From NCBI GenBank assembly GCA_017541975.1, contig JAFXYB010000029.1, positions 1 to 64,000 on the forward strand: DNA of 64,000 bases, written 5' to 3'. Origin of the DNA: a bacterium. GTDB lineage: Bacteria > Bacillota_I > Bacilli_A > Izemoplasmatales > UBA1188. Positions within the stretch are counted from its first letter, which is position 1; every line of letters starts with the position of its first letter. Both the position numbers and the translations under genes were made by a program. Under the pieces are notes generated by a model. That model was not told the DNA's origin. It did no database searches and worked only from the letters and a program-made list of their open reading frames with translations. Positions 1-64,000 of the stretch are shown piece by piece.

Positions 1-2
1 TA

Positions 3-140
3 CAAGATATTTTTAACCTTTGTTTTAGAGCTGGATTTGTCATTGATGGATTTTATGAAGAATGTTTTAAAACCAACAAAGAAATTCCTATGGTAATGAT
101 AGTAAGGCTTAAGAAGGTAAAACGTGATAGCTTAAAATAA
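3..140 (+). CDS. 3' end of a SAM-dependent methyltransferase gene (partial)
   Basis: The frame starting at base 3 is open from the window edge to TAA at 138-140. It encodes about 45 residues beginning QDIFNLCFRAGFVIDGF and ending near VMIVRLKK. This resembles the last strands of class I methyltransferases, where a loop of the type 'GFVIDGF-EE' precedes a hydrophobic strand ending in V-RL-K. The 5' part, including the SAM-binding motifs, lies outside the window, so the substrate cannot be judged. Its AT-rich composition matches the host genes rather than the GC-richer element that follows, so it may be chromosomal flank or an older cargo gene. Confidence 0.5.
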   Translation, partial: QDIFNLCFRAGFVIDGFYEECFKTNKEIPMVMIVRLKKVKRDSLK

Positions 141-144
141 CAAA

Positions 145-267
145 GAGGTAACGGCATACAAAAAACATAAAGAATTTTTCAATGACCTTGCCAATAAGGT
201 TATAGAATTTTGTAATCAAAACAACATTGCATACCATATTAAGACGGGAACAATTACGGATATATAA
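145..267 (+). pseudogene. Short unassigned reading frame, possible gene remnant
   Basis: An open stretch of 40 codons in frame 145 reads VTAYKKHKEFFNDLANKV and continues to a TAA at 265-267. It looks protein-like (amphipathic helix, balanced composition) and lies directly behind the methyltransferase stop with a GAGG at 145-148. There is no ATG, GTG or TTG at a usable distance from that site. It could be a remnant of a larger gene or a small ORF with a rare start codon such as the nearby ACG at 151. No family was recognised. Confidence 0.25.
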
Positions 268-307
268 AAACCCACGCAAAATTCTCGAACAAATGTTCGG
301 AAAAGTA

Positions 308-336
308 TTGACAAAGGGAAAACCTCGTAGTATAAT
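308..336 (+). promoter_or_regulatory. Consensus sigma-70 type promoter
   Basis: TTGACA at 308-313 and TATAAT at 331-336 are separated by 17 bp, a perfect match to the housekeeping consensus. No protein gene starts close downstream. The transcript would run into the hairpin at 344-359 and then the structured leader of the mobilization region. Confidence 0.7.
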
Positions 337-343
337 AATAACG

Positions 344-366
344 TACGAGTAGTGTCGTATTTTTTT
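344..366 (+). terminator. Small hairpin with T tract just after the promoter
   Basis: TACGA (344-348) pairs with TCGTA (355-359) around a six-base loop and is followed by a run of seven or more T. The stem is short. It starts only about eight bases after the -10 box, so if functional it would act on the very first nucleotides of the transcript, like an attenuator. Confidence 0.35.
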
Positions 367-446
367 GGTGTACCCTTTTAAGGGATTGGCGAACAAGTTT
401 CGTCTTGCGTGGGAGAAAGTATTCCCGCGCCCGCCCGGAGCAATCC

Positions 447-581
447 TTACGTGAAAGTAAAGGTTTTAAGAGATTGCGACGATGGGTTTTTATTGTCATA
501 CGGTTTTATGGCAATAAACGAGCGTAAGCCGGAGTCGCTTTCATGTTTTTTGAGGGCGGCGTTGATGGTCTTTTTTGTCAT
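447..581 (-). CDS. Possible small protein of the mobile element, 44 aa
   Basis: On the minus strand an ATG at 581-579 opens a 44-codon frame ending in TAA at 449-447. The peptide begins MTKKTINAALKKHESDSG and continues with LRSFIAIKPYD. Codon choice (AAC GCC GCC CTC) is like that of the relaxase gene on the same element. No strong Shine-Dalgarno sequence precedes the ATG and no family was recognised, so this is a candidate only. If real, it is divergent from the relaxase. Confidence 0.3.
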   Translation of the reverse strand: MTKKTINAALKKHESDSGLRSFIAIKPYDNKNPSSQSLKTFTFT

Positions 582-632
582 ACCATTTTTTTGATACTAC
601 AAGTAAAACAATCTAAATATAATAGCGGAATC

Positions 633-692
633 AAAGTCCGTACGAGTGTAATTGCGCCATCAGGCGACGGTGAAAATCGTACGGACTTTTTG
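633..692 (+). terminator. Two-level hairpin followed by a T run
   Basis: AAAGTCCGTACGA (633-645) pairs perfectly with TCGTACGGACTTT (677-689). Inside it, CGCC (655-658) can pair with GGCG (663-666). The outer stem runs straight into TTTTT. It can serve as an intrinsic terminator or attenuator. It lies just upstream of a Shine-Dalgarno sequence and a four-codon mini-ORF. Confidence 0.55.
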
Positions 693-697
693 TTTCC

Positions 698-747
698 AAA
701 GGAGGCATTATGAACAGCAGTTAAAATAAAAAATGACAACCGAATAG
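698..747 (+). promoter_or_regulatory. Two tiny leader ORFs behind a strong ribosome binding site
   Basis: AAAGGAGG at 698-705 is followed six bases later by ATG AAC AGC AGT TAA (710-724), a complete start-to-stop frame of four codons. A second mini frame, ATG ACA ACC GAA TAG, lies at 733-747. Such good initiation signals on tiny frames suggest either translation-coupled control or decay of a former gene. No function is claimed. Confidence 0.3.
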
Positions 748-985
748 CAAAGTGAGACAGTCGGCGGTAGGAACTATCGGCGGCTTTTTTGCGCTCTTTT
801 TGTGGTAAAAAGTTTCAAGTTTAACCTTGCCTTTTGACCGAAAATCGCCCTTTTAAGTGAAGGGAGAAATTAGCAAAGGACGGTGATTGATATGATTGTA
901 GGATGACTTGCAGGCGGTCGTTAAACGCTTGTGGAAGTGATTACAAAAAGACCTATTTGGAAAGCAAAAGTCAAGCAAAATGATA
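748..985. other. Gene-free part of the mobilization leader
   Basis: No convincing gene is seen here. A six-base stem (CGGTAG/CTATCG, near 765-780) is followed by GCGGCTTTTTTG and could terminate transcription. Near 890 a short frame (ATG ATT GTA GGA TGA) follows AAAGGACGG. An open frame from 931 runs into the relaxase, but it crosses the folded region at 990-1098 and lacks protein-like character. Confidence 0.4.
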
Positions 986-989
986 TGAA

Positions 990-1098
990 GCGAAATAGGT
1001 GTAGCCTACTACACCAAACGTTGTTTGGTCGTAGGCTCTGCGAGGCTTTTTGTCCACCGAACAAAGTCGGGATGACTGTTTCTACACACCTATTTCGC
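990..1098 (+). promoter_or_regulatory. Nested stem-loop region directly upstream of the relaxase (oriT or RNA leader candidate)
   Basis: An outer 13-bp perfect stem joins 990-1002 (GCGAAATAGGTGT) with 1086-1098. Inside it, AGCCTAC (1003-1009) pairs with GTAGGCT (1031-1037), and within that ACCAAAC (1013-1019) pairs with GTTTGGT (1023-1029) around GTT. The 34 or so inner bases after 1037 can form a further weak arm. The result is a multi-arm fold about 110 nt long that ends 23 bases before the relaxase Shine-Dalgarno sequence. Folded DNA next to a MobV relaxase is a natural place for an origin of transfer; a regulatory RNA is the alternative. Confidence 0.5.
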
Positions 1099-1131
1099 AC
1101 ACAACAAAATCTAAATTTACAGGAGGAAACC

Positions 1132-2283
1132 ATTATATCTTATATCGTACTGAACATGAAAAAATATCCGCAAGGAGATATTGCCAAAATCGCTTTGGAA
1201 AATGAACGGCAAGAGGGCTACGTTCGTATCGGAAAAGAAACCATCGACGCGAGCCGCACAAAGAATAACTATCACATGATCCCACCGCCCGACATCGGCT
1301 ATGCGAAGTTTATCGACCAAAGGATCAGGCAAGCAGGCGTGAAACGGAAAGTCAAAGACGACGCGATCAAAATGGTATCGTTCGTGATGACGTCGGATAA
1401 AGACTTCTTCGACGGTATGCCGCAGGAAGCCGAACGTGCTTTCTTTACCGATTGCGTGAATTTCGTCAAGAAGAGATACGGCGAAGATAATATCATATCC
1501 GCCGTTGTCCACAAGGACGAAACAACACCGCACCTGCATATCAACTTCGTACCGATCACCCCCGACAACCGTTTGAGCGCCAAATACTACTTTGACGGGA
1601 AATTAGCGGAATTACAGACCGCCGTTTACGCAGAAGTCGGTAAGAAGTGGGGGTTATCCCGCGGCAAAGTCGGAAGCGCCGCCAAACACGTCGATCCGAA
1701 AACCTACAACAAAGTCGTAAAACAAGCGACAGCCGATGCACGAGCCGAGAACGAGAACTTAAAAGAAGCCAACGCCGATATGATAAAACGCCTTGACAAA
1801 ACCTTGCAAGAAGTCAACGACGCAACAACCGAACGAGATAAACTCATCGCCGAGCGAGATAAGGAAGCGAATTACAATCAGGCGTTAAAAGACGCAAAAG
1901 ACGGTAAAATCGCCCGCGGCAAGAAAGAGTTAAAAGAACAAGTGATTGCTCTAACCGCAGAGAACAAACGGCTTGAAAAAGAAAATTCTATTCTCGCCAA
2001 AGACAACGGTGACTTGTTCAAAGAATACCAAAAAGAAAAGGCAAACGGTCAAAAAGCGGAAGTTGCTAAAAAGGCAATGTTCGCCGTGAGAGAACACGAG
2101 CCTGAAGCGTATGCAAGAACATTCTTCAAAGCGACGAGCATATTACAACCATTTATCGAACTGTTTTCCGCGCCTATACCCCTGCCGAGAAATCGTTTAA
2201 GAGAGATTGAGCGTGAGATTGAAGAAGAAAAGCGGCAAGAACAAACGTTTACATCCACGCGGTCGTGGAGCAAAGCGGATTAA
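1132..2283 (+). CDS. MobV-family plasmid mobilization relaxase
   Basis: Relaxase that would nick oriT and covalently lead a single DNA strand into a recipient using a helper conjugation machine. The N-terminal region (YIVLNMKKYPQG) resembles the start of MobV/Pre proteins, and the metal-binding motif HxDExxPHLH is present as HKDETTPHLHINF about 130 residues in. After roughly residue 200 the protein becomes a long charged coiled coil, as in this family. AGGAGG at 1121-1126 points to ATT at 1132 (or ATA at 1135) as the start, because family similarity begins exactly there. No ATG, GTG or TTG occurs at the right distance, and the in-frame ATG at 931 would add residues translated from a folded leader. 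With ATT the product is 383 aa, within the usual family range. GC-rich codons set it apart from the host genes. Confidence 0.85.
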   Translation: MISYIVLNMKKYPQGDIAKIALENERQEGYVRIGKETIDASRTKNNYHMIPPPDIGYAKFIDQRIRQAGVKRKVKDDAIKMVSFVMTSDKDFFDGMPQEAERAFFTDCVNFVKKRYGEDNIISAVVHKDETTPHLHINFVPITPDNRLSAKYYFDGKLAELQTAVYAEVGKKWGLSRGKVGSAAKHVDPKTYNKVVKQATADARAENENLKEANADMIKRLDKTLQEVNDATTERDKLIAERDKEANYNQALKDAKDGKIARGKKELKEQVIALTAENKRLEKENSILAKDNGDLFKEYQKEKANGQKAEVAKKAMFAVREHEPEAYARTFFKATSILQPFIELFSAPIPLPRNRLREIEREIEEEKRQEQTFTSTRSWSKAD

Positions 2284-2380
2284 AACCGAATATTACAACT
2301 GAATATCATAAAACCGGCTATTGCACGAAGGTCGGGTTTATCTTCTGATGGATTTATTATATATTTTTCTCATAAACTCC

Positions 2381-2409
2381 TTGACAAAATTGTGTTAATA
2401 CGATATAAT
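2381..2409 (+). promoter_or_regulatory. Consensus promoter for the small RHH-like gene
   Basis: TTGACA at 2381-2386 and TATAAT at 2404-2409 are 17 bp apart, a perfect consensus. It drives the 67-aa gene starting at 2441 and probably the recombinase downstream. Confidence 0.75.
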
Positions 2410-2440
2410 ATTTAACAGTAAACTTGCGAGGTGGATTTTA

Positions 2441-2644
2441 ATGAGAACGCCGACATCGGTAATCAATAAAAGATATGAAGATAAACATAAGGAAGAAAGA
2501 AAAGCCAAGAGTTTGGTATGGGGAACGAGTATGCCGCGAAAGAAAGCGGAAGAAATAAACGAATTCTTAAAAAAAAGAAACTTATCGAAAGTTCAACTGA
2601 TCGAAGCCGGATATGAGGCATTAAAAAACAATACAACTGAATAA
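2441..2644 (+). CDS. Small ribbon-helix-helix-like protein, 67 aa
   Basis: A highly charged 67-residue protein. Residues about 27-62 read as a short strand (SLVWGTSMP) followed by two helices (KKAEEINEFLKKRN and SKVQLIEAGYEALK), the layout of CopG/Arc-type DNA-binding proteins. GCGAGGTGG lies seven bases before the ATG, and a perfect promoter lies just upstream. Its place between relaxase and recombinase suggests a repressor or accessory factor of the element. The specific role is inference; no enzymatic motif is present. Confidence 0.6.
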   Translation: MRTPTSVINKRYEDKHKEERKAKSLVWGTSMPRKKAEEINEFLKKRNLSKVQLIEAGYEALKNNTTE

Positions 2645-2730
2645 TCGCTCTTACCCCTTCTTACCTTTCCTTTTCGTGTCGAGGTCAAAAAATCATATAG
2701 AAGCGCCTCGGCTTCAAAAAGGAGATTATC

Positions 2731-2979
2731 ATTATTAAAGCACAAAGTAAACCAACAGCATCAAGTTTAATCAATTATTACGAACAACCCGACGGCTCGC
2801 TTACGAGAATTCGGGAAAAAGTCATCGGCAATACGGTTTATATCATCATTGCGAGGCAAAAACCGAATGCCAAAGAGACGGCGTTTGACATTACAAAAAG
2901 GCTGATCGAGCAGAATGCAGACAGCCTCATCAACACGGAACCGCTTGGGAGTTGCAATTCGGGAGGTAATAAACAATGA
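2731..2979 (+). CDS. TnpW-like small protein translationally coupled to the recombinase, ATT start
   Basis: An 82-residue frame with content such as IGNTVYIIIARQ and FDITKRLIEQN, resembling the small TnpW-type ORFs found before TnpX-like recombinases in Clostridia. It has no conventional start codon. AAGGAG at 2719-2724 is followed six bases later by ATT ATT (2731, 2734), so ATT is the likely start. Its TGA stop (2977-2979) overlaps the ATG of the recombinase (2976-2978), which supports genuine translation and coupling. Composition matches the rest of the element. The molecular function of this family is not established. Confidence 0.6.
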   Translation: MIKAQSKPTASSLINYYEQPDGSLTRIREKVIGNTVYIIIARQKPNAKETAFDITKRLIEQNADSLINTEPLGSCNSGGNKQ

Positions 2980-4628
2980 ATTTGCAACTACAACAAAACA
3001 AACATAAAAGAACAAAGAACGCGGAAGAACAATGGACGGCACTCTATTGTAGGCTCAGTTGCGACGACGATCTCGCCGGAGACAGCAACAGTATCAAGAA
3101 TCAGAAGATGTTATTGAAGCAATATACCGACGAACATCGACTGAAAAATATCCGATACTACGTTGACGACGGGTTTTCGGGGAGCAATTTTGACCGACCT
3201 GACTTCAAAAGAATGCTTGCGGACATCGACGACGGACTCATCTCCACCGTGGTAGTCAAGGATATGTCCCGATTTGGGAGAGATCACATTCTCGTGGGAT
3301 ATTACACAAAGTATTACCTACCCGAAGCGGACGTAAGGTTTATCGCCATCTACGACCAAGTGGACAGTGAAACCAATCCCGACGACGACATCACGCCTTT
3401 CAAGAACATTCTCAACGAGATGTACGCAAAGGACTGTTCGAGAAAGATACGGGCGGTCGTAAAAGCGAAAGGCAACGCCGGAAAACATCTTACTACCATT
3501 CCCCCGCTCGGATACATCAAGGATCCGGACGATAAAGAGAAATGGATCGTAGACGAAGAAGGTGCGGCTATCGTCAGAGAGATATTCAGTCTATGTGTTA
3601 AGGGATATGGTCCGACGCAGATCGCAAGAATATTGACGGAGAACGGAGTAGAAACGCCAACGGTCTATGCCAAGAGAAAAGGTTATTCGTCCAGGATGAT
3701 AGATTCAGATGATATAGACATTTGGGCTACGCATAGCATCACCCGAATTCTTGCTGATATGCAGTATCTCGGACACACTGTTAATTTCAAGACTTATAAA
3801 AAATCATATAAGTCAAGACGAAAACTCGAAGCACCAAAAGAAGACTGGGTGATCTTTGAAAACACGCAAGAGCCAATCATTGACAAGGAAACGTTCGATA
3901 TTGTTCAAAAAATCAGAGAAAGCCGTCGTCGCCCGACGGAAATGGGCGAAATGAGTGTGCTGTCCGGAATGCTTTACTGCGCCGACTGCGGACAGAAAAT
4001 GTATCTCTGCCGTTGTACGACAATGAAACAAGCGGAATACTTCAACTGTTCGTCCTATCGTAAGAAAAAGAAGCGGACTTGTTCATCCCACCAAATCACC
4101 GTCCATGCGGTAACAGATATGATTAAGGATGACATTCGGTACACAATACGGTTCGCGCAAGAAAACAAGGAAGAGTTTTTAGAACTGTTAAAGCGCCGTA
4201 GCGACGCCAAAACGAAACGAGAACTCAACCAATCTTTGAAAGAGGTTGCGGAGATGGAAGCGAGAATAAGAGAACTCGACAGAATCATCCAAAGCCTGTA
4301 TGAAGATAAAGTCGCCGGTAAACTCTCCGAAGAACGCTACTTTAAGATGAGCGACAACTATGAAGCCGAGCAAGCGGAATTAAAGGAAAAGGTCGAAAAA
4401 TTCAAAGGCAGTATCGACCACGCCAAGAGCAAGATGGACGACATTTCAAAGTTTATCTCTCTCGTGGACAAATACAGTGATTTTGAAGAACTGACACCGG
4501 AAATCCTGCGAGCGTTCATAGACAAGGTGTTGATCTACGAAAAGCAGAAAGTTGACGGACACTACAGACACACAATAGAAATCATTTACAACTTTGTCGG
4601 TGCCGTTGAAATCCCCGACTTCGACTAA
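2976..4628 (+). CDS. Large serine recombinase (TnpX/integrase type)
   Basis: Site-specific recombinase that would excise and integrate the element. The N-terminal catalytic domain carries YCRLS with the nucleophile Ser28, SIKNQ near residue 44, DDGFSG, and VVKDMSRFGRD with the conserved Arg. A 'recombinase' domain follows (GYIKD, RILTENGVETPT), then a zinc ribbon with CADCGQKMYLC and further Cys at about residues 350 and 365, a long coiled coil (about 395-500) and a C-terminal tail. The 550-aa length is normal for large serine recombinases. The start is fixed by the ATGA overlap with the upstream small ORF and GGGAGG at 2960-2965. Its attachment sites were not identified. Confidence 0.93.
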   Translation: MNLQLQQNKHKRTKNAEEQWTALYCRLSCDDDLAGDSNSIKNQKMLLKQYTDEHRLKNIRYYVDDGFSGSNFDRPDFKRMLADIDDGLISTVVVKDMSRFGRDHILVGYYTKYYLPEADVRFIAIYDQVDSETNPDDDITPFKNILNEMYAKDCSRKIRAVVKAKGNAGKHLTTIPPLGYIKDPDDKEKWIVDEEGAAIVREIFSLCVKGYGPTQIARILTENGVETPTVYAKRKGYSSRMIDSDDIDIWATHSITRILADMQYLGHTVNFKTYKKSYKSRRKLEAPKEDWVIFENTQEPIIDKETFDIVQKIRESRRRPTEMGEMSVLSGMLYCADCGQKMYLCRCTTMKQAEYFNCSSYRKKKKRTCSSHQITVHAVTDMIKDDIRYTIRFAQENKEEFLELLKRRSDAKTKRELNQSLKEVAEMEARIRELDRIIQSLYEDKVAGKLSEERYFKMSDNYEAEQAELKEKVEKFKGSIDHAKSKMDDISKFISLVDKYSDFEELTPEILRAFIDKVLIYEKQKVDGHYRHTIEIIYNFVGAVEIPDFD

Positions 4629-4637
4629 AATAACCAA

Positions 4638-4672
4638 GAGAAAAGGCGTGGCATCACGCCACGCCTTTTCTC
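4638..4672 (+). terminator. Strong 15-bp hairpin after the recombinase
   Basis: GAGAAAAGGCGTGGC (4638-4652) pairs perfectly with 4658-4672 around the loop ATCAC. It lies nine bases after the recombinase stop. There is no T run beyond it, but the stem itself ends in TTTTCTC. It is the last GC-rich structure of the element; a second short inverted pair, TTACCG/CGGTAA, follows near 4685-4713. Confidence 0.65.
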
Positions 4673-4832
4673 AAAGCCTCGCCCTTACCGAAAAATCCCT
4701 GTGGACACTCCGGTAAAAAGGAGGTTTTAATATTTTTGTAGATTATTTTTAATAATTCTATGGTAATACATCAAATTTTCATATATAATATTAAAAATCA
4801 TTAGTTAATGAATTTTTAATTGGAGGATTTTT

Positions 4833-6704
4833 ATGGGATTAACACTCACAGAGAAAATAATCTACGCTCATACAGATAGCATTCCTGAAAAAGGAAAAGA
4901 ATTCTATCTAAGAATCGATAATACATTAACTCAAGATGCTACTGGAACAATGGCTTATCTTGAGTTTATGAGTATGGGAATAGATAAAGTTAAGGCAAAA
5001 AGATCTGTAAGCTATATAGACCATAACACCCTCCAAAATGGCTTTGAAAACGCTGATGACCATGAATTCCTAAAGACAGTTGCGGATAAATATGGTATCT
5101 ACTTTTCAAAATGTGGTAATGGAATCTGTCACCAAGTTCAACTGGAAAGATTCTCTATTCCTACTTTAACCCTTCTTGGTAGCGATTCTCATACTCCAAC
5201 ATCTGGAGGTCTTGGCACTCTTTCAATTGGGGCAGGAGGATTAGATGTTGCGCTCGCAATGGCTGGAAAACCATTCAAAATGATTATGCCAGAAATTGTA
5301 AATGTAAAACTCACAGGGAAACTAAAGTGTGGTGTTACAGCTAAAGATATCATCTTAGAAGTATTAAGAAGAAAAACTGTAAAAGGTGGCGTCAATAAAG
5401 TATTTGAATATACTGGTGATGGCATAAAATATCTAACCGTCCCAGAACGCGCAACCATCTGTAATATGGGTGCTGAACTTGGGGCAACTACGTCAATTTT
5501 CCCAAGCGATGAAGTGACTAAAGATTTCTTAAGAAGAGAAGGAAGAGAAAGTGACTTCATTGAACTATCTTCAGATAGTGATGCAATCTACGATGAGATT
5601 ATAGAAATAGATTTATCTAATCTAGATGCCCTCGCAGCTTGTCCATCAATGCCAGATAACGTAAAGAAAATAAAAGAAATAGAAGGCACTAAAGTAGACC
5701 AAGTACTCGTTGGTTCTTGTACCAATTCATCATATCTTGATATGATGATGGTGGCCTCTATTCTAAAGAATAAGAAGATTCATAAAGATGTAAGCTTTGC
5801 TATAAACCCAGGTAGTAAACAAGTTCTATCAATGATGGTTAAAAACGGCTTATTATTTGATATTCTTGCCTCTGGCGCAAGAATCCTTGAATGCACCTGT
5901 GGTGCTTGTATAGGAATGGGACAATCACCTAAGACAAATGCTATATCACTTAGGACATATAATAGAAACTTCTATGGAAGAAGTGGTACACTCTCTGCGA
6001 ATGTCTATCTAGTATCACCAGTAACTGCCGCCTTAAGCGCAGTTAATGGTTATATCACTGATCCAACTGATAAGAGAATAGACATACCTTATGAATATCC
6101 AGATAAGTTCATCATCGATGATTCAATGATTATAAAGCCTACCTTTAAATCAGAGATTGCAATGGGTCCAAACATTATGGCACTTCCTAAGTTTGACCCA
6201 CTTAAGGATAGATATGAAATAAAGGTTGTCTTAAAGACAAAGGATGATATCACCACAGATGATATCATGCCTGCCGGAAGTAAAATATTGCCATATAGAT
6301 CAAATATTGAAAAACTATCCGATTATACCTTCTATAATATCGATAAAGATTTCAAGAAGAAGGCGAAAGAATATACTGAATCAGTAATCATAGGTGGATT
6401 AAACTATGGCCAAGGTTCATCAAGGGAACACGCAGCCATCTCTCCAAGATACCTTGGAGTTAGGGCAGTTCTTGCGAAATCATTCGCAAGAATCCATAGA
6501 CAGAATCTTATGAATTTTGGAATAGTACCTATCGTTATTAATGATGACATTTATAGTAGTATAAATGAAGGTGATACTATCACTCTTGATTTTAAAGATT
6601 TAGATAAGAATATCGTTAAAGTATGTGATAGCGTAATTAACACATCATTCACAGAAAGTGAAATAAAAATGCTTAAGAAAGGAGGACTCTTAAATACCAT
6701 ATGA
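4833..6704 (+). CDS. acn: Aconitate hydratase
   Basis: Converts citrate to isocitrate with a [4Fe-4S] cluster in the cytoplasm. The three cluster cysteines are seen in VGSCTNSS (about residue 300) and CTCGACIGMGQS (about 355). The C-terminal swivel domain has GGLNYGQGSSREHAA (about 525), which includes the catalytic Ser. At 623 aa it belongs to the shorter bacterial/mitochondrial-type aconitases rather than the roughly 900-aa AcnA form. GGAGG lies six bases before the ATG. A TATAAT at 4784-4789 is a likely -10 box, so the mobile element sits upstream of an apparently intact promoter. The stop overlaps the start of citrate synthase by four bases, forming the acn-citZ-icd operon. Confidence 0.93.
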   Translation: MGLTLTEKIIYAHTDSIPEKGKEFYLRIDNTLTQDATGTMAYLEFMSMGIDKVKAKRSVSYIDHNTLQNGFENADDHEFLKTVADKYGIYFSKCGNGICHQVQLERFSIPTLTLLGSDSHTPTSGGLGTLSIGAGGLDVALAMAGKPFKMIMPEIVNVKLTGKLKCGVTAKDIILEVLRRKTVKGGVNKVFEYTGDGIKYLTVPERATICNMGAELGATTSIFPSDEVTKDFLRREGRESDFIELSSDSDAIYDEIIEIDLSNLDALAACPSMPDNVKKIKEIEGTKVDQVLVGSCTNSSYLDMMMVASILKNKKIHKDVSFAINPGSKQVLSMMVKNGLLFDILASGARILECTCGACIGMGQSPKTNAISLRTYNRNFYGRSGTLSANVYLVSPVTAALSAVNGYITDPTDKRIDIPYEYPDKFIIDDSMIIKPTFKSEIAMGPNIMALPKFDPLKDRYEIKVVLKTKDDITTDDIMPAGSKILPYRSNIEKLSDYTFYNIDKDFKKKAKEYTESVIIGGLNYGQGSSREHAAISPRYLGVRAVLAKSFARIHRQNLMNFGIVPIVINDDIYSSINEGDTITLDFKDLDKNIVKVCDSVINTSFTESEIKMLKKGGLLNTI

Positions 6705-8038
6705 AAAAAGTAAATAATGATTTCCTAAAAGAAGAATATACTGAATCATTAAATATCTCTAACATCGATAACGAATTATATGATAAATATAATGTTAAAA
6801 AAGGTTTAAGAAATGCCAATGGTACTGGTGTCTTAGTCCTTCTTACTAAGATATCTGATGTTTATGGATATAAGATGGAAGATGGTAAAAAGATAGATGA
6901 TGAAGGTCACCTCTATTACCGTGGTTATGATATCTATGACCTCGCAAAATTAAATGAAATAGAATATGGTTTTGAAAGAGTATGTTTTTTAATCCTCTTT
7001 TCAAGACTACCAAATGATGATGAAATAAAAGAATTCCATAAGTTATTATCAAATGAATATAATCTACCTAAAGGCTTTTCTGAAGATGTAATCTTCAAAA
7101 ATAGTTCATCATCAATTATGAACCAAATTCAACGTTCTATTTTATCCCTTTATTCATATGATAAATCTCCAGATGATACTGATCCATATGAAACCTTAAT
7201 TAAAGGTATTAAGATAATCGCAAAACTACCATCGATAATATCGTATTGTTATAGGGCGAAGAAACATTATGTGGATGGACTATCCCTTCATATAAGAGAG
7301 CCAAAGAAGGAATATTCTTTGGCACAAAATCTTCTCTATATGAGTAGAAGAAATGGTGAATTCACAAAACTTGAAGCTGAAACCCTAGATTTAGCTTTAA
7401 TCCTCCATGCTGATCATGGTGGGGCAAATAACTCTACTTTCGCAAACGTTGTCGTATCATCTACACAAACTGATATCTATTCATCGATGGTGGCATCTCT
7501 TGGGTCCCTCAAAGGACCTCGCCATGGTGGTGCTAATCGTGCCGTAAAAGATATGATGGACGCGGTAATAAAAGAAATAGGTCTTGATGCGAATGAAAAT
7601 AAAATAAGAGAAATCGTAAAGAGAATCTTAAATAAAGATTTCTATGATAAGAGTGGCCTCATTTACGGCATTGGACATGCCGTATATACCATGTCAGATC
7701 CTCGTGAAGTTCTTCTAAAGAAGAAATGCCACGAACTTGCGACTATGAATAAGGATACCAAGAAGTTTGATTTCTATGACAAATTTGAAAGAATTGCCCT
7801 TGAAGAATTAAAAGCCCTTAAAGGACCATCATTTAATATCTGTACGAATCTAGATTTCTATTCTGGACTAACTTATGAAATCTTAAAAATTAATGAAGAT
7901 TTATATACTCCACTTTTTGCGTGTGGAAGAACTGTCGGTTGGCTAGCCCACAACATCGAAAATAAGCTCTACTGCGATAAGATTATAAGACCTGCGGGAA
8001 TGTATATCGGAAGCATTAAAAAGAGCCTAGAGGAGTAA
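6701..8038 (+). CDS. citZ: Citrate synthase
   Basis: Condenses acetyl-CoA and oxaloacetate to citrate. Family landmarks are HADHGGANNSTFA (about residue 237), the GSLKGPRHGGAN segment with catalytic His (about 268-279), GIGHAVYTMSDPR (about 325) and the C-terminal RPAGMYIG. At 445 aa it is longer than the typical 370-aa Bacillus enzyme and has an extended N-terminal region, as in several Clostridia and Mollicutes relatives. It overlaps acn by four bases (ATGA) and ends five bases before icd, so the three genes are surely co-transcribed. The context points to 2-oxoglutarate synthesis for glutamate rather than a full TCA cycle, since no other cycle genes are present here. Confidence 0.93.
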   Translation: MKKVNNDFLKEEYTESLNISNIDNELYDKYNVKKGLRNANGTGVLVLLTKISDVYGYKMEDGKKIDDEGHLYYRGYDIYDLAKLNEIEYGFERVCFLILFSRLPNDDEIKEFHKLLSNEYNLPKGFSEDVIFKNSSSSIMNQIQRSILSLYSYDKSPDDTDPYETLIKGIKIIAKLPSIISYCYRAKKHYVDGLSLHIREPKKEYSLAQNLLYMSRRNGEFTKLEAETLDLALILHADHGGANNSTFANVVVSSTQTDIYSSMVASLGSLKGPRHGGANRAVKDMMDAVIKEIGLDANENKIREIVKRILNKDFYDKSGLIYGIGHAVYTMSDPREVLLKKKCHELATMNKDTKKFDFYDKFERIALEELKALKGPSFNICTNLDFYSGLTYEILKINEDLYTPLFACGRTVGWLAHNIENKLYCDKIIRPAGMYIGSIKKSLEE

Positions 8039-8042
8039 TTTT

Positions 8043-9041
8043 ATGGCTTATAGAATCACATTATTTGAGGGCGATGGAGTAGGCCCTGAAATCACAAGAG
8101 AAATAAAGAGAATATTTAATGAATTAAATATAGATATCATCTATGATGAGTATCTAATTGGTGAAAGAGCGTACGCAAAATATAATACTCTTATACCAGA
8201 AGATGCGATAGAATCAATTAAGAAAAATAAAGTAGCCTTAAAAGCTCCAGTCACAACACCTATTGGAAAAGGCTTTAGATCAGTAAATGTAAGCTTAAGA
8301 AATATCTTTGATCTATATGTTAATTTTAGACCCGCAAAAAGTCTCTCTGGAACCTTATCTAAATATGATAATATCGATATAATAACTTTCCGTGAAAACA
8401 CGGAAGATTTATATATCGGTGATGAAGAAGAAATAGATGATGGCTATATCGCTAAAAAGAAGATCACAAGAAAGAATAGTGAAAGAATAATTAGATATGC
8501 CTTTGAATATGCAGTTAAACACAATAGATGCAAACTCACATGTGTTCATAAGGCAAATATCTTAAAAAAGACTGATGGATTATTTTTAAGCATCTTTAAT
8601 GAAATTAAAAATGAATATCCATCTATAATTGCCGATGATAAAATCATCGACAATATGTGCATGCAACTGGTGATGAATCCAAATGAATTCGATTTAATTG
8701 TTGCGCCAAACCTCTATGGTGATATTATCACCGATTTAATCGCAGGACTAATCGGTGGACTAGGAATGGCACCTAGCGCAAATATTGGTGATGATATCGC
8801 AATATTTGAAGCAGTTCATGGAAGCGCTCCAGATATTCAGGGTAAAAATATCGTAAATCCTACTGCATTCTTTTTGTCGGGTGCACTCATGCTTGATTAT
8901 TTAGGCGAAAGTGAAAAGGCAAATAAACTAAGATTTGCGATAGAAAAAACTTTAAAAGAAGGTAAGTATCTAACTAAGGATTTAGGTGGTACTTCATCCA
9001 CTATAGAATACACCGATAGAATTATAAGTTTCCTTAATTAA
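8043..9041 (+). CDS. icd: Isocitrate dehydrogenase, NAD-type small family
   Basis: Oxidatively decarboxylates isocitrate to 2-oxoglutarate. The 332-aa length and the motifs TFRENTEDLYIG (about 118), NLYGDIITDL with metal-binding Asp (about 224) and EAVHGSAPDIQGKN (about 258) place it in the isocitrate/isopropylmalate dehydrogenase family. Operon position behind acn and citZ makes isocitrate the most likely substrate. The short form and the residues after GSAPDI suggest NAD dependence, but cofactor choice is inferred. A clear terminator follows directly. Confidence 0.9.
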   Translation: MAYRITLFEGDGVGPEITREIKRIFNELNIDIIYDEYLIGERAYAKYNTLIPEDAIESIKKNKVALKAPVTTPIGKGFRSVNVSLRNIFDLYVNFRPAKSLSGTLSKYDNIDIITFRENTEDLYIGDEEEIDDGYIAKKKITRKNSERIIRYAFEYAVKHNRCKLTCVHKANILKKTDGLFLSIFNEIKNEYPSIIADDKIIDNMCMQLVMNPNEFDLIVAPNLYGDIITDLIAGLIGGLGMAPSANIGDDIAIFEAVHGSAPDIQGKNIVNPTAFFLSGALMLDYLGESEKANKLRFAIEKTLKEGKYLTKDLGGTSSTIEYTDRIISFLN

Positions 9042-9043
9042 TT

Positions 9044-9070
9044 ATATGGTAGTTTACTACCATATTTTTT
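9044..9070 (+). terminator. Terminator of the acn-citZ-icd operon
   Basis: ATATGGTAG (9044-9052) pairs with CTACCATAT (9057-9065) around TTTA and is followed by TTTTT. Confidence 0.85.
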
Positions 9071-9087
9071 ATAATTGTTCTTAAAAA

Positions 9088-9199
9088 TATTAGAAAACCA
9101 CGTAAAACAGCATAAAAAAGTATTGGAAAACCACGTAAAACAGCATAAAAAAGTATTGGAAAACCACGTAAAACAGCATTAAAAAGTATTGGAAAAACC
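9088..9199. repeat. 33-bp tandem direct repeat, three copies plus a fourth start
   Basis: Units begin at 9088, 9121 and 9154 with TATTGGAAAACCACGTAAAA (the first has one change, TATTAG). A fourth, shortened start with TATTGGAAAAAC is at 9187. Period is exactly 33 bp and copies are almost identical. There are no spacers, so this is not a CRISPR array. It lies in a gene-free stretch between the icd terminator and the lysine riboswitch. Confidence 0.85.
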
Positions 9200-9200
9200 G

Positions 9201-9336
9201 ATAAAAAACCGACAAGTGATTTTTTAATAAGTTATAATAGTGTAAAATTACTTTCCAAAAATTTCTTAATCTTATCTTTTTTACATATAATTATTTATAT
9301 GAAACCGATTTCAAAAAAATATTTTCAAAAAAGATA
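9201..9336. other. AT-rich gene-free stretch
   Basis: Nothing recognisable was found here apart from A/T tracts. It separates the tandem repeat from the promoter of the lysine riboswitch transcript. Confidence 0.5.
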
Positions 9337-9364
9337 TTGCCAAAATAAAAATATATGGTAAACT
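9337..9364 (+). promoter_or_regulatory. Possible promoter of the lysine riboswitch transcript
   Basis: TTGCCA (9337-9342) and TAAACT (9359-9364) are separated by 16 bp, a fair match about 40 bases before the riboswitch begins. It is the best candidate in the stretch; the -10 box is weak. Confidence 0.4.
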
Positions 9365-9404
9365 ATCATACATAAATCAGGAAAACTGATTAAAACTTAA
9401 TAAA

Positions 9405-9616
9405 AAATAGAGGTAGCGGTGTAGAAAAGTAGTGCTTAAGAGAAGGCATTCAATGACTAAGTATGAAAGGCAATCACCGCCGAACGAATTATTTAGGCAT
9501 AAATAGTTCGTGGGGTTATATGAGAATATCTATAACACTCCTACATTAGTAGAGGCGCTATTAATCATCAATTCTTAATATGAATTAAAGCGTCTTCTCG
9601 AGGCGCTTTTATTTTT
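9405..9616 (+). ncRNA. Lysine riboswitch (L box) with transcription terminator
   Basis: The conserved L-box core is present: AGAGGTAGCGG at 9410-9420, GAAAGGCAATCACCGCCGAA near 9465-9484, and the helix GGGGTTAT/ATAACACTCC near 9512-9541. Downstream, AAAGCGTC (9587-9594) pairs with the AG-GCGCTTT segment ending at 9609, followed by T-rich sequence, as a terminator. GGCGCT at 9554-9559 can instead pair with AGCGTC at 9589-9594 as antiterminator. Lysine binding should therefore switch off the transporter genes that follow. The next gene begins 31 bases after the terminator. Confidence 0.9.
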
Positions 9617-9647
9617 TGTTAAAAAGACAAAAAGGAGAAAAAGAATT

Positions 9648-10481
9648 ATGAAGAAGACATTATTAAGTTTTATTTTAGTCATTTGTTTAGCATTTGCTCT
9701 AACTGCATGTGGCGGTGCTAGATTTGATGAATCAAAGGGCGAATTCGTCATCGGTCTTGAATGCGACTATGCTCCATTCAACTGGACTGAAACTACAGCT
9801 ACTGATACAAACGTTCCAATCTATGGACAAAGTGGACTTTATGCTGAAGGATATGATATCCAAATGGCAAGAAGAATCTGCCAAGATCTTGGATATACAC
9901 TAGTTGTTAAGAAGATTGCCTGGGAAGGTTTAATTCCAGCTCTTGAATCTGGTGATATCGATGCAATTATCGCTGGTATGAGTCCAACTGAAGAAAGAAA
10001 AGAATCAATCGACTTCACTGAACCATATTATGCAAGTGAACACGTAGTAATCGTTAAAGCTGATGGTCCATTCGCAAGCGCTACTCGCTTTACTGACTTT
10101 GCTGGTGCTAACATTGTTGGCCAAAAAGGTACTGTATTTGCTGATCTTGCTGACCAACTCGCAGAAGCTGCAGGTACAACTGCTATGACTCCACTTGCGA
10201 CAGTTCCACTAATCGTTTCAGGTATCTTACTTGGTGATACAGATGTTACTGTTGTTGAAAAGCCAGTTGCTCTTGGTGTTTGTACAAATAACCCAGGTTT
10301 AAAATGGATTAAGCTTGCTGATGAATTTGAAGTTGATCCAACAGATGTTATCGTATCAATCGGTGTAAGAAAAGTAGACAAGACTTTACAAGAAAAGGTT
10401 AATGCTGCACTAGCTAAAATCACAGCTCAAGATAGAGAAAACTTAATGACTCAAGCTGTTAATAATAGCCCTCAAGAATAG
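9648..10481 (+). CDS. Amino-acid ABC transporter, substrate-binding lipoprotein (probably lysine)
   Basis: Extracellular binding protein of the polar amino acid family 3, tethered to the membrane by lipid. The signal sequence ends in the lipobox LTAC with Cys21. The mature part has the family features EGYDIQMARRIC, AIIAGMSPTEERKESIDFTEPYY (about residues 105-127) and GQKGTVFADLA. 277 aa is typical. It is the first gene after the lysine riboswitch and is followed by permease and ATPase genes, so lysine is the best substrate guess. A related basic amino acid remains possible. Confidence 0.9.
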   Translation: MKKTLLSFILVICLAFALTACGGARFDESKGEFVIGLECDYAPFNWTETTATDTNVPIYGQSGLYAEGYDIQMARRICQDLGYTLVVKKIAWEGLIPALESGDIDAIIAGMSPTEERKESIDFTEPYYASEHVVIVKADGPFASATRFTDFAGANIVGQKGTVFADLADQLAEAAGTTAMTPLATVPLIVSGILLGDTDVTVVEKPVALGVCTNNPGLKWIKLADEFEVDPTDVIVSIGVRKVDKTLQEKVNAALAKITAQDRENLMTQAVNNSPQE

Positions 10482-10489
10482 AGTTATTT

Positions 10490-11200
10490 ATGTTATATGC
10501 ATCATTTTTCGGCTGGATCGCAAGAATAGTTGGAGAATATTCCCTTCAAATTTTAAAAGGTATAGGGATTACTCTCCTCCTATCTTTAGTAGGTACAGTT
10601 GTAGGTTTTATCATCGCATGTATTTTTTCGTATATCAAAACGAAAAAAGATGCTGGTGTAATATGTAGAATCTTAAGAGTATTTGTAAATGCTTATGTAA
10701 CCGTCATTAGGGGAACCCCAATGATGGTTCAAGCTCTAATATTCTATTATTCATTTAAACTTATGGGTATAAATTGGGACCCTCTCGCATCTGGATTATT
10801 CACAGTTTCTATAAACACTACAGCTTACCTGACAGAAGTACTAAGAGGTGGTATAGAATCCGTCGATAATGGGCAATATGAAGCTGCAAGAAGTGTGGGA
10901 ATGGGAAGCTTCCAAACAATGTTATTTGTTATCTACCCACAAGCAATCAAAAATTCAATGGCTGCAATCGGCAATGAATTCATCGTAAACATCAAGGATA
11001 CATCAGTATTAAATGTTATCGGTGTAATTGAAGTATATAACGCATGTCTCATGGCTGGTAATAAATACTTCAAGGTAGTTGAAGCTATGTCAATTGCCGC
11101 AATTATCTATTTAGTTTTAACTCTAACTTCTTCATATATCCTAAAGGCTATAGAGAGAAGAGTTGGAAGTCCTGTAAAAGAAATCACAAGTTCAAATTAG
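10490..11200 (+). CDS. Amino-acid ABC transporter permease (probably lysine)
   Basis: Inner-membrane channel subunit of the HisM/GlnP type, 236 aa with about five hydrophobic segments. The EAA loop that contacts the ATPase is seen as EAARSVGMGSFQTMLFVIYPQ (about residues 131-151), preceded by RGGIESVDNGQYEA. FRGTPMM-like sequence appears as VIRGTPMMVQ (about 75). It starts eight bases after the binding protein and ends seven bases before the ATPase, so the three genes form one riboswitch-controlled operon. Confidence 0.9.
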   Translation: MLYASFFGWIARIVGEYSLQILKGIGITLLLSLVGTVVGFIIACIFSYIKTKKDAGVICRILRVFVNAYVTVIRGTPMMVQALIFYYSFKLMGINWDPLASGLFTVSINTTAYLTEVLRGGIESVDNGQYEAARSVGMGSFQTMLFVIYPQAIKNSMAAIGNEFIVNIKDTSVLNVIGVIEVYNACLMAGNKYFKVVEAMSIAAIIYLVLTLTSSYILKAIERRVGSPVKEITSSN

Positions 11201-11207
11201 GTGACAT

Positions 11208-11933
11208 ATGATATTATCAATTAAAAATCTCAAAAAAGACTTCGGCTATGGCGAAGTCTTAAGAGATGTTAACTTTGAAGTTGAAAAAGGTGAATGTGTT
11301 TGTGTTATTGGTTCATCTGGTTCTGGTAAATCTACTATGCTTAGATGTATTAACCTTCTTGAAACACCAACATCAGGAGATATCTATTTTAATGATGTTG
11401 ATATAAAGACCATTAATGTAAACACACTAAGAAGTAGAATTGGAATGGTATTTCAATCTTTTAACCTATTCAATAATATGAATGTCATCAAAAATTGTAC
11501 TGTAGGGCAAATCAAAGTGCTAAAAAGAAATAAAGAAGATGCAGAAATAGAAGCATTAAAAGAACTCGAAAGAGTAGGTATGAAGGATTTTGCCTATAAG
11601 GATATAAAAACCTTATCAGGAGGCCAGAAACAGCGTGTTGCCATCGCAAGGGCTTTATCAATGAACCCTGAAATTATGTTATTTGATGAGCCAACATCAG
11701 CCCTAGATCCTGAAATGGTTGGTGAAGTACTAAATGTCATCAAGCAAGTTAAGGAAACAGGAATGACAATGGTAATTGTTACTCATGAAATGCAGTTCGC
11801 AAGAGAAGTTTCTACAAGAGTTGTCTTTATGAATGATGGTGTAATCCTTGAAGATTTACCTACAGAAGAATTCTTCACAAATCCTAAGAATGAAAGGACA
11901 AAAGAATTCTTAAAACGCTATATTAATGGCTAA
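11208..11933 (+). CDS. Amino-acid ABC transporter ATP-binding protein (probably lysine)
   Basis: Cytoplasmic ATPase of the GlnQ/HisP type, 241 aa. Walker A is GSSGSGKST (about residue 36), the Q-loop lies in VFQSFNLF, the signature is LSGGQKQR (about 137), Walker B is [12 protein letters not shown], and the switch His is in VTHEMQFA. It is the last gene of the lysine-riboswitch operon. Confidence 0.92.
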
Positions 11934-11949
11934 TTAAATATATTATTTG

Positions 11950-11985
11950 TGGATATTATTTTGATGATAATATCCACTATTTTTT
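11950..11985 (+). terminator. Terminator after the lysine transporter operon
   Basis: GTGGATATTAT pairs with ATAATATCCAC around a short loop, followed by TATTTTTTT. It closes the operon before the palindrome-containing spacer. Confidence 0.8.
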
Positions 11986-12056
11986 TGCATAAATAGTTGA
12001 TTAACCATCAACATTATAATATAATTATATTGTAAAAAATAAGTAATAATTTTAAA

Positions 12057-12152
12057 GGGGTCGAATTCGACCCCCTTAATGAACTATTTAATTCAAACAA
12101 TGCAAAAAGGATAAAAAATCATAAATAATATTTTTAACCGCATCGAATTCGA
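12057..12152. repeat. Two copies of the palindrome TCGAATTCGA
   Basis: The first copy (12061-12070) is the centre of an 18-bp perfect palindrome at 12057-12074 with GGGG/CCCC arms. The second copy (12143-12152) lies 82 bp downstream in weaker surroundings. Both are in the promoter region of the HTH-Nudix gene and could be operators for its N-terminal HTH domain. Confidence 0.55.
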
Positions 12153-12214
12153 AGCCTTTAAAACTAAATAACTAATTAATAAATAAACAATATAAAAAAG
12201 GATTAGGTCTAAAA

Positions 12215-12898
12215 ATGAGTGATAATTTTGGAGATAAAATAAGAAAGATTAGACTTGAGCATGGTATGAGCCAAGAAGAATTTGCTAAAGAACTTGGATA
12301 TACATCAAAATCAACTGTTAATAAAATCGAAAAAGGCGTCAATGATATGAGCCAAGATAAGCTTGAATTACTATTCAAAAAATACGATTTAGAGGTTGAT
12401 GATCTTTTTGATAAGTTAGCAGAAGATATGGGGACAAAAGTCATATCTGAAGATAGAACGGAAAGAGTAGAACTTGCTGTCTTGTGTTTAATAGAAGATG
12501 GTAATAAAATACTACTTCAAAATAGAGTAAAGGAAGATTGGAGGGGCTACACACTTCCGGGTGGTCATGTAGAAAAAGGCGAATCTTTTGTAGATGCAGT
12601 TAAAAGAGAGATAAAAGAAGAAACTGGATTAGTTATAAAAAAACCTAAGCTTGTTGGAGTTAAACAATTTCCAATTGAGCATGGTAGATATGTTGTATTT
12701 CTTTTTAAAACAAACAAGTTTACAGGTACTCTAGAGTCATCTCTTGAAGGTAAGATGGAATGGATTGAATATAACGATATAAAGAATATTAATACAGTTG
12801 ATGATTTTGAAGAATTATTAAAAGTAATGAATTCAAGGAAATATAGTGAATTTCAATATATAGTTAAAAAGAATATTTGGAAAGTGGTATTAAAGTAA
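12215..12898 (+). CDS. HTH (XRE) - Nudix hydrolase fusion
   Basis: A two-domain protein of 227 aa. Residues about 5-65 form a Cro/C1-type helix-turn-helix (EFAKELGYTSKSTVNKIEKG). Residues about 85-210 form a Nudix domain with a complete Nudix box: GHVEKGE, then seven residues, then REIKEETGL (about 110-132). Nudix enzymes hydrolyse nucleoside diphosphate-linked compounds; the substrate is not readable here. An HTH fused to Nudix often means a ligand-sensing regulator, as in the NrtR idea, but here the HTH is N-terminal and XRE-like. It ends one base before a PPP-type phosphatase, so the pair is an operon. Confidence 0.85.
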   Translation: MSDNFGDKIRKIRLEHGMSQEEFAKELGYTSKSTVNKIEKGVNDMSQDKLELLFKKYDLEVDDLFDKLAEDMGTKVISEDRTERVELAVLCLIEDGNKILLQNRVKEDWRGYTLPGGHVEKGESFVDAVKREIKEETGLVIKKPKLVGVKQFPIEHGRYVVFLFKTNKFTGTLESSLEGKMEWIEYNDIKNINTVDDFEELLKVMNSRKYSEFQYIVKKNIWKVVLK

Positions 12899-12899
12899 T

Positions 12900-13688
12900 A
12901 TGAGAAAATATTTTGTAACAAGTGATGTACATAGTTTTTATAATGAATTATTAAAAGAACTTACTAAGAAAGGTTTTGATATAGAAAATTATGAACATAT
13001 ATTGTTATTCTGTGGTGATTTATTTGATAGGGGACCAGATAGTTTAAAAATGTATGATTTCATTAAATCACTTCCTAGAGAAAGAAGAATATTAATAAGA
13101 GGAAATCACGAATATTTATTTAATGATTTATTAAAAAAAGATTTACCTGATGGTTATGATTATTATAATGGCACAGTTAAGACATTGTGTGATTTAACCT
13201 TTAATAAATATTCTAATTGGCATGATTTAGTACAAGATAAGATATTAGATGAAATAAAAGAATGGTTTTTATCTGATGAATGGATAGATTATTATGAAAC
13301 TAATAATTATATTTTTACTCATACATTCATTCCTCTTAATATAGATCCAAGTCTAGAAATTAAACATATGTATTTTGTAGATGTTAAAAATTTAACATAT
13401 AAAGAAAACTGGAGAGAATCTACACCTAGTGAATTTGAAAATGCTACATGGGGTTGCCCATGGAAACTTGCAAAGGCAGGGCTCAATAAAACTGGTAAAA
13501 CAATCGTCTCTGGCCACTGGCATACATCTGATTTCTTTAACAACTTAAAGAATTTAAAAGAAAAATATGATGAACAAAAGAATAATCCAATATTCATATC
13601 AAAAAAATATAAACTAATTGGACTTGATGCTTGTACAGCCGCTACCAATAAAGTAAATGTATTAGTGCTTAACGAAGATGAATTATAG
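12900..13688 (+). CDS. PPP-family metallophosphatase
   Basis: Calcineurin-like phosphatase of 262 aa with the full set of metal-site motifs: SDVHS near the N-terminus (a variant of GDxHG), GDLFDRG (about residue 39), RGNHEYL (about 66) and GHWH (about 200). Related bacterial enzymes hydrolyse diadenosine tetraphosphate or phosphoproteins. The tight coupling to a Nudix protein suggests that the two act on related nucleotides; this is inference. The gene is AT-rich. No signal peptide is present, so it should act in the cytoplasm. Confidence 0.85.
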   Translation: MRKYFVTSDVHSFYNELLKELTKKGFDIENYEHILLFCGDLFDRGPDSLKMYDFIKSLPRERRILIRGNHEYLFNDLLKKDLPDGYDYYNGTVKTLCDLTFNKYSNWHDLVQDKILDEIKEWFLSDEWIDYYETNNYIFTHTFIPLNIDPSLEIKHMYFVDVKNLTYKENWRESTPSEFENATWGCPWKLAKAGLNKTGKTIVSGHWHTSDFFNNLKNLKEKYDEQKNNPIFISKKYKLIGLDACTAATNKVNVLVLNEDEL

Positions 13689-13724
13689 AATAATGCCGCG
13701 TTTTAAAAATAATGTTTAATATAT

Positions 13725-13754
13725 TTGACATTAATATTTATTTTTGTGTATAAT
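13725..13754 (+). promoter_or_regulatory. Promoter giving a leaderless transcript
   Basis: TTGACA (13725-13730) and TATAAT (13749-13754) are 18 bp apart. The ATG of the next gene is at 13761, six bases after the -10 box, which is where transcription should begin. No Shine-Dalgarno sequence can be present in the mRNA. Confidence 0.7.
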
Positions 13755-13760
13755 ATAAGC

Positions 13761-14207
13761 ATGAAAAATAAAATAGAAATCGGCAAAAAACTTAAGAATA
13801 AAAGATTACAACTTAATTTACGAATGGATGATGTTGCGAAAGAAATAGGCATTACTAGAGCTACTTTATGGTCAATAGAAAATGGTAATGGAAATTATAC
13901 TATTGATACTCTTCTTAAATTATTAAGTTTTTTAAACATATCTATTGGAGTTGATTCGCAAGAACAAGGCACTCGAAAAAGAGCTACTAGAACAAATAGT
14001 GTTTTAGACAAAAAAATAAATCGTTTTATTGTTATGTGCGTTGAACAATATGCATCTTATGTTAATCAAGGCAGTAGCGATGTTTACCATAGACTCAATA
14101 AAACAGGAATTATAGAAGAACTAAAAAATGATTATGAGGATATGCACGGCATGTCAACTTACTCAATAAATGAATACATCGATAAAAGATTATCAGGAGG
14201 TGTATGA
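13761..14207 (+). CDS. HTH (XRE) protein with C-terminal DUF3791-like domain
   Basis: A 148-aa protein. Residues about 4-65 are a Cro/C1-type HTH (MDDVAKEIGITRATLWSIENG). The C-terminal part (about 80-145), with KINRFIVMCVEQYA and Y-INEYIDKRL, resembles the small DUF3791 proteins found in toxin-antitoxin-like loci. The start at 13761 is chosen because the promoter leaves no room for a longer protein. It overlaps the next gene by four bases (ATGA). The likely job is antitoxin plus autorepressor; this is inferred from architecture. Confidence 0.65.
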   Translation: MKNKIEIGKKLKNKRLQLNLRMDDVAKEIGITRATLWSIENGNGNYTIDTLLKLLSFLNISIGVDSQEQGTRKRATRTNSVLDKKINRFIVMCVEQYASYVNQGSSDVYHRLNKTGIIEELKNDYEDMHGMSTYSINEYIDKRLSGGV

Positions 14208-14452
14208 TTTTGTATCATGATTCAGACGTTAAAGAAAGGATGATGGAACATGTTCTTTCTAAAACAATTCTTATATCTCAAACAACGGAATTAATTGCAA
14301 AGAAATATAAATTAACTCTTGAAGAAGCTAGAAATAGATTCTATGAATCGGATGTCATTAAAATGTTGGATGATGATGAAACTGGTCTTTATGGTGAATC
14401 GGCATTATATTTGCTTTCACTGTATGAAAACAGTTTGGGAAAAAGTTTTTGA
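14204..14452 (+). CDS. DUF3791-like small protein, possible deletion fusion with a lost DUF3990 toxin
   Basis: 82 aa. Residues 1-9 read MILYHDSDV, very like the start of DUF3990 proteins (M-LYHGS-V), but the rest of that domain is missing. Residues about 15-80, with KLTLEEARNRFYESDVIKM and ETGLYGESALYLLSLYE, resemble the second small protein that commonly follows DUF3990. The simplest reading is an in-frame deletion that removed the toxin and joined its first codons to the downstream gene. An alternative start is Met13 or Met14, with AAAGAAAGG before it. AGGAGG at 14195-14200 serves the upstream ATG. Confidence 0.6.
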   Translation: MILYHDSDVKERMMEHVLSKTILISQTTELIAKKYKLTLEEARNRFYESDVIKMLDDDETGLYGESALYLLSLYENSLGKSF

Positions 14453-14485
14453 TATATGTATTAAGTTATTTTAATTAAATTTAAG

Positions 14486-14516
14486 GACTAAAATGATTAA
14501 AAGTTTTAGTCTTTTT
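14486..14516 (+). terminator. Terminator after the HTH/DUF3791 locus
   Basis: GACTAAAA (14486-14493) pairs with TTTTAGTC (14504-14511), followed by TTTTT. The rest of the gap up to 14718 is AT-rich, with TATAAT-like boxes around 14670 that probably serve the glutamate dehydrogenase gene. Confidence 0.7.
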
Positions 14517-14718
14517 AATTATTTTAATAAAACATAATGACAAATTAGTATTTTCGTGTAAAATACTATACAAAAAAATGAAGTGAAAGTTTTAAGGAGT
14601 TGTGTTTATAAAACGAATCTATAATTTCTCTATAATGCCTCAAATGCTTCCACTAAATTAATGGTATAATTAGAATAAGAGTTATTAAATAAGATATTTA
14701 AATGCTGGAGGAACTATT

Positions 14719-16065
14719 ATGTATAAGAACGAATATTTAAATAGAATATATGCTAGTGTAAAAGAGAAGAATCCTGAACAAAAAGAATTCATTAACGCCG
14801 TTAAAGAATTCTTAGATTCAATGGATTATATTGTTGGATTAGATCCAGATATCGAAAAATACAGCATTCTAGAAAGAATCGTCGTACCAGAAAGAATCCT
14901 ACAATTTAGAATATCTTGGCTTGATGATAATGGCAAGGTACAAGTAAATAATGGCTATAGAGTGCAATTTAATAGCGCAATAGGTCCATATAAAGGTGGT
15001 ATGAGATTCGACCCAACTGTCAACCTTTCAATCCTCAAATTCTTAGGCTTCGAACAAATTTTCAAAAACTCTCTCACAGGTCTTCCTATGGGAGGAGGTA
15101 AAGGTGGATCTGATTTCGATCCAAAAGGTAAATCGGATAACGAGGTTATGAGATTCTGCCAAGCATTTATGGCAGAACTTTATCACTTCCTTGGTCCTGA
15201 CACAGATGTCCCTGCGGGAGATCTTGGCTTTGGCGCAAGAGAGGCAGGATACATGTATGGCATGTATAAGAAATTAAATAAAGAATCATCAGGCGTTCTA
15301 ACTGGCAAGGGTCTCTCATATGGTGGATCTAAGACAAGAACTGAGGCGACTGGATATGGACTCTGTTACTTCGTGGAAGAAATGCTTAAAACTTACTATA
15401 ATGACACATTCAAAGGAAAGAGAGTTGTTATATCTGGTTCTGGTAATGTCGCTGAATACGCAGCCGTTAAAGCCACTGAACTTGGCGCTAAAGTAGTTGC
15501 GATGTCTGATCGAAAAGGATATATCTATAGTGAAGATGGAATCGATTTTAATTATGTAATAGAAATTAAGAGTAATCGTGGATCACTCATCGATGAATAT
15601 TTAAAGAAATATCCAAATACTAAACACGGTTCAAATCCACACGATATTTGGAAAATCAAATGTGATATTGCACTCCCTTGTGCAACTCAAAATGAACTTA
15701 ATCTAGAAGATGCTAAAGAACTCAAGAAGAATGGCTGTAAGATTGTATCTGAAGGTGCAAATATGCCTTGTGAACTAGATGCTGTTAAATATTTCAGTGA
15801 AAATGATATTATCTTTAGTCCTGGTAAAGCATCTAATGCCGGTGGCGTTGCTGTTTCTGGTCTTGAGATGAGTCAAAACGCAATGCATCTTTCTTGGACA
15901 TTTGAAGAAGTAGACGAGAAACTAAAAGAAATCATGCAGAATATCTTTAAATCTTGCTTTGAAACAGCGGTTAAATATGGCGAACCAAAGAACCTATCTT
16001 TAGGTGCTAATATCGCTGGTTTCTTAAAAGTATATGATGCAATGAAAGCTCAAGGTGTTATTTAA
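14719..16065 (+). CDS. gdhA: Glutamate dehydrogenase
   Basis: Interconverts 2-oxoglutarate plus ammonium and glutamate using NAD(P)H. The 448-aa length and the motifs GPYKGGMRFDP (about residue 91) and LPMGGGKGGSDFDPKG (about 123, with the catalytic Lys) identify the hexameric type. The dinucleotide-binding fold has SGSGNVAEYAA (about 238). This form is usually NADP-linked and biosynthetic. GGAGG stands seven bases before the ATG. Its position about 5.7 kb after the citrate-to-2-oxoglutarate operon, and just before an aspartate aminotransferase, supports a role in nitrogen assimilation. Confidence 0.94.
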   Translation: MYKNEYLNRIYASVKEKNPEQKEFINAVKEFLDSMDYIVGLDPDIEKYSILERIVVPERILQFRISWLDDNGKVQVNNGYRVQFNSAIGPYKGGMRFDPTVNLSILKFLGFEQIFKNSLTGLPMGGGKGGSDFDPKGKSDNEVMRFCQAFMAELYHFLGPDTDVPAGDLGFGAREAGYMYGMYKKLNKESSGVLTGKGLSYGGSKTRTEATGYGLCYFVEEMLKTYYNDTFKGKRVVISGSGNVAEYAAVKATELGAKVVAMSDRKGYIYSEDGIDFNYVIEIKSNRGSLIDEYLKKYPNTKHGSNPHDIWKIKCDIALPCATQNELNLEDAKELKKNGCKIVSEGANMPCELDAVKYFSENDIIFSPGKASNAGGVAVSGLEMSQNAMHLSWTFEEVDEKLKEIMQNIFKSCFETAVKYGEPKNLSLGANIAGFLKVYDAMKAQGVI

Positions 16066-16108
16066 TTAGTTATATAATTAAGCTTCATGCTTAATAAAGA
16101 GGTAGACC

Positions 16109-17389
16109 ATGAAACCATATAGTAATCTAAAAAAAGATGAATTAAAAAAAGAACTTGATACTTTATTAACTGAATATAAAAACTATCAAGCTCTAAATTT
16201 AAATCTAAATATGACAAGAGGAAAACCTTGTATCGAGCAATTAAATCTATCTATGGGAATGATGGATGTTTTAAATAGCTCTGTAGACCTCACTTGTCGT
16301 GATGGATTTGACTGTAGAAATTATGGTGTTCTTGGTGGAATTGATGAATGTAAGGAACTTCTTGGAGATATGATAGAAGTTCCAAAAGAAAATATCATCA
16401 TATATGGTAACTCAAGCTTATATGTGATGTATGAATGTGTATCAAGAAGTATGACAAATGGTGTTATGGGTAGTACTCCTTGGTCAAAACTAAAAAAAGT
16501 TAAATGGTTATGTCCAGTCCCTGGTTATGATAGGCATTTTGCAATCACCGAATACTTCGGCATAGAAATGATCAATATCCCAATGGATAATAATGGTCCA
16601 GATATGGATATGGTTGAAAAATTAGTATCAAAAGATGAATCTATTAAAGGCATTTGGTGTGTTCCAAAATATTCTAATCCAGATGGTACAACATATTCAG
16701 AAGAAGTCGTAAAACGCTTCGCAAGATTAAAACCAAAAGCGAAAGATTTTAGAATCTACTGGGATAATGCCTATTCAGTTCACCATTTATATGATGATAA
16801 TCAAGATTTTCTCCTAGAAATCCTTGATGAATGTAAGAAGGCAGGAAATCCTGATATCGTCTATAAATTCACATCAACCTCTAAAATATCATTCCCAGGT
16901 TCTGGCATCGCTGCCCTTGCGACAAGCGAAGCTAACATCAAAGATATCAAGAATCAAATGAGAATATCGACAATTGGTTATGATAAAGTTAACCAATTAA
17001 GACATGTCAGATTCTTTAAAGATTTAAATGGCATTAAAGATCAAATGAAAAAACATGCAGAAATTCTAAGACCTAAATTTGAACTTGTAGAAAATGTATT
17101 AGAAGATGAACTAAAGGGATTAAACCTTGCGGTTTGGACAAAACCTCATGGTGGTTATTTCATCTCTCTTAATACTTGTCTTCCAATAGCGACAAGTGTA
17201 GTTGATCGATGTAAAAAGATCGGACTTGAACTCACCGCTGCCGGTAGTGCGTTCCCATATCATAAAGATCCAAACGATTCAAACATTCGTATTGCGCCAT
17301 CTTTTCCAAATCTAGACGAACTTAAGATGGCATCAAAAATACTTGCGCTATCTATTAAAATAGAAAGCATATTATATTTACTAAAATAA
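16109..17389 (+). CDS. PLP-dependent aminotransferase, probably aspartate aminotransferase (type Ic)
   Basis: Transaminase of 426 aa that most resembles the Asp_aminotransf (PF12897) group. Landmarks are NLNMTRGKPC (about residue 31), YGVLGGIDECKELLGD (about 72), VPKYSNPDGTTYS (about 186), YWDNAYSVHHL (about 215) and the PLP lysine in STSKISFPGSG (about 248). It should move the amino group of glutamate to oxaloacetate to make aspartate, the precursor of the threonine operon farther downstream. It starts 44 bases after gdhA, with a short inverted repeat between, and is followed closely by cysK. Substrate is inferred from the family. Confidence 0.8.
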   Translation: MKPYSNLKKDELKKELDTLLTEYKNYQALNLNLNMTRGKPCIEQLNLSMGMMDVLNSSVDLTCRDGFDCRNYGVLGGIDECKELLGDMIEVPKENIIIYGNSSLYVMYECVSRSMTNGVMGSTPWSKLKKVKWLCPVPGYDRHFAITEYFGIEMINIPMDNNGPDMDMVEKLVSKDESIKGIWCVPKYSNPDGTTYSEEVVKRFARLKPKAKDFRIYWDNAYSVHHLYDDNQDFLLEILDECKKAGNPDIVYKFTSTSKISFPGSGIAALATSEANIKDIKNQMRISTIGYDKVNQLRHVRFFKDLNGIKDQMKKHAEILRPKFELVENVLEDELKGLNLAVWTKPHGGYFISLNTCLPIATSVVDRCKKIGLELTAAGSAFPYHKDPNDSNIRIAPSFPNLDELKMASKILALSIKIESILYLLK

Positions 17390-17403
17390 AAGAGGAGAAA
17401 AAT

Positions 17404-18339
17404 ATGTCTAAAATTTATAAATCAATCTATGAACTAGTTGGAAGTACTCCATTAGTAGAACTCGTAAACATCGAAAAGAAGTTTAATTTAGAATCAAAAT
17501 TAATTGCGAAAATAGAAGCTTTCAATCCAGCTGGATCAGTAAAGGATAGAATCGCTAAATCTATCATTGAAGATTATGAAAGTAAGGGCCTTTTAAAACC
17601 TGGTTCAACAATCATTGAACCAACATCTGGTAATACCGGTATCGGTATTTCCGCTCTTTCTATCAGTAAAGGCTATAATGTAATAATAACTATGCCAGAT
17701 TCAATGAGTGTTGAAAGAAGGAATTTGATTCAAGCCTATGGTGCAAAAATAGTTTTAACTCCAGGCGCTGAAGGCATGAAAGGTGCAATTAAAAAAGCGG
17801 AAGAACTACATGCCGAAATCAAGGATTCAGTAATCGCAGGACAGTTTATAAATCCTGCGAACCCACTTGCGCACTATAATACTACTGGTCCTGAAATCTA
17901 TGCTGATACAGATGGCATGGTAGATATATTTGTCGCAGGAATTGGTACTGGTGGTACCATCTCTGGTGCAGGTAAATATTTAAAAGAAAAGAATCCAAAC
18001 GTTAAAGTAATCGCAGTAGAGCCTCTATCTTCACCAGTTCTATCAAAAGGTGTAAGTGGGAAACATATGATTCAAGGAATAGGTGCTGGCTTCGTACCTG
18101 ATACACTTGATACATCTATCTACGATGAAATCATCACAGTCGCAAATGAAGATGCTATTGCTACTGGTGCACTACTTCCAAAAACTGATGGAGTATTTGC
18201 GGGGATATCTTCTGGTGCAGCACTCTTTGCCGCAATAGAAGTCGCAAAGAGAGAAGAAAACAAAGGCAAAACAATAGTAGTAATCTTACCAGATAGTGGT
18301 GATAGATACTTATCAACTCCAATGTTCAATAAAGAATAA
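17404..18339 (+). CDS. cysK: Cysteine synthase (O-acetylserine sulfhydrylase)
   Basis: Makes cysteine from O-acetylserine and sulfide with PLP. The N-terminal VGSTPLVEL, the PLP Lys in PAGSVKDRIA (about residue 46), the substrate loop TSGNTGIG (about 76) and the phosphate loop GTGGTISG (about 180) are all present. 311 aa is the normal CysK length. It lies 14 bases after the aminotransferase with AGAGGAG before the ATG, so the two genes are probably co-transcribed. Cysteine produced here would feed the SUF operon. Confidence 0.93.
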   Translation: MSKIYKSIYELVGSTPLVELVNIEKKFNLESKLIAKIEAFNPAGSVKDRIAKSIIEDYESKGLLKPGSTIIEPTSGNTGIGISALSISKGYNVIITMPDSMSVERRNLIQAYGAKIVLTPGAEGMKGAIKKAEELHAEIKDSVIAGQFINPANPLAHYNTTGPEIYADTDGMVDIFVAGIGTGGTISGAGKYLKEKNPNVKVIAVEPLSSPVLSKGVSGKHMIQGIGAGFVPDTLDTSIYDEIITVANEDAIATGALLPKTDGVFAGISSGAALFAAIEVAKREENKGKTIVVILPDSGDRYLSTPMFNKE

Positions 18340-18346
18340 TATTAAG

Positions 18347-18372
18347 GGATGAAGATTTTCTTCATCCTTTTT
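18347..18372 (+). terminator. Terminator after cysK
   Basis: GGATGAAGA (18347-18355) pairs with TCTTCATCC (18359-18367), followed by a T-rich run. Confidence 0.8.
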
Positions 18373-18418
18373 CATATCTTATGTTTTATTATTTTATGAA
18401 GTAGTATAAAATAATAGT

Positions 18419-19483
18419 ATGGGAAGTTTAATTGATTATGTAAAGTGGAGAGGTGATTTAACACTTTCTTCTGATCCTTTCAATTTAATAGATAATACAA
18501 TACTATGTAATACTTCTTACATTGATTTTAGTTATGCAAAAATCACTAAGAAAATAACTCTTAGAAGTGCGCTTTCCAAAGTATTCAAAGAAGTAGAACC
18601 AGAAAAAATGGTTTTAGGTCTTTTTATTCCAAAAGATATTGTTGAACTTGCTCATCTTACAAAAAGCACAAAAAGATATGGTTCTATTGAGGTATCTGAC
18701 TATGTAAATTATATAAGCGTAGAAGAGATGTGCCAATTTTCCGCAATCACCTATCATTTAGATGATAACACCATGTTTATTGCATATCGTGGCACAGATG
18801 ATTCCCTAATTGGTTGGCAAGAAAACTTAAACATGGTTTCAACCTTCCCAGTAAGAGGAGAAGTTCTTGCGAAAAAATATCTAGAGAGAATCGCAAGAAA
18901 GTATAAGAATAAAAAGATTTATGTTGCTGGGCACTCTAAAGGTGGAACACTCGCCCTCTATGCATCAATTTATGCAGATGAATCAGTTAAATCAAGAATT
19001 ATAAATGTATTTTCAAATGATGGTACAGGTATAATGAGATACCATCTAGACATAGAAAAACTAAAGGTCATTGAATCAAGAATCATAAAAATCGTTCCTG
19101 TTGATTCTGTAGTTGGAATGTTTTTTGATAATATCTGTGGGAAACTAATCGTCGTTAATAGTAGTGCTAAAAAAGTATATCAACACAATATGGTAAGCTG
19201 GATGGTTGAAGGAAATAGATTCCTTACTCACGATGGAATTAGTAAGAATGCAGAAAAATTATCAATCGCAACCATTAATCTGATAGAAGGAATGACAAAG
19301 GAAGAAAGGGAAAAAATCGCACTTGAAGTCTATGAAATGTTAATGAAGATGAAGTCTAACACTTTAACTGATATTAAAAAAGAAGGACTACTAATCTTAA
19401 AACATATAAACACAATATCATATAAGAATAAGAAATATTTTATGAAATTCATCTCCAATTTCATTAAATATCGAGAGATATAA
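18419..19483 (+). CDS. Lipase-like alpha/beta hydrolase (DUF2974 type)
   Basis: A 354-aa protein with the nucleophile elbow AGHSKGG (about residue 170) inside a stretch typical of DUF2974/lipase class 3-like proteins (FIAYRGTDDS at about 120, then a helix, then VFSNDGTG). These Firmicutes proteins are presumed cytoplasmic esterases; the substrate is unknown. No signal peptide is seen. The ATG lacks a Shine-Dalgarno sequence and lies eight bases after a TATAAA box at 18405-18410, so the message may be leaderless. VanZ-like and DUF1292 genes follow closely and may be co-transcribed. Confidence 0.7.
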   Translation: MGSLIDYVKWRGDLTLSSDPFNLIDNTILCNTSYIDFSYAKITKKITLRSALSKVFKEVEPEKMVLGLFIPKDIVELAHLTKSTKRYGSIEVSDYVNYISVEEMCQFSAITYHLDDNTMFIAYRGTDDSLIGWQENLNMVSTFPVRGEVLAKKYLERIARKYKNKKIYVAGHSKGGTLALYASIYADESVKSRIINVFSNDGTGIMRYHLDIEKLKVIESRIIKIVPVDSVVGMFFDNICGKLIVVNSSAKKVYQHNMVSWMVEGNRFLTHDGISKNAEKLSIATINLIEGMTKEEREKIALEVYEMLMKMKSNTLTDIKKEGLLILKHINTISYKNKKYFMKFISNFIKYREI

Positions 19484-19487
19484 AATT

Positions 19488-19985
19488 ATGAAGAAGAATA
19501 AACCGATTAAATATCTCATCCTACTCCCCGTTATTTTAATAATGGTATTAATATTTATTCTCTCAAGTGAAAATAGTGAAGAATCATCAAGAACTAGTGG
19601 CAGAGTCGTAGATTTTGTAATATCAGTAATTAATAAAGATTATGACAATATGGAAGAAAATGAAAGAATAGAATATCGAGATAAAGTATCTTTCTATGTT
19701 AGGAAGATAGCTCATTTCTCAATCTTTGCATCATTAAGTTTCTTCACTCTCCTAGCGCTTTTCACCCTCATAAAAACATATCCATATATAAGATTATTTA
19801 TAATGTCCTTATCCCTTTCATCGCTTTATGCCATAAGCGATGAAGTTCATCAGCTCTTTTCAAGCGGAAGAGCTTGTGAAGTTAGAGATTTATTAATCGA
19901 TATGTCTGGAGCTCTATTTGGAATATGCGTTTTATCACTAATATTATTAATATTTAAGAAAACAAGAATAAAAAAAGAGGTATAG
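19488..19985 (+). CDS. VanZ-like membrane protein
   Basis: 165 aa with four predicted membrane segments (about residues 7-23, 65-90, 95-118 and 138-160). The VanZ signature is clear: SDEVHQLF, then a few residues, then GR, then VRDLLIDMSGALFG (about 122-148). An exported or loop segment follows the first helix and contains LSSENSEESSR, another hallmark. Family function is unknown apart from low-level teicoplanin resistance for VanZ itself. It is closely spaced with its neighbours. Confidence 0.85.
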   Translation: MKKNKPIKYLILLPVILIMVLIFILSSENSEESSRTSGRVVDFVISVINKDYDNMEENERIEYRDKVSFYVRKIAHFSIFASLSFFTLLALFTLIKTYPYIRLFIMSLSLSSLYAISDEVHQLFSSGRACEVRDLLIDMSGALFGICVLSLILLIFKKTRIKKEV

Positions 19986-19987
19986 AT

Positions 19988-20266
19988 ATGGAAGAAAGAA
20001 CTGCAATCGATATTTTATTTGATGAGAATTCTAACGAGAATTTCTTTCTTTATGATGAAAACGATGAAAGGCATGAATTTGAACAACATGCCGTTATCCC
20101 ATTTGAAGGTGAAGTCTACGCAATTGTAAGACCGGTTGTTCCATTTGAGGGAATGGATGAAGATGAAGGTATGGTCTTTAGAATCGATGAAGAAAACGAA
20201 GAATTAGTAGAAATCACCGACAGTGATTTAATCGAGAAATTATTTGAGGAATACGATAAACTATAG
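19988..20266 (+). CDS. DUF1292 (YrzB-like) protein
   Basis: A very acidic 92-aa protein with the DUF1292 pattern: an early FFLYDENDERHEFE strand, EVYAIVRPV in the middle and EDEGMVFRIDEE-EELVEI toward the end. Homologues are widespread in Firmicutes, often near the Holliday-junction resolvase gene yrrK, but their role is not known. The start lies two bases after the VanZ-like stop, with AGAGG before it. Confidence 0.85.
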   Translation: MEERTAIDILFDENSNENFFLYDENDERHEFEQHAVIPFEGEVYAIVRPVVPFEGMDEDEGMVFRIDEENEELVEITDSDLIEKLFEEYDKL

Positions 20267-20285
20267 TCTATTGGAGAATAAAATA

Positions 20286-21083
20286 ATGGAATATGTGGTT
20301 GTGACTGGGGCTAATGGTGGTCTTGGCTATAGCCTTTCTAAAATGCTTAGCGAGAAAGGCTATTTTGTATATGGAATAGATATAGTAGGAAATAGATTAT
20401 CAAATATCGATAATCTGAAATTTATAGAATGTGATCTATCTAATCCAATAGATATTGATAATGCAGTCTCAATAATAAAATCTGATAATGTAAGAATTAA
20501 AGCTATCTATAATCTTTGTGGTATCTTCAAGATGGAATCGGTAATAGAAGGTGATAGTGAATCTTTTGAAAAGATAATAAGAATCAACTTCTTAAGTATG
20601 TATTACATCAATAAAGGATTATTCCCATATCTTGATAAAGGTTCAACAATAATCAATATGTCTAGTGAAGTCGCAAGGTATTCATGTCTTCCTTTCCAAA
20701 CATATTACACATTAACTAAAAAGATGATTGAATGTTATACGGATGATTTAAGAAGAGAAGCTAATTATCTAGGTATTAGAGTAGTTAAAGTTCAATCAGG
20801 TTCTCTTAATACAAAGATGATTTCAAGTGCTGCAAGTGAATTTGATAAACTTGAATCATCTACTAAATATTTTAAAAATCAATTATTAAAAATGAAGTTC
20901 TTAATGGATAACGAATTATCTAAAACACACGATGTAGATAAACTTTCTAAACTCTTAACTTCATTAATTAAAAAGAAGAGGGTCAAACTAGTTTATCGCT
21001 ATAAAAATAGTTTTAAATTAAAACTACTAGGAATTCTTCCAGAAAGACTCCAAGATAAAATCTTTCTTAAACTTGTAAAATAA
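20286..21083 (+). CDS. Short-chain dehydrogenase/reductase
   Basis: A 265-aa SDR oxidoreductase with TGANGGLGY at the N-terminus (NAD(P)-binding), an acidic D-L-S segment near residue 55, an NLCG-like motif, catalytic Ser in NMSSEVA and the YTLTK form of YxxxK (about residue 142). The start at 20286 is chosen because GGAG at 20274 precedes it and similarity starts there; a frame open from 20244 overlaps the upstream gene. Classical SDRs act on sugars, lipids or ketones; the substrate is not apparent. The positively charged C-terminal tail may bind membranes. Confidence 0.85.
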   Translation: MEYVVVTGANGGLGYSLSKMLSEKGYFVYGIDIVGNRLSNIDNLKFIECDLSNPIDIDNAVSIIKSDNVRIKAIYNLCGIFKMESVIEGDSESFEKIIRINFLSMYYINKGLFPYLDKGSTIINMSSEVARYSCLPFQTYYTLTKKMIECYTDDLRREANYLGIRVVKVQSGSLNTKMISSAASEFDKLESSTKYFKNQLLKMKFLMDNELSKTHDVDKLSKLLTSLIKKKRVKLVYRYKNSFKLKLLGILPERLQDKIFLKLVK

Positions 21084-21235
21084 AAGAGATACTATATAAA
21101 GATTTCTAATATAGGATTACTTAATCTTTTTTATTTTTTCTAAAATAATATAACTTATATGTTACAATTAAAGAGAAGTGTAGAATTTTGTATTATTAAA
21201 GGAGACAAACAAATAGTTGTTTGATTTAATAAAAA

Positions 21236-21676
21236 ATGCTTGAGTCAAGAGCCCCAAGGCATTTTAGAGAAGTAAGAGTGGTGGATTTATTTGTGTTTTT
21301 CTTTTTAATGTTATTTATATTAATTGGAATATGGACCACATTCTTCCTCAATCTAAAATATAGATTTATCAATCTTGAAAACTATATATTATTAATCATT
21401 GGACTATTAATATCATATATTCCACTTAGATTATTTGCGGTCGGTTGTATATTCATGTATAAAGCTTTTGCGCCAATGAAGACGAGAGATAGATGTAGAT
21501 ACACACCAACATGTTCATCATATATGATAATGTCCATATTTAGATATGGCCTAATAATAGGAATAACTCTTGGCATTAAACGTATTAATTCTTGTACACC
21601 ACCAAATGGTGGGTACGATCTTCCATCAATTAAGAAATTATTTAAAAATTATAATAAAAATGAAAAGGACGACTAA
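21236..21676 (+). CDS. YidD-like membrane protein with N-terminal transmembrane extension
   Basis: 146 aa. The C-terminal half carries the YidD core: CRYTPTCSSYM (about residue 85), FRYG--IGITLGIKRI and C-PPNGGYD (about 120-130). YidD helps YidC-mediated membrane protein insertion. Normal YidD proteins have about 70-100 residues and an amphipathic N-terminus, whereas this one has two extra membrane helices (about 18-42 and 50-70). No Shine-Dalgarno sequence lies close to the ATG; AAAGGAGA at 21198-21205 is 30 bases upstream and could serve a short frame beginning TTG at 21217. In-frame stops prevent a longer protein. Confidence 0.75.
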   Translation: MLESRAPRHFREVRVVDLFVFFFLMLFILIGIWTTFFLNLKYRFINLENYILLIIGLLISYIPLRLFAVGCIFMYKAFAPMKTRDRCRYTPTCSSYMIMSIFRYGLIIGITLGIKRINSCTPPNGGYDLPSIKKLFKNYNKNEKDD

Positions 21677-21679
21677 AAA

Positions 21680-24394
21680 ATGGATTACTCAAACGCAAAA
21701 GTAGGTAAATGCCCTGTCTGTGGAAGGGATATTGGTTATCTTGAAGGAGATAAACAAATTGAATGTAACGCTTGCGATACGAAAATAAGTATCGAAGAAT
21801 TGATTATGGATTCATCACTTAGAAGAATAAACAAAGAATTTAAAGATCAAAAAGAAATCACTTATGGGCAACCTGAATCTTCACTAATATATGTTGAAGA
21901 TTTATTTGAAACATATAACTGGACTCAATATCTCAATGATCCAGTTGTATATCTTGATGATCTCAAAGATTTAATCAGCGATACTAAGAGAAAATATGGT
22001 GCTGATCCTGCGTGTTGGCTACTAGAATTTGAATGTATCTACACACCAATTGTAAAAAAGATTGAATTCCTTCCAGAAATCGAAAGTAAGATGGCCACTC
22101 TAAAATATAAAGATGATGGTCAAGAAGCACTTCCAGTTTATGCTCAATATGAAGCACTTATGTACAACATCATTGAAAAACGTGATGAACTTCTAAAGAT
22201 CTTATCGGATGATATCAAATATGCTGAAAGATTCAACCTAGATAGTGAAAGATTATCTTCAATGCGTTCACGCTATGAAGATATCGATAATAAGCTTAGC
22301 GCTCTTGAACTCCCAAGAGATATTTATGATGTTAAAGCTGTAAAAGAATCTGAAGATAAGTTTGATTTAGTATTAAGAGAAGAATATGCTCAAAGAGGAA
22401 TCAATGCTGAAGAATTCTACAATAATGCGGTTGAAAAATATAAACTAGGTGAAAGCATCACCGATTGTTTAAACCTCTTCACAAGAATAGCTAAATATAA
22501 AGATGCCAGCAAGTATATCGACACAATTAATAAACTCTATAATTTCAAGAGTTTATATGAAACAAACGGAAAATACTACACATTCGGTCACTACAACACT
22601 GAAGTTAAAATTATTAATCCAGTATCTGCCTCTCAATATCTATTAAAGAATGTCAAGAAATCGAAGAAGAATTCTAAATCAGCTGAAGATGAAGTGGCAA
22701 ATAACCCATTATTCTCTCAACCAATTGGCAATGATTTATATGAGGTTGAATGTGGTGAAATTGGCGATACTCCACTCGTTAAGAATGTAATTAAAGTAAT
22801 CTGTCTTTATGGTGGTAAATTCTTCTTAGAGGTATTTGATCAAAAGAATAGATGTTATAAGATTATATCTTATGATATCAGTGATAACACAGTCGCAGAT
22901 ATCGATAAATGCAAGGCAGGTCCAACTGATATGTACTGCCTTGACAGTAAACTCTATTTCTCATCTTCTAAGAACCAATTCATCTTTAGAAAGAAATTAA
23001 TCAATGCACCAGAAGAAGTTAAGAAAGGTTGTAAGACTAAACTTGTAAATAATATCGAAAATGAACTCAATAAATATGAGATCATTCTTGTCGATATGCT
23101 CGACAACAATGTTTCTACGCTAGTTAAATCATGTATCGATATTTATGATTTCTATGATGATAAGATTTTCTATCAGCACAGAGAAACTATCCAAAAACCA
23201 AAATCTAAGAAGAAAGTCCAAGAAGAAAAACCAGAATACAAAGAAGAATTCTTCGTATACGACCTCAAGAGTGCAGCCAACAAGAAAGTTCTTGATAGAG
23301 ATTGTTATATCGTTGCTGTATATGATAATAGAATCCTCTACACCCTTCCAAACCAAAGCCGTAACTTCTTAAACAGCGATCTTCATGCCTACAATCTTAA
23401 AACCGATGAAGATAAGGTACTTGAATATAATATCTTCTCATTCTTTAAAATCATCGATGGTAAAGCTTACTATCGTGTTGGTAATGAAAAAGATAGTTCA
23501 CTTGTATCAATAGAACTTGATGGAACTGATAGACTTGAAATCGCTCATAATGTATCAGAAATTAGATTCATCAGAAGTGGTTGGATGTATTTCATCAAAG
23601 GTTGGGGATACAATAGAGTTCTCGTTAAAATGACTTTAGATGGTAAGAAGAGAGTAGTACTCTGTACACTACTTAATTCTTTAATCGATATGATTGATAA
23701 CTATATCTATTATGTAGATATCAAGAATAACTTAAGAATTGTAAGAAATGATGGCACTAATAATCGTGTTATCTGTGACAACATAGACGCAGATGGTACA
23801 GTAATAGTAGATAGAAAGAATATCTACTTCCTAAGAAATGAAGTTAAAGAATATGAGGATGACGATAGAGAAGAACCAATCTATACAAATTCACTATATT
23901 CAATCGATGTTAATGGTAGAAATCTCGATAAAGCTGAATTCAATGTTGAAGATATTAAGCCATTTAACGATGATAGTTTCTTCGTATTTAAACGTGATAC
24001 TGCAAGATTTAAAATTGGCATGCCAGTAGGTAAAGAAGATTATCAATATTCATACAAAGATTTCAATCGTTCAAGATATTTCCTCTACGATAAGAAGACA
24101 AGAACTCTTGAATGCGTCCTCACAATCGGTAATCCAAGAAAGACAACAGTTCATACAGAAAAGAAAGGTTGTAAGAAAGCATCTGACAGAGATTATACAT
24201 ACGAAGAAATACCAATTAAATACAGCCTCGTTAGAGATGATGTTGATGAAAGCTTCAATGTAAAAGATGAGCCTACATCACCTCAACCAATCCAGGAGCA
24301 ACAAGCTAAGGCAAAATCAAAGAAGAAAAAGAATGGTTGTTCAAATAATAATGGCTGTTCATCAAAAAAGAAAAACAAAAAAGCTAAAAAATAA
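21680..24394 (+). CDS. Large protein with N-terminal zinc ribbon and beta-propeller-like repeats (DUF5050-like)
   Basis: 904 aa, no signal peptide or membrane segment. Residues 11-32 form a zinc ribbon (CPVC at 11-14, CNAC at 29-32). Residues about 60-270 are charged and helical. From about 300 to 830, repeated blades such as DSKLYFSSSKNQFIF, DGKAYYRVG, DNYIYYVDIKNN and DRKNIYFLRN recur at 40-50 residue spacing, as in DUF5050 or LRP1-like propellers. The C-terminus is a Lys/Asn/Gly/Cys-rich tail with two NNGCS-like motifs. It starts three bases after the YidD-like gene. Function is unknown; an intracellular scaffold is a guess. Confidence 0.65.
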   Translation: MDYSNAKVGKCPVCGRDIGYLEGDKQIECNACDTKISIEELIMDSSLRRINKEFKDQKEITYGQPESSLIYVEDLFETYNWTQYLNDPVVYLDDLKDLISDTKRKYGADPACWLLEFECIYTPIVKKIEFLPEIESKMATLKYKDDGQEALPVYAQYEALMYNIIEKRDELLKILSDDIKYAERFNLDSERLSSMRSRYEDIDNKLSALELPRDIYDVKAVKESEDKFDLVLREEYAQRGINAEEFYNNAVEKYKLGESITDCLNLFTRIAKYKDASKYIDTINKLYNFKSLYETNGKYYTFGHYNTEVKIINPVSASQYLLKNVKKSKKNSKSAEDEVANNPLFSQPIGNDLYEVECGEIGDTPLVKNVIKVICLYGGKFFLEVFDQKNRCYKIISYDISDNTVADIDKCKAGPTDMYCLDSKLYFSSSKNQFIFRKKLINAPEEVKKGCKTKLVNNIENELNKYEIILVDMLDNNVSTLVKSCIDIYDFYDDKIFYQHRETIQKPKSKKKVQEEKPEYKEEFFVYDLKSAANKKVLDRDCYIVAVYDNRILYTLPNQSRNFLNSDLHAYNLKTDEDKVLEYNIFSFFKIIDGKAYYRVGNEKDSSLVSIELDGTDRLEIAHNVSEIRFIRSGWMYFIKGWGYNRVLVKMTLDGKKRVVLCTLLNSLIDMIDNYIYYVDIKNNLRIVRNDGTNNRVICDNIDADGTVIVDRKNIYFLRNEVKEYEDDDREEPIYTNSLYSIDVNGRNLDKAEFNVEDIKPFNDDSFFVFKRDTARFKIGMPVGKEDYQYSYKDFNRSRYFLYDKKTRTLECVLTIGNPRKTTVHTEKKGCKKASDRDYTYEEIPIKYSLVRDDVDESFNVKDEPTSPQPIQEQQAKAKSKKKKNGCSNNNGCSSKKKNKKAKK

Positions 24395-24398
24395 CCAT

Positions 24399-24430
24399 AA
24401 ATAGAAGGCAATCAAGCCTTCTATTTCTTT
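24399..24430 (+). terminator. Terminator before the SUF operon
   Basis: AAATAGAAGGC (24399-24409) pairs perfectly with GCCTTCTATTT (24416-24426), followed by CTTTT. Confidence 0.85.
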
Positions 24431-24469
24431 TATATTATATTTAAATTATTATTTCTTTTATCATATTGT

Positions 24470-24498
24470 TTGATTTATTTATAACTTTGTTATATTAT
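24470..24498 (+). promoter_or_regulatory. Promoter of the SUF operon
   Basis: TTGATT (24470-24475) and TATTAT (24493-24498) are spaced by 17 bp, and the sufC ATG follows 21 bp later. No operator for an Fe-S regulator was recognised. Confidence 0.6.
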
Positions 24499-24519
24499 AC
24501 ATTTTGTGAGGTTTAAATT

Positions 24520-25332
24520 ATGGCAAAACTAGTAATAAAAGATTTATGGGCAAGTGCTCAAGGAATAATGATACTAAAAGGTGTAAATTTAGAAGTTAAC
24601 GATGGTGAAATTATCGCCCTTATGGGTCCTAATGGATCTGGTAAATCCACCCTTGCATACGTTATTATGGGTCATCCTGCATATAAGATTGAAAAAGGTT
24701 CAATTGAATTTGATGGTAAGGAATTAAATGAGCTCACAACCGATATGAGGGCAAGACTGGGTCTCTTCCTTGCGATGCAATCTCCATTTGAAATAAGCGG
24801 TGTTACTAACCGTGATTTTATCAAACAAGCATTAGATAAAAAAGAAACCAAAGGTAATAAACTCATCTCATATTATAAATTCTCACTAAAACTAGATGAA
24901 GCTATTAAAGATCTTGAAATGGATAAAGACCTTGCGGATAGATACGTAAATGAATCATTCTCTGGTGGTGAAAAGAAGAAAAATGAAATTCTTCAAATGA
25001 AGATGTTAGAACCTAAAATCTCTATTTTAGATGAAATAGACTCAGGTTTAGATGTAGATGCAGTAAGAATCGTTTCTGAAAACATCAATAATCTCAAAGA
25101 AAAGAATAATATGGGTCTAATCGTTATCTCTCACTACCATAGATTATATGAATATATAAAACCATCTAAAGTTGTCGTACTAATAAATGGCACAATTGTT
25201 AAAACTGGTGATAGTACACTTTTAGATTTCATCGATAAGAATGGTTTCGATTCAATCAAGAGAGAAGCGGGAATGGAAGATGAAATCACCCTTCTTGAAA
25301 CTTGTGCATTCAAGGTGAATAAAAATGATTAA
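24520..25332 (+). CDS. sufC: Fe-S cluster assembly ATPase SufC
   Basis: Cytoplasmic ABC-type ATPase that drives the SufBCD scaffold. Walker A is GPNGSGKST (about residue 35), the Q-loop region is AMQSPFEISGV (about 86), the signature appears as FSGGEKKKNEI (about 148), and Walker B is ISILDEIDSGLDVDA. The unusual E-K-K-N-E after SGGE and the LDEIDSGLD Walker B are SufC hallmarks. At 270 aa it is slightly longer than usual (about 250). It is the first gene of sufCDSUB and overlaps sufD by eight bases. Confidence 0.93.
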   Translation: MAKLVIKDLWASAQGIMILKGVNLEVNDGEIIALMGPNGSGKSTLAYVIMGHPAYKIEKGSIEFDGKELNELTTDMRARLGLFLAMQSPFEISGVTNRDFIKQALDKKETKGNKLISYYKFSLKLDEAIKDLEMDKDLADRYVNESFSGGEKKKNEILQMKMLEPKISILDEIDSGLDVDAVRIVSENINNLKEKNNMGLIVISHYHRLYEYIKPSKVVVLINGTIVKTGDSTLLDFIDKNGFDSIKREAGMEDEITLLETCAFKVNKND

Positions 25333-26116
25333 TTCTTTAGATAAAGAAATACTTGGAAGAGGTAATATTGAATCATATAAACTCATAGTTAGTAATTCTA
25401 ACTACAGTTTTAATATTCAGAAAAACATTACTACTAAAATTCATTTATTTTTAGATGTTTTAAATGAATCAAAACTAGTTTTCAATATCTCTGAGAATTC
25501 AAATGTAGAATTAATCCTTATTTCTACTGGTAGTAATTCATATGAAGTAGAAATAAACATTGAAAGAGATTCAAGCCTTAAACTCTATACAGCTGATTCA
25601 TTCAACACAGATGTATCAATCACTAAATCAGTATATTTAAAAGGAATAAACGCAAGCGTTTATGCTTATGAATATATTCCATCAAATGATAGTAATATTA
25701 CTGGTGCCTTTAAATTAAATCACCTATATCAAGATACTAAATCAGAAGGCATCTTCAATTATCTAGCAAATGGCACTGGAACAGTAAATAGAGATACCAT
25801 CTCGACAATGGAAGAAAACACTTTTAATGCAAATTCCAGCGAAAATATCAAAGGTTTAATTCTATCTGAAGCATCAAGAATAGATGCTAAACCAATATTA
25901 ATAATAAAATGTGATGATGTTCATGCATCACATGGTTGTGCAATTGGCACAATTAACGCTAATGAGATTTATTATCTCATGAGCCGTGGTTTAACCTATA
26001 ATGATGCCTTAAAAATCATCTGTAAATCTCTTATTAATCCAATCTTAAGAGAAATAACTGATGATGATTTCTTAAGCATCACAAAACCAATCTTAGATAA
26101 AACAATAGGAGAATAG
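25325..26116 (+). CDS. sufD: Fe-S cluster assembly protein SufD (short form)
   Basis: Scaffold partner of SufB and SufC. Only the C-terminal half has clear family features: KGLILSEASRIDAKPIL (about residue 177), HASHGCAIG (about 200, with the conserved His and Cys) and YYLMSRGLTYNDALKI (about 219). 263 aa is much shorter than the usual 400-430, mainly because the N-terminal helical domain is missing. Shortened SufD proteins occur in some Mollicutes-related lineages. It is flanked by sufC (overlap) and sufS (four-base gap). Confidence 0.85.
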   Translation: MINSLDKEILGRGNIESYKLIVSNSNYSFNIQKNITTKIHLFLDVLNESKLVFNISENSNVELILISTGSNSYEVEINIERDSSLKLYTADSFNTDVSITKSVYLKGINASVYAYEYIPSNDSNITGAFKLNHLYQDTKSEGIFNYLANGTGTVNRDTISTMEENTFNANSSENIKGLILSEASRIDAKPILIIKCDDVHASHGCAIGTINANEIYYLMSRGLTYNDALKIICKSLINPILREITDDDFLSITKPILDKTIGE

Positions 26117-26120
26117 ATAT

Positions 26121-27320
26121 ATGAAAGAATTATTCCCTGTTTATAGTAAAAATAAAGATTTAGTCTATCTAGATAGCGCTGCATCAAGCCTAAAACCAAA
26201 GGCGGTTATTGATGCGATTAACGATTACTATCTAAATTATTCAGTAAACATCGAAAGAGGTGTTTATAAGCTCGCGCTTGATGCGACTAAAAGAGTAGAA
26301 GAATCAAGAGAAAATATCGCAAAATTCATTAACGCAAATCCTGAAGAAGTGATATTTACTCGTGGTGCTTCTAATTCACTAAATATGGTGGCATTAATGC
26401 TTAAGAGAATACTTCATGAAGGTGATGAAGTAATAGTCAGTGAACTTGAACATCATTCATCATTTTTGCCATGGTTAGATGTAAAACGTGAAAAGAACAT
26501 TAAGCTTGTATTCGTTCCACTAACCAAAGAAGGAAAGATCACAGTGGAAAACTTTAAAAGCGTATTATCTTCAAAGACTAAAGCCGTATGTTTAACACAT
26601 GTATCTAATGTTTTAGGATATAAAACCGATGTAAAAGAAATAGTAAAACTTGCACATGAGGTGGGTGCAATAGTATCAATTGATGGTGCACAGGCTATCC
26701 CACACGAAAGAGTAGATGTTAAAGAATTAGATGTTGATTTCTATTCTTTCAGCTTCCATAAGATGTGCGGACCAACAGGCCTTGGCATCCTCTATGGTAA
26801 GAAAAAAATATTGAATTCCTTAGACCCAGTTGAATTCGGTGGCGAAATGAATGATGAAGTATCTAAAGATTCAGTAACCTATAAAGCACTTCCATATAAG
26901 TTTGAGACAGGCACTATTCCAATCGCTGAAATCTTTGGCGCAAATGCGACCATAGATTTCCTAAACGAAATTGGAATGGATTATATAGGAAAAAGAGGCT
27001 TAGAACTTAGAAATATGGCTTTAAAAGAACTCTTAAAACTAAAAGAAATCGAAGTCTACAACGGTTCTGAAGAATCAAGTGTAATCGCCTTCAACATTAA
27101 AGGCGTTCACTCACATGATTTAGTTACTGCACTCGCAGAGGAAAACGTGGCAGTAAGAGCCGGTCACCACTGCGCTGAACCACTTCATAGATTCTTAGGC
27201 TTAAGTGCCACAACTCGCGCAAGCTTTTATTTCTATAACGATGAATGTGATGTATCTAAATTTATAGATGCGGTTAAAAAAACTATAAGTTTCTTTAAGG
27301 AGGTTCACTACATTGACTAA
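26121..27320 (+). CDS. sufS: Cysteine desulfurase SufS
   Basis: Takes sulfur from cysteine as a persulfide and passes it to SufU. 399 aa, close to the family norm. The N-terminal YLDSAASSLKPK, the PLP lysine in FSFHKMCGPTGLGILYG (about residue 213) and the active Cys in VRAGHHCAEPL (about 353) are all visible. The short loop around the active Cys is typical of group II desulfurases, which need SufU or SufE. It overlaps sufU by eight bases, so the order is sufC-D-S-U-B. Confidence 0.94.
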   Translation: MKELFPVYSKNKDLVYLDSAASSLKPKAVIDAINDYYLNYSVNIERGVYKLALDATKRVEESRENIAKFINANPEEVIFTRGASNSLNMVALMLKRILHEGDEVIVSELEHHSSFLPWLDVKREKNIKLVFVPLTKEGKITVENFKSVLSSKTKAVCLTHVSNVLGYKTDVKEIVKLAHEVGAIVSIDGAQAIPHERVDVKELDVDFYSFSFHKMCGPTGLGILYGKKKILNSLDPVEFGGEMNDEVSKDSVTYKALPYKFETGTIPIAEIFGANATIDFLNEIGMDYIGKRGLELRNMALKELLKLKEIEVYNGSEESSVIAFNIKGVHSHDLVTALAEENVAVRAGHHCAEPLHRFLGLSATTRASFYFYNDECDVSKFIDAVKKTISFFKEVHYID

Positions 27321-27756
27321 CTTAAGTAATCTCTATAGACAAGTAATTATGGATCATTATAGAAACCCAAGAAACAAAGGTATCACAAATGCACCTAACT
27401 ATGTTAAGTGTCATTTAAAGAACCCTTCTTGTGGTGATATGATCGATGTTGAATCATTAGTAGAAGATGGAATAATTAAAGACATCCACCACGATGGTCA
27501 AGGATGTTCTATTTGTTGCGCTAGCGCATCAATTATGAGTGAAGTTATAAAGGGTATGAAAGTAGATGATGCTAAATACTTAATCGATAATTATCTAAAG
27601 ATGGTATCTAATCAAGAATACGATCAAAATGTAGATTTCGATGAACTTCAGGTATTTGATGGCGTTAAAGATCTTCCGGCAAGAGTTAGATGTGCATCTA
27701 TTTCATCACAAGCATTACTAAACACTCTAAAAAAGGAGGATGAGACTGATGCATGA
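27313..27756 (+). CDS. sufU: Fe-S assembly sulfurtransferase SufU
   Basis: Zinc-dependent sulfur acceptor that relays persulfide from SufS to SufBCD. The ligand residues are in NPSCGD (about residue 40), [13 protein letters not shown] (about 62-74) and RVRCASIS (about 128). 147 aa fits. The stop is TGA (27754-27756), and AAGGAGG for sufB lies inside its last codons. The start overlaps sufS. Confidence 0.93.
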
Positions 27757-29164
27757 TGAGATGAAGACAAGAAGAGAAGAACTAGAGAAAATCGCTAGTG
27801 AATATAAATATGGTTTTGTGACAGATGCGAAAGCATATAAGAAAGTATCAATTGGATTAAATGAGACAATCGTAAGAGAAATCTCTAAATCTAAAGGTGA
27901 ACCAGAATGGATGCTTGAATATAGATTAAAATCCCTAAAAGCATTCTATGAAATGAAAGATCCAACCTATGGTCCAGTAGATAGAATTAAATCAGTTGAC
28001 CCAAATGATATGTGTCTTTATATTAAATCAACCGATTCAGTAAAGCACGACTGGGATGAAGTACCAGAAAACATCAAAGATACCTTCAATAAACTAGGTA
28101 TTATGGAAGCTGAACAAAAATGGCTCTCTGGTGTCTCAACTCAGTTTGAATCAGAAGTTGTTTACCACAACAATAAACAAGAATTAGAAGAAAAAGGCGT
28201 AATCTTCCTTGATACAGATACAGGACTTAAAATGTATCCTGAAATCTTTAAAGAATACTTCGGTTCAGTAGTACCATATAACGATAATAAATATGCTGCA
28301 CTCAATAGTGCTGTATGGAGTGGTGGATCATTCATCTATATTCCAAAAGGAGTAAAACTCGATAAACCTCTTCAATCATATTTTAGAATCAATTCTCAAA
28401 ACATGGGTCAATTTGAAAGAACCTTAATCATCGTTGATGATGAAGGCTTCGTCAACTATGTTGAGGGATGTACTGCCCCTAAATATTCAAACGATTCTCT
28501 CCATTCAGGTGTCATTGAAATAATCGTTAAAAAGAATGCTAGATGTAGATATTCTACCATTCAAAACTGGTCAAACAACATCATTAATTTAGTAACACAA
28601 AGAGCGCTTGTACTCGATGGTGGTTATATGGAATGGATCGATGGCAATATCGGTTCTGGTGCCAATATGAAATATCCTTGTTGCATACTAAAAGGTGATT
28701 ATTCAAGGGGACTAGTAATATCAGTAGCTCTTGGATCAGAAAATCAATACCAAGATAATGGTGCCAAGATGATTCATCTTGGTAAAAATTCCTCTTCAAC
28801 CATAATTTCTAAATCAATCGCCAGAAAAGGTGGTACAGTAAATTATAGAGGTACTTCAAGAATCACTAAAGATGCAACCGGTTCTAAAGCAAGTGTAACT
28901 TGTGATACTCTCATTATGGATGATAATAGTAGAAGTGATACCTATCCACTCAATAACGTATCAAATAATTCATCCTCTTTAGAACATGAAGCTACTGTCT
29001 CAAAGATTTCTGATAATCAACTATTCTATCTTGAAAGTAGAGGTTTATCAGAAAAAGAAGCAATGGAACTCATTATCATGGGATTTATTGAACCATTTGC
29101 GAGAGAACTGCCTCTTGAATACGCAGTTGAACTTAACCAATTAATAAAATTAGAACTAGAATAG
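27749..29164 (+). CDS. sufB: Fe-S cluster assembly scaffold SufB
   Basis: Scaffold on which the new cluster is built, 471 aa. Typical segments are [14 protein letters not shown] (about residue 190), [19 protein letters not shown] (about 245), [22 protein letters not shown] (about 370) and the C-terminal [19 protein letters not shown]. The in-frame ATG at 27740 touches the Shine-Dalgarno sequence, so ATG 27749, nine bases after AAGGAGG (27733-27739), is the better start. It closes the SUF operon; transketolase begins 17 bases later and may share the transcript. Confidence 0.94.
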
Positions 29165-29181
29165 AAAGGAATTGAGTATTT

Positions 29182-31122
29182 ATGAACAAATCAGTTAACA
29201 CACTTAGAATGCTTGCGATGGATGAAATCAATGCTGCAAACAGTGGCCATCCAGGAGTAGTACTTGGTTTTGCACCAGTTGCCTATACTTTATGGCATGA
29301 TTTTTTAAAGGTTACACCAAAATGTCCAGATTGGTTTGATAGAGATCGTTTTATCCTCGCATCTGGTCATGCATCTAGTATGCTTTATGCGCTCCTTCAT
29401 CTTTTTGGATACAACATTCAAATGGATGATTTAAAGAACTTTAGAAAACTTGGTTCACTAACTCCAGGACATCCTGAATATAGACATACTGAAGGTGTCG
29501 ATTCAACAAGTGGTCCACTCGGTCAAGGCATCGCTATGGCAGCCGGTATGGCAATCGCTGAAACTATGCTTGCGGAAAGATTCAACAAAGAAGACATCAA
29601 ACTTGTAGACCATTATACATTTGTTGAATGTGGTGATGGTGACCTTCAAGAAGGTGTTACTCTTGAAGCATTATCATTAATTGGCAGATTAAAACTCAAT
29701 AAATTAATCATCCTCTTCGATTCAAATAGAATTCAACTTGATGGTCCAGTATCAAATGCTGGTGGTATCAATCATCCAAAAGAATATTTCAAATCTCTCG
29801 GTTTTAACTATTTAAGTGTTGATGATCCAGAGAATTTAGACGAAGTTAAAAAAGCAATCAAGAAAGCCAAGAAGAGTGACCTCCCTACAGTCGTTGAATG
29901 TCATACTACAATTGGCTATATGTCACCACTTGCGGATAGTTCTAAATCACATGGTTCTCCACTTGGAAAAGATAACACTGAAATCTTAAAGAAGAATCTA
30001 GGTTATACTAATGAACCATTCGAAGTAGATGCTGATGTATATGAAGATTATCATAGCGCCATCAAGAAAAACAATAGATTATACAATAAATGGAAAAAAT
30101 CATTAAAAGAATACAAAGCTAAATACGCTGAAGACTATGAAGCATTTAGAAAAGTATTAAGTGATGACTATAGTGTTTCATCTGATGTATTTAATAATTT
30201 TGATTACCAAAACGAAGCCACAAGAAAAACAATCGGCAGAATTATAAATGTTGTTTCAAATGAATATAAAACATTTGTGGCTGGAAGTGCTGATTTAACT
30301 GCATCAACTAATGTTAAAGGCCTTGATGGTAACTATGTTCCAGAAAACAAGCTTGGAAGAAATATCAACTATGGCGTTAGAGAACATGCGATGGGCGCTA
30401 TCGCTAATGGTCTAACTCTCCATCATGTTAGAAACATGACTGGTGCATTCTTCGTATTCTCTGACTACATGAAACCTGCGATCAGAATGGCAGCTCTCAT
30501 GAAAATCCCATCAATCTTCGTTTTCACTCATGATTCGGTAGCGGTAGGAGAAGATGGCCCAACTCATGAACCAATCGAACAACTTGCATCACTCCGTTCA
30601 ATTCCAAACCTCAATGTCTTTAGACCAAGCGACGCTAAGACAACTGTCCAAACTATCAAATATGTTCTAAACAACAAGAATAATCCAGCTGTAGTATGCC
30701 TTACAAGACAAAACCTTGATTTACTCGACGATGTAAAAGATAGTGATTTTAGTAAGGGTGCATATATTAGATATGATAGTAAAAACGCTAAAGGTACTAT
30801 CATCGCATCTGGTTCTGAAGTGTCACTAGCTTTAAAGGCAAAAGATGTATTAAAAGCTGATGGAATAGATGTAAGAGTAGTAGAAATGATTTCTACAAAT
30901 CTCTTTGATAAATTAACTGATAGTGAAAAAGAAGCATTAATTCCAAAGGATAAACCATCATTATTCGTAGAAATGGCTTCTCCTTATGGACTATATGGAT
31001 ATGCAGATTATGTCTATGGCATTAATAGATTTGGTGCATCTGCGAATGTCGATGTTGTGATACCATATCTTGGTTTCACTAAAGAAAAAGTTGCTGAATA
31101 TTTCAAAGAAATAATTAAGTAA
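29182..31122 (+). CDS. tkt: Transketolase
   Basis: Transfers two-carbon units between sugar phosphates in the pentose phosphate pathway using TPP. 646 aa. The N-terminal NSGHPGVVLGFAP, the TPP motif GDGDLQEGVTLEA (about residue 154) with the later NxI segment, GVREHAMGAIANGL (about 397) and HDSVAVGEDGPTHEP (about 449) identify it. AAAGGAATTG precedes the ATG. A TPP riboswitch and thiamine transporter follow directly, which is sensible for a TPP user, but the riboswitch lies downstream and controls the transporter, not this gene. Confidence 0.94.
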   Translation: MNKSVNTLRMLAMDEINAANSGHPGVVLGFAPVAYTLWHDFLKVTPKCPDWFDRDRFILASGHASSMLYALLHLFGYNIQMDDLKNFRKLGSLTPGHPEYRHTEGVDSTSGPLGQGIAMAAGMAIAETMLAERFNKEDIKLVDHYTFVECGDGDLQEGVTLEALSLIGRLKLNKLIILFDSNRIQLDGPVSNAGGINHPKEYFKSLGFNYLSVDDPENLDEVKKAIKKAKKSDLPTVVECHTTIGYMSPLADSSKSHGSPLGKDNTEILKKNLGYTNEPFEVDADVYEDYHSAIKKNNRLYNKWKKSLKEYKAKYAEDYEAFRKVLSDDYSVSSDVFNNFDYQNEATRKTIGRIINVVSNEYKTFVAGSADLTASTNVKGLDGNYVPENKLGRNINYGVREHAMGAIANGLTLHHVRNMTGAFFVFSDYMKPAIRMAALMKIPSIFVFTHDSVAVGEDGPTHEPIEQLASLRSIPNLNVFRPSDAKTTVQTIKYVLNNKNNPAVVCLTRQNLDLLDDVKDSDFSKGAYIRYDSKNAKGTIIASGSEVSLALKAKDVLKADGIDVRVVEMISTNLFDKLTDSEKEALIPKDKPSLFVEMASPYGLYGYADYVYGINRFGASANVDVVIPYLGFTKEKVAEYFKEIIK

Positions 31123-31160
31123 TATTCCAAAATTTGTTATATAATAATAAATGTAAATAA

Positions 31161-31246
31161 AAAGGGGAGCTGAGTCATAGGCTGAGAGGAAGATTAATCT
31201 TCGACCCACAACCTGATCTAGGTAATGCTAGCGTAGGAAACTTTAT
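31161..31246 (+). ncRNA. TPP riboswitch (THI box)
   Basis: The THI-box core is complete: GGGGAGC (31164-31170), GGCTGAGAGGAAG (31180-31192), CGACCC near 31202 and ACCTGATCTAGGTAATGCTA (31211-31230) followed by GCGTAGGAAA. It precedes the ThiT-like gene and should repress it when TPP is abundant. A TATAAT near 31138 is a likely -10 box. Confidence 0.95.
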
Positions 31247-31252
31247 ACATAT

Positions 31253-31290
31253 ATAAAAGGGACCAACGCTCAGGTCCCTTTTATATTTGA
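31253..31290 (+). terminator. Terminator of the TPP riboswitch
   Basis: ATAAAAGGGACC (31253-31264) pairs with GGTCCCTTTTAT (31273-31284), followed by TTT. It is the expression platform of the riboswitch. Confidence 0.85.
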
Positions 31291-31303
31291 AAGAAGGTTC
31301 AAA

Positions 31304-31891
31304 ATGAATAAAAATGAAGAAGTAAGATCACTAACAGAAACCGCAGTGTTTGTAGCACTTGGTTTAGCATTAAAATTTCTATCGGATTTAATTCCATTTC
31401 TAAATTTCTTTGAAGGTGGCACAATCGACCTTGCGATGCTTCCAATATGCTTAATTGGATTAAGACGTGGCCCGAAATATGGTTTCCTCGGCGCAACAAT
31501 CTATTGGCTTCTCGCATGGTTAATTGGAGGACTAAAGATTTATTCTGATAATGCACTAGTAGAAATACTACTAGATAGACTAATTCCATACTCAATAGGT
31601 TATGGTATTGCATCACTTTTCACTAAAACACTCGATAAACCGGTAAAAGGTGCATTAGTATTACTACTATGTGGTTCAATAAGGCTTTTATCTCATACAT
31701 TATCTGGAATGGTTTTATGGTATAGCTGGACTAACTTTGGCGAATTCATCGATGTACTTGGTGCTTCATTTATCTACAACGCAACATATGTATCACTAAC
31801 TACTGCCCTTGCGATTGTCCTCTTTATTTCCATGAACAAATTATTATCATTTGGTCTAAAGAGAGAAGAGAAACAAGAAGTAGAAGAATAA
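31304..31891 (+). CDS. thiT: Thiamine-specific ECF transporter S component (ThiT-like)
   Basis: Membrane protein of 195 aa with about six hydrophobic segments. GGTIDLAMLPICLIGLRRGPKYG (about residues 47-69) is the hallmark region of ThiT, and the TPP riboswitch upstream makes thiamine the natural substrate. It would need the shared ECF ATPases and EcfT encoded elsewhere. AAAGAAGG lies before the ATG. A short terminator (AAGGAGA/TCTCCTT then T-rich, about 31903-31925) ends the unit. Confidence 0.88.
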   Translation: MNKNEEVRSLTETAVFVALGLALKFLSDLIPFLNFFEGGTIDLAMLPICLIGLRRGPKYGFLGATIYWLLAWLIGGLKIYSDNALVEILLDRLIPYSIGYGIASLFTKTLDKPVKGALVLLLCGSIRLLSHTLSGMVLWYSWTNFGEFIDVLGASFIYNATYVSLTTALAIVLFISMNKLLSFGLKREEKQEVEE

Positions 31892-32056
31892 AAATAGAAG
31901 GAGATTTTTCTCCTTTTGTTTTTCATTTTTTCATATTTATTTCAATATTAATACTAAAAATCAATAAACTATGCAAAATACAATTAAAATACTGTATAAT
32001 ACTAAAATAATAATTCATAAAAGAATTATGTAATGACAAATAGGAGGTTCAATATA

Positions 32057-33244
32057 ATGAGTTATATTGACATTGCGGTAATTGTACTGCTTGGCATAAG
32101 TTTCATTTTCGGTTTTGCCGGTAAAGCTCCAAGAAAAATCTTCTCATTCTTATTTATGGTAATTGCGGTTTTAGTCGCATATTTCATGTTAGATAAATTT
32201 ATTGACCTAGTGTCAGCTACTCCAGCGAGTGTGATACCAATTAATATAGGCCAATTAGAAGGAGACACAATTTCTGTCTTTATCGAAAGAACAGTTAAAA
32301 ATTTAATTGAATCTACAGGTCTTTCTATCCCTGAAGATTCAGCAAATGCTTTAGTATCTGGATTCGTTAAAATGGCTTGTTTCTGGGTTCTTGCACTTGG
32401 ATGTTTAATTGCTATTCCACTAGTTGGAAACCTATTAACATTAATTATCTTCGCAAGACGTCCAAAACGTACAGCATTTAAGACTGTTGGTATTTTCGGA
32501 TTATTAAAAGGCGCTATCACAGTTATCGTTTTATTCTTCCCAATTATGGTTTTAACACCAGTACTTAAGACAGCTACTTCATTTGATTCAAGCGAGGAAG
32601 GCAATGATCCTAAATTTGCGATGATTGAGGAACAAGCTCAATCTTCATATTTCTTAAATTTTGCAGATCAAGCTCTATCAAGCACCAAGATTAAACCTTT
32701 ACTATATGTAAAGGAAGGCGATACAGAAGAAAGATATCTCTATGATGATATCAAGAGTGTTCCATCTCTATTAAAACTTGCATCAGTTATGCAATCTGGA
32801 AGCAGTGATAGTAGTCAAGATGTATTTGAAACATTCGCTGCACTAGAAGATGATGAAATCAGAGAAATCTTCTCTAATCTTGATAATTCTGAAACAGTTA
32901 AAGAAATGGTTTCTTCAGTAATAGATGATATTATCCCAGAAGCTAATATCGATTTAACTGATGTAGATTTAAGCAATGAAGCCGAAATCTTCATCGCTGT
33001 AAAAGATCTAGCAGTAGATGTAAAAGAGGGCGAAGAAATATCAGCTGAAACAATTGGAAAATTCACAGATGCTGCAGTAGATTCTGAGCTCGTACTAGCT
33101 GTAGCTGAAGCTAATCCAGGTCTTTTAAAAGATGTGCCTGATACTTATGTAGATCAGATTTCTGCAAGTCTAGAATCAAAGATCGGAACTGAAGGCTTCT
33201 CACAAGAAGACTATGACAGAATAATGAAATTATTCGAGGAATAA
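32057..33244 (+). CDS. CvpA-like multi-pass membrane protein with acidic C-terminal domain
   Basis: 395 aa. The first 180 residues hold about four membrane helices, starting with YIDIAVIVLLGISFIFGF, which recalls the opening of CvpA-family proteins. The rest (about 185-395) is hydrophilic, acidic and rich in Asp, Glu and Ser, with no recognised fold. The start is ATG 32057 behind TAGGAGG (32041-32047); an upstream in-frame ATG at 32033 precedes that site. It lies 11 bases before the hydrolase-RluA fusion. Function unknown. Confidence 0.55.
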   Translation: MSYIDIAVIVLLGISFIFGFAGKAPRKIFSFLFMVIAVLVAYFMLDKFIDLVSATPASVIPINIGQLEGDTISVFIERTVKNLIESTGLSIPEDSANALVSGFVKMACFWVLALGCLIAIPLVGNLLTLIIFARRPKRTAFKTVGIFGLLKGAITVIVLFFPIMVLTPVLKTATSFDSSEEGNDPKFAMIEEQAQSSYFLNFADQALSSTKIKPLLYVKEGDTEERYLYDDIKSVPSLLKLASVMQSGSSDSSQDVFETFAALEDDEIREIFSNLDNSETVKEMVSSVIDDIIPEANIDLTDVDLSNEAEIFIAVKDLAVDVKEGEEISAETIGKFTDAAVDSELVLAVAEANPGLLKDVPDTYVDQISASLESKIGTEGFSQEDYDRIMKLFEE

Positions 33245-33255
33245 TCCATTTCAAA

Positions 33256-34551
33256 ATGTTCAAGACCTTAAAAAATGGAATTAGTTTAAATTTTGAACAT
33301 AGAGGGAAAGTGGAGGGTTATACCCTCCTTTTTCTACATGGAAATTCTGAGAATTTAAACACATTCTCATTTTTCTTTGATAAACTTCAAGATTATTCAT
33401 TATATTTTATTGATTCAAGATGTCATGGTAAATCATCTCATTCTGAATTATCTTATGATAATATGGCAGATGATATCGAACTATTCATTGAAGAGATGAA
33501 TATCGAAAGATGTTCAATAATTGGCTTTTCTGATGGTGCCATCATTTCAATCCTATTATCTTTAAAATTAAAAACAATAGACAAGATATTCTTAATTGGT
33601 CCAAATCTTTCACCAGAAGGCCTTACCACAGATTGTATAAACTTCCTAAAAGAAGATTATGAAAAGACCGGTTCAATCTATTCAAAGCTATGTCTTGAAG
33701 AACCAAACATCGATAAAGAATTATTAAAAGAATCAGAGTCAAGAGCGATTGTAATAGGTGGCGAATATGATCTTATCAGAAAAGGTCATTTAGAACTTAT
33801 TAGAGACTCTTATAAGAATTCAACCCTCTATATTATCGATAAAGCTACTCACTTTATTCCAACAGAAAATCCTAATGAACTCTTATCTATCATTCAAAAT
33901 GAATTATCTTTAGATGTTTACTTTGAAGATAATCATGTGATAGTTGTGGATAAACCTGTAGGAATATTATCACAAGAAGATGAGACAAAGGATAAAGATA
34001 TTCTCTCAATCACTAAAGAGTATTTAAAAACCAAATACAATAAGCCAGGAAATGTCTACGTAGGATTAATTCAAAGATTAGATAGAAATGTATCTGGACT
34101 TATGGTTCTATCTAAGACAAGCAAAGCTACAGAAAGACTTAATGAAAATAGACCTAAGAAACATTATTATGCTTTAGTTTCTGGAATAGTTGAAAAAGAA
34201 GAAGATACTTTAATCGATTATATTTCCAAAGATGAAAAGAATAGAACCGCTTATATCGATGAAAAAGATGGAAAGATTGCTATATTAAAATATAAAAAAA
34301 TAAGTAATGATGAGAACTATTCTTTGCTTGATGTTTTCATTGAAACAGGAAGATTCCATCAGATACGTTTTCAACTATCAAATATAGGTCATCCACTCTA
34401 TAACGATATTAAGTATAATACAAAAATTGAGAGAAACGGATATGAAATAGGACTCGATGCCTATAAGGTAGATTTTATACATCCAACGACAAAATGTGAA
34501 ATATCTATTGAAAGAACACCTAAAAGAACTATCTTTAAAAAGTATTTATAA
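33256..34551 (+). CDS. Fusion of alpha/beta hydrolase and RluA-family pseudouridine synthase
   Basis: A single 431-residue frame with two complete domains. Residues about 1-215 are an alpha/beta hydrolase: LLFLHGNSENL (oxyanion region), GFSDGA nucleophile elbow (Ser about 93), GGEYDLI acid and THFIPTENP His. Residues about 220-431 are an RluA-type pseudouridine synthase: DNHVIVVDKPVGILSQ, the catalytic Asp in QRLDRNVSGLMVLSK (about 275), KHYYALVSG, and ETGRFHQIRFQL. The synthase part probably modifies rRNA or tRNA uridines. All key residues of both domains are present and there is no frameshift signal. The upstream gene ends 11 bases before. Confidence 0.85.
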   Translation: MFKTLKNGISLNFEHRGKVEGYTLLFLHGNSENLNTFSFFFDKLQDYSLYFIDSRCHGKSSHSELSYDNMADDIELFIEEMNIERCSIIGFSDGAIISILLSLKLKTIDKIFLIGPNLSPEGLTTDCINFLKEDYEKTGSIYSKLCLEEPNIDKELLKESESRAIVIGGEYDLIRKGHLELIRDSYKNSTLYIIDKATHFIPTENPNELLSIIQNELSLDVYFEDNHVIVVDKPVGILSQEDETKDKDILSITKEYLKTKYNKPGNVYVGLIQRLDRNVSGLMVLSKTSKATERLNENRPKKHYYALVSGIVEKEEDTLIDYISKDEKNRTAYIDEKDGKIAILKYKKISNDENYSLLDVFIETGRFHQIRFQLSNIGHPLYNDIKYNTKIERNGYEIGLDAYKVDFIHPTTKCEISIERTPKRTIFKKYL

Positions 34552-34618
34552 AAATGTGTAATTCTTACTGAAAAAATATCCAAATATAGGCAGAAAGCAA
34601 ATTTTTTTTAAAAAGTAC

Positions 34619-34647
34619 TTGCAAAATAAAAGAGTTTTTGGTATTCT
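34619..34647 (+). promoter_or_regulatory. Promoter of the opp operon
   Basis: TTGCAA (34619-34624) and TATTCT (34642-34647) are 17 bp apart. An AGCT-AAAATT-AGCT repeat and AAAGGAGA precede the oppA ATG at 34726. Confidence 0.5.
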
Positions 34648-34725
34648 ATTCATAAATATTATTATAATATTTAAGCTAAAATTAGCTAAAAATTATAAAA
34701 ATAAAAAATCAAAAAGGAGAGATTT

Positions 34726-36948
34726 ATGAAAAAATTATTATCATTATTAGTTGCTCTTCTCCTCGTAGCAGGTTTAGTTGCGTGCGGTGGCACAACAACT
34801 ACTACTGCTCCAACTCAAGGAGATACAACTACTACAGCAGATCCTGATGCATTTGATCTTGAAGCTTATGTTGCTGATTCAACTGCTATTTACAATTCTG
34901 TATATGGTGAATTCAAGACAGCTTATGCTGCAGCTAAAAAAGAAACTACAGATATTGCTAAGAGATTTGCATTAATGGCTATTGCTGAAGCAAAATTAAT
35001 TGAATCTGGTACATTACTACCTTTATCTTCTAATGGCGGTAACTATGCTATATCTAGAGTTGTTCCATATTCTATTACACCAGCTCTTTGGGGTAATGAT
35101 AGCTATAGATTCCATCAAGCTTTAATCGTTAATGAACAACCTTTAACAGAAGTTCAAAGAAACGAACTCAAAGCTATCTATGCTGCTGAAAAAGGTACTG
35201 GTACATATGAAGCTTCTGCAAAAGCTTGGTTAGCTCTCAATGGCTTCACATTAAATAAGACATATACTCTTGGTTATTCTTCTGATCCTCAAACTTGGGA
35301 CGTTCTCGCTACTTCTAGAGCAGCTGACTCTGAAGCTATCGTTAACACTTATGATGGATTATATGAATATGACGTTGAAAACCAATTAAAACCAGCTCTT
35401 GCTGCATCTATGCCAGTTGTATCTGAAGATGGTTTAACAGTTACAATCACATTAAAGAGTAATGTTAAATGGGTTAACCAAAATGGTGAAGAAGTTGGCA
35501 CAGTTAAAGCTGATGACTTCGTAGCTGGTATGCAACATATGTGCGACGTTGCTGGTGGTCTAGAATACCTCATTCAAGGTATCGTTAAGAACGCTAGTGA
35601 ATATATCGATGGTGATATCACAGATTTCAGCCAAGTTGGTGTTAAAGCTACTAATGACACAACATTAGTTTACACTCTTGAAGAACCATGTTCATTCTTT
35701 GAAACTATGTTCGGTTATGGTGTATTTGCTCCATTATGCAGAACTTTTTATGAAGCTAAAGGTGGTAAATTCGGTGCTGAATTCGATCCAAAAGCTACAA
35801 CTTATACATATGGTAAAACTCCAGCTGATATCGCTTATTGTGGACCATACATTGTAAAAGAAAACACAGCTGAAACTAAGATCACTTTCGAAGCTAACCC
35901 AACTTATTGGAATAAAGATAATATCAACCTCACTAAGATCGTTTGGGAATACAACGATGGTACAGATCCATTAAAAGCTTACAATGGAATGAAGACTGGT
36001 CATTATGCAGGTTGTGGTTTATCAGCTACATCACTCGCTCAAGCTAAAGAAGACTTAGTTGAAGGAACTACTAAATCTTGGTTCGATACATATCACTACA
36101 CTAGTGGTACTGATGCTACATCATTCATGGGATTCTTCAATGTTAACCGTCAAAATTACGCTAACATCAATGATGCTTCTAAAGCCGTTTCTCAAAAGAA
36201 TGATGCTGAAAAAGCATTATCTAAAGATGCTATGGCTCTCCAAGACTTTAGATTAGCTCTTTGCTATGCCCTTGATAGAGAAGCTTACAACGCACAAGCT
36301 GTTGGTGAAGATTTAGCTTTAACTTCACTCATCAACTCTTACACTCCTGGTACATTCGTACAATTACCAACTGCTACAACAGTTAAGATTGGCGAAAACG
36401 ATGTAACTTATCCAGCTGGAACATTCTATGGTAAGATTATGCAAGATGCAATCACTGCTGATGGATACTCATTCAAAGTTTGGGATCCAACTGCTGATGG
36501 TGGTATCGGTGCTTCTTCAGGATTTGATGGTTGGTATAATGAAACTGCTGCTAAAGCTGCACTTGCTAAAGCAGTTAAGACATTAGAAGAAAAAGGATAC
36601 ACTATCTATAACTACAACGAAGATGGAACAATCAAGAGCGTTAAGAACGCAATCTATATTGATCTCCCATGCTTCTCTGGTTCAACTACATATTTAAACA
36701 GAGCTAATGCATTCGCTCAATCTGTTAAGAAAGCATTAGGTGGCGCTGTTGTTATCAACTTAGTAACTTGCTCAACAAGTGGTGCTTGGTACTATGCTGG
36801 TTATTATACAGACTATGGTTATGAAGCTAACTATGATATTTACGACGTATCTGGTTGGGGACCTGACTATGGTGATCCACAAACATATCTTGACACATTC
36901 TTACCAGACTTCGCTGGTTACATGGTTAAGTGTGTAGGTATCTTCTAG
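34726..36948 (+). CDS. oppA: Oligopeptide ABC transporter, substrate-binding lipoprotein
   Basis: Extracellular peptide-binding protein, 740 aa, anchored through Cys20 of the lipobox LVAC and followed by a Thr-rich linker. Family-5 features include TLGYSSDPQTWDVLATSR, VNTYDGLYEYD (about residue 205), VKADDFVAGMQ, ADIAYCGPYIVKE and AFFL-like FRLALCYALDREAYN (about 510). An extra segment of about 150 residues precedes the usual start of the fold. The C-terminus stops soon after GWGPDYGDPQTYLDT, where E. coli OppA continues for about 90 residues. It leads the opp operon and is separated from oppB by a strong hairpin. Confidence 0.88.
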   Translation: MKKLLSLLVALLLVAGLVACGGTTTTTAPTQGDTTTTADPDAFDLEAYVADSTAIYNSVYGEFKTAYAAAKKETTDIAKRFALMAIAEAKLIESGTLLPLSSNGGNYAISRVVPYSITPALWGNDSYRFHQALIVNEQPLTEVQRNELKAIYAAEKGTGTYEASAKAWLALNGFTLNKTYTLGYSSDPQTWDVLATSRAADSEAIVNTYDGLYEYDVENQLKPALAASMPVVSEDGLTVTITLKSNVKWVNQNGEEVGTVKADDFVAGMQHMCDVAGGLEYLIQGIVKNASEYIDGDITDFSQVGVKATNDTTLVYTLEEPCSFFETMFGYGVFAPLCRTFYEAKGGKFGAEFDPKATTYTYGKTPADIAYCGPYIVKENTAETKITFEANPTYWNKDNINLTKIVWEYNDGTDPLKAYNGMKTGHYAGCGLSATSLAQAKEDLVEGTTKSWFDTYHYTSGTDATSFMGFFNVNRQNYANINDASKAVSQKNDAEKALSKDAMALQDFRLALCYALDREAYNAQAVGEDLALTSLINSYTPGTFVQLPTATTVKIGENDVTYPAGTFYGKIMQDAITADGYSFKVWDPTADGGIGASSGFDGWYNETAAKAALAKAVKTLEEKGYTIYNYNEDGTIKSVKNAIYIDLPCFSGSTTYLNRANAFAQSVKKALGGAVVINLVTCSTSGAWYYAGYYTDYGYEANYDIYDVSGWGPDYGDPQTYLDTFLPDFAGYMVKCVGIF

Positions 36949-37009
36949 GATACAAAAAAACAACAAAAATTTTAGTTAATATTTTAATCAAAAATTTAAC
37001 ATAATATGT

Positions 37010-37043
37010 CTAAGAGATGGTAGATTGTTCTGCCATCTCTTAG
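37010..37043 (+). terminator. Hairpin between oppA and oppB
   Basis: CTAAGAGATGGTAGA (37010-37024) pairs with 37029-37043 around TTGT, 14 Watson-Crick pairs and one G-T. A T-rich run (ATTGATTTTTTAT) follows. It probably attenuates readthrough or protects the 3' end of the oppA message, so that the binding protein is made in excess over the permeases. Confidence 0.75.
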
Positions 37044-37071
37044 ATTGATTTTTTATGAAGGAGTAATGAAT

Positions 37072-38655
37072 ATGACAAAATATTTATTAAGACGTCTACT
37101 CCACGGATTATTCTCAATAATCGTAGTTGTTTCGATTGTAATGATCCTTATCTATTCACTAATGGATAGGACACTCATATTTGCGCAAGACACAAATTAT
37201 ACAAAATATGCGAACAACGACAAACAGGTTTATAGATACGAAAGATGGGAAGATTATGGTTACTTAGATTATGTAACCTATACTGACTATATTAATGAAC
37301 TTGCAAAAAACGGTGAATTTGCTGATGATGCTGCTCGTCAAAAAGTTTTAAACTTTGCTAAAAAAGCTGAAAACGACAGTGAAGAAGTAGCTGTATACGT
37401 TAAGAAATTTACCGACTATTATAAAGAAAAAGGATATGAAGTTATAAGACTAGATGCAAAGATGCTCACAGAAGCGAAATACGCTACTGGTGGTAAGCAA
37501 AGACTCTTTGTGGTAAGAGACATTCCATTAACCACAAGATTATGGAAGTTTTTCACTGGTCTTTTTTGGGTTGATAATATTCACAATGCAGAAGGCATTG
37601 CTGATGAAGATAGAGGTCTAAAATTTACTTTTAATGATCCAATCAGAGAAGGTAAATTTTCACCAACTATCATGGGCAATGGCACCACTTATAAATACTT
37701 ACTATATACCGATGATAGATTCCCTTATATTCATCAAAACTTATTTACAATTAAACTTGGTCTATCTTATACAGTAAACCAAAATGTCGATGTATGGAAA
37801 ACAATGACACAAACTCAAGGTGCTTTAGTTAAATCTGAGGTAATTTATCCTACAGGTTATGTCGTTAGTGAATCTGCCGAGGATCTACATACCGCAAGGT
37901 ATTCGTATGGTTCTAGAGATTTACTCCCATTATATCAACTTAAATTCGACGATGACTATACAGTTTTGGACTTCCACCTAAGTGGTATGTCTAGAATGGG
38001 ATATTCATTCGTTATCGGTATTTTATCTACAATCCTAGCTTACTTATTAGGCTTACCTCTCGGTATTATTATGGCTAGAAATAAGGATGGCATAACAGAT
38101 AAGATTGGTACTGTATATGTAATCTTTATCATTGCTGTACCATCACTTGCCTATATCTTCATGTTTAAGGCGATAGGTGATAAATTATTCCACTTACCTA
38201 CAACGTTTGATACTGAAAAGACAAACCTTGCGATGTACATTCTACCAATCGTTTCACTAGCACTTCCATCAGTTGCCGGTCTAATGAAGTGGCTTAGAAG
38301 ATATATGATTGACCAAATGAATTCAGATTATGTTAAATTCGCAAGATCTGGCGGTCTATCAGAAGGCGAAATCTTCACTAAACATATCTTCAAGAATGCT
38401 GCAATTCCAATCGTTCATGGTATCCCAGGAAGCATTTTATTCTCACTAGTAGGCGCACTTGTAACCGAACGTGTATATGTAGTTCCTGGTGTGGGTAATA
38501 CTCTTACAAAAGCGATCAACTACTATGATAATGGTGTAATCGTTGGTATCACATTATTCTACTCTGTACTATCAGTTATCTCAATTATCTTAGGTGACGT
38601 GCTCATGAGTATGGTTGATCCTAGAATTTCATTCTCATCGAAAGGAAGGGCGTAA
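37072..38655 (+). CDS. oppB: Oligopeptide ABC transporter permease OppB with large extracytoplasmic insert
   Basis: Permease of 527 aa; normal OppB has about 310. TM1 (about residues 9-30) is followed by about 275 mostly hydrophilic residues, and the remaining five helices start with MGYSFVIGILSTILAY (about 308). The EAA loop is seen as KFARSGGLSEGEIFTKHIFKNA (about 422-443). The extra 200 residues between TM1 and TM2 should lie outside the cell and may contact OppA. GAAGGAG at 37057-37063 fits ATG 37072 with eight bases of spacing better than the ATG at 37066. Confidence 0.9.
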   Translation: MTKYLLRRLLHGLFSIIVVVSIVMILIYSLMDRTLIFAQDTNYTKYANNDKQVYRYERWEDYGYLDYVTYTDYINELAKNGEFADDAARQKVLNFAKKAENDSEEVAVYVKKFTDYYKEKGYEVIRLDAKMLTEAKYATGGKQRLFVVRDIPLTTRLWKFFTGLFWVDNIHNAEGIADEDRGLKFTFNDPIREGKFSPTIMGNGTTYKYLLYTDDRFPYIHQNLFTIKLGLSYTVNQNVDVWKTMTQTQGALVKSEVIYPTGYVVSESAEDLHTARYSYGSRDLLPLYQLKFDDDYTVLDFHLSGMSRMGYSFVIGILSTILAYLLGLPLGIIMARNKDGITDKIGTVYVIFIIAVPSLAYIFMFKAIGDKLFHLPTTFDTEKTNLAMYILPIVSLALPSVAGLMKWLRRYMIDQMNSDYVKFARSGGLSEGEIFTKHIFKNAAIPIVHGIPGSILFSLVGALVTERVYVVPGVGNTLTKAINYYDNGVIVGITLFYSVLSVISIILGDVLMSMVDPRISFSSKGRA

Positions 38656-38657
38656 TT

Positions 38658-39647
38658 ATGGATAACGAATTATTTGATATCAGTAGTTTAGGTTTATCAG
38701 AAAATGAATTATTCGCTAAATATGATAATTCCAATTCCGATTCAGAAAAAATTACGGCGCCTAGATATTCATACTGGAAATCAGTATTTAGAGTTTTCTT
38801 TAAAAATAAAGTTAATATTGTAATTCTTGCATTACTCGCATTAATCATTATTTTCGCTTATATCTATCCACTAATTATTGGATATGATCCAGAAGTTGAT
38901 CCATTCAAAAATCTACTAGTAGAAGGATCTAAGCACTTAAAACCAGGTCCAGCTATCCAAAAATTTGGTTTTTCAATCCACTATATTTTAGGTACTGGTA
39001 ATTCTGGACAATCAATTTTTGATGAAATTTGGTATGGTTCAAGTATTTCTATCTCCCTTGCCTTAATCTGCGCAGCCATCAATATGACTATCGGTGTTAT
39101 TGTTGGGGCTATCTGGGGTTTTTCAAAGAAGATAGACTTAATTATGACCGAAGTATATAACATCGTCGGTAACGTACCATATATTCTATTAATTTCAGTA
39201 TTAGTACTGATTCTATCCGCAAGCTTCTGGACAATGGTGTTTGCCCTCACAGTAACCGGGTGGCTCGGTATTGCATACTTTATTAGAACTCAGGTTATCA
39301 TCATCCGTGATAGAGAATACAATCTCGCATCAAGATGTCTTGGTACACCTATATTTAGACTTACTATTAAAAACATCCTTCCATTTATGACATCAGTTAT
39401 CGTTACATTACTCGCAACTGAAATACCATCATATATTTCAAACGAAGTATTCTTGTCATATATCGGTATGGGTTTAACAGACCGTTCACTCGGTAGATTA
39501 ATCTATGAAAACCAAGTAGCGATGTCAACTGTAGGCTGGGAATTTGAATTCTGGAGCCCTGTAGTTATCGCATCATTCATTACTGTCGTTCTTTACGTTG
39601 TTGGTCAAAACTTAGGTGACGCCAGCGACCCAAGAACTCATATGTAG
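38658..39647 (+). CDS. oppC: Oligopeptide ABC transporter permease OppC
   Basis: Second permease of the Opp system, 329 aa, near the family norm. A cytoplasmic N-terminus of about 50 residues precedes TM1 (about 53-75). TM helices 2-6 and an EAA-type loop (RCLGTPIFRLTIKNILP, about 230) follow. HYILGTGNSGQSIFDEIWYGS is the usual OppC segment after TM1. It begins two bases after oppB and ends eleven bases before oppD. Confidence 0.92.
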   Translation: MDNELFDISSLGLSENELFAKYDNSNSDSEKITAPRYSYWKSVFRVFFKNKVNIVILALLALIIIFAYIYPLIIGYDPEVDPFKNLLVEGSKHLKPGPAIQKFGFSIHYILGTGNSGQSIFDEIWYGSSISISLALICAAINMTIGVIVGAIWGFSKKIDLIMTEVYNIVGNVPYILLISVLVLILSASFWTMVFALTVTGWLGIAYFIRTQVIIIRDREYNLASRCLGTPIFRLTIKNILPFMTSVIVTLLATEIPSYISNEVFLSYIGMGLTDRSLGRLIYENQVAMSTVGWEFEFWSPVVIASFITVVLYVVGQNLGDASDPRTHM

Positions 39648-39658
39648 AGGTGGCTAAT

Positions 39659-41410
39659 ATGGAAGAAAACAAAAAAGTATTACTTTCAGTTAAAGACCTC
39701 GAAGTAAAATTCAAAGTGCGTGGTCGTATCCTTACAGCTATACGTGGCATAAGCTTAGATGTATATGAAAATGAATCAATCGCTATCGTTGGTGAATCTG
39801 GTTCAGGTAAATCAGTATTTACTAAGACTTTTGCTGGAATGCTTGACCAAAATGGTTTTATCAGTGAAGGTTCAATTATCTTCAATGAACCAGATTTACA
39901 AGAAACCAATGTTCAAAAATCGAAGATTGAAGCGTTCTTCCTTGAAAGAATCCATAAAAACTTAAATAAAAATTCTAAATTAGAATTTGGTGCTGAAATC
40001 TACAAGAAGATGTTAAATCTCAAGAAAGAGAAACAAGATCTTGCATCGCTTTCAGATGAAGAAAAAGAAGAATTCGATAATAAGATCGCTGATTTAACTT
40101 ACGAAAGAACTGAATCTTTCAACTTAAAACAAACTTTCGACCCTTCTAAAGAAAAAGAATTAATTAAAGCTGAAACTGAAAAGATCAATGCTTTAGATAG
40201 ACAAATCAAACAATTAGAACTCGAAAGAAAAGAATTAATCAAACATTATCAAGTTGCCCTCGCTAACAATACTGAATTCAATGAAAGATATGCTAGAGAA
40301 ATGGCAACTTACAAAGAAGAATATAATAAGGCAATCCAACAAGAGATTAGTGATGCCACAAATGAAAGAAATCTACTTATCGCTAAAGAAGTATATCTTT
40401 CAGTAGGTAGATATAATTTCACAAGAAGAATTGGTCTTATCAATAAGCTTGAAAGAGCTCTTAAGAAAGCCATGAGACTCGGTGTCGATTTAACTGATGA
40501 AAATCAATTAAATAACATTTTTGATACCGTTGTATTTAGAGTTAAATACATCGATGAAAGCGAGACAAGAATTCATGGTATGTGTAATGCCGATTTAGCT
40601 AAGGTAAAATACACTAAAGACTGGCAACAAATTCGTGGTAGAAAAGTTGCGACTATCTTCCAAGACCCAATGACTTCACTAAACCCAATCATCACAATCG
40701 GTAAACAAATCACTTCAATTATCATGAAACACCAAAAGGTATCTGAAGCTGAAGCGAGAATACGTGCCGTTGAACTTATGAAGAAAGTTGGCATTCCAAA
40801 TGCGGAAAACCGTTATGACGATTACCCATTCCAATATTCTGGTGGTATGAGACAAAGAATCGTTATTGCGATTGCCCTTTCATGCCAACCTAAGATTCTA
40901 ATCTGTGATGAACCTACTACAGCGCTTGACGTTACAATTCAAGCGCAAATCTTAAAACTCATCAAAGACTTACAAAAAGAATTCAATTATACAATTGTCT
41001 TCATCACTCACGACCTTGGTGTCGTTGCGAATGTCGCTGATAGAGTTGCGGTATTATATGCTGGTCAAATAGTAGAACTTGGTAACGTTGATGAAGTGTT
41101 CTATGACCCACGTCACCCATACACATGGGCACTGTTGTCATCACTTCCACAACTTGCCCAAAAGAATACTAAATTATATTCTATCTCTGGTACACCTCCA
41201 TCACTCTATAATAAGATTGTCGGTGATCCATTTGCACCAAGAAACCCTTACTGTTTAAAGATTGATACTTTAGTCGATTCACCAATGTTTAAAGTGACTG
41301 ATACCCACTATGCAAAAACTTGGCTTTTAGACCCACGTGCACCAAAGATTGAAAAACCTGAAGCTATTCAAAATATCCATGAAAAGCTTATTAAGGCGTT
41401 CAATATTTAG
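39659..41410 (+). CDS. oppD: Oligopeptide ABC transporter ATPase OppD with long coiled-coil insert
   Basis: 583 aa; OppD is usually about 330. Walker A GESGSGKS is at 45-52. The Q-loop ([12 protein letters not shown]), normally about 50 residues later, only comes at about 333. The roughly 230 residues between are charged, Lys/Glu-rich and predicted helical (for example [18 protein letters not shown]). After that the domain is normal: signature YSGGMRQR (about 395), Walker [13 protein letters not shown], switch His in [10 protein letters not shown], and the C-terminal peptide-transporter extension [11 protein letters not shown]. The start is ATG 39659 behind AGAGGTGG. Confidence 0.92.
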
Positions 41411-41421
41411 GAGGAATGATT

Positions 41422-42753
41422 ATGGAAAAAGAAAAGAAAGAAAAGATCATTCCTAGCCAAACTGCAGCACATTTCCCAGAACATGGTCCAATTGCTGAGA
41501 ATGGTAAAGAAATATTGGTATCACTCAAAAATGTTGATATAACATTCGGTAAAGGCGATAGTGCCGTTAAAGCTGTTAAAAATGCATCTTTCGATATTTA
41601 TAAAGGCGAAACATTCTCACTCGTTGGTGAGTCTGGTTCAGGTAAAACCACAATTGGTAGAGCTATCATTAGAGTAAATCCATGCGCTAATGGTGAAATC
41701 CTTTATAAAGGCGTTAGAATCTCTGGTAAGATTCATCCATCACTAGATAGAGAAGTAATCAGAAATATTCAAATGGTATTCCAAGACCCAGCTGCATCAT
41801 TAAATGAAAGAGCGACAGTCGATTATATCGTTTCTGAAGGTTTATATAACTTCCATCTATTTGAAAATGAATCTGACCGTGTACAAAAAGTTGAAAACAT
41901 CATCAAAGAAGTAGGTTTACTTCCAGAACACTTAACACGTTATCCACATGAATTCTCTGGTGGACAACGTCAACGTATCGGTCTTGCCCGTGCAATCGTT
42001 ATGGAACCTGAATTTATTGTCGCAGACGAACCTATTTCTGCACTCGATGTTTCAATTCGTGCACAAGTATTAAATCTTCTTAAGAAATTCCAAGAAGAAA
42101 AAGGTATTACATACCTCTTCATCGCTCATGACTTATCAATCGTTAGATTTATTTCTGATAGAATTGGTGTCATCTATAAAGGCGATATCGTAGAAGTTGC
42201 GGATGCAGTAGAATTATTCGATTATCCACTCCATCCATATACTAAATCACTTATTTCTGCAATCCCTATTCCTGATCCACTCTTAGAAAAGAATAAAGCA
42301 TTATTCACATACAATCCTAAGGTTCATGAATACAACTTACCAGGCTATGAAGGTGACGCTCCTACAATGCATGACATCGGTCATGGCCACCTTGTATATG
42401 GTAACGAAAAGGAAATCGCAGAATATAAGAAGATCAGAGAAGCTGGTGTTCCTATTAAATCAATCACTATTCTAAAACCTGGTGAAGAAGCTACGAAAGT
42501 AGAACTTGAAGAAGATGAAGTTCCACAAGGAGAATCAATCCTCGATATTCCAGTTCATGATACTGGTAGTGCGTGGTACGCATTTGGTTCATTCCTACTC
42601 CCAATCTTGGGTATCGTTGGGTGGATTGTCTTCAAGCATATCAAATATTATCGTAACTTTAAGGCGTGTAGAAAAGGAACAATTATCAGCCTTTCGATAA
42701 TTGGTGCAGTAATTGTATTATTCTTATTATTCTTATTGCTTTCAATTATCTAA
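41422..42753 (+). CDS. oppF: Oligopeptide ABC transporter ATPase OppF with C-terminal transmembrane tail
   Basis: 443 aa. The ATPase part is complete: Walker [10 protein letters not shown] (about 70), Q-loop [11 protein letters not shown] (about 117), signature FSGGQRQR (about 178), Walker [13 protein letters not shown], and IAHDLSIV. After the normal OppF C-terminus (PIPDPLLE..., about 285) comes an acidic stretch, and then residues about 384-443 contain two hydrophobic helices ([17 protein letters not shown] and [19 protein letters not shown]) joined by a basic loop. ATPase subunits normally have no membrane anchor. AGGAGG at 41409-41414 favours ATG 41422. Confidence 0.9.
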
Positions 42754-42762
42754 AATAATATG

Positions 42763-42800
42763 ATATAATGGTTTGGTACCAAAAGTACTAAACCATTATT
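42763..42800 (+). terminator. Hairpin after oppF
   Basis: AATGGTTT-GGTAC pairs with GTAC-AAACCATT around CAAAA, followed by ATTTATTTAA. A TATAAT at 42764-42769 overlaps the left arm, so this may be both the end of the opp transcript and a promoter for the next gene. Confidence 0.55.
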
Positions 42801-42811
42801 TATTTAAGTTT

Positions 42812-44095
42812 ATGAAAAAAGATAAAGGACATAGAGGCGCTAGTGTAGATAATACTAAACCATTAGCCGCCAAAGTAGAGAAAATTGAATTAAATGAGAA
42901 GCACATTCCACTAAGATTGGTTCTTTTTATTGTGGTAATACTAATAGGTATAACTGCATTTGGTATATTCTTTTCATCACTTCTAAATGCAGATCCAGGT
43001 TGGATGGTAATAGAAGAAGCTAATACCAATTATCCATCAATTGGTCAAGATTTTATTCTTAATTACTATGTCCCAAAAACAAATCCAACAGCGGCAAAGA
43101 AAAAGATTGTAAGCGTATATTCTGATATAGTTGAAAAAGCTTTAATTCTTTTTGATGAACTAAATGAATATGAAGGTTTCAACAACGTTTATTACATCAA
43201 TCATCATGTTAACGAAGAAATTGAAGTTGATCCAGTTCTCTATAATGCCTTTAAGAAAATTAATGATGCAAATAGTAAAACCATCTATCTTGGGCCAATT
43301 TATAGCCAGTATAGAAATATAATGTCTTCTGAAAATAATAATTCTGCCAAGGAATTTGATCCAAAATATAACGATGAGATGAAGACATACTTCTCAGAAA
43401 TTATTTCATTTGTGAACAATTCTGATATCTCTATATCACTCCTTGAAAACAACACGATTAAACTTAATATAAACGATAACTATCTAGAATATGCAACTCA
43501 AAATGGAATAGATTTATTTATCGATTTTTGGACACTAAAGAATGCTTTTGCCTGTGACTATATGGCAAATACTCTCTTTGAAAATGGCATAACTGGATTC
43601 ATCCTATCAAGTAACGATGGATATAATTATTCAGTAGGATGCGATGAAGAATTAGGCCTTGAAATCTGGACTAAAGATGGAAAAGCTAAGAATCTCGTTG
43701 GAAGATTATCATTCAGTGGTACTAACGCTTTTGTAACATTTACCTCATCACCTCTTGAAATCAACACTGATAAATATTATATATACTATGAAAACGATGA
43801 TGCCTCCAAGGCAATCTTAGATATCACTTCTAGATATGTGAGCACTGTGGATGGGATTGCAAGAGAGGCTACTAAAACGTATTATGGCTATAGCAAAGAT
43901 GCAGTAGTAGGATGTGCTGATATTGCAATGGGAATACTTGATGTATTTATTTCAGATAATATCGATACATCTAAAGTTGAAGCATTAAAGAATAGTGGTA
44001 TCTATTCATTATATTTAGATGCAAGTGGAAACGTTGTATCTAACCTTCCTGATACAGTCACATTCACTAAGGCATCTCTTATATACGGAGAATAG
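42812..44095 (+). CDS. Membrane-anchored, divergent ApbE-like protein
   Basis: 427 aa with one membrane helix at about residues 35-58 (RLVLFIVVILIGITAFGIFF) and a large outside domain. The order of segments fits FAD:protein FMN transferases (ApbE): LFDELNEYEGFNNVYYIN, EIEVDPVLYNAFKKINDAN, GIDLFIDFWTLKNAFACDYMANTLFENGI in place of the G-I-x-K-G segment, and VVGCADIAMGILDV near the end. Many usual FMN/Mg residues look changed, so it may be inactive or modified. ATG 42773, in the same frame, lies inside a hairpin and is unlikely. It follows oppF. Confidence 0.5.
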   Translation: MKKDKGHRGASVDNTKPLAAKVEKIELNEKHIPLRLVLFIVVILIGITAFGIFFSSLLNADPGWMVIEEANTNYPSIGQDFILNYYVPKTNPTAAKKKIVSVYSDIVEKALILFDELNEYEGFNNVYYINHHVNEEIEVDPVLYNAFKKINDANSKTIYLGPIYSQYRNIMSSENNNSAKEFDPKYNDEMKTYFSEIISFVNNSDISISLLENNTIKLNINDNYLEYATQNGIDLFIDFWTLKNAFACDYMANTLFENGITGFILSSNDGYNYSVGCDEELGLEIWTKDGKAKNLVGRLSFSGTNAFVTFTSSPLEINTDKYYIYYENDDASKAILDITSRYVSTVDGIAREATKTYYGYSKDAVVGCADIAMGILDVFISDNIDTSKVEALKNSGIYSLYLDASGNVVSNLPDTVTFTKASLIYGE

Positions 44096-44097
44096 TT

Positions 44098-44421
44098 ATG
44101 TTTAAGAATAAATTATTCCTAGTGATGTTTATAGCCTTTATCCTAAACATCATCTCAATTCCAGTTCTTTTTATCCTTAAACTATATGATTTACTATCTG
44201 TGATAAATATCTTACTCACTTTAATTCTTTTGCTTATTATCAATATTATGTCATCAAAATTAACTAAACTAAGATTTAAGATAGCTAAAGACAAAAAGGA
44301 TGTTGATTCGATAGATGAATACGAGATTATAAAAAAGAATAAAAAGTATCTAGTTTATGCATTTTTAATTGAACTTGTATTAACTGCTACCTTAATAATC
44401 ATCGTCAGTATAATTGCTTAA
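44098..44421 (+). CDS. Small membrane protein, 107 aa
   Basis: Two membrane helices at about residues 5-27 and 33-52, a charged loop (KLTKLRFKIAKDKKDVDSIDEYE) and a third helix at about 83-106. It begins two bases after the ApbE-like gene and is probably translated with it. No family was recognised. A palindromic terminator (AAAAAAGAGA/TCTCTTTTTT, 44420-44445) follows. Confidence 0.6.
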   Translation: MFKNKLFLVMFIAFILNIISIPVLFILKLYDLLSVINILLTLILLLIINIMSSKLTKLRFKIAKDKKDVDSIDEYEIIKKNKKYLVYAFLIELVLTATLIIIVSIIA

Positions 44422-44445
44422 AAAAGAGATTAATCTCTTTTTTAT
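44420..44445 (+). terminator. Terminator after the small membrane protein gene
   Basis: AAAAAAGAGA pairs with TCTCTTTTTT around TTAA, followed by ATTTTTA. Confidence 0.8.
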
Positions 44446-44608
44446 TTTTAAAAATATAAAATTATATCAAAAAAGACAAAAATCGTCTAAAAATAGACAT
44501 TTATTCAATTAAAATTGAATACATATAGCATATGTCTAATAAAAAATGCTTTATTTATTAACTCATATGATGTATAATAAGCAATGTGTAAAAAGGGAGG
44601 TTTTATTT

Positions 44609-45499
44609 ATGCCAAAAATAAAACTTATTACTGACTCTACAGTTGACTTATCAAAAGAGCTTATAAAAGAATTAGATCTTGAAATCATTCCTTTAGTGGT
44701 TTCTTTTGAGGGCGATGACACAACATACTATGATGGCGTAAATATCCATCAAAAAGATATAATTGAAAAAGTTAAAAAGAATGGAAAACTTCCTGCCACA
44801 AGTTGTATTGGCCCTGGAAAATTTGAAGAAGTTTTCAATGAATATATTGATAAAGGTTATGAAATTATTTATTGCGGTATTGGCTCTAAACTCTCAAGTT
44901 CTTATCAATCAGTGCTTCTTGGTAGAGATGCATGTAAGAACCCTGAACTAGTTACAGTCCTCGATTCAAATAACCTTTCTAGCGCAACTGGCCTAGTATT
45001 ATTAAAGGTTAGAGATTTCGTTAACCAAGGACTATCTCGTGCTGAAATCGAAGAAAAAGTAAATAAAGAAATAACTCCAAACATCCATGCATCATTTTGT
45101 ATTGATACGACAGATTATATGGTTAAAGGCGGAAGATGCAGTGCTCTTACAGGTTTTATTGCGAAGATCTTCTCAATTAAGCCAATAATTGTTGTATCAG
45201 AAGGCAAACTCTTAGTTGGTAAAAAACCTATAGGCAATATCAACGTTGCGATTAAGACAATCTATACAGATATGATGAAAGAAATTGGCGATTGTGATTT
45301 AGATTATTTAATGGTTACTCATTTCTTATCTGATCCAGCTGCTAAATATATAATTCCTATCATCGAAGAAACAACTAAATTTAAACATATCTATAATACA
45401 CCAGCTGGTTCGGTAATTGGTTCTCACTGTGGACCTGGCACAATTGGTCTATTATATATGGTTAAACCAAAAGTTGAAAAAGAAAGGAAGAAAAAATAA
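44609..45499 (+). CDS. DegV family fatty-acid-binding protein
   Basis: 296 aa. DegV proteins bind fatty acids and, as FakB, present them to the kinase FakA for phospholipid synthesis. Landmarks are KLITDSTVDLSKEL at the start, TSCIGPGKFEEVF (about residue 65), GSKLSSSYQSV (about 93), VKGGRCSALTGFIA (about 170) and HCGPGTIGLLY near the end. The start is ATG 44609 behind GGGAGG (44595-44600); an open frame from 44546 precedes that site. No fakA is seen in the window. The rimO gene begins one base after its stop. Confidence 0.9.
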   Translation: MPKIKLITDSTVDLSKELIKELDLEIIPLVVSFEGDDTTYYDGVNIHQKDIIEKVKKNGKLPATSCIGPGKFEEVFNEYIDKGYEIIYCGIGSKLSSSYQSVLLGRDACKNPELVTVLDSNNLSSATGLVLLKVRDFVNQGLSRAEIEEKVNKEITPNIHASFCIDTTDYMVKGGRCSALTGFIAKIFSIKPIIVVSEGKLLVGKKPIGNINVAIKTIYTDMMKEIGDCDLDYLMVTHFLSDPAAKYIIPIIEETTKFKHIYNTPAGSVIGSHCGPGTIGLLYMVKPKVEKERKKK

Positions 45500-45500
45500 G

Positions 45501-46811
45501 ATGAAGGTGGGAATGATATCTCTTGGTTGCAGTAAAAACCAAATAGATTCAGAAATGATTCTAGGTCTTCTAACCAAAGATAATTTCACCATCACCCAAT
45601 ATCAAGAAGAAGCTGATTTAATTATTATTAATACTTGTGGTTTTATTGATAGCGCGAAAAATGAAGCACTTGAAGAAATATCAAGAGTAATAAGCGAAAA
45701 AAGAAGCAATCAAAAACTTGTAGTTTGTGGATGTCTTGCCCAAAGATATAAAGATTTTTTAGAATATAATTTTAAAGATATAGATTTAGTAATATCAATA
45801 AATGAATATCCTAAATTCGGTGAACTTATTTCTCACCTTTTTGCATATGATAATACTAATGAATCTTTATCTTTCCATAGTCGTATTTTGATTTCATCAA
45901 AACACGCTCCATATGTAAGAATTGCCGATGGCTGTAATAACCACTGTGCTTTCTGTGCAATTCCTCTAATTAGAGGTAAATACATATCAAGAGAAATGGA
46001 AGATATTCTAGATGAAGTAAAGGGTCTTGTTAATAATGGTGCTAAAGAAATCAATCTCATTGCTCAAGATACATCAAAATATGGTGTAGATAATTACCAT
46101 AAACTTATGCTTCCAAGTCTCTTAAAAGAGATAACTAAAATAGATGGCATATTCATGATTAGAATATTCTATATCTATCCTGAATCAATCACTGATGAAT
46201 TAATTGATGTAATCAAGAATAATAAAAATATCGCTCCATATTTTGATATTCCACTCCAACATGCATCAAATAAGATATTAAAATATATGAATAGGCATTC
46301 TACAAAAGAATCATCTACTCTTATCATTAGTAAAATTAGAAAAGAAATCCCAAATGCCGTAATAAGAACTACACTTATGGTTGGCTTCCCATATGAAACT
46401 AAAAAAGATTTTGATGAACTTATAGATTTCGTTAAAGAGATGAGGTTCTTCCATATGGGTGCATTTATGTATTCACGTGAAGAAGATACCCCTTCATATG
46501 ATATGAAACATAGAGTTCCTAAATTTGTCTCAAAAAAGAGATATAGTATACTAATGGAAACTCAAGAAAAAATCGCTTTAGAAGAAAAGAAGAAATTAAT
46601 AGGAAATGTTTATGAAGCACTTGTCGATTCATATGAGAGTGATTCATTCACATATAGCCTAAGAAATTATATGTTTGCTCCTGATGATGTCGATAGTTCC
46701 ATTATCGCCACATGCCCATTTGAAAATGACATCAAATTAGGAGATATTGTAAAAGTAAAGATTATAGATGCTACAGCATATGAACTGTTTGGCGAAATAG
46801 TTGAGGTATAA
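45501..46811 (+). CDS. rimO: Ribosomal protein S12 methylthiotransferase RimO
   Basis: Radical-SAM enzyme that adds a methylthio group to an aspartate of ribosomal protein S12. 436 aa. The N-terminal UPF0004 domain has SLGCSKNQIDSE, NTCGFIDSAK and VVCGCLAQRY, providing the second cluster's cysteines. The radical-SAM cluster is CNNHCAFCAIPLIRG (about residues 148-162). A TRAM domain ends the protein (about 375-436). The CGFI and IPLIRG forms favour RimO over MiaB. It starts one base after degV and is followed two bases later by the DUF368 gene. Confidence 0.93.
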   Translation: MKVGMISLGCSKNQIDSEMILGLLTKDNFTITQYQEEADLIIINTCGFIDSAKNEALEEISRVISEKRSNQKLVVCGCLAQRYKDFLEYNFKDIDLVISINEYPKFGELISHLFAYDNTNESLSFHSRILISSKHAPYVRIADGCNNHCAFCAIPLIRGKYISREMEDILDEVKGLVNNGAKEINLIAQDTSKYGVDNYHKLMLPSLLKEITKIDGIFMIRIFYIYPESITDELIDVIKNNKNIAPYFDIPLQHASNKILKYMNRHSTKESSTLIISKIRKEIPNAVIRTTLMVGFPYETKKDFDELIDFVKEMRFFHMGAFMYSREEDTPSYDMKHRVPKFVSKKRYSILMETQEKIALEEKKKLIGNVYEALVDSYESDSFTYSLRNYMFAPDDVDSSIIATCPFENDIKLGDIVKVKIIDATAYELFGEIVEV

Positions 46812-46813
46812 AT

Positions 46814-47833
46814 ATGCAAGAAAAAGAAAGCTTTATTTCTCTATTTTTTAAAGGGATCTTAATAGGTATTGCAAATATGATCGCTGGTATTAGTGGTGGT
46901 ACCATCGCTTTTATTACTGGCGTATATGAAAAGATGGTTAAATCTCTTGCGAACCTCACCAAGAAATTTGGACCTAATTTTGGATATTTAATTCAAATAT
47001 TCTTAGGTGTTGGTGTTGGATTTGTTGGAGCATCTAGAGTTCTCGATATCGCCTTTAGTCATATAATCTTGGAGATGATTTGTCTATTCTCTGGAATCTT
47101 GCTTGGTGGTATCTGGAATGACAAAGAAGAATATAAAACTATCTATAGAAGCGGAAAGAAAAGGACATATATCATTTCATTCTTAATCGCCTTTGGTGCA
47201 ATAATGCTCTTAACACTCGTCAATCAACTATTAACTGAGAGCGACCTTGAAGGAATAACTCAAAGAAACGATGAAAGATGGAATGATGTTACTATTATGC
47301 AGATGGGAATACTATTCTTCGCAATTATCTTTGGCGCAACAGCAATGATATTCCCTGGCATTTCTGGATCGCTTTGTTTTATGGTATTTGGTATATATTA
47401 TCCTGTATTAAATGCGATGAGTGATATCACTAATATCTCTAAATACCAAGATCCTGGATTTGCATTTAATCTAATTAAAATAATGATTCCACTGATTGTC
47501 GGTGGAGCATTATCCCTCATATTTATTTCAAAGCCTATCAATAAAGCTTTTGAAAAGCATCGAGATATCTGTATGTATTTGATATTTGGATTCTTAATCG
47601 CATCTATCATCTCGATGTTTATTCTTAATTTCCATGATATTCAAATACAATTTACTTGGTGGCATTTACTACTCGCATTACTTGTATTCTTACCTGCTGG
47701 GTTCTTCGCATCAGTACTCCTTCACCTTTCGAAACTTAAAGTACAGAAGCGAAGAGAAGAAAGACATGCTCAAAAAGAAGAACTAGAGGCTAAAATCCAA
47801 GAAGAAACTGAAACACAAGATGTAAGTGAATAG
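46814..47833 (+). CDS. DUF368 membrane protein (PopT-like undecaprenyl phosphate transporter)
   Basis: 339 aa with about eight to ten membrane helices. The duplicated family motifs are visible: GIANMIAGISGGTIAFITGVYE (about residues 14-35) and ATAMIFPGISGSLCFMVFGIYY (about 175-196). DUF368 proteins have been identified as undecaprenyl phosphate translocases (PopT) that recycle the lipid carrier for wall synthesis. The C-terminal tail is charged and cytoplasmic. It starts two bases after rimO. A two-way terminator follows. Confidence 0.9.
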   Translation: MQEKESFISLFFKGILIGIANMIAGISGGTIAFITGVYEKMVKSLANLTKKFGPNFGYLIQIFLGVGVGFVGASRVLDIAFSHIILEMICLFSGILLGGIWNDKEEYKTIYRSGKKRTYIISFLIAFGAIMLLTLVNQLLTESDLEGITQRNDERWNDVTIMQMGILFFAIIFGATAMIFPGISGSLCFMVFGIYYPVLNAMSDITNISKYQDPGFAFNLIKIMIPLIVGGALSLIFISKPINKAFEKHRDICMYLIFGFLIASIISMFILNFHDIQIQFTWWHLLLALLVFLPAGFFASVLLHLSKLKVQKRREERHAQKEELEAKIQEETETQDVSE

Positions 47834-47865
47834 AAAAAAGATGATTCAAACGAATCATCTTTTTT
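47834..47865. terminator. Shared terminator between convergent genes
   Basis: AAAAAAGATGATTC (47834-47847) pairs with GAATCATCTTTTTT (47852-47865) around AAAC. A and T runs on both sides let it serve the plus-strand DUF368 gene and the minus-strand glycosidase. Confidence 0.88.
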
Positions 47866-47887
47866 CTTTAACCTTTATAATGTCCTT

Positions 47888-50365
47888 TTATTCTTCGTTG
47901 AACATATCAGGTTTAATTCTCTTAGCAACGTTAGATTCAACTACGCTTCTAATGATATTAGCGCAAGCTCTATCTAATTGTTCTTGAGTGATTACACCTT
48001 TCTTAACGCCAGCAGCAACTTTGTTTACGCATCCGCCACCACCTGGCATAATGTAGTCGTTACCGATTGCAACTGCAGTTGCAGTATCGCCGTGTCCGCC
48101 AACTGTACTACTCCAGTCAGTCATTACAACACCTTCGAATCCCCATTCATTTCTGAGCGCCTTAGTACATAGATCATATAAATCTGGTGTATAGATACCA
48201 TTTACTAAGTTATAAGATGTCATAACTGATTTAACTTGAGATTCTTTAACGCAGATTTCAAATCCTTTGAGATAGATTTCTCTTAAAGCTCTTTCATGAA
48301 CGCGTGAGTTAGAATTATTTCTGTTGTCTTCTTGGTTGTTACATGCAAAGTGTTTGATTGTTGTGTAGTTACCAGGGATAGTATGAACACCTCTTGTAAT
48401 AGCAGCAGCAGTCTTACCAGATACAACTGGATCTTCAGAATAATATTCAAAGTTACGTCCACAGAGTGGGTTTCTATGAATATTTAGAGCTGGTGCTAAC
48501 CAATAAGTGATATTGTATTCATCCATTTCTTTAGATACTGCAGCACCGATTTCTTCACAAAGTTCTTCGTTCCAAGTTTGAGCGATAGAAGTACCTACTG
48601 GGAATGAAGTACAGTATTGATACATCTTTTCATCTCTTCCTTCTTTTTGAAGAACAAATTTAAGAATGAATTCAGGCATAGTGTTCCAGAAACTCATAAG
48701 GTAACTGCCTCTTACGAATTTGAGTTTGCCTTTTGGAGTGATTGCTGATTCTCTTAAAAGTCTAAGTCCAGCAGGACCATCAGCCATGCTTACGTTGATC
48801 AAACCTTTATCGTAGAATTTATCTGTAGATCTTCCTACTGCACCAGGAGTATAGAGTTTATCAGTAGACATCATTCCACCAAAGCCCATACCGCAGCATA
48901 CTGTAGCTTTTTCTTTATTGTTGAGTTTAGCCATAATTTCATCAACTTCTGCACTATGGAAGATTTCAGGATCCTTATATTCAACAACTCTAGTCTTAAC
49001 ATCAGCTGCCTTCATTGCAAGTTTGAAAGCACCATCAAGACTATCTTCGTTTTCTCTTGTTACAGGAGCGAGTTCTTCAAATTCTGATTGAATCTTACAG
49101 ATGTTAGTGAGTTTTTCTGTTACAGCTGTTTCATCAAGAGTTATTACAGCACCAGGAGTAGTGTTATTAGATGCATTACCAACTCTTAAAATATAATCGC
49201 CTTTTTCAAGGAGATATTCTGCAGTTGCTTCTTTATAAGATGCAAGTTCGCACATGCAGAATTCGATTGTTAGAGTTTGTTTTTCACTAGGTTTTAATTC
49301 TTTAGTCTTCTTGTAAGCTACAAGTCTTTGATATTCTTTTGGAAGTTCTCCAGCTGGAGCACTTGAATAAACTTGTACAACTTCTTTACCAGCATATTCA
49401 CCAGTATTAGTTACTTCAACATCAAGACTAACTTTCATACCATCAAGCTTAGCTCCTACAGTCTTAATATCGAATGTAGTATAAGATAGACCAAATCCGA
49501 AATGATAACGAGGTTCAACTTTATAAGTATCATAGTAACGATAACCTACATAGATACCTTCATGATAATATTCATTCTTAGTATCGCCATTTCTGTATGA
49601 GAATTCATCACCATATGGGATATCTTTATAATCTTTTGCCCAAGAGTCTGTGAGTTTACCACTTGGTGAAACTTTACCACTTACGAGATCAGCAAAAGCA
49701 CGTCCACCTTCTTGGCCTTGTTGACAGAAGAAGATGATTGCAGATAAATTAACATCATCAATAGTAGATAGGCTCATATAAGATCCAGAGTTAATAACGA
49801 GGATTGAATTCTTGTAAGATTCAGCCATCTTTTTGATTGAATTGATTTCAATTTCCTGAAGATCAAATTCACCTTTTTCAATCTTCTTATCAGCACCTTC
49901 ACCAGCTTGACGTGAAACTACGTAGATTGCAGTATCGCAGTCACTTGCCTTAACTTCCTCATCAGTAATTTCTTTTCCTGCAGGAGGTGTGAATGGATTA
50001 GCCATTGAGTTGATAAGAGAAATTAATCCTCTGTGGTGTTTCTTGTAGTATACATATGCATCTTGGCATTCCTTTTCAAATGCTTCAATCCATGGCATTG
50101 ATGTGATTTCAAAGCCAGCATTTTGCATACCTTCTAAGATAGTAATTGGATGTCTTTCATTAACTTCACCAGATCCACTACCACCTTTGATAGTTTGAGA
50201 TACGCCTGCTCCATAAAGAGCAATCTTTTTTCCTTTTAAAGGAAGAGCGCCATCGTTTTTTAAAAGAACGATACTTTCAAGAGCGGCTCTATAAGATACT
50301 TCTTTGTTTTCGAGCTCTCTCTTTGTTACGTCAGTGTTTTTCTGAACGTTTGCAAATCTTTGCAT
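47888..50365 (-). CDS. GH3 beta-glucosidase with permuted domain order
   Basis: 825-aa glycoside hydrolase family 3 enzyme without signal peptide, so cytoplasmic. The usual C-terminal half comes first: the alpha/beta sandwich with SIVLLKNDGALPL (about residue 30) and HFGFGLSYTTF plus a fibronectin-like domain (about 290-400). The catalytic barrel lies at the C-terminus: ADGPAGLRL, APALNIHRNPLCGRNFEYYSED (about 640), KHFACNNQEDNR (about 690) and GVVMTDW with the nucleophile Asp (about 770). Such reversed GH3 enzymes are known in ruminal and gut Clostridia. Substrates are probably imported beta-glucosides. AAGGAGAAT precedes the start. Confidence 0.92.
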   Translation of the reverse strand: MQRFANVQKNTDVTKRELENKEVSYRAALESIVLLKNDGALPLKGKKIALYGAGVSQTIKGGSGSGEVNERHPITILEGMQNAGFEITSMPWIEAFEKECQDAYVYYKKHHRGLISLINSMANPFTPPAGKEITDEEVKASDCDTAIYVVSRQAGEGADKKIEKGEFDLQEIEINSIKKMAESYKNSILVINSGSYMSLSTIDDVNLSAIIFFCQQGQEGGRAFADLVSGKVSPSGKLTDSWAKDYKDIPYGDEFSYRNGDTKNEYYHEGIYVGYRYYDTYKVEPRYHFGFGLSYTTFDIKTVGAKLDGMKVSLDVEVTNTGEYAGKEVVQVYSSAPAGELPKEYQRLVAYKKTKELKPSEKQTLTIEFCMCELASYKEATAEYLLEKGDYILRVGNASNNTTPGAVITLDETAVTEKLTNICKIQSEFEELAPVTRENEDSLDGAFKLAMKAADVKTRVVEYKDPEIFHSAEVDEIMAKLNNKEKATVCCGMGFGGMMSTDKLYTPGAVGRSTDKFYDKGLINVSMADGPAGLRLLRESAITPKGKLKFVRGSYLMSFWNTMPEFILKFVLQKEGRDEKMYQYCTSFPVGTSIAQTWNEELCEEIGAAVSKEMDEYNITYWLAPALNIHRNPLCGRNFEYYSEDPVVSGKTAAAITRGVHTIPGNYTTIKHFACNNQEDNRNNSNSRVHERALREIYLKGFEICVKESQVKSVMTSYNLVNGIYTPDLYDLCTKALRNEWGFEGVVMTDWSSTVGGHGDTATAVAIGNDYIMPGGGGCVNKVAAGVKKGVITQEQLDRACANIIRSVVESNVAKRIKPDMFNEE

Positions 50366-50487
50366 TAACCTATTCTCCTTATTTAAATTAAAATATTTTT
50401 AACTCTAAAAATATTATAACTTAAAAATATTCAAATATCAAAGAAAATGTGAATTAATAGTGGAATAGGGCTAAAAACAGAAAAATA

Positions 50488-50509
50488 AAAAGGGTTTAGA
50501 AACCCTTTT
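50488..50509 (-). terminator. Terminator after trpS
   Basis: AAAGGGTT and AACCCTTT arms lie directly beyond the trpS stop on the minus strand, with a run that reads TATTTTTC in the transcript. Confidence 0.75.
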
Positions 50510-50513
50510 ATAT

Positions 50514-51506
50514 TTAATTTCTACCAAGACCAATTCTTTTATAAACCTTGCTTAGTTTCTTTCTTGCGATTGAATATGCGTAATCTCTTCCCTCATCTAA
50601 GATTCTATCAAGTTCTGGAGATTTGATTATCTCATAGTACTTAGTTTGAATCTTTTCGAGAGTAGAACCAACGATTTCTGCAAGATCTTCTTTGAACTCT
50701 TTATATCCAAGTCCTTCATATTTCTTTTCTATTTCTTCATATGATAATCCAGAAAGATTAGAATAAATTGTCATAAGATTCGCAAGAGCTCCTTGGTTTT
50801 CTTTGTCATACTTTACTACACCTAGAGAATCTGTGACAGCTCTTTTAATCTTATTTTTAGCTTCGTTTATATCATCTAAGAGGGTGATATAACCTTTTGG
50901 ATTTGGATCTGTTTTACTCATCTTATGTGCTGGATCTTGTAGGCTCATGATTCTAGCCCCTGCCTTCATGATGAGTGGTTCAGGTACTGTGAATGTTTCG
51001 CCATATTTATTGTTGAATCTAATGGCGATATCACGAGTAAGTTCAACGTGTTGCTTTTGGTCTTCACCAACAGGTACATAGTTTGCATCATAAAGAAGTA
51101 TATCTGAAGCCATAAGACATGGGTATGTTAAAAGACCAGTAGAAACAGTTAGACCTTGTTTAACACTCTTTTCTTTAAATTGAATCATTCTTTCCATTTC
51201 ACCGATATATGAATTGCATTCAAGAACAAATGATAATTCTGAATGGCATGGAACTTCTGATTGAATAAAGATATGAGTTCTAACTGGATCTAATCCTACT
51301 GCAATATAAAGTGCGGCAAGAGATCTGATATCTTTCTTTAATTCTTGCCTATCGATTGGTACTGTGATTGAGTGAAGGTCCGCAACAAACACAATGATAT
51401 CTGCATCTTTGTATTCATTTTGAAGTTTTACAAAGTTTTGCATCGCTCCAAGATAGTTTCCTAGTGTTGGGACATTTGATGGTTTGATTCCTGATAATAT
51501 TCTCAT
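50514..51506 (-). CDS. trpS: Tryptophanyl-tRNA synthetase
   Basis: Charges tRNA-Trp. 330 aa, typical for the class Ic enzyme. The HIGH equivalent is in SNVPTLGNYLGA (about residues 9-20), and the KMSKS loop is HKMSKTDPNPKG (about 190-201). GEDQKQHVELTRDIA (about 145) is characteristic of TrpRS. The start is ATG at 51506 with AAGGAGG just upstream; the frame extends farther 5' only because the T-box leader lacks stops. Expression is controlled by the T-box leader upstream. Confidence 0.95.
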   Translation of the reverse strand: MRILSGIKPSNVPTLGNYLGAMQNFVKLQNEYKDADIIVFVADLHSITVPIDRQELKKDIRSLAALYIAVGLDPVRTHIFIQSEVPCHSELSFVLECNSYIGEMERMIQFKEKSVKQGLTVSTGLLTYPCLMASDILLYDANYVPVGEDQKQHVELTRDIAIRFNNKYGETFTVPEPLIMKAGARIMSLQDPAHKMSKTDPNPKGYITLLDDINEAKNKIKRAVTDSLGVVKYDKENQGALANLMTIYSNLSGLSYEEIEKKYEGLGYKEFKEDLAEIVGSTLEKIQTKYYEIIKSPELDRILDEGRDYAYSIARKKLSKVYKRIGLGRN

Positions 51507-51524
51507 GAGATTCCTCCTTAAAAA

Positions 51525-51725
51525 TAAAAATCGCCCTTCATGTAAAGGACGATTTAATAACCGTGGTGCCACCTTAATTCTTCTTCAAGTGAAGAAGCAC
51601 TTTTGGTATTCATATTTTAGACTCTAAATAAACCCAATTCATAAATGAGTTATTATCATCTTCCAGCCTAGGATGAATTCTCTTTTAATAATTATTCATT
51701 TATTACTAATTTTATTTATATTAAC
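51525..51725 (-). ncRNA. T-box leader for trpS, Trp specifier
   Basis: On the minus strand the T-box sequence AAGGTGGCACCACGG lies at about 51584-51569 and can pair with the uncharged tRNA acceptor end. It is followed by a terminator hairpin (AATCGTCCTTTACATGAAGG and complement, then T-rich). In stem I the specifier codon reads TGG (51636-51634) within AATTGGGTT, which matches tryptophan. Uncharged tRNA-Trp should allow readthrough into trpS. A TTGACA (51766-51761) just after the nptA stop is the likely -35 box. Confidence 0.93.
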
Positions 51726-51770
51726 GTCTATACATAGCATTTTAATACAAACTTTTATTTTGTCAACTAT

Positions 51771-53465
51771 TTACTCACCTTTTGTGCCTGTAATCATTGT
51801 AGACATCATATGTGGGTCAATAATCATCTGGCAAATATTAGTTGCGTGGTCTGAGATTCTTTCAAGGTTAGATACGATATCGATATATAGAATATCAAGT
51901 TGTGAAACTTCACCAACCTTTAAGTACGAGTGAACATTAAGTCTATATTCTTTTTCCATCTGATTAACTATTTCTTCGCGTTTGATAACGTTTTGAGATA
52001 GAAGAAGATCATTGAGTTCAAAGGCAGTAACTGAATCTTTTACTTGGCTTCTACAGATATTGAAGAACTTGAGTAGTGCTGAATGCATTTCATCACTCAT
52101 GACATTCTTTTCTTCATAATAACGTTTTAAGTATTCGGAGAAGTTTACAGCGTGGTCTGCGATACGTTCAAAGTCACGGATAGCATCTATATATTGCGTT
52201 TGAAGATAAGCATCTTTTCTATTTAAGTGTATCTCACTTATCTGCATAATGTAATCATGTATTAAGTGTTCACATAAATCGACGTTCTCTTCTTCAGCAT
52301 TGATATCATTGAAGTAACTTTCGTTGTTTTCGTTGAAATATAGGATAGATGTATCGTACATTTTAACGATAATATTGTTCATCTCGAGAATGGCATGTCT
52401 TGCGGCTTCAAGTGCTAAAGATGGGCTCTTTAATAACTCTTTATTGAGCTTTTCTGCAAGAAGTTCTTTTCTTTCCTCTTCAGGTAAAATCTTATTGATT
52501 AAAAGTACGATATATTTTAATAGAAGTAGGGCAACTGTTGAACCAATAATATTGAAGAATGTGTGGAAGAAGGCAAGAATGAATTTATTTCTTGTGACAA
52601 ACACAGCTTCCTCAATTAATAAGAAGAGTTTTGATACTGGTACTGTAAGAGGAAGGAAGAGTATTGCACCAATTAGTATTACAAATGTATTCGCAATTGC
52701 AGCTTTTTTAGCTGCCTTATTACCACCAAGTGATGCGAGGAAGGCAGTAATAGTAGTTCCAATATTTGAACCGATAATAAGAGCGATTGCCGATGCGAGG
52801 GTCATCGCATTAGTTGAAATATACAATTCTTGAACGATACCGATAAAGGCACCTGATGATTGAATGATGGCGGTAAGTATCATACCAGTCAAGAAACTTA
52901 AGAAGAGGTTATCGCCGAGAGTTGTCATGATGTTATTGAACCAGTCTGTCTCAGCGAATGAACCGAATGATATACTCATAAGTTCTAGACCGAAGAATAA
53001 GAAACCGATACCGGTTATAATTCTTCCAGATAGTTTCCATTTTCTACTATTTATAAGCATTACTACGAAGGCGCCAACAAAGATTAATGGAAGGCATACT
53101 AATGATACTACATCTAGTGAGATGATATAGGCAAGGGCAGTTGTACCGATATGGGCACCGATCATTATTGGAAGAGCGTGCTTTAAATCTAATAGTCCTG
53201 CGCTAATTAGACCTACTACGATTACTGTAGTTGCGCTTGATGATTGAATAATAAGAGTGATTAAGAATCCAATTAAGAATCCTTTGAAGATATTATCAGT
53301 TGCCTTAGTTACTATTTCTTTAAGTCTACTACCAGCAAGTGAATTGAGTGAAGAAGACATGAGGTTTAGACCATATAGGAATATACCGAGTCCTCCAAGG
53401 ATAACGGAGATGATTGTAAAAGTCTTGGCATCTCCAATTTCAAGTAAAGAATAGAAGTTATTCAT
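51771..53465 (-). CDS. Na+/phosphate cotransporter family protein with PhoU domain
   Basis: 564 aa. The N-terminal 330 residues have about eight to nine membrane helices with two inverted Na/Pi repeats: IIQSSSATTVIVVGLI (about 70-85) and IIQSSGAFIGIVQE (about 205-218). Residues about 345-560 form two PhoU-like helical bundles with a (D/E)xxxDxxRIxDHA pattern (DAIRDFERIADHAVNF and DIVSNLERISDHATNI). It should import phosphate with sodium or act in phosphate sensing. Its start overlaps the end of pepF by eight bases. Confidence 0.92.
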   Translation of the reverse strand: MNNFYSLLEIGDAKTFTIISVILGGLGIFLYGLNLMSSSLNSLAGSRLKEIVTKATDNIFKGFLIGFLITLIIQSSSATTVIVVGLISAGLLDLKHALPIMIGAHIGTTALAYIISLDVVSLVCLPLIFVGAFVVMLINSRKWKLSGRIITGIGFLFFGLELMSISFGSFAETDWFNNIMTTLGDNLFLSFLTGMILTAIIQSSGAFIGIVQELYISTNAMTLASAIALIIGSNIGTTITAFLASLGGNKAAKKAAIANTFVILIGAILFLPLTVPVSKLFLLIEEAVFVTRNKFILAFFHTFFNIIGSTVALLLLKYIVLLINKILPEEERKELLAEKLNKELLKSPSLALEAARHAILEMNNIIVKMYDTSILYFNENNESYFNDINAEEENVDLCEHLIHDYIMQISEIHLNRKDAYLQTQYIDAIRDFERIADHAVNFSEYLKRYYEEKNVMSDEMHSALLKFFNICRSQVKDSVTAFELNDLLLSQNVIKREEIVNQMEKEYRLNVHSYLKVGEVSQLDILYIDIVSNLERISDHATNICQMIIDPHMMSTMITGTKGE

Positions 53466-55227
53466 TTATAATCCTCCTAAGTTCCAAAAGGAGATCTTTA
53501 AATCTTTTTGTGACAGCTTTTAAGGCATCGAGTTTAGTAAAATCAACTCCAGCTTTTTTAACTAGATTAATTGGATAATCTGAATCACCTGATTTTAATA
53601 ATTCAAGGTAATTTTTAAAGGCATCAGTTTTTCCATCTTTAACATTTTGATAGATAGCTAGAGATGCTGAGAATGATGTTGCGTATTGATACACATAATA
53701 TGGTGATGCAAAGAAGTGATGAACATATGCCCATACATATTTCTTTACTTTTTCTTTAGTAATATCGATACCATAGTAGAGGTCATATAGCTTAATCATG
53801 ATATTTGATAAGCTATCTTCGGTGATAGCTTCACCATTTTCGGCCATAGTATGAGCGATATATTCATATTCAGCAAATAATGTTTGTCTTATGAATGTCG
53901 CAACAATATTATCGATGGCATTTTGAATGAGTTTAATCTTTTCATTCTTAGTAAGCGTGCCTTTAGTTAAAAGATAATCTAATAAGTTATGTTCATTGAA
54001 TGTTGATGCGATTTCTGCCACAAATATTTTATAGCTTTGGTTTACTGGAGGTTGGTATTTATTTGAGAAGAGTGTATGAATTGAGTGACCTGCTTCATGA
54101 GCAAGTGTGAAACAATCATCTAAATCTTCTGTGAAGTTAAGGAGGATGCATGGATGAGTATTAACTGTAGAATTTGAATATGCACCAGATGTTTTACCAT
54201 TTTTAGGGTATACATCTACGTAGCCATCCTCAAGTGCTTCATGGGCAAATTCTACGAACTCTTTATCGTATTTTGCGATTGAATCGAAGAAGAGGTTTTT
54301 AGCTTCTTCATATGTATATTTTTTAGATTCATCTTCACTTACTAGATCTAAAAATCTATCATACGTATGTATTTCATCGAGTTTTAATACATCTTTTTTT
54401 AAGGCAAGATATTCTTTTAGGATTGGTGCTGCTTCATGGGCAATTTCAATCAAGTTTTTATAGAGTGATACTGGGATATTGTTTTCAAAGAGATACATCT
54501 CAATAGAACTTTCAAAGCCCTTACTCTTCGCAAGTGCGATGTCAGATTTTAATACTGAATTATAGATAGATGCGAAAGTGTTTTTATTTTCTTCAAATCT
54601 TACAAATTCAGCTTCAAATATTTTCCTTCTCTCTTCTTTATCTTTAGACTCACCAACGAGCACTGTCCAGTTTGAATCTGTGATATCCACCTCTCTGCCA
54701 TCATTAAGTTTAACGATGTGTGGTTTAACATCACCGGTTGCGAGTGAACTGAAGATTTCTCTTGTGTTATCTCTTACTGCTTCAAAGTTTGCGATGATTC
54801 TTTGTTCTAAAGCGGAAGGAGTATGTTCTTTCTTTCTAAATAGGTTTTCAAAAGAAAATCTATATTGATTAAGTTCTTCATACTTTTCTACTAAAGAGAA
54901 TACGTATTCTTCACCAAGCGATAAAACTTCAGAATCTTCAAAGGAAGTATTCTCATAAAGGTTTTGAAATAAGTTCATCACTTTTTGGAAATCACCAAGA
55001 GCTTCTGTATTATTTCTATCGACATCGATAGCGCAGTTGGCATATAGGTAGAGCTTTTCATATTCGCACATGAACTTTATGCTCAAATCAAAGTATTCTT
55101 TAAATGATTTTTCTTCATTTAATTTGCCCTTATAATCTTTGAATTTTTGGACAAGTTCATTGGCATCATTGAGGTTTCTTTTAAACTCTTCATATGTTTT
55201 ATAGTATTTAGTTAAATCCCATTTCAT
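53458..55227 (-). CDS. pepF: Oligoendopeptidase F (M3 family)
   Basis: Cytoplasmic zinc peptidase that cuts short peptides, 589 aa. The metal motif is LAHEAGHSIHTLFS (about residue 375, HExxH), followed by the third ligand in FVAEIASTFNEHNLLDYL (about 403). The N-terminal KYYKTYEEFKRNL and the C-terminal WAYVHHFFASPYYVYQYATS are typical of PepF. It would process peptides brought in by the Opp system. It is the first gene of a pepF-nptA unit on the minus strand and is divergent from spx. Confidence 0.94.
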   Translation of the reverse strand: MKWDLTKYYKTYEEFKRNLNDANELVQKFKDYKGKLNEEKSFKEYFDLSIKFMCEYEKLYLYANCAIDVDRNNTEALGDFQKVMNLFQNLYENTSFEDSEVLSLGEEYVFSLVEKYEELNQYRFSFENLFRKKEHTPSALEQRIIANFEAVRDNTREIFSSLATGDVKPHIVKLNDGREVDITDSNWTVLVGESKDKEERRKIFEAEFVRFEENKNTFASIYNSVLKSDIALAKSKGFESSIEMYLFENNIPVSLYKNLIEIAHEAAPILKEYLALKKDVLKLDEIHTYDRFLDLVSEDESKKYTYEEAKNLFFDSIAKYDKEFVEFAHEALEDGYVDVYPKNGKTSGAYSNSTVNTHPCILLNFTEDLDDCFTLAHEAGHSIHTLFSNKYQPPVNQSYKIFVAEIASTFNEHNLLDYLLTKGTLTKNEKIKLIQNAIDNIVATFIRQTLFAEYEYIAHTMAENGEAITEDSLSNIMIKLYDLYYGIDITKEKVKKYVWAYVHHFFASPYYVYQYATSFSASLAIYQNVKDGKTDAFKNYLELLKSGDSDYPINLVKKAGVDFTKLDALKAVTKRFKDLLLELRRIINE

Positions 55228-55361
55228 AACTTTTCGCCTCCAATAATATATTTTACCTTAATTATTTATTTTTTTCTATGTTTACTTTAAGTAAAAATAT
55301 TAAAACTCTCTTTAAAAAAACTCAAATCTCATATATAATTATCTTAGAAATGGAGTAAGTT

Positions 55362-55841
55362 ATGATCTATCTATATATTTCGCCTTCATGTCAATCATGT
55401 AGAAAGACAATCAAATGGTTTGATGATGAACAAATCCCATATACAAAAATAAATATTCTAAAAGATAAACTATCGAAAGAAGATGTCTTTAGAATGCTTA
55501 AAAATTCCTTAAGTGGATTTGATGATATCATCTCAAAAAGATCAAAACCATTCATTGAAAACAATCTAGAAATCGATGAAATGAAGACTTCAGAACTTAT
55601 CAATTTCATCATTGAAAATCCAACTGTTTTAAAAAGACCTATAATCGTTGCGAATAATCTTTTAGAGGTTGGCTACAATTCTGATGATATTAGAGCTTTC
55701 ATTCCACCAGAAAAAAGAGTCTTCAAGAGAGCTTCCTGTGATGGTTGCACAGAGAAGGATCCAAATACTTGTGATTACCACAATTCATCTATTTTATTAA
55801 TAGATGAAATCAAAAAAGAATTTGAAAAGGGACGTGCTTAG
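55362..55841 (+). CDS. spx: Spx/ArsC-family regulator with extra C-terminal cysteines
   Basis: 159 aa; Spx is usually about 131. It starts with IYLYISPSCQSCRKTIKWFDD, giving the CxxC redox switch (Cys10, Cys13) of Spx, and continues with helices typical of the family to VLKRPIIVANNLLEVGYNSDDIRAFIP (about 90-120). Spx binds the RNA polymerase alpha subunit and turns on thiol-stress genes. The tail after residue 122 has ASCDGCTEKDPNTCDYH, three further Cys and a His that could bind a metal. TATAAT at 55334-55339 is a likely -10 box. Confidence 0.85.
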   Translation: MIYLYISPSCQSCRKTIKWFDDEQIPYTKINILKDKLSKEDVFRMLKNSLSGFDDIISKRSKPFIENNLEIDEMKTSELINFIIENPTVLKRPIIVANNLLEVGYNSDDIRAFIPPEKRVFKRASCDGCTEKDPNTCDYHNSSILLIDEIKKEFEKGRA

Positions 55842-55910
55842 TCCTTTTTTATATCTCTTTCATTAAATAATAAAACTGCTAAAAGCATTTTTATTTTTTA
55901 AAATCTAGTA

Positions 55911-55916
55911 TATAAT
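55911..55916 (+). promoter_or_regulatory. Probable -10 box of the threonine operon
   Basis: TATAAT at 55911-55916 lies 28 bases upstream of the thrC start. No good -35 box was seen. A short TGCT-AAA-AGCA hairpin with T-rich tail at about 55877-55900 precedes it and may end transcription of spx. No threonine leader peptide or T-box was found. Confidence 0.45.
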
Positions 55917-55943
55917 AATATAAATCACAATAAAGGTGCTTAT

Positions 55944-57257
55944 ATGATTCATTCTACAAGATCCACTCAAAGTTACTCAATATTTGAGGCAATAGAAAAG
56001 GGACTCGCAAGTGATGGCGGTCTTTTTGTGATTGATGAATTTAAAAAAGTTAATCTGACTGAACTCAAAGATTTAAGCTACCACGAACTTGTGATTGAAA
56101 TACTAAAAGATTACATCCCAGGAATCGATAAAATTATAAGTGAAACATACCCAGATTTTGAAATCAAGGTTAAAACATTTGATAATTATGCATATCTAGA
56201 ATTATTCCATGGCCCTACTCTCGCTTTTAAGGATGTAGCGCTTTCCTTTCTTCCATTCTTTTTAGATAATAAAAGAATCGTAGTTGCGACAAGTGGAGAT
56301 ACTGGCTCTGCGACTCTATCAGGATTTAAGAATAAAAAGAATATCAGTGTTACAGTTCTATATCCAAATAACCTCGTCTCACCACTTCAAGAAAGACAGA
56401 TGTTGTATTTTACAAATGAAAGAAACAGTGCACTTGCCTTAAATGGTAATTTTGATGATTGCCAAAAGCTCGCAAAAGAACTAGCCTTAAAAGATAAGAA
56501 TTTATCGAGCGCGAACTCGATAAATATCGGAAGACTTCTCCCACAAATCATCTATTATTTCTATGGATATTTCTCACTCGTAAGAGAAAATAAAATCAAG
56601 ATGAATGAAAAAATCGATATCGTTGTACCAACTGGTAACTTTGGAAATATTCTTGCAGGATATATCGCAAAGAATATGGGCCTACCTGTTGAAACACTCA
56701 TCTGTGCATCAAATGAGAATAAGGTACTTTATGATTTCATTAAGACTGGTATCTACGATAGTAATCGTGAGTTTAAGAAGACATACTCTCCATCAATGGA
56801 TATTTTAGTATCTTCAAACATTGAAAGGCTCATCTATTATTTCTATAAAGATGTAAATAAAGTTAATGAACTTTATGACGAATTCAAAAGAACCGGAAAG
56901 ATGCAAATAAAGGAATATAGAGATCTTTTTAAAGACTTTGATTCAGCATATGTAACGAACACTGAAGTATTAAAAGAAATAAAACATGAATATCAAGAAA
57001 AGAACTACCTAATTGATCCACATACCGCAGTCGCAAAGTGTGCATATAATAAGGTAGGAAAAAATAACTACACGCTAATTCTATCTACTGCATCTCCATT
57101 CAAATTTGAAGATGCATTAAAAGATGCAGGTATCAATATGAATGAATTTGAAATGCCTGATAATCTAAAGTGTGTATTAAAAGATAATAAACAAAAAATA
57201 GTCGTCGAAAAAGAAGACGTAGAAAAATATATCTATAAAGGTGGTAAAAATATATGA
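55944..57257 (+). CDS. thrC: Threonine synthase
   Basis: Makes threonine from O-phosphohomoserine with PLP. 437 aa. The PLP lysine is in FHGPTLAFKDVALSF (about residue 95); ATSGDTGSATLSGF (about 115) is the phosphate-binding segment; SANSINIGRLLPQIIYYF (about 192) is another conserved stretch. The N-terminal STRSTQSYSIFEAI and the overall layout match the bacterial ThrC group with an N-terminal extension. It is the first gene of thrC-thrB-hom-asd-lysC; its stop overlaps thrB by four bases. Confidence 0.94.
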   Translation: MIHSTRSTQSYSIFEAIEKGLASDGGLFVIDEFKKVNLTELKDLSYHELVIEILKDYIPGIDKIISETYPDFEIKVKTFDNYAYLELFHGPTLAFKDVALSFLPFFLDNKRIVVATSGDTGSATLSGFKNKKNISVTVLYPNNLVSPLQERQMLYFTNERNSALALNGNFDDCQKLAKELALKDKNLSSANSINIGRLLPQIIYYFYGYFSLVRENKIKMNEKIDIVVPTGNFGNILAGYIAKNMGLPVETLICASNENKVLYDFIKTGIYDSNREFKKTYSPSMDILVSSNIERLIYYFYKDVNKVNELYDEFKRTGKMQIKEYRDLFKDFDSAYVTNTEVLKEIKHEYQEKNYLIDPHTAVAKCAYNKVGKNNYTLILSTASPFKFEDALKDAGINMNEFEMPDNLKCVLKDNKQKIVVEKEDVEKYIYKGGKNI

Positions 57258-58108
57258 AAAAGATTAAAATAACTGTTCCCGCAACCACATCAAATATGGG
57301 CCCTGGATTTGACTTTTTAGGCATGTCTTTATCACTTTATAACACCTATTTATTTGAAGAAAGTAAAAAGTTTGAATTCGTAGGTTTTGAATCTATCGAC
57401 AACAATATGGCCTATCAAACATATCTCCTTTTCATGCAAAGACATTCAAAGAAAGAATGTCCTGTGAAAATTACACTCATAAGAAATGAAGTACCATCTT
57501 CACGTGGGCTTGGTTCAAGCGCAACCGCCGTCGTTGCCGGTATTAGAGCCGCTAACTATATGTTAGGTGACATAGTAAGTGAAGAAGAAATGATTAGGGA
57601 GATGGTAGATTTTGAAGGCCACCCAGACAATATCCTTGCTGCCTACTATGGCGGTATGGTTTCAAGTGTTTATGATAATGATAAACTCTTAAGTTATAAA
57701 CATGAGGTTAGCGACAAACTAAAGTTTACTTTAGTTGTCCCATCATATTCAGTTAAAACTAAAGACGCTAGATCAATTCTTCCAAAAACACTAAAGTATA
57801 GTGATGTTTTATACAATGCATCACGTGCATTCATTTTAGAAAGTGCCTATAAAAATGGTGATATGGAAATGTTAAAGGTTGCATCAAAGGATGCTATCCA
57901 CGAAAAATATCGTGCTACATTAATCAAAGACTATATTTTAGTTAAATCACTTGAAAACAAATATAACCTTGTGGTAAATATCAGTGGATCTGGTTCTACA
58001 ATGCTCATAATTTCTCTTGATAGAGATTTCACTAAAGATATCAAGAACCTTGAAGTTATTCCAGTAGAAGTTGAAAAGAATGGCATGGTTTTGGAGGTGA
58101 TTAAATGA
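57254..58108 (+). CDS. thrB: Homoserine kinase
   Basis: GHMP kinase that phosphorylates homoserine, 284 aa. VPATTSNMGPGFDFLG at the start and VPSSRGLGSSATAVVAGIRAA (about residues 78-98, ATP-binding loop) are diagnostic; the C-terminal ISGSGSTMLII completes the fold. It overlaps thrC and hom by four bases each, indicating coupled translation. Confidence 0.94.
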   Translation: MKKIKITVPATTSNMGPGFDFLGMSLSLYNTYLFEESKKFEFVGFESIDNNMAYQTYLLFMQRHSKKECPVKITLIRNEVPSSRGLGSSATAVVAGIRAANYMLGDIVSEEEMIREMVDFEGHPDNILAAYYGGMVSSVYDNDKLLSYKHEVSDKLKFTLVVPSYSVKTKDARSILPKTLKYSDVLYNASRAFILESAYKNGDMEMLKVASKDAIHEKYRATLIKDYILVKSLENKYNLVVNISGSGSTMLIISLDRDFTKDIKNLEVIPVEVEKNGMVLEVIK

Positions 58109-59208
58109 ATATCGCAATCCTAGGCTATGGCACAGTTGGCAGTGGTGTTAAAGAAATCACAAAGGAGAAAGTAATTAAAATCCTCGATCTTCCAGTTAAA
58201 AAAGATTTAATCGGTGAAGCTTATACCGATTCTTTTGATGACATCTTAGATGATGAATCAATTGAGACAGTGGTTGAGACAATGGGTGGCAATGAATTTG
58301 CCTATAAACTCATTTCAGCCTCTCTTAAAGCTGGAAAAAACGTTGTGACATCCAACAAAGAAGTAATAAGCCTTCATCTAGATGAATTCTTAAAACTCGC
58401 AAATGAAAACGACTGTTTCATCCTCTTTGAAGCATCTGTCGGTGGTGGTATTCCAATCATCCATTCCCTAATTGAAAACGTAAAGATTAATGAAGTTAAC
58501 CATATTTATGGAATAATGAATGGTACAACTAACTACATTCTATCTAAAATTGAAGAAGAAATGGATTTTGATGATGCCCTAGCTTTAGCTAAAGAAAATG
58601 GATTCGCTGAAGCTGATCCAACTGCTGACCTGGAAGGACTAGATATGGTTAGGAAAATATCAATCCTCTCAGATATCGCCTACGATACATTCATAGATAT
58701 AAGCGATGTAAATCATTATCCTATAACTGGAATCAATAAAAAGATTATTGATTATTTATGGAAGAAAGGATACACGGTTAAATACATCGCTGAATCAATA
58801 AGATGTGATAAAGGTATCTATCTTTCAGTTGAACCTGTTATCTTTAAATTAACTGATAAGATATCATCTACCAAAGATGAATATAATTCAATAACCTTCA
58901 CAGGTTCAACGAATGGTACCTTAGAATTCTACGGTAAGGGTGCAGGAAAATATCCTACTGCGAGTGCTGTAGTAAGCGATATAGAAAAGATAAGAAATGA
59001 AAACTGCACGATGAATTTAACTCTTTCAAATAAATATCACATTTTAGAAAGACCTAAAGCTAAATATTTCATCTATTCAAAAGAAGAATTAGATGAAAGC
59101 TTATATGAAATAAAAGAAAAAGATTTCTATTTCACCAAAGAAATAGATATTGATTCGCTAAAAAACATCGACTTTTATGCGAGGATGAATCTCTATGAAG
59201 AAATATAA
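58105..59208 (+). CDS. hom: Homoserine dehydrogenase, short form
   Basis: Reduces aspartate semialdehyde to homoserine. 367 aa; the common Firmicutes enzyme is about 430. The Rossmann motif [10 protein letters not shown] is at the N-terminus, [10 protein letters not shown] at about residue 91, and the catalytic region [37 protein letters not shown] at about 140-180. The C-terminal ACT regulatory domain seen in longer enzymes is absent or reduced, so feedback by threonine may be weak. It overlaps asd by 14 bases. Confidence 0.92.
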   Translation: [367 protein letters not shown]

Positions 59209-60187
59209 TATTGCGATCGTTGGTGCAACTGGCCTTGTCGGCAGTACATTTTTAAAAGTAATGGCTGAATACAAGATAGAAGTTAACAATCTCTATCTTT
59301 ATGCATCAGAAAGATCTGAAGGAAAAATAATCAATTATCTTGGAAAAGATTACAAAGTAATAGATTTAAAAAAGGCAAGATTTGATAATGTTGATTTTGC
59401 ACTCTTTAGTGCTGGTGGAGCTATCTCTAATGAATATGCCCCTAAATTTAGTGCTTGTGGAGCCTATGTTATCGATAATTCATCAAATTTCAGAATGGTT
59501 GATGGCATTCCACTAATCGTTCCAGAAATAAATATTTATGATTACAAGATGAATAAAATTATCGCTAACCCAAACTGTTCAACAATCCAGTCAGTACTAC
59601 CTCTTTATTATTTAGATAAAGAATTTGGATTAAAAAAAGTTAATTATACTACTCTTCAAGCTGTGAGTGGTTCGGGTATGAAAGGCCTAAATGACCTTAA
59701 GAGATGCTCTCAAGGTATGGCTCCAGAATTCTACCCATACAACATCTCTAAAACATGTATTCCAGAAATAGATGTCTTTTTAGATAACCATTACACAAAA
59801 GAAGAGATGAAGATGGTCAATGAAACGAGGAAAATCCTTCATAAAAATGACATTAAAATCTCCGCAACATGTATAAGAGTTCCGGTTCCATATTCTCATG
59901 GTGTATCGATAGTTGCCGAATTTGAAAAAGACATCAACTACCAAAAAGCCATCGAAACCTTAACTGATAAACCTGGAATCGTCGTTGTCGATGATATCAA
60001 AAATCATGGTTATCCAGTGTCAACTATGGCAACGGGGAATGACCTTGTATATTGTGGTAGATTTAGAGATGATTTATCATCTGATAATTCTATCATCTTC
60101 TATACAGTAGGAGATAATGTCAGAAAAGGCGCTGCCTCTAATGCGGTTATGATTATGATTAAAATAATGGAGGATTTAGAATGCTAG
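59195..60187 (+). CDS. asd: Aspartate-semialdehyde dehydrogenase
   Basis: Reduces aspartyl phosphate to aspartate semialdehyde. 330 aa. VGATGLVGSTFLKVM at the N-terminus binds NADP. The catalytic Cys is in IIANPNCSTIQSV (about residue 129), and the active His is in RVPVPYSHGVSI (about 235). It overlaps both neighbours (hom by 14 bases, lysC by seven bases). Confidence 0.94.
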   Translation: MKKYNIAIVGATGLVGSTFLKVMAEYKIEVNNLYLYASERSEGKIINYLGKDYKVIDLKKARFDNVDFALFSAGGAISNEYAPKFSACGAYVIDNSSNFRMVDGIPLIVPEINIYDYKMNKIIANPNCSTIQSVLPLYYLDKEFGLKKVNYTTLQAVSGSGMKGLNDLKRCSQGMAPEFYPYNISKTCIPEIDVFLDNHYTKEEMKMVNETRKILHKNDIKISATCIRVPVPYSHGVSIVAEFEKDINYQKAIETLTDKPGIVVVDDIKNHGYPVSTMATGNDLVYCGRFRDDLSSDNSIIFYTVGDNVRKGAASNAVMIMIKIMEDLEC

Positions 60188-61479
60188 TAGTATGTAAGTT
60201 TGGCGGATCTAGTGTATCTAATTTTGATAGATTCAGACAAGTCAAAAAGATAATAGAAAAAGATGAAAATAGAAAAGTAGTAGTATTTTCTGCCCTCGGT
60301 AAGGTAGATCAAGAAGATAATAAAATCACTGATTTATTATATCTTTTATCTGCCCATGTAAAATACAAAGTAAACTATGATGCCATTTTAAGTAAAGTTA
60401 AAGAAAGATTCTATGAAATAAAAGAAAAACTAAATCTCAAAATAGATTTAGAAAAAGAATTTGAAACCATCATAGAAAACATCGATAGTGAAGACTACCT
60501 TGTAAGCCGTGGTGAATACTTAACATCCCTCATGATGGCTGAATATCTTGGCTATAAGTTTATCGATGCCAAAGATATCATCCGTTTCTTTTATGATGGT
60601 AAGATTGATTTTGCAGAAACATATAAGCTTATTAACGAGAAATACAATAAATTAGATAAGATTGTAGTTCCTGGTTTTTATGGTGCATATCCAAATGGCG
60701 ACATCAAACTTTTAAGTAGAGGAGGTTCAGATATCACTGGTGCCATCCTCTCAAGAGCGATAAATGCCGATAGATATGAAAACTTTACCGATGTCGATGG
60801 CTTCTATGTTGCATCTCCAAAGATAGTTGATAATCCTAAGATGATTGGTGAAATCACCTATGATGAACTAAGAGAATTATCATATATGGGCGCTAGTGTC
60901 ATCCATGAAGAGACAATTCTACCTATTCAAGATGTGAATATCCCACTATATATTAAAAACACCTTCAACCCAGATAAAACTGGTACCATCATCACAAAAG
61001 ATGCCTCAAACAAGGATGAAATTGTGACTGGTATCGCTGGTAAAAAGGATTTTATCGCGATAAATATCGTTAAGAATAAATTCTCAACTAAACTAGAAAT
61101 TATCGATTACGTATTAAACGTCTTAAAGAAATATCGAGTTCCAATCGAATCTATTCCAACATCAATCGATTCATTCAGTATTGTAGTAGAAGAAAAACTA
61201 GTTAAAAAACATATCTATGATATCATCTCTGATTTAAAGACCAATGAAGATATCATCGATGTATCTTTGGATGATAGCTTAGCCTTAATCGCTATTGTCG
61301 GAAGAAACATGGTATATAAACCAGGTATATCTGCGAAAATATTTAGCCTTCTTGGTAAGAATGGCATCAATATAAAACTCATATCACAAAACACAAAAGA
61401 GATAAGCATTATCATCGGTGTTCAAAATAAAGACTTTGAAAATGCCATCAAGGCTATATACGATGGAATCGTAAAATAA
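60181..61479 (+). CDS. lysC: Aspartokinase
   Basis: Phosphorylates aspartate, the first step of the threonine and lysine pathway. 432 aa. CKFGGSSVSNFDRF at the N-terminus, LVSRGEYLTSLMMA (about residue 104), LLSRGGSDITGAI (about 178) and the FTDVDGFYVASPKIV segment (about 202) identify it. Two ACT domains fill residues about 290-430 (GKKDFIAINI and ALIAIVGRNM), so allosteric control by an end product is likely. It is the last gene of the operon. No lysine-branch (dap) genes occur in the window. Confidence 0.94.
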   Translation: MLVVCKFGGSSVSNFDRFRQVKKIIEKDENRKVVVFSALGKVDQEDNKITDLLYLLSAHVKYKVNYDAILSKVKERFYEIKEKLNLKIDLEKEFETIIENIDSEDYLVSRGEYLTSLMMAEYLGYKFIDAKDIIRFFYDGKIDFAETYKLINEKYNKLDKIVVPGFYGAYPNGDIKLLSRGGSDITGAILSRAINADRYENFTDVDGFYVASPKIVDNPKMIGEITYDELRELSYMGASVIHEETILPIQDVNIPLYIKNTFNPDKTGTIITKDASNKDEIVTGIAGKKDFIAINIVKNKFSTKLEIIDYVLNVLKKYRVPIESIPTSIDSFSIVVEEKLVKKHIYDIISDLKTNEDIIDVSLDDSLALIAIVGRNMVYKPGISAKIFSLLGKNGINIKLISQNTKEISIIIGVQNKDFENAIKAIYDGIVK

Positions 61480-61503
61480 GGAGAGACTTAAGTCTCTCCT
61501 TTT
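61478..61503. terminator. Shared palindromic terminator between lysC and the ECF gene
   Basis: A perfect 24-base palindrome at 61478-61501 (AAGGAGAGAC, TTAA, GTCTCTCCTT) overlaps the lysC stop and ends just before the minus-strand gene, so it can stop transcription from both sides. Confidence 0.85.
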
Positions 61504-62086
61504 ACTTACTATGTCTTCTATTTGATCGAATATTAATAATATATATAATTGTTGGGGAAAGTACTGCGTTTAATGAAAATTCTACAATGAAATTAACGCC
61601 AATTACTAAGAATAGTAATACCACATAAATATTCGCATAATCCACTGATACTAGTGATTCTAGGAAACTTCTAAATATTGTGAGTGCGGCAACTGAGAAT
61701 AACCCAGTATTGATAATTGGCACAAGAAGAGTCGCAAGAACTATACCAAGTTTATTATTACTGTTTTTAAATACCCTGTAAATATATCCTGCCACAAATC
61801 CAGCAAGGCCAGTCTTTAGTAGACATACAATAACGGTACCTACGACTGTGATTGGAAAGAAGATTGCTTGAGTTGATGGAGAAAATATTATCACAAGTCC
61901 ATCCACAAGCCCAAGGAATAATCCAACGGCTGGTCCATATAGAATTGCGCCTATGACAATTGGTATCATCGATAGATTGATAGATACTGTACCAATTGTA
62001 ATATAGTTTGATAGAATCTGTAGTACAACTAATATTGCAGTAAGAAGAGCTGCACCAACGATAGTAGTAGTTTTATTTTTGTCCAT
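61502..62086 (-). CDS. ECF transporter S component, vitamin unknown
   Basis: 194 aa with about six membrane helices. The N-terminal IVGAALLTAILVVLQIL, then GTVSINLSMIPIVIGAILYGPAVGLFLGLVDG (about residues 32-63), is characteristic of S components of the FolT/PanT/RibU-like group. It would work with a general ECF module encoded elsewhere. Unlike the ThiT-like gene it has no recognisable riboswitch in front, so the substrate cannot be assigned. AAAGGGGGT precedes the ATG. Confidence 0.82.
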   Translation of the reverse strand: MDKNKTTTIVGAALLTAILVVLQILSNYITIGTVSINLSMIPIVIGAILYGPAVGLFLGLVDGLVIIFSPSTQAIFFPITVVGTVIVCLLKTGLAGFVAGYIYRVFKNSNNKLGIVLATLLVPIINTGLFSVAALTIFRSFLESLVSVDYANIYVVLLFLVIGVNFIVEFSLNAVLSPTIIYIINIRSNRRHSK

Positions 62087-62143
62087 AAAGCTACCCCCTT
62101 TACAACATAAGTTATTATATCATAATAAGGGAAATAAAATCAT

Positions 62144-64000
62144 TTAAATTTCATTAAACTTTTTATAATAGTTTTTATCGTATAAGAAGGTTGCGTTTAG
62201 AATGATAAGAAGAGAACCAACATTATGTACGATTGCACCAGTAATTGGTGTTAATATACCAAATCCAGAGAGGATTACCGCAATTATATTGATTAGAAGT
62301 GCCATAATAATACTTATCTTTATAGTTTTAACAGTAGCTCTAGATAAAAGTGATAGATATGGCATTTTTTCTATATCATCATTTAATAGAACGATAGAAG
62401 CTGCCTCAGTTGTGATATCACTACCAATTCCTTCAAGCGAGATACCAACACTTGATGTCTTAAGTGCTGGTGCATCATTGATGCCATCACCAATCATAGT
62501 AACTTCATAACCCTTTTCTTTAAATTCATTGATGATTTCTACCTTTCCTTCAGGTAGGAGGTTTGCCCTAATTTCATCGATATCAAGTTCTTTTGCGATA
62601 GCTTTTGCGGTAGTCTCATTATCACCAGTCAGAAGTACAACCTTTCCACCTAAAGCTTTAAGCTTTCTAATTGTCTCTTTCGCGGTAGCTCTTACAACAT
62701 CGCTTAGTGTTACAAAACCTAATATTTCAGTTTCATTCGCAATTAATACAAGTGCCTTACCATCATTACGATATTTTTCAAATATAAAATCGCACTCATC
62801 ATTTAGTTTAACGTTATTTTCAAGTAAATATTTTTCATTACCACAATAATACTTATGATTATTAAGTATACCACTAACACCCTTACCGGATGTGATACTG
62901 AAATCATCTATTTTATCAATGTTGATATTTGATTCTAATGCATATTTTAAAATCGCTTTTCCTAGTGGATGTTCACTCCTAGATTCAATTGATGCGCATA
63001 TTTTTAATAATTCATCTTCATTAACACTTGATAGTGATACAAGGTCGCTTACTGATAATGTTCCATATGTAAGTGTACCTGTCTTATCAAAACAGAAGAT
63101 CTTTGATTTGCCCATTGCTTCAAGGGCTTCACCAGATTTGATTAAAACGCCATGTTTAGTAGCTTGACCAATCCCGGCCATAATTGATGTTGGAGTCGCA
63201 AGAGAAAGTGCACAAGGGCAGAATACGACAAGCACAGTTACACCTCTAATTAATGCTTCATTATTTTCGTTACCTATCATTATATAAGTAATAATGCCAA
63301 TGAGTATTGCGATTAAACATGAAACAGGGACTAATATTGATGCCCATTTATCAGCGATTCTGCCGATTGGTGCTTGATTCTCTTCAGTTTCCTTTAATAA
63401 TTTAATCATTTTAGAAAGTGATGAATCTTCAAATTCTTTACTAACTTCGATATCGATAGAACCATATAGATTATTAGTTCCTGCATAAACTGAATCTCCA
63501 GGTGCAACGTCTACAGGCATCGATTCACCAGTTAAAACCGCTTGATTTACTGAACTTGAACCAACGATAACTTCACCATCAACTGGAATTGTTTCACCAG
63601 GAAGTATCCTTACAATGTCTCTAATTTTTACATCGTTTATGTCCTTTTCAACGATTCTTTCAACATCATTTTCTATTTCAAGCACATTCGCTTTAGTTGG
63701 GGTTATATCGATTAGATTCTTTAGTCCTTTTTTCGCTCTTTCAACAGTTAAATCTTCTAAGAATTCACCAAGAGCCATAATGAAGGCAACTTCACCTGCA
63801 GCGAACACTTCACCGATTATGATAGATGCGATAATCGCGATAGATATTAAGAGTTCGCTAGATATCTTATGATCCTCAACTATTGATTCAACAGCTTCAT
63901 ACATAATTGGAAGCCCTGATATAACGATTGTCACCCAGGCAAAATCAATGTATGGACTTAATTCAAAATCAGTAACATATTTAACAATCAAAAGTCCTAA
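62144..64000 (-). CDS. P1B-type heavy-metal ATPase (5' end outside window)
   Basis: Metal-exporting or -importing P-type ATPase; the frame is open to the window edge, so the N-terminus is missing. The 615+ residues seen include the actuator motif TGES (about residue 155 of the visible part), the membrane metal site FCPCALSLATPTS, the phosphorylation site FCFDKTGTLT, the P1B-specific SEHPLG and the hinge MIGDGINDAPAL. The last membrane segments contain HNVGSLLIILNATFL. CPC fits Cu, Zn or Cd groups. The HNVGS form of the last helix is not the DxG typical of Zn/Cd pumps, so the metal is left open. Confidence 0.9.
   Translation of the reverse strand, partial: LGLLIVKYVTDFELSPYIDFAWVTIVISGLPIMYEAVESIVEDHKISSELLISIAIIASIIIGEVFAAGEVAFIMALGEFLEDLTVERAKKGLKNLIDITPTKANVLEIENDVERIVEKDINDVKIRDIVRILPGETIPVDGEVIVGSSSVNQAVLTGESMPVDVAPGDSVYAGTNNLYGSIDIEVSKEFEDSSLSKMIKLLKETEENQAPIGRIADKWASILVPVSCLIAILIGIITYIMIGNENNEALIRGVTVLVVFCPCALSLATPTSIMAGIGQATKHGVLIKSGEALEAMGKSKIFCFDKTGTLTYGTLSVSDLVSLSSVNEDELLKICASIESRSEHPLGKAILKYALESNINIDKIDDFSITSGKGVSGILNNHKYYCGNEKYLLENNVKLNDECDFIFEKYRNDGKALVLIANETEILGFVTLSDVVRATAKETIRKLKALGGKVVLLTGDNETTAKAIAKELDIDEIRANLLPEGKVEIINEFKEKGYEVTMIGDGINDAPALKTSSVGISLEGIGSDITTEAASIVLLNDDIEKMPYLSLLSRATVKTIKISIIMALLINIIAVILSGFGILTPITGAIVHNVGSLLIILNATFLYDKNYYKKFNEI

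Follow-up and report, generated by a model that had tools for sequence, protein, structure and literature searches.

Known systems and layout of the element

Tn4451 and Tn4453 carry a serine recombinase, the MobV relaxase TnpZ, and TnpW. The motif I histidine is the nucleophile in MobM of pMV158. Initiation at isoleucine codons is known from infC, the gene of IF3, which starts at AUU, AUC or AUA in E. coli, Streptomyces and S. aureus, and from IS911 orfB, which starts at AUU. Together with pcnB, sigR and the S. aureus genes ccpN/cvfC1, infC provides a precedent for weak starts that limit synthesis. To our knowledge, few bacterial starts at AUA, AUU or AUC (ATA, ATT or ATC in DNA; hereafter AUH) have been well characterized.

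The window, that is, the whole 64-kb stretch of DNA analysed here, starts at base 1 of contig C13 in a 1.18-Mb, 82.5%-complete genome, so the left end of the element described below may be absent. Its features are as follows.

990-1002 and 1086-1098, no strand: arms of a long inverted repeat (13/13 paired) just upstream of the relaxase Shine-Dalgarno; putative oriT region, from its position beside the MobV gene
1121-1126, + strand: Shine-Dalgarno AGGAGG of the relaxase, read from the sequence
1135-1137, + strand: ATA, at which the MobV relaxase starts; non-canonical and conserved in the aligned homologue column
1135-2283, + strand: MobV-family relaxase, 382 aa from the ATA start (PF01076, E=1.1e-45; NF041497 MobV, E=1.4e-49)
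2441-2644, + strand: small conserved ORF of 67 aa that starts at an ordinary ATG, located between the relaxase and TnpW-like genes
2719-2724, + strand: Shine-Dalgarno AAGGAG of the TnpW-like ORF, read from the sequence
2734-2736, + strand: ATT, 9 nt from the Shine-Dalgarno, the most probable start of the TnpW-like ORF (ATT, ATA or ACG at 7-9 nt in homologues)
2734-2979, + strand: TnpW-like small protein of 81 aa (PF14202 TnpW, 19.0 bits; dN<dS)
2976-4628, + strand: large serine recombinase (Resolvase, Recombinase, Zn ribbon, DUF4368) with an ordinary ATG and GGGAGG at 2961
4638-4672, no strand: 15-bp perfect hairpin, terminator-like, after the recombinase

The presence of a MobV relaxase and a large serine recombinase in one element is the gene content expected of a Tn4451-like element and, judged by that content, this is an integrative mobilizable element. 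The small TnpW-like ORF is joined to the recombinase by ATGA, as proposed in the first-pass annotation, with its TGA (2977-2979) overlapping the ATG at 2976. Genes for tRNAs (Leu, Ser, Glu, Arg) are found close to several related elements (loci L002-L053), a hint of tRNA-targeted integration in some of these elements.

Start codon of the relaxase

A scan of GTDB contigs yielded seven loci related to this element, and searches at the level of order and class yielded many more, most of them in metagenome-assembled genomes. Start codons were called in two ways, by a rule combining the energy and distance of the Shine-Dalgarno and by visual inspection of alignments. The calling rule and the scans were devised after the pattern had been noticed, and only the later searches, which yielded sequence L203, postdate it. 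Among 100 distinct MobV sequences, the rule-based survey assigned AUH starts to 44 (29 ATA, 10 ATT and 5 ATC), ATG to 50 and TTG to three, leaving three with no call. The motif AGGAGG was present in 37 of the 44 AUH sequences, and in 28 it lay exactly 8 nt ahead of the codon.

The first-pass annotation had proposed that the relaxase and the small ORF both start at ATT behind a strong Shine-Dalgarno, with no ATG, GTG or TTG there. The sequence agrees as to the Shine-Dalgarnos and the missing canonical codons, and for the relaxase none of the three occurs in the window at start distance from AGGAGG. A non-canonical relaxase start also stands, but the exact codon does not: ATA at 1135, 8 nt from AGGAGG, replaces ATT at 1132, 5 nt from it. 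The latter was ruled out by its variable column, in which homologues display ATT, ACT, AAA, AAC, AAT, TTT, TCT, AGT, ACA, GAA, GCA or ATC. Meanwhile, in the aligned N-termini the column of 1135 is almost always ATA, ATT or ATC and, within the clade described below, never ATG. An assembly error at the start codon is contradicted by the same pattern in dozens of genomes.

If the codon were instead an internal isoleucine, the protein would start further upstream, either at a canonical codon or through a frameshift fusion. An isoleucine residue would likewise produce AUH and not AUG, and upstream of the codon the window's reading frame has no stop for about 70 codons and includes a GTG at 931. This reading is nevertheless very improbable, and for most members the sequences already contradict it. 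In 14 of the 44 genes an in-frame stop is found 4-5 codons upstream of AUH (in seven, the nearest is 4 codons away), and ATG, GTG and TTG are all absent between the in-frame stop and AUH in 28. Conserved residues upstream of the start, which would have spoken for a longer protein, were looked for in the homologues and are lacking; even the directly preceding codon is not conserved. The same observations rule out GTG 931 as the relaxase start.

The opposite alternative, a start at the internal ATG at 1156 (residue 8), draws on the presence of this ATG in 41 of 42 clade members, and annotation programs may choose it. It is equally hard to credit, and we ruled it out, since this ATG lies about 29 nt from the Shine-Dalgarno and residues 2-7 are conserved at the protein level while their codons change synonymously: Ser2 is encoded by AGC, AGT, TCA, TCT, TCG or TCC, thus by both AGY and TCN, and Tyr3 by TAT or TAC. 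Furthermore, in the alignment the ATG at which other MobV relaxases start falls on residue 1. The in-frame stops close upstream and the protein-level conservation right after the codon mark AUH as the start, and comparison of the sequences thus shows the conserved codon to be the true start of the relaxase.

A deep clade of relaxases that avoid ATG

The window relaxase is one of 42 distinct relaxases that form a clade with support of 100/99 and branches adding up to 11.8 changes per site. The start column of this clade holds ATA in 26, ATT in 10, ATC in five, TTG in one (L042) and ATG in none, that is, AUH in 41 of 42. The tree was built from 94 rows with the start columns excluded. A first tree also had 42 clade rows; in the second, the short fragment L080 (ATA) and five long-branch rows were dropped and L203 (ATA) was added. 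The sole new clade member from the later searches, L203 is counted within the 42 and confirms the pattern once. The start column of the clade has undergone at least 10 codon changes. Outside the clade, ATG is the start of nearly all MobV relaxases from the same order and class. ATA is used as well by a small group (L082-L084) that is separate from the clade and sits beside the ATG relative L079. As compared across these sequences, non-AUG relaxase starts have been maintained throughout a deep clade.

It could be argued that these codons are genuine starts but merely tolerated: little relaxase would be needed, AUG would have been lost once and never regained, and the start would play no regulatory role. 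One main origin could indeed be inherited, a relaxed need for expression could partly account for non-AUG starts, and genome data alone reveal no function. Against this stand the at least 10 changes within the column, none of them to ATG over 11.8 changes per site, though each AUH codon is one step from ATG. A third-position G is found nearby in the same relaxases, ending 6 of 37 Val5 codons and 15 of 41 Lys10 codons. The second, separate AUA group and the similar type of start in TnpW also weigh against it, and we consider mere tolerance unlikely. A stronger Shine-Dalgarno that compensates for the weak codon is unsupported as well, since the predicted pairing is no stronger in AUH relaxases than in their ATG relatives (median -10.3 vs -12.7 kcal/mol).

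The nearest copies of the relaxase are found in metagenome genomes of Clostridia and Oscillospiraceae (72-82% identity), and 100 genomes related to that of the window yielded no match, which suggests that the relaxase element has moved between distant hosts. With a single relaxase protein as query, no relatives were found in viral contigs; a profile search there returned two distant ones, of which one (L125) starts at TTG. MobV relatives from plasmids and phages are about 30% identical, and the copies inspected have ATG or TTG starts. One relaxase within the ATG-type, H-type clade, L062 (around 3369), is a single case of an apparent ATC start, with no in-frame canonical start upstream.

Motif I of the AUH relaxases

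The window relaxase passes the curated cut-offs of both Mob_Pre (PF01076) and NF041497 MobV. In all 44 AUH sequences, the H of the motif I HxxR is replaced by E (ENER/ETER vs HNER/HHER). The curated models do not demand this histidine. Most ATG-type MobV relatives carry H at this position. Nevertheless, E is also present in relatives without AUH starts, namely L079 and L093 (ATG) and L125 and L042 (TTG). Among the sequences found later, E is present in L203, which belongs to the clade, and the H-type sequences whose start could be called use ATG, TTG or GTG. AUH starts are known from no more than two separate groups, each of E-type; the singleton L062 (ATC) is H-type. Since there are just these two groups, the link between E in motif I and an AUH start is an association and not a cause. 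With E replacing the motif I histidine, the nicking chemistry of the AUH relaxases may differ.

The TnpW-like gene

The second gene has a comparable start. Its 81-codon frame lacks a canonical start: no ATG, GTG or TTG occurs at start distance, and no canonical-start ORF of at least 40 aa is listed in that frame. Comparative evidence strongly favours the non-canonical start claimed for this ORF in the first-pass annotation, with ATT at 2734 in the window and ATT, ATA or ACG in relatives. An alternative ATT at 2731 lies 6 nt from AAGGAG; the homologues favour 2734 as the most likely start, with less certainty than for the relaxase. Two shortened relatives (L021 and L022) possibly start at TTG. 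Because TnpW-like relatives also use ACG, these data argue for a weak near-cognate codon, rather than an isoleucine codon as such, as the property that has been kept.

The window copy scores 19.0 bits against the TnpW profile, below the cut-off of 25, and the homologue L016 reaches 31.2 bits. dN was lower than dS in every pair for which dS could be computed (e.g. 0.04 vs 0.37 between the window and L004), which excludes six pairs with L054 or L055. The TnpW-like ORF is thus under purifying selection.

Gene specificity and initiator tRNAs

A codon-agnostic scan of the element loci for ORFs led by a Shine-Dalgarno but devoid of a canonical start recovered conserved families at the relaxase and the TnpW-like gene only; all other families were out-of-register or internal matches inside the relaxase. 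Non-canonical starts at these two genes exceed chance. The recombinases of these elements start at ATG, as does the 67-aa ORF, and an apparent ATA start of the recombinase in L022/L023 was ruled out by an ATG with a Shine-Dalgarno upstream. AUH starts throughout the host are likewise unsupported, as the element recombinases use ATG. With starts picked mechanically, a canonical codon behind a Shine-Dalgarno opens most of the 49 long ORFs in the 64-kb window; nine lack a strong Shine-Dalgarno.

An unusual initiator tRNA that reads AUA, AUU and AUC, whether from the host or the element, would account for isoleucine codons at the relaxase start. However, an initiator tRNA anticodon arm with CAU was detected in 29 of the 32 genomes bearing AUH-type relaxases. 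The exceptions are the 82.5%-complete window genome and G463, with no match, and G103, with only a non-CAU match. Inspection of five loci with non-CAU arm matches revealed no non-CAU initiator tRNA, and the tRNAs near the elements have ordinary anticodons; no altered or element-encoded initiator tRNA was found among these or in the host genomes searched. As TnpW also uses ACG and the recombinases use ATG, this is the least credible of the alternatives, with next to no chance of being correct. AUH starts are gene-specific, since the element recombinase uses ATG and the hosts have ordinary CAU initiator tRNAs.

A proposed role for weak initiation

Based on these findings, we consider it probable that conserved near-cognate starts (AUA at 1135; AUU at 2734) behind well-spaced Shine-Dalgarnos limit the synthesis of transfer proteins. 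The ordinary fMet-tRNA(CAU) would read these codons with a mismatch, and proofreading by IF3 would make initiation inefficient at both the relaxase and the TnpW codon. Weak initiation would in turn keep the relaxase, which nicks oriT, and TnpW at low levels. TnpW is perhaps translationally coupled to the recombinase, which perhaps would be limited too.

In S. aureus reporters, AUU and AUA starts with extended Shine-Dalgarnos yield about 10% of AUG output, and up to 30% for ccpN in rich medium (PMC13009471), and non-canonical starts are repressed by IF3 (PMC5472188). The earlier suggestion of deliberately low expression gains indirect support from this output of about 10-30%, from the avoidance of AUG across a deep clade and from the ATG kept by the recombinase. 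As more than 40 distinct relatives avoid AUG and use AUA, AUU or AUC instead, transfer is possibly kept low at translation. More tentatively, and with rather more doubt than conviction, the near-cognate starts of the relaxase and TnpW might form a dedicated translational governor throughout a clade of integrative mobilizable elements, such that mobilization follows host initiation fidelity (IF3 level, growth state).

These findings have implications for gene annotation, as gene finders limited to ATG, GTG and TTG mis-start or miss such genes. The more than 40 distinct AUH relaxases offer a large natural set for testing selection on weak initiation, and the clade points to start-codon choice as a control point of horizontal gene transfer.

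Comparison with known systems

We found no earlier report of non-canonical relaxase starts in the open-access papers searched. In gene content, the element resembles Tn4451/Tn4453, with a MobV relaxase, a TnpW-like protein and a large serine recombinase. IS911 orfB is also a mobile-element protein made from an AUU start, but it is a transposase frame tied to frameshifting and no relaxase.

Like the relaxase, infC has an AUH start behind a Shine-Dalgarno, and its initiation is weak and discriminated against by IF3; infC, however, serves housekeeping autoregulation, whereas the relaxase is a transfer gene of a mobile element without known feedback. The infC of the window genome (L009, G000:C6) itself has an apparent ATT start behind AGAGGTG, likely a native AUU start in the same host. 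In Streptomyces, the GTC start of sigR is a non-canonical start that restrains a potent protein (PMC5472188); the codon is a different one, and the effect of IF3, measured for sigR, is inferred for the relaxase. S. aureus ccpN (AUA) and cvfC1 (AUU) likewise have conserved AUA/AUU starts behind strong Shine-Dalgarnos (PMC13009471). Those are chromosomal genes, whereas the relaxase clade is mobile and all three AUH codons interchange within it.
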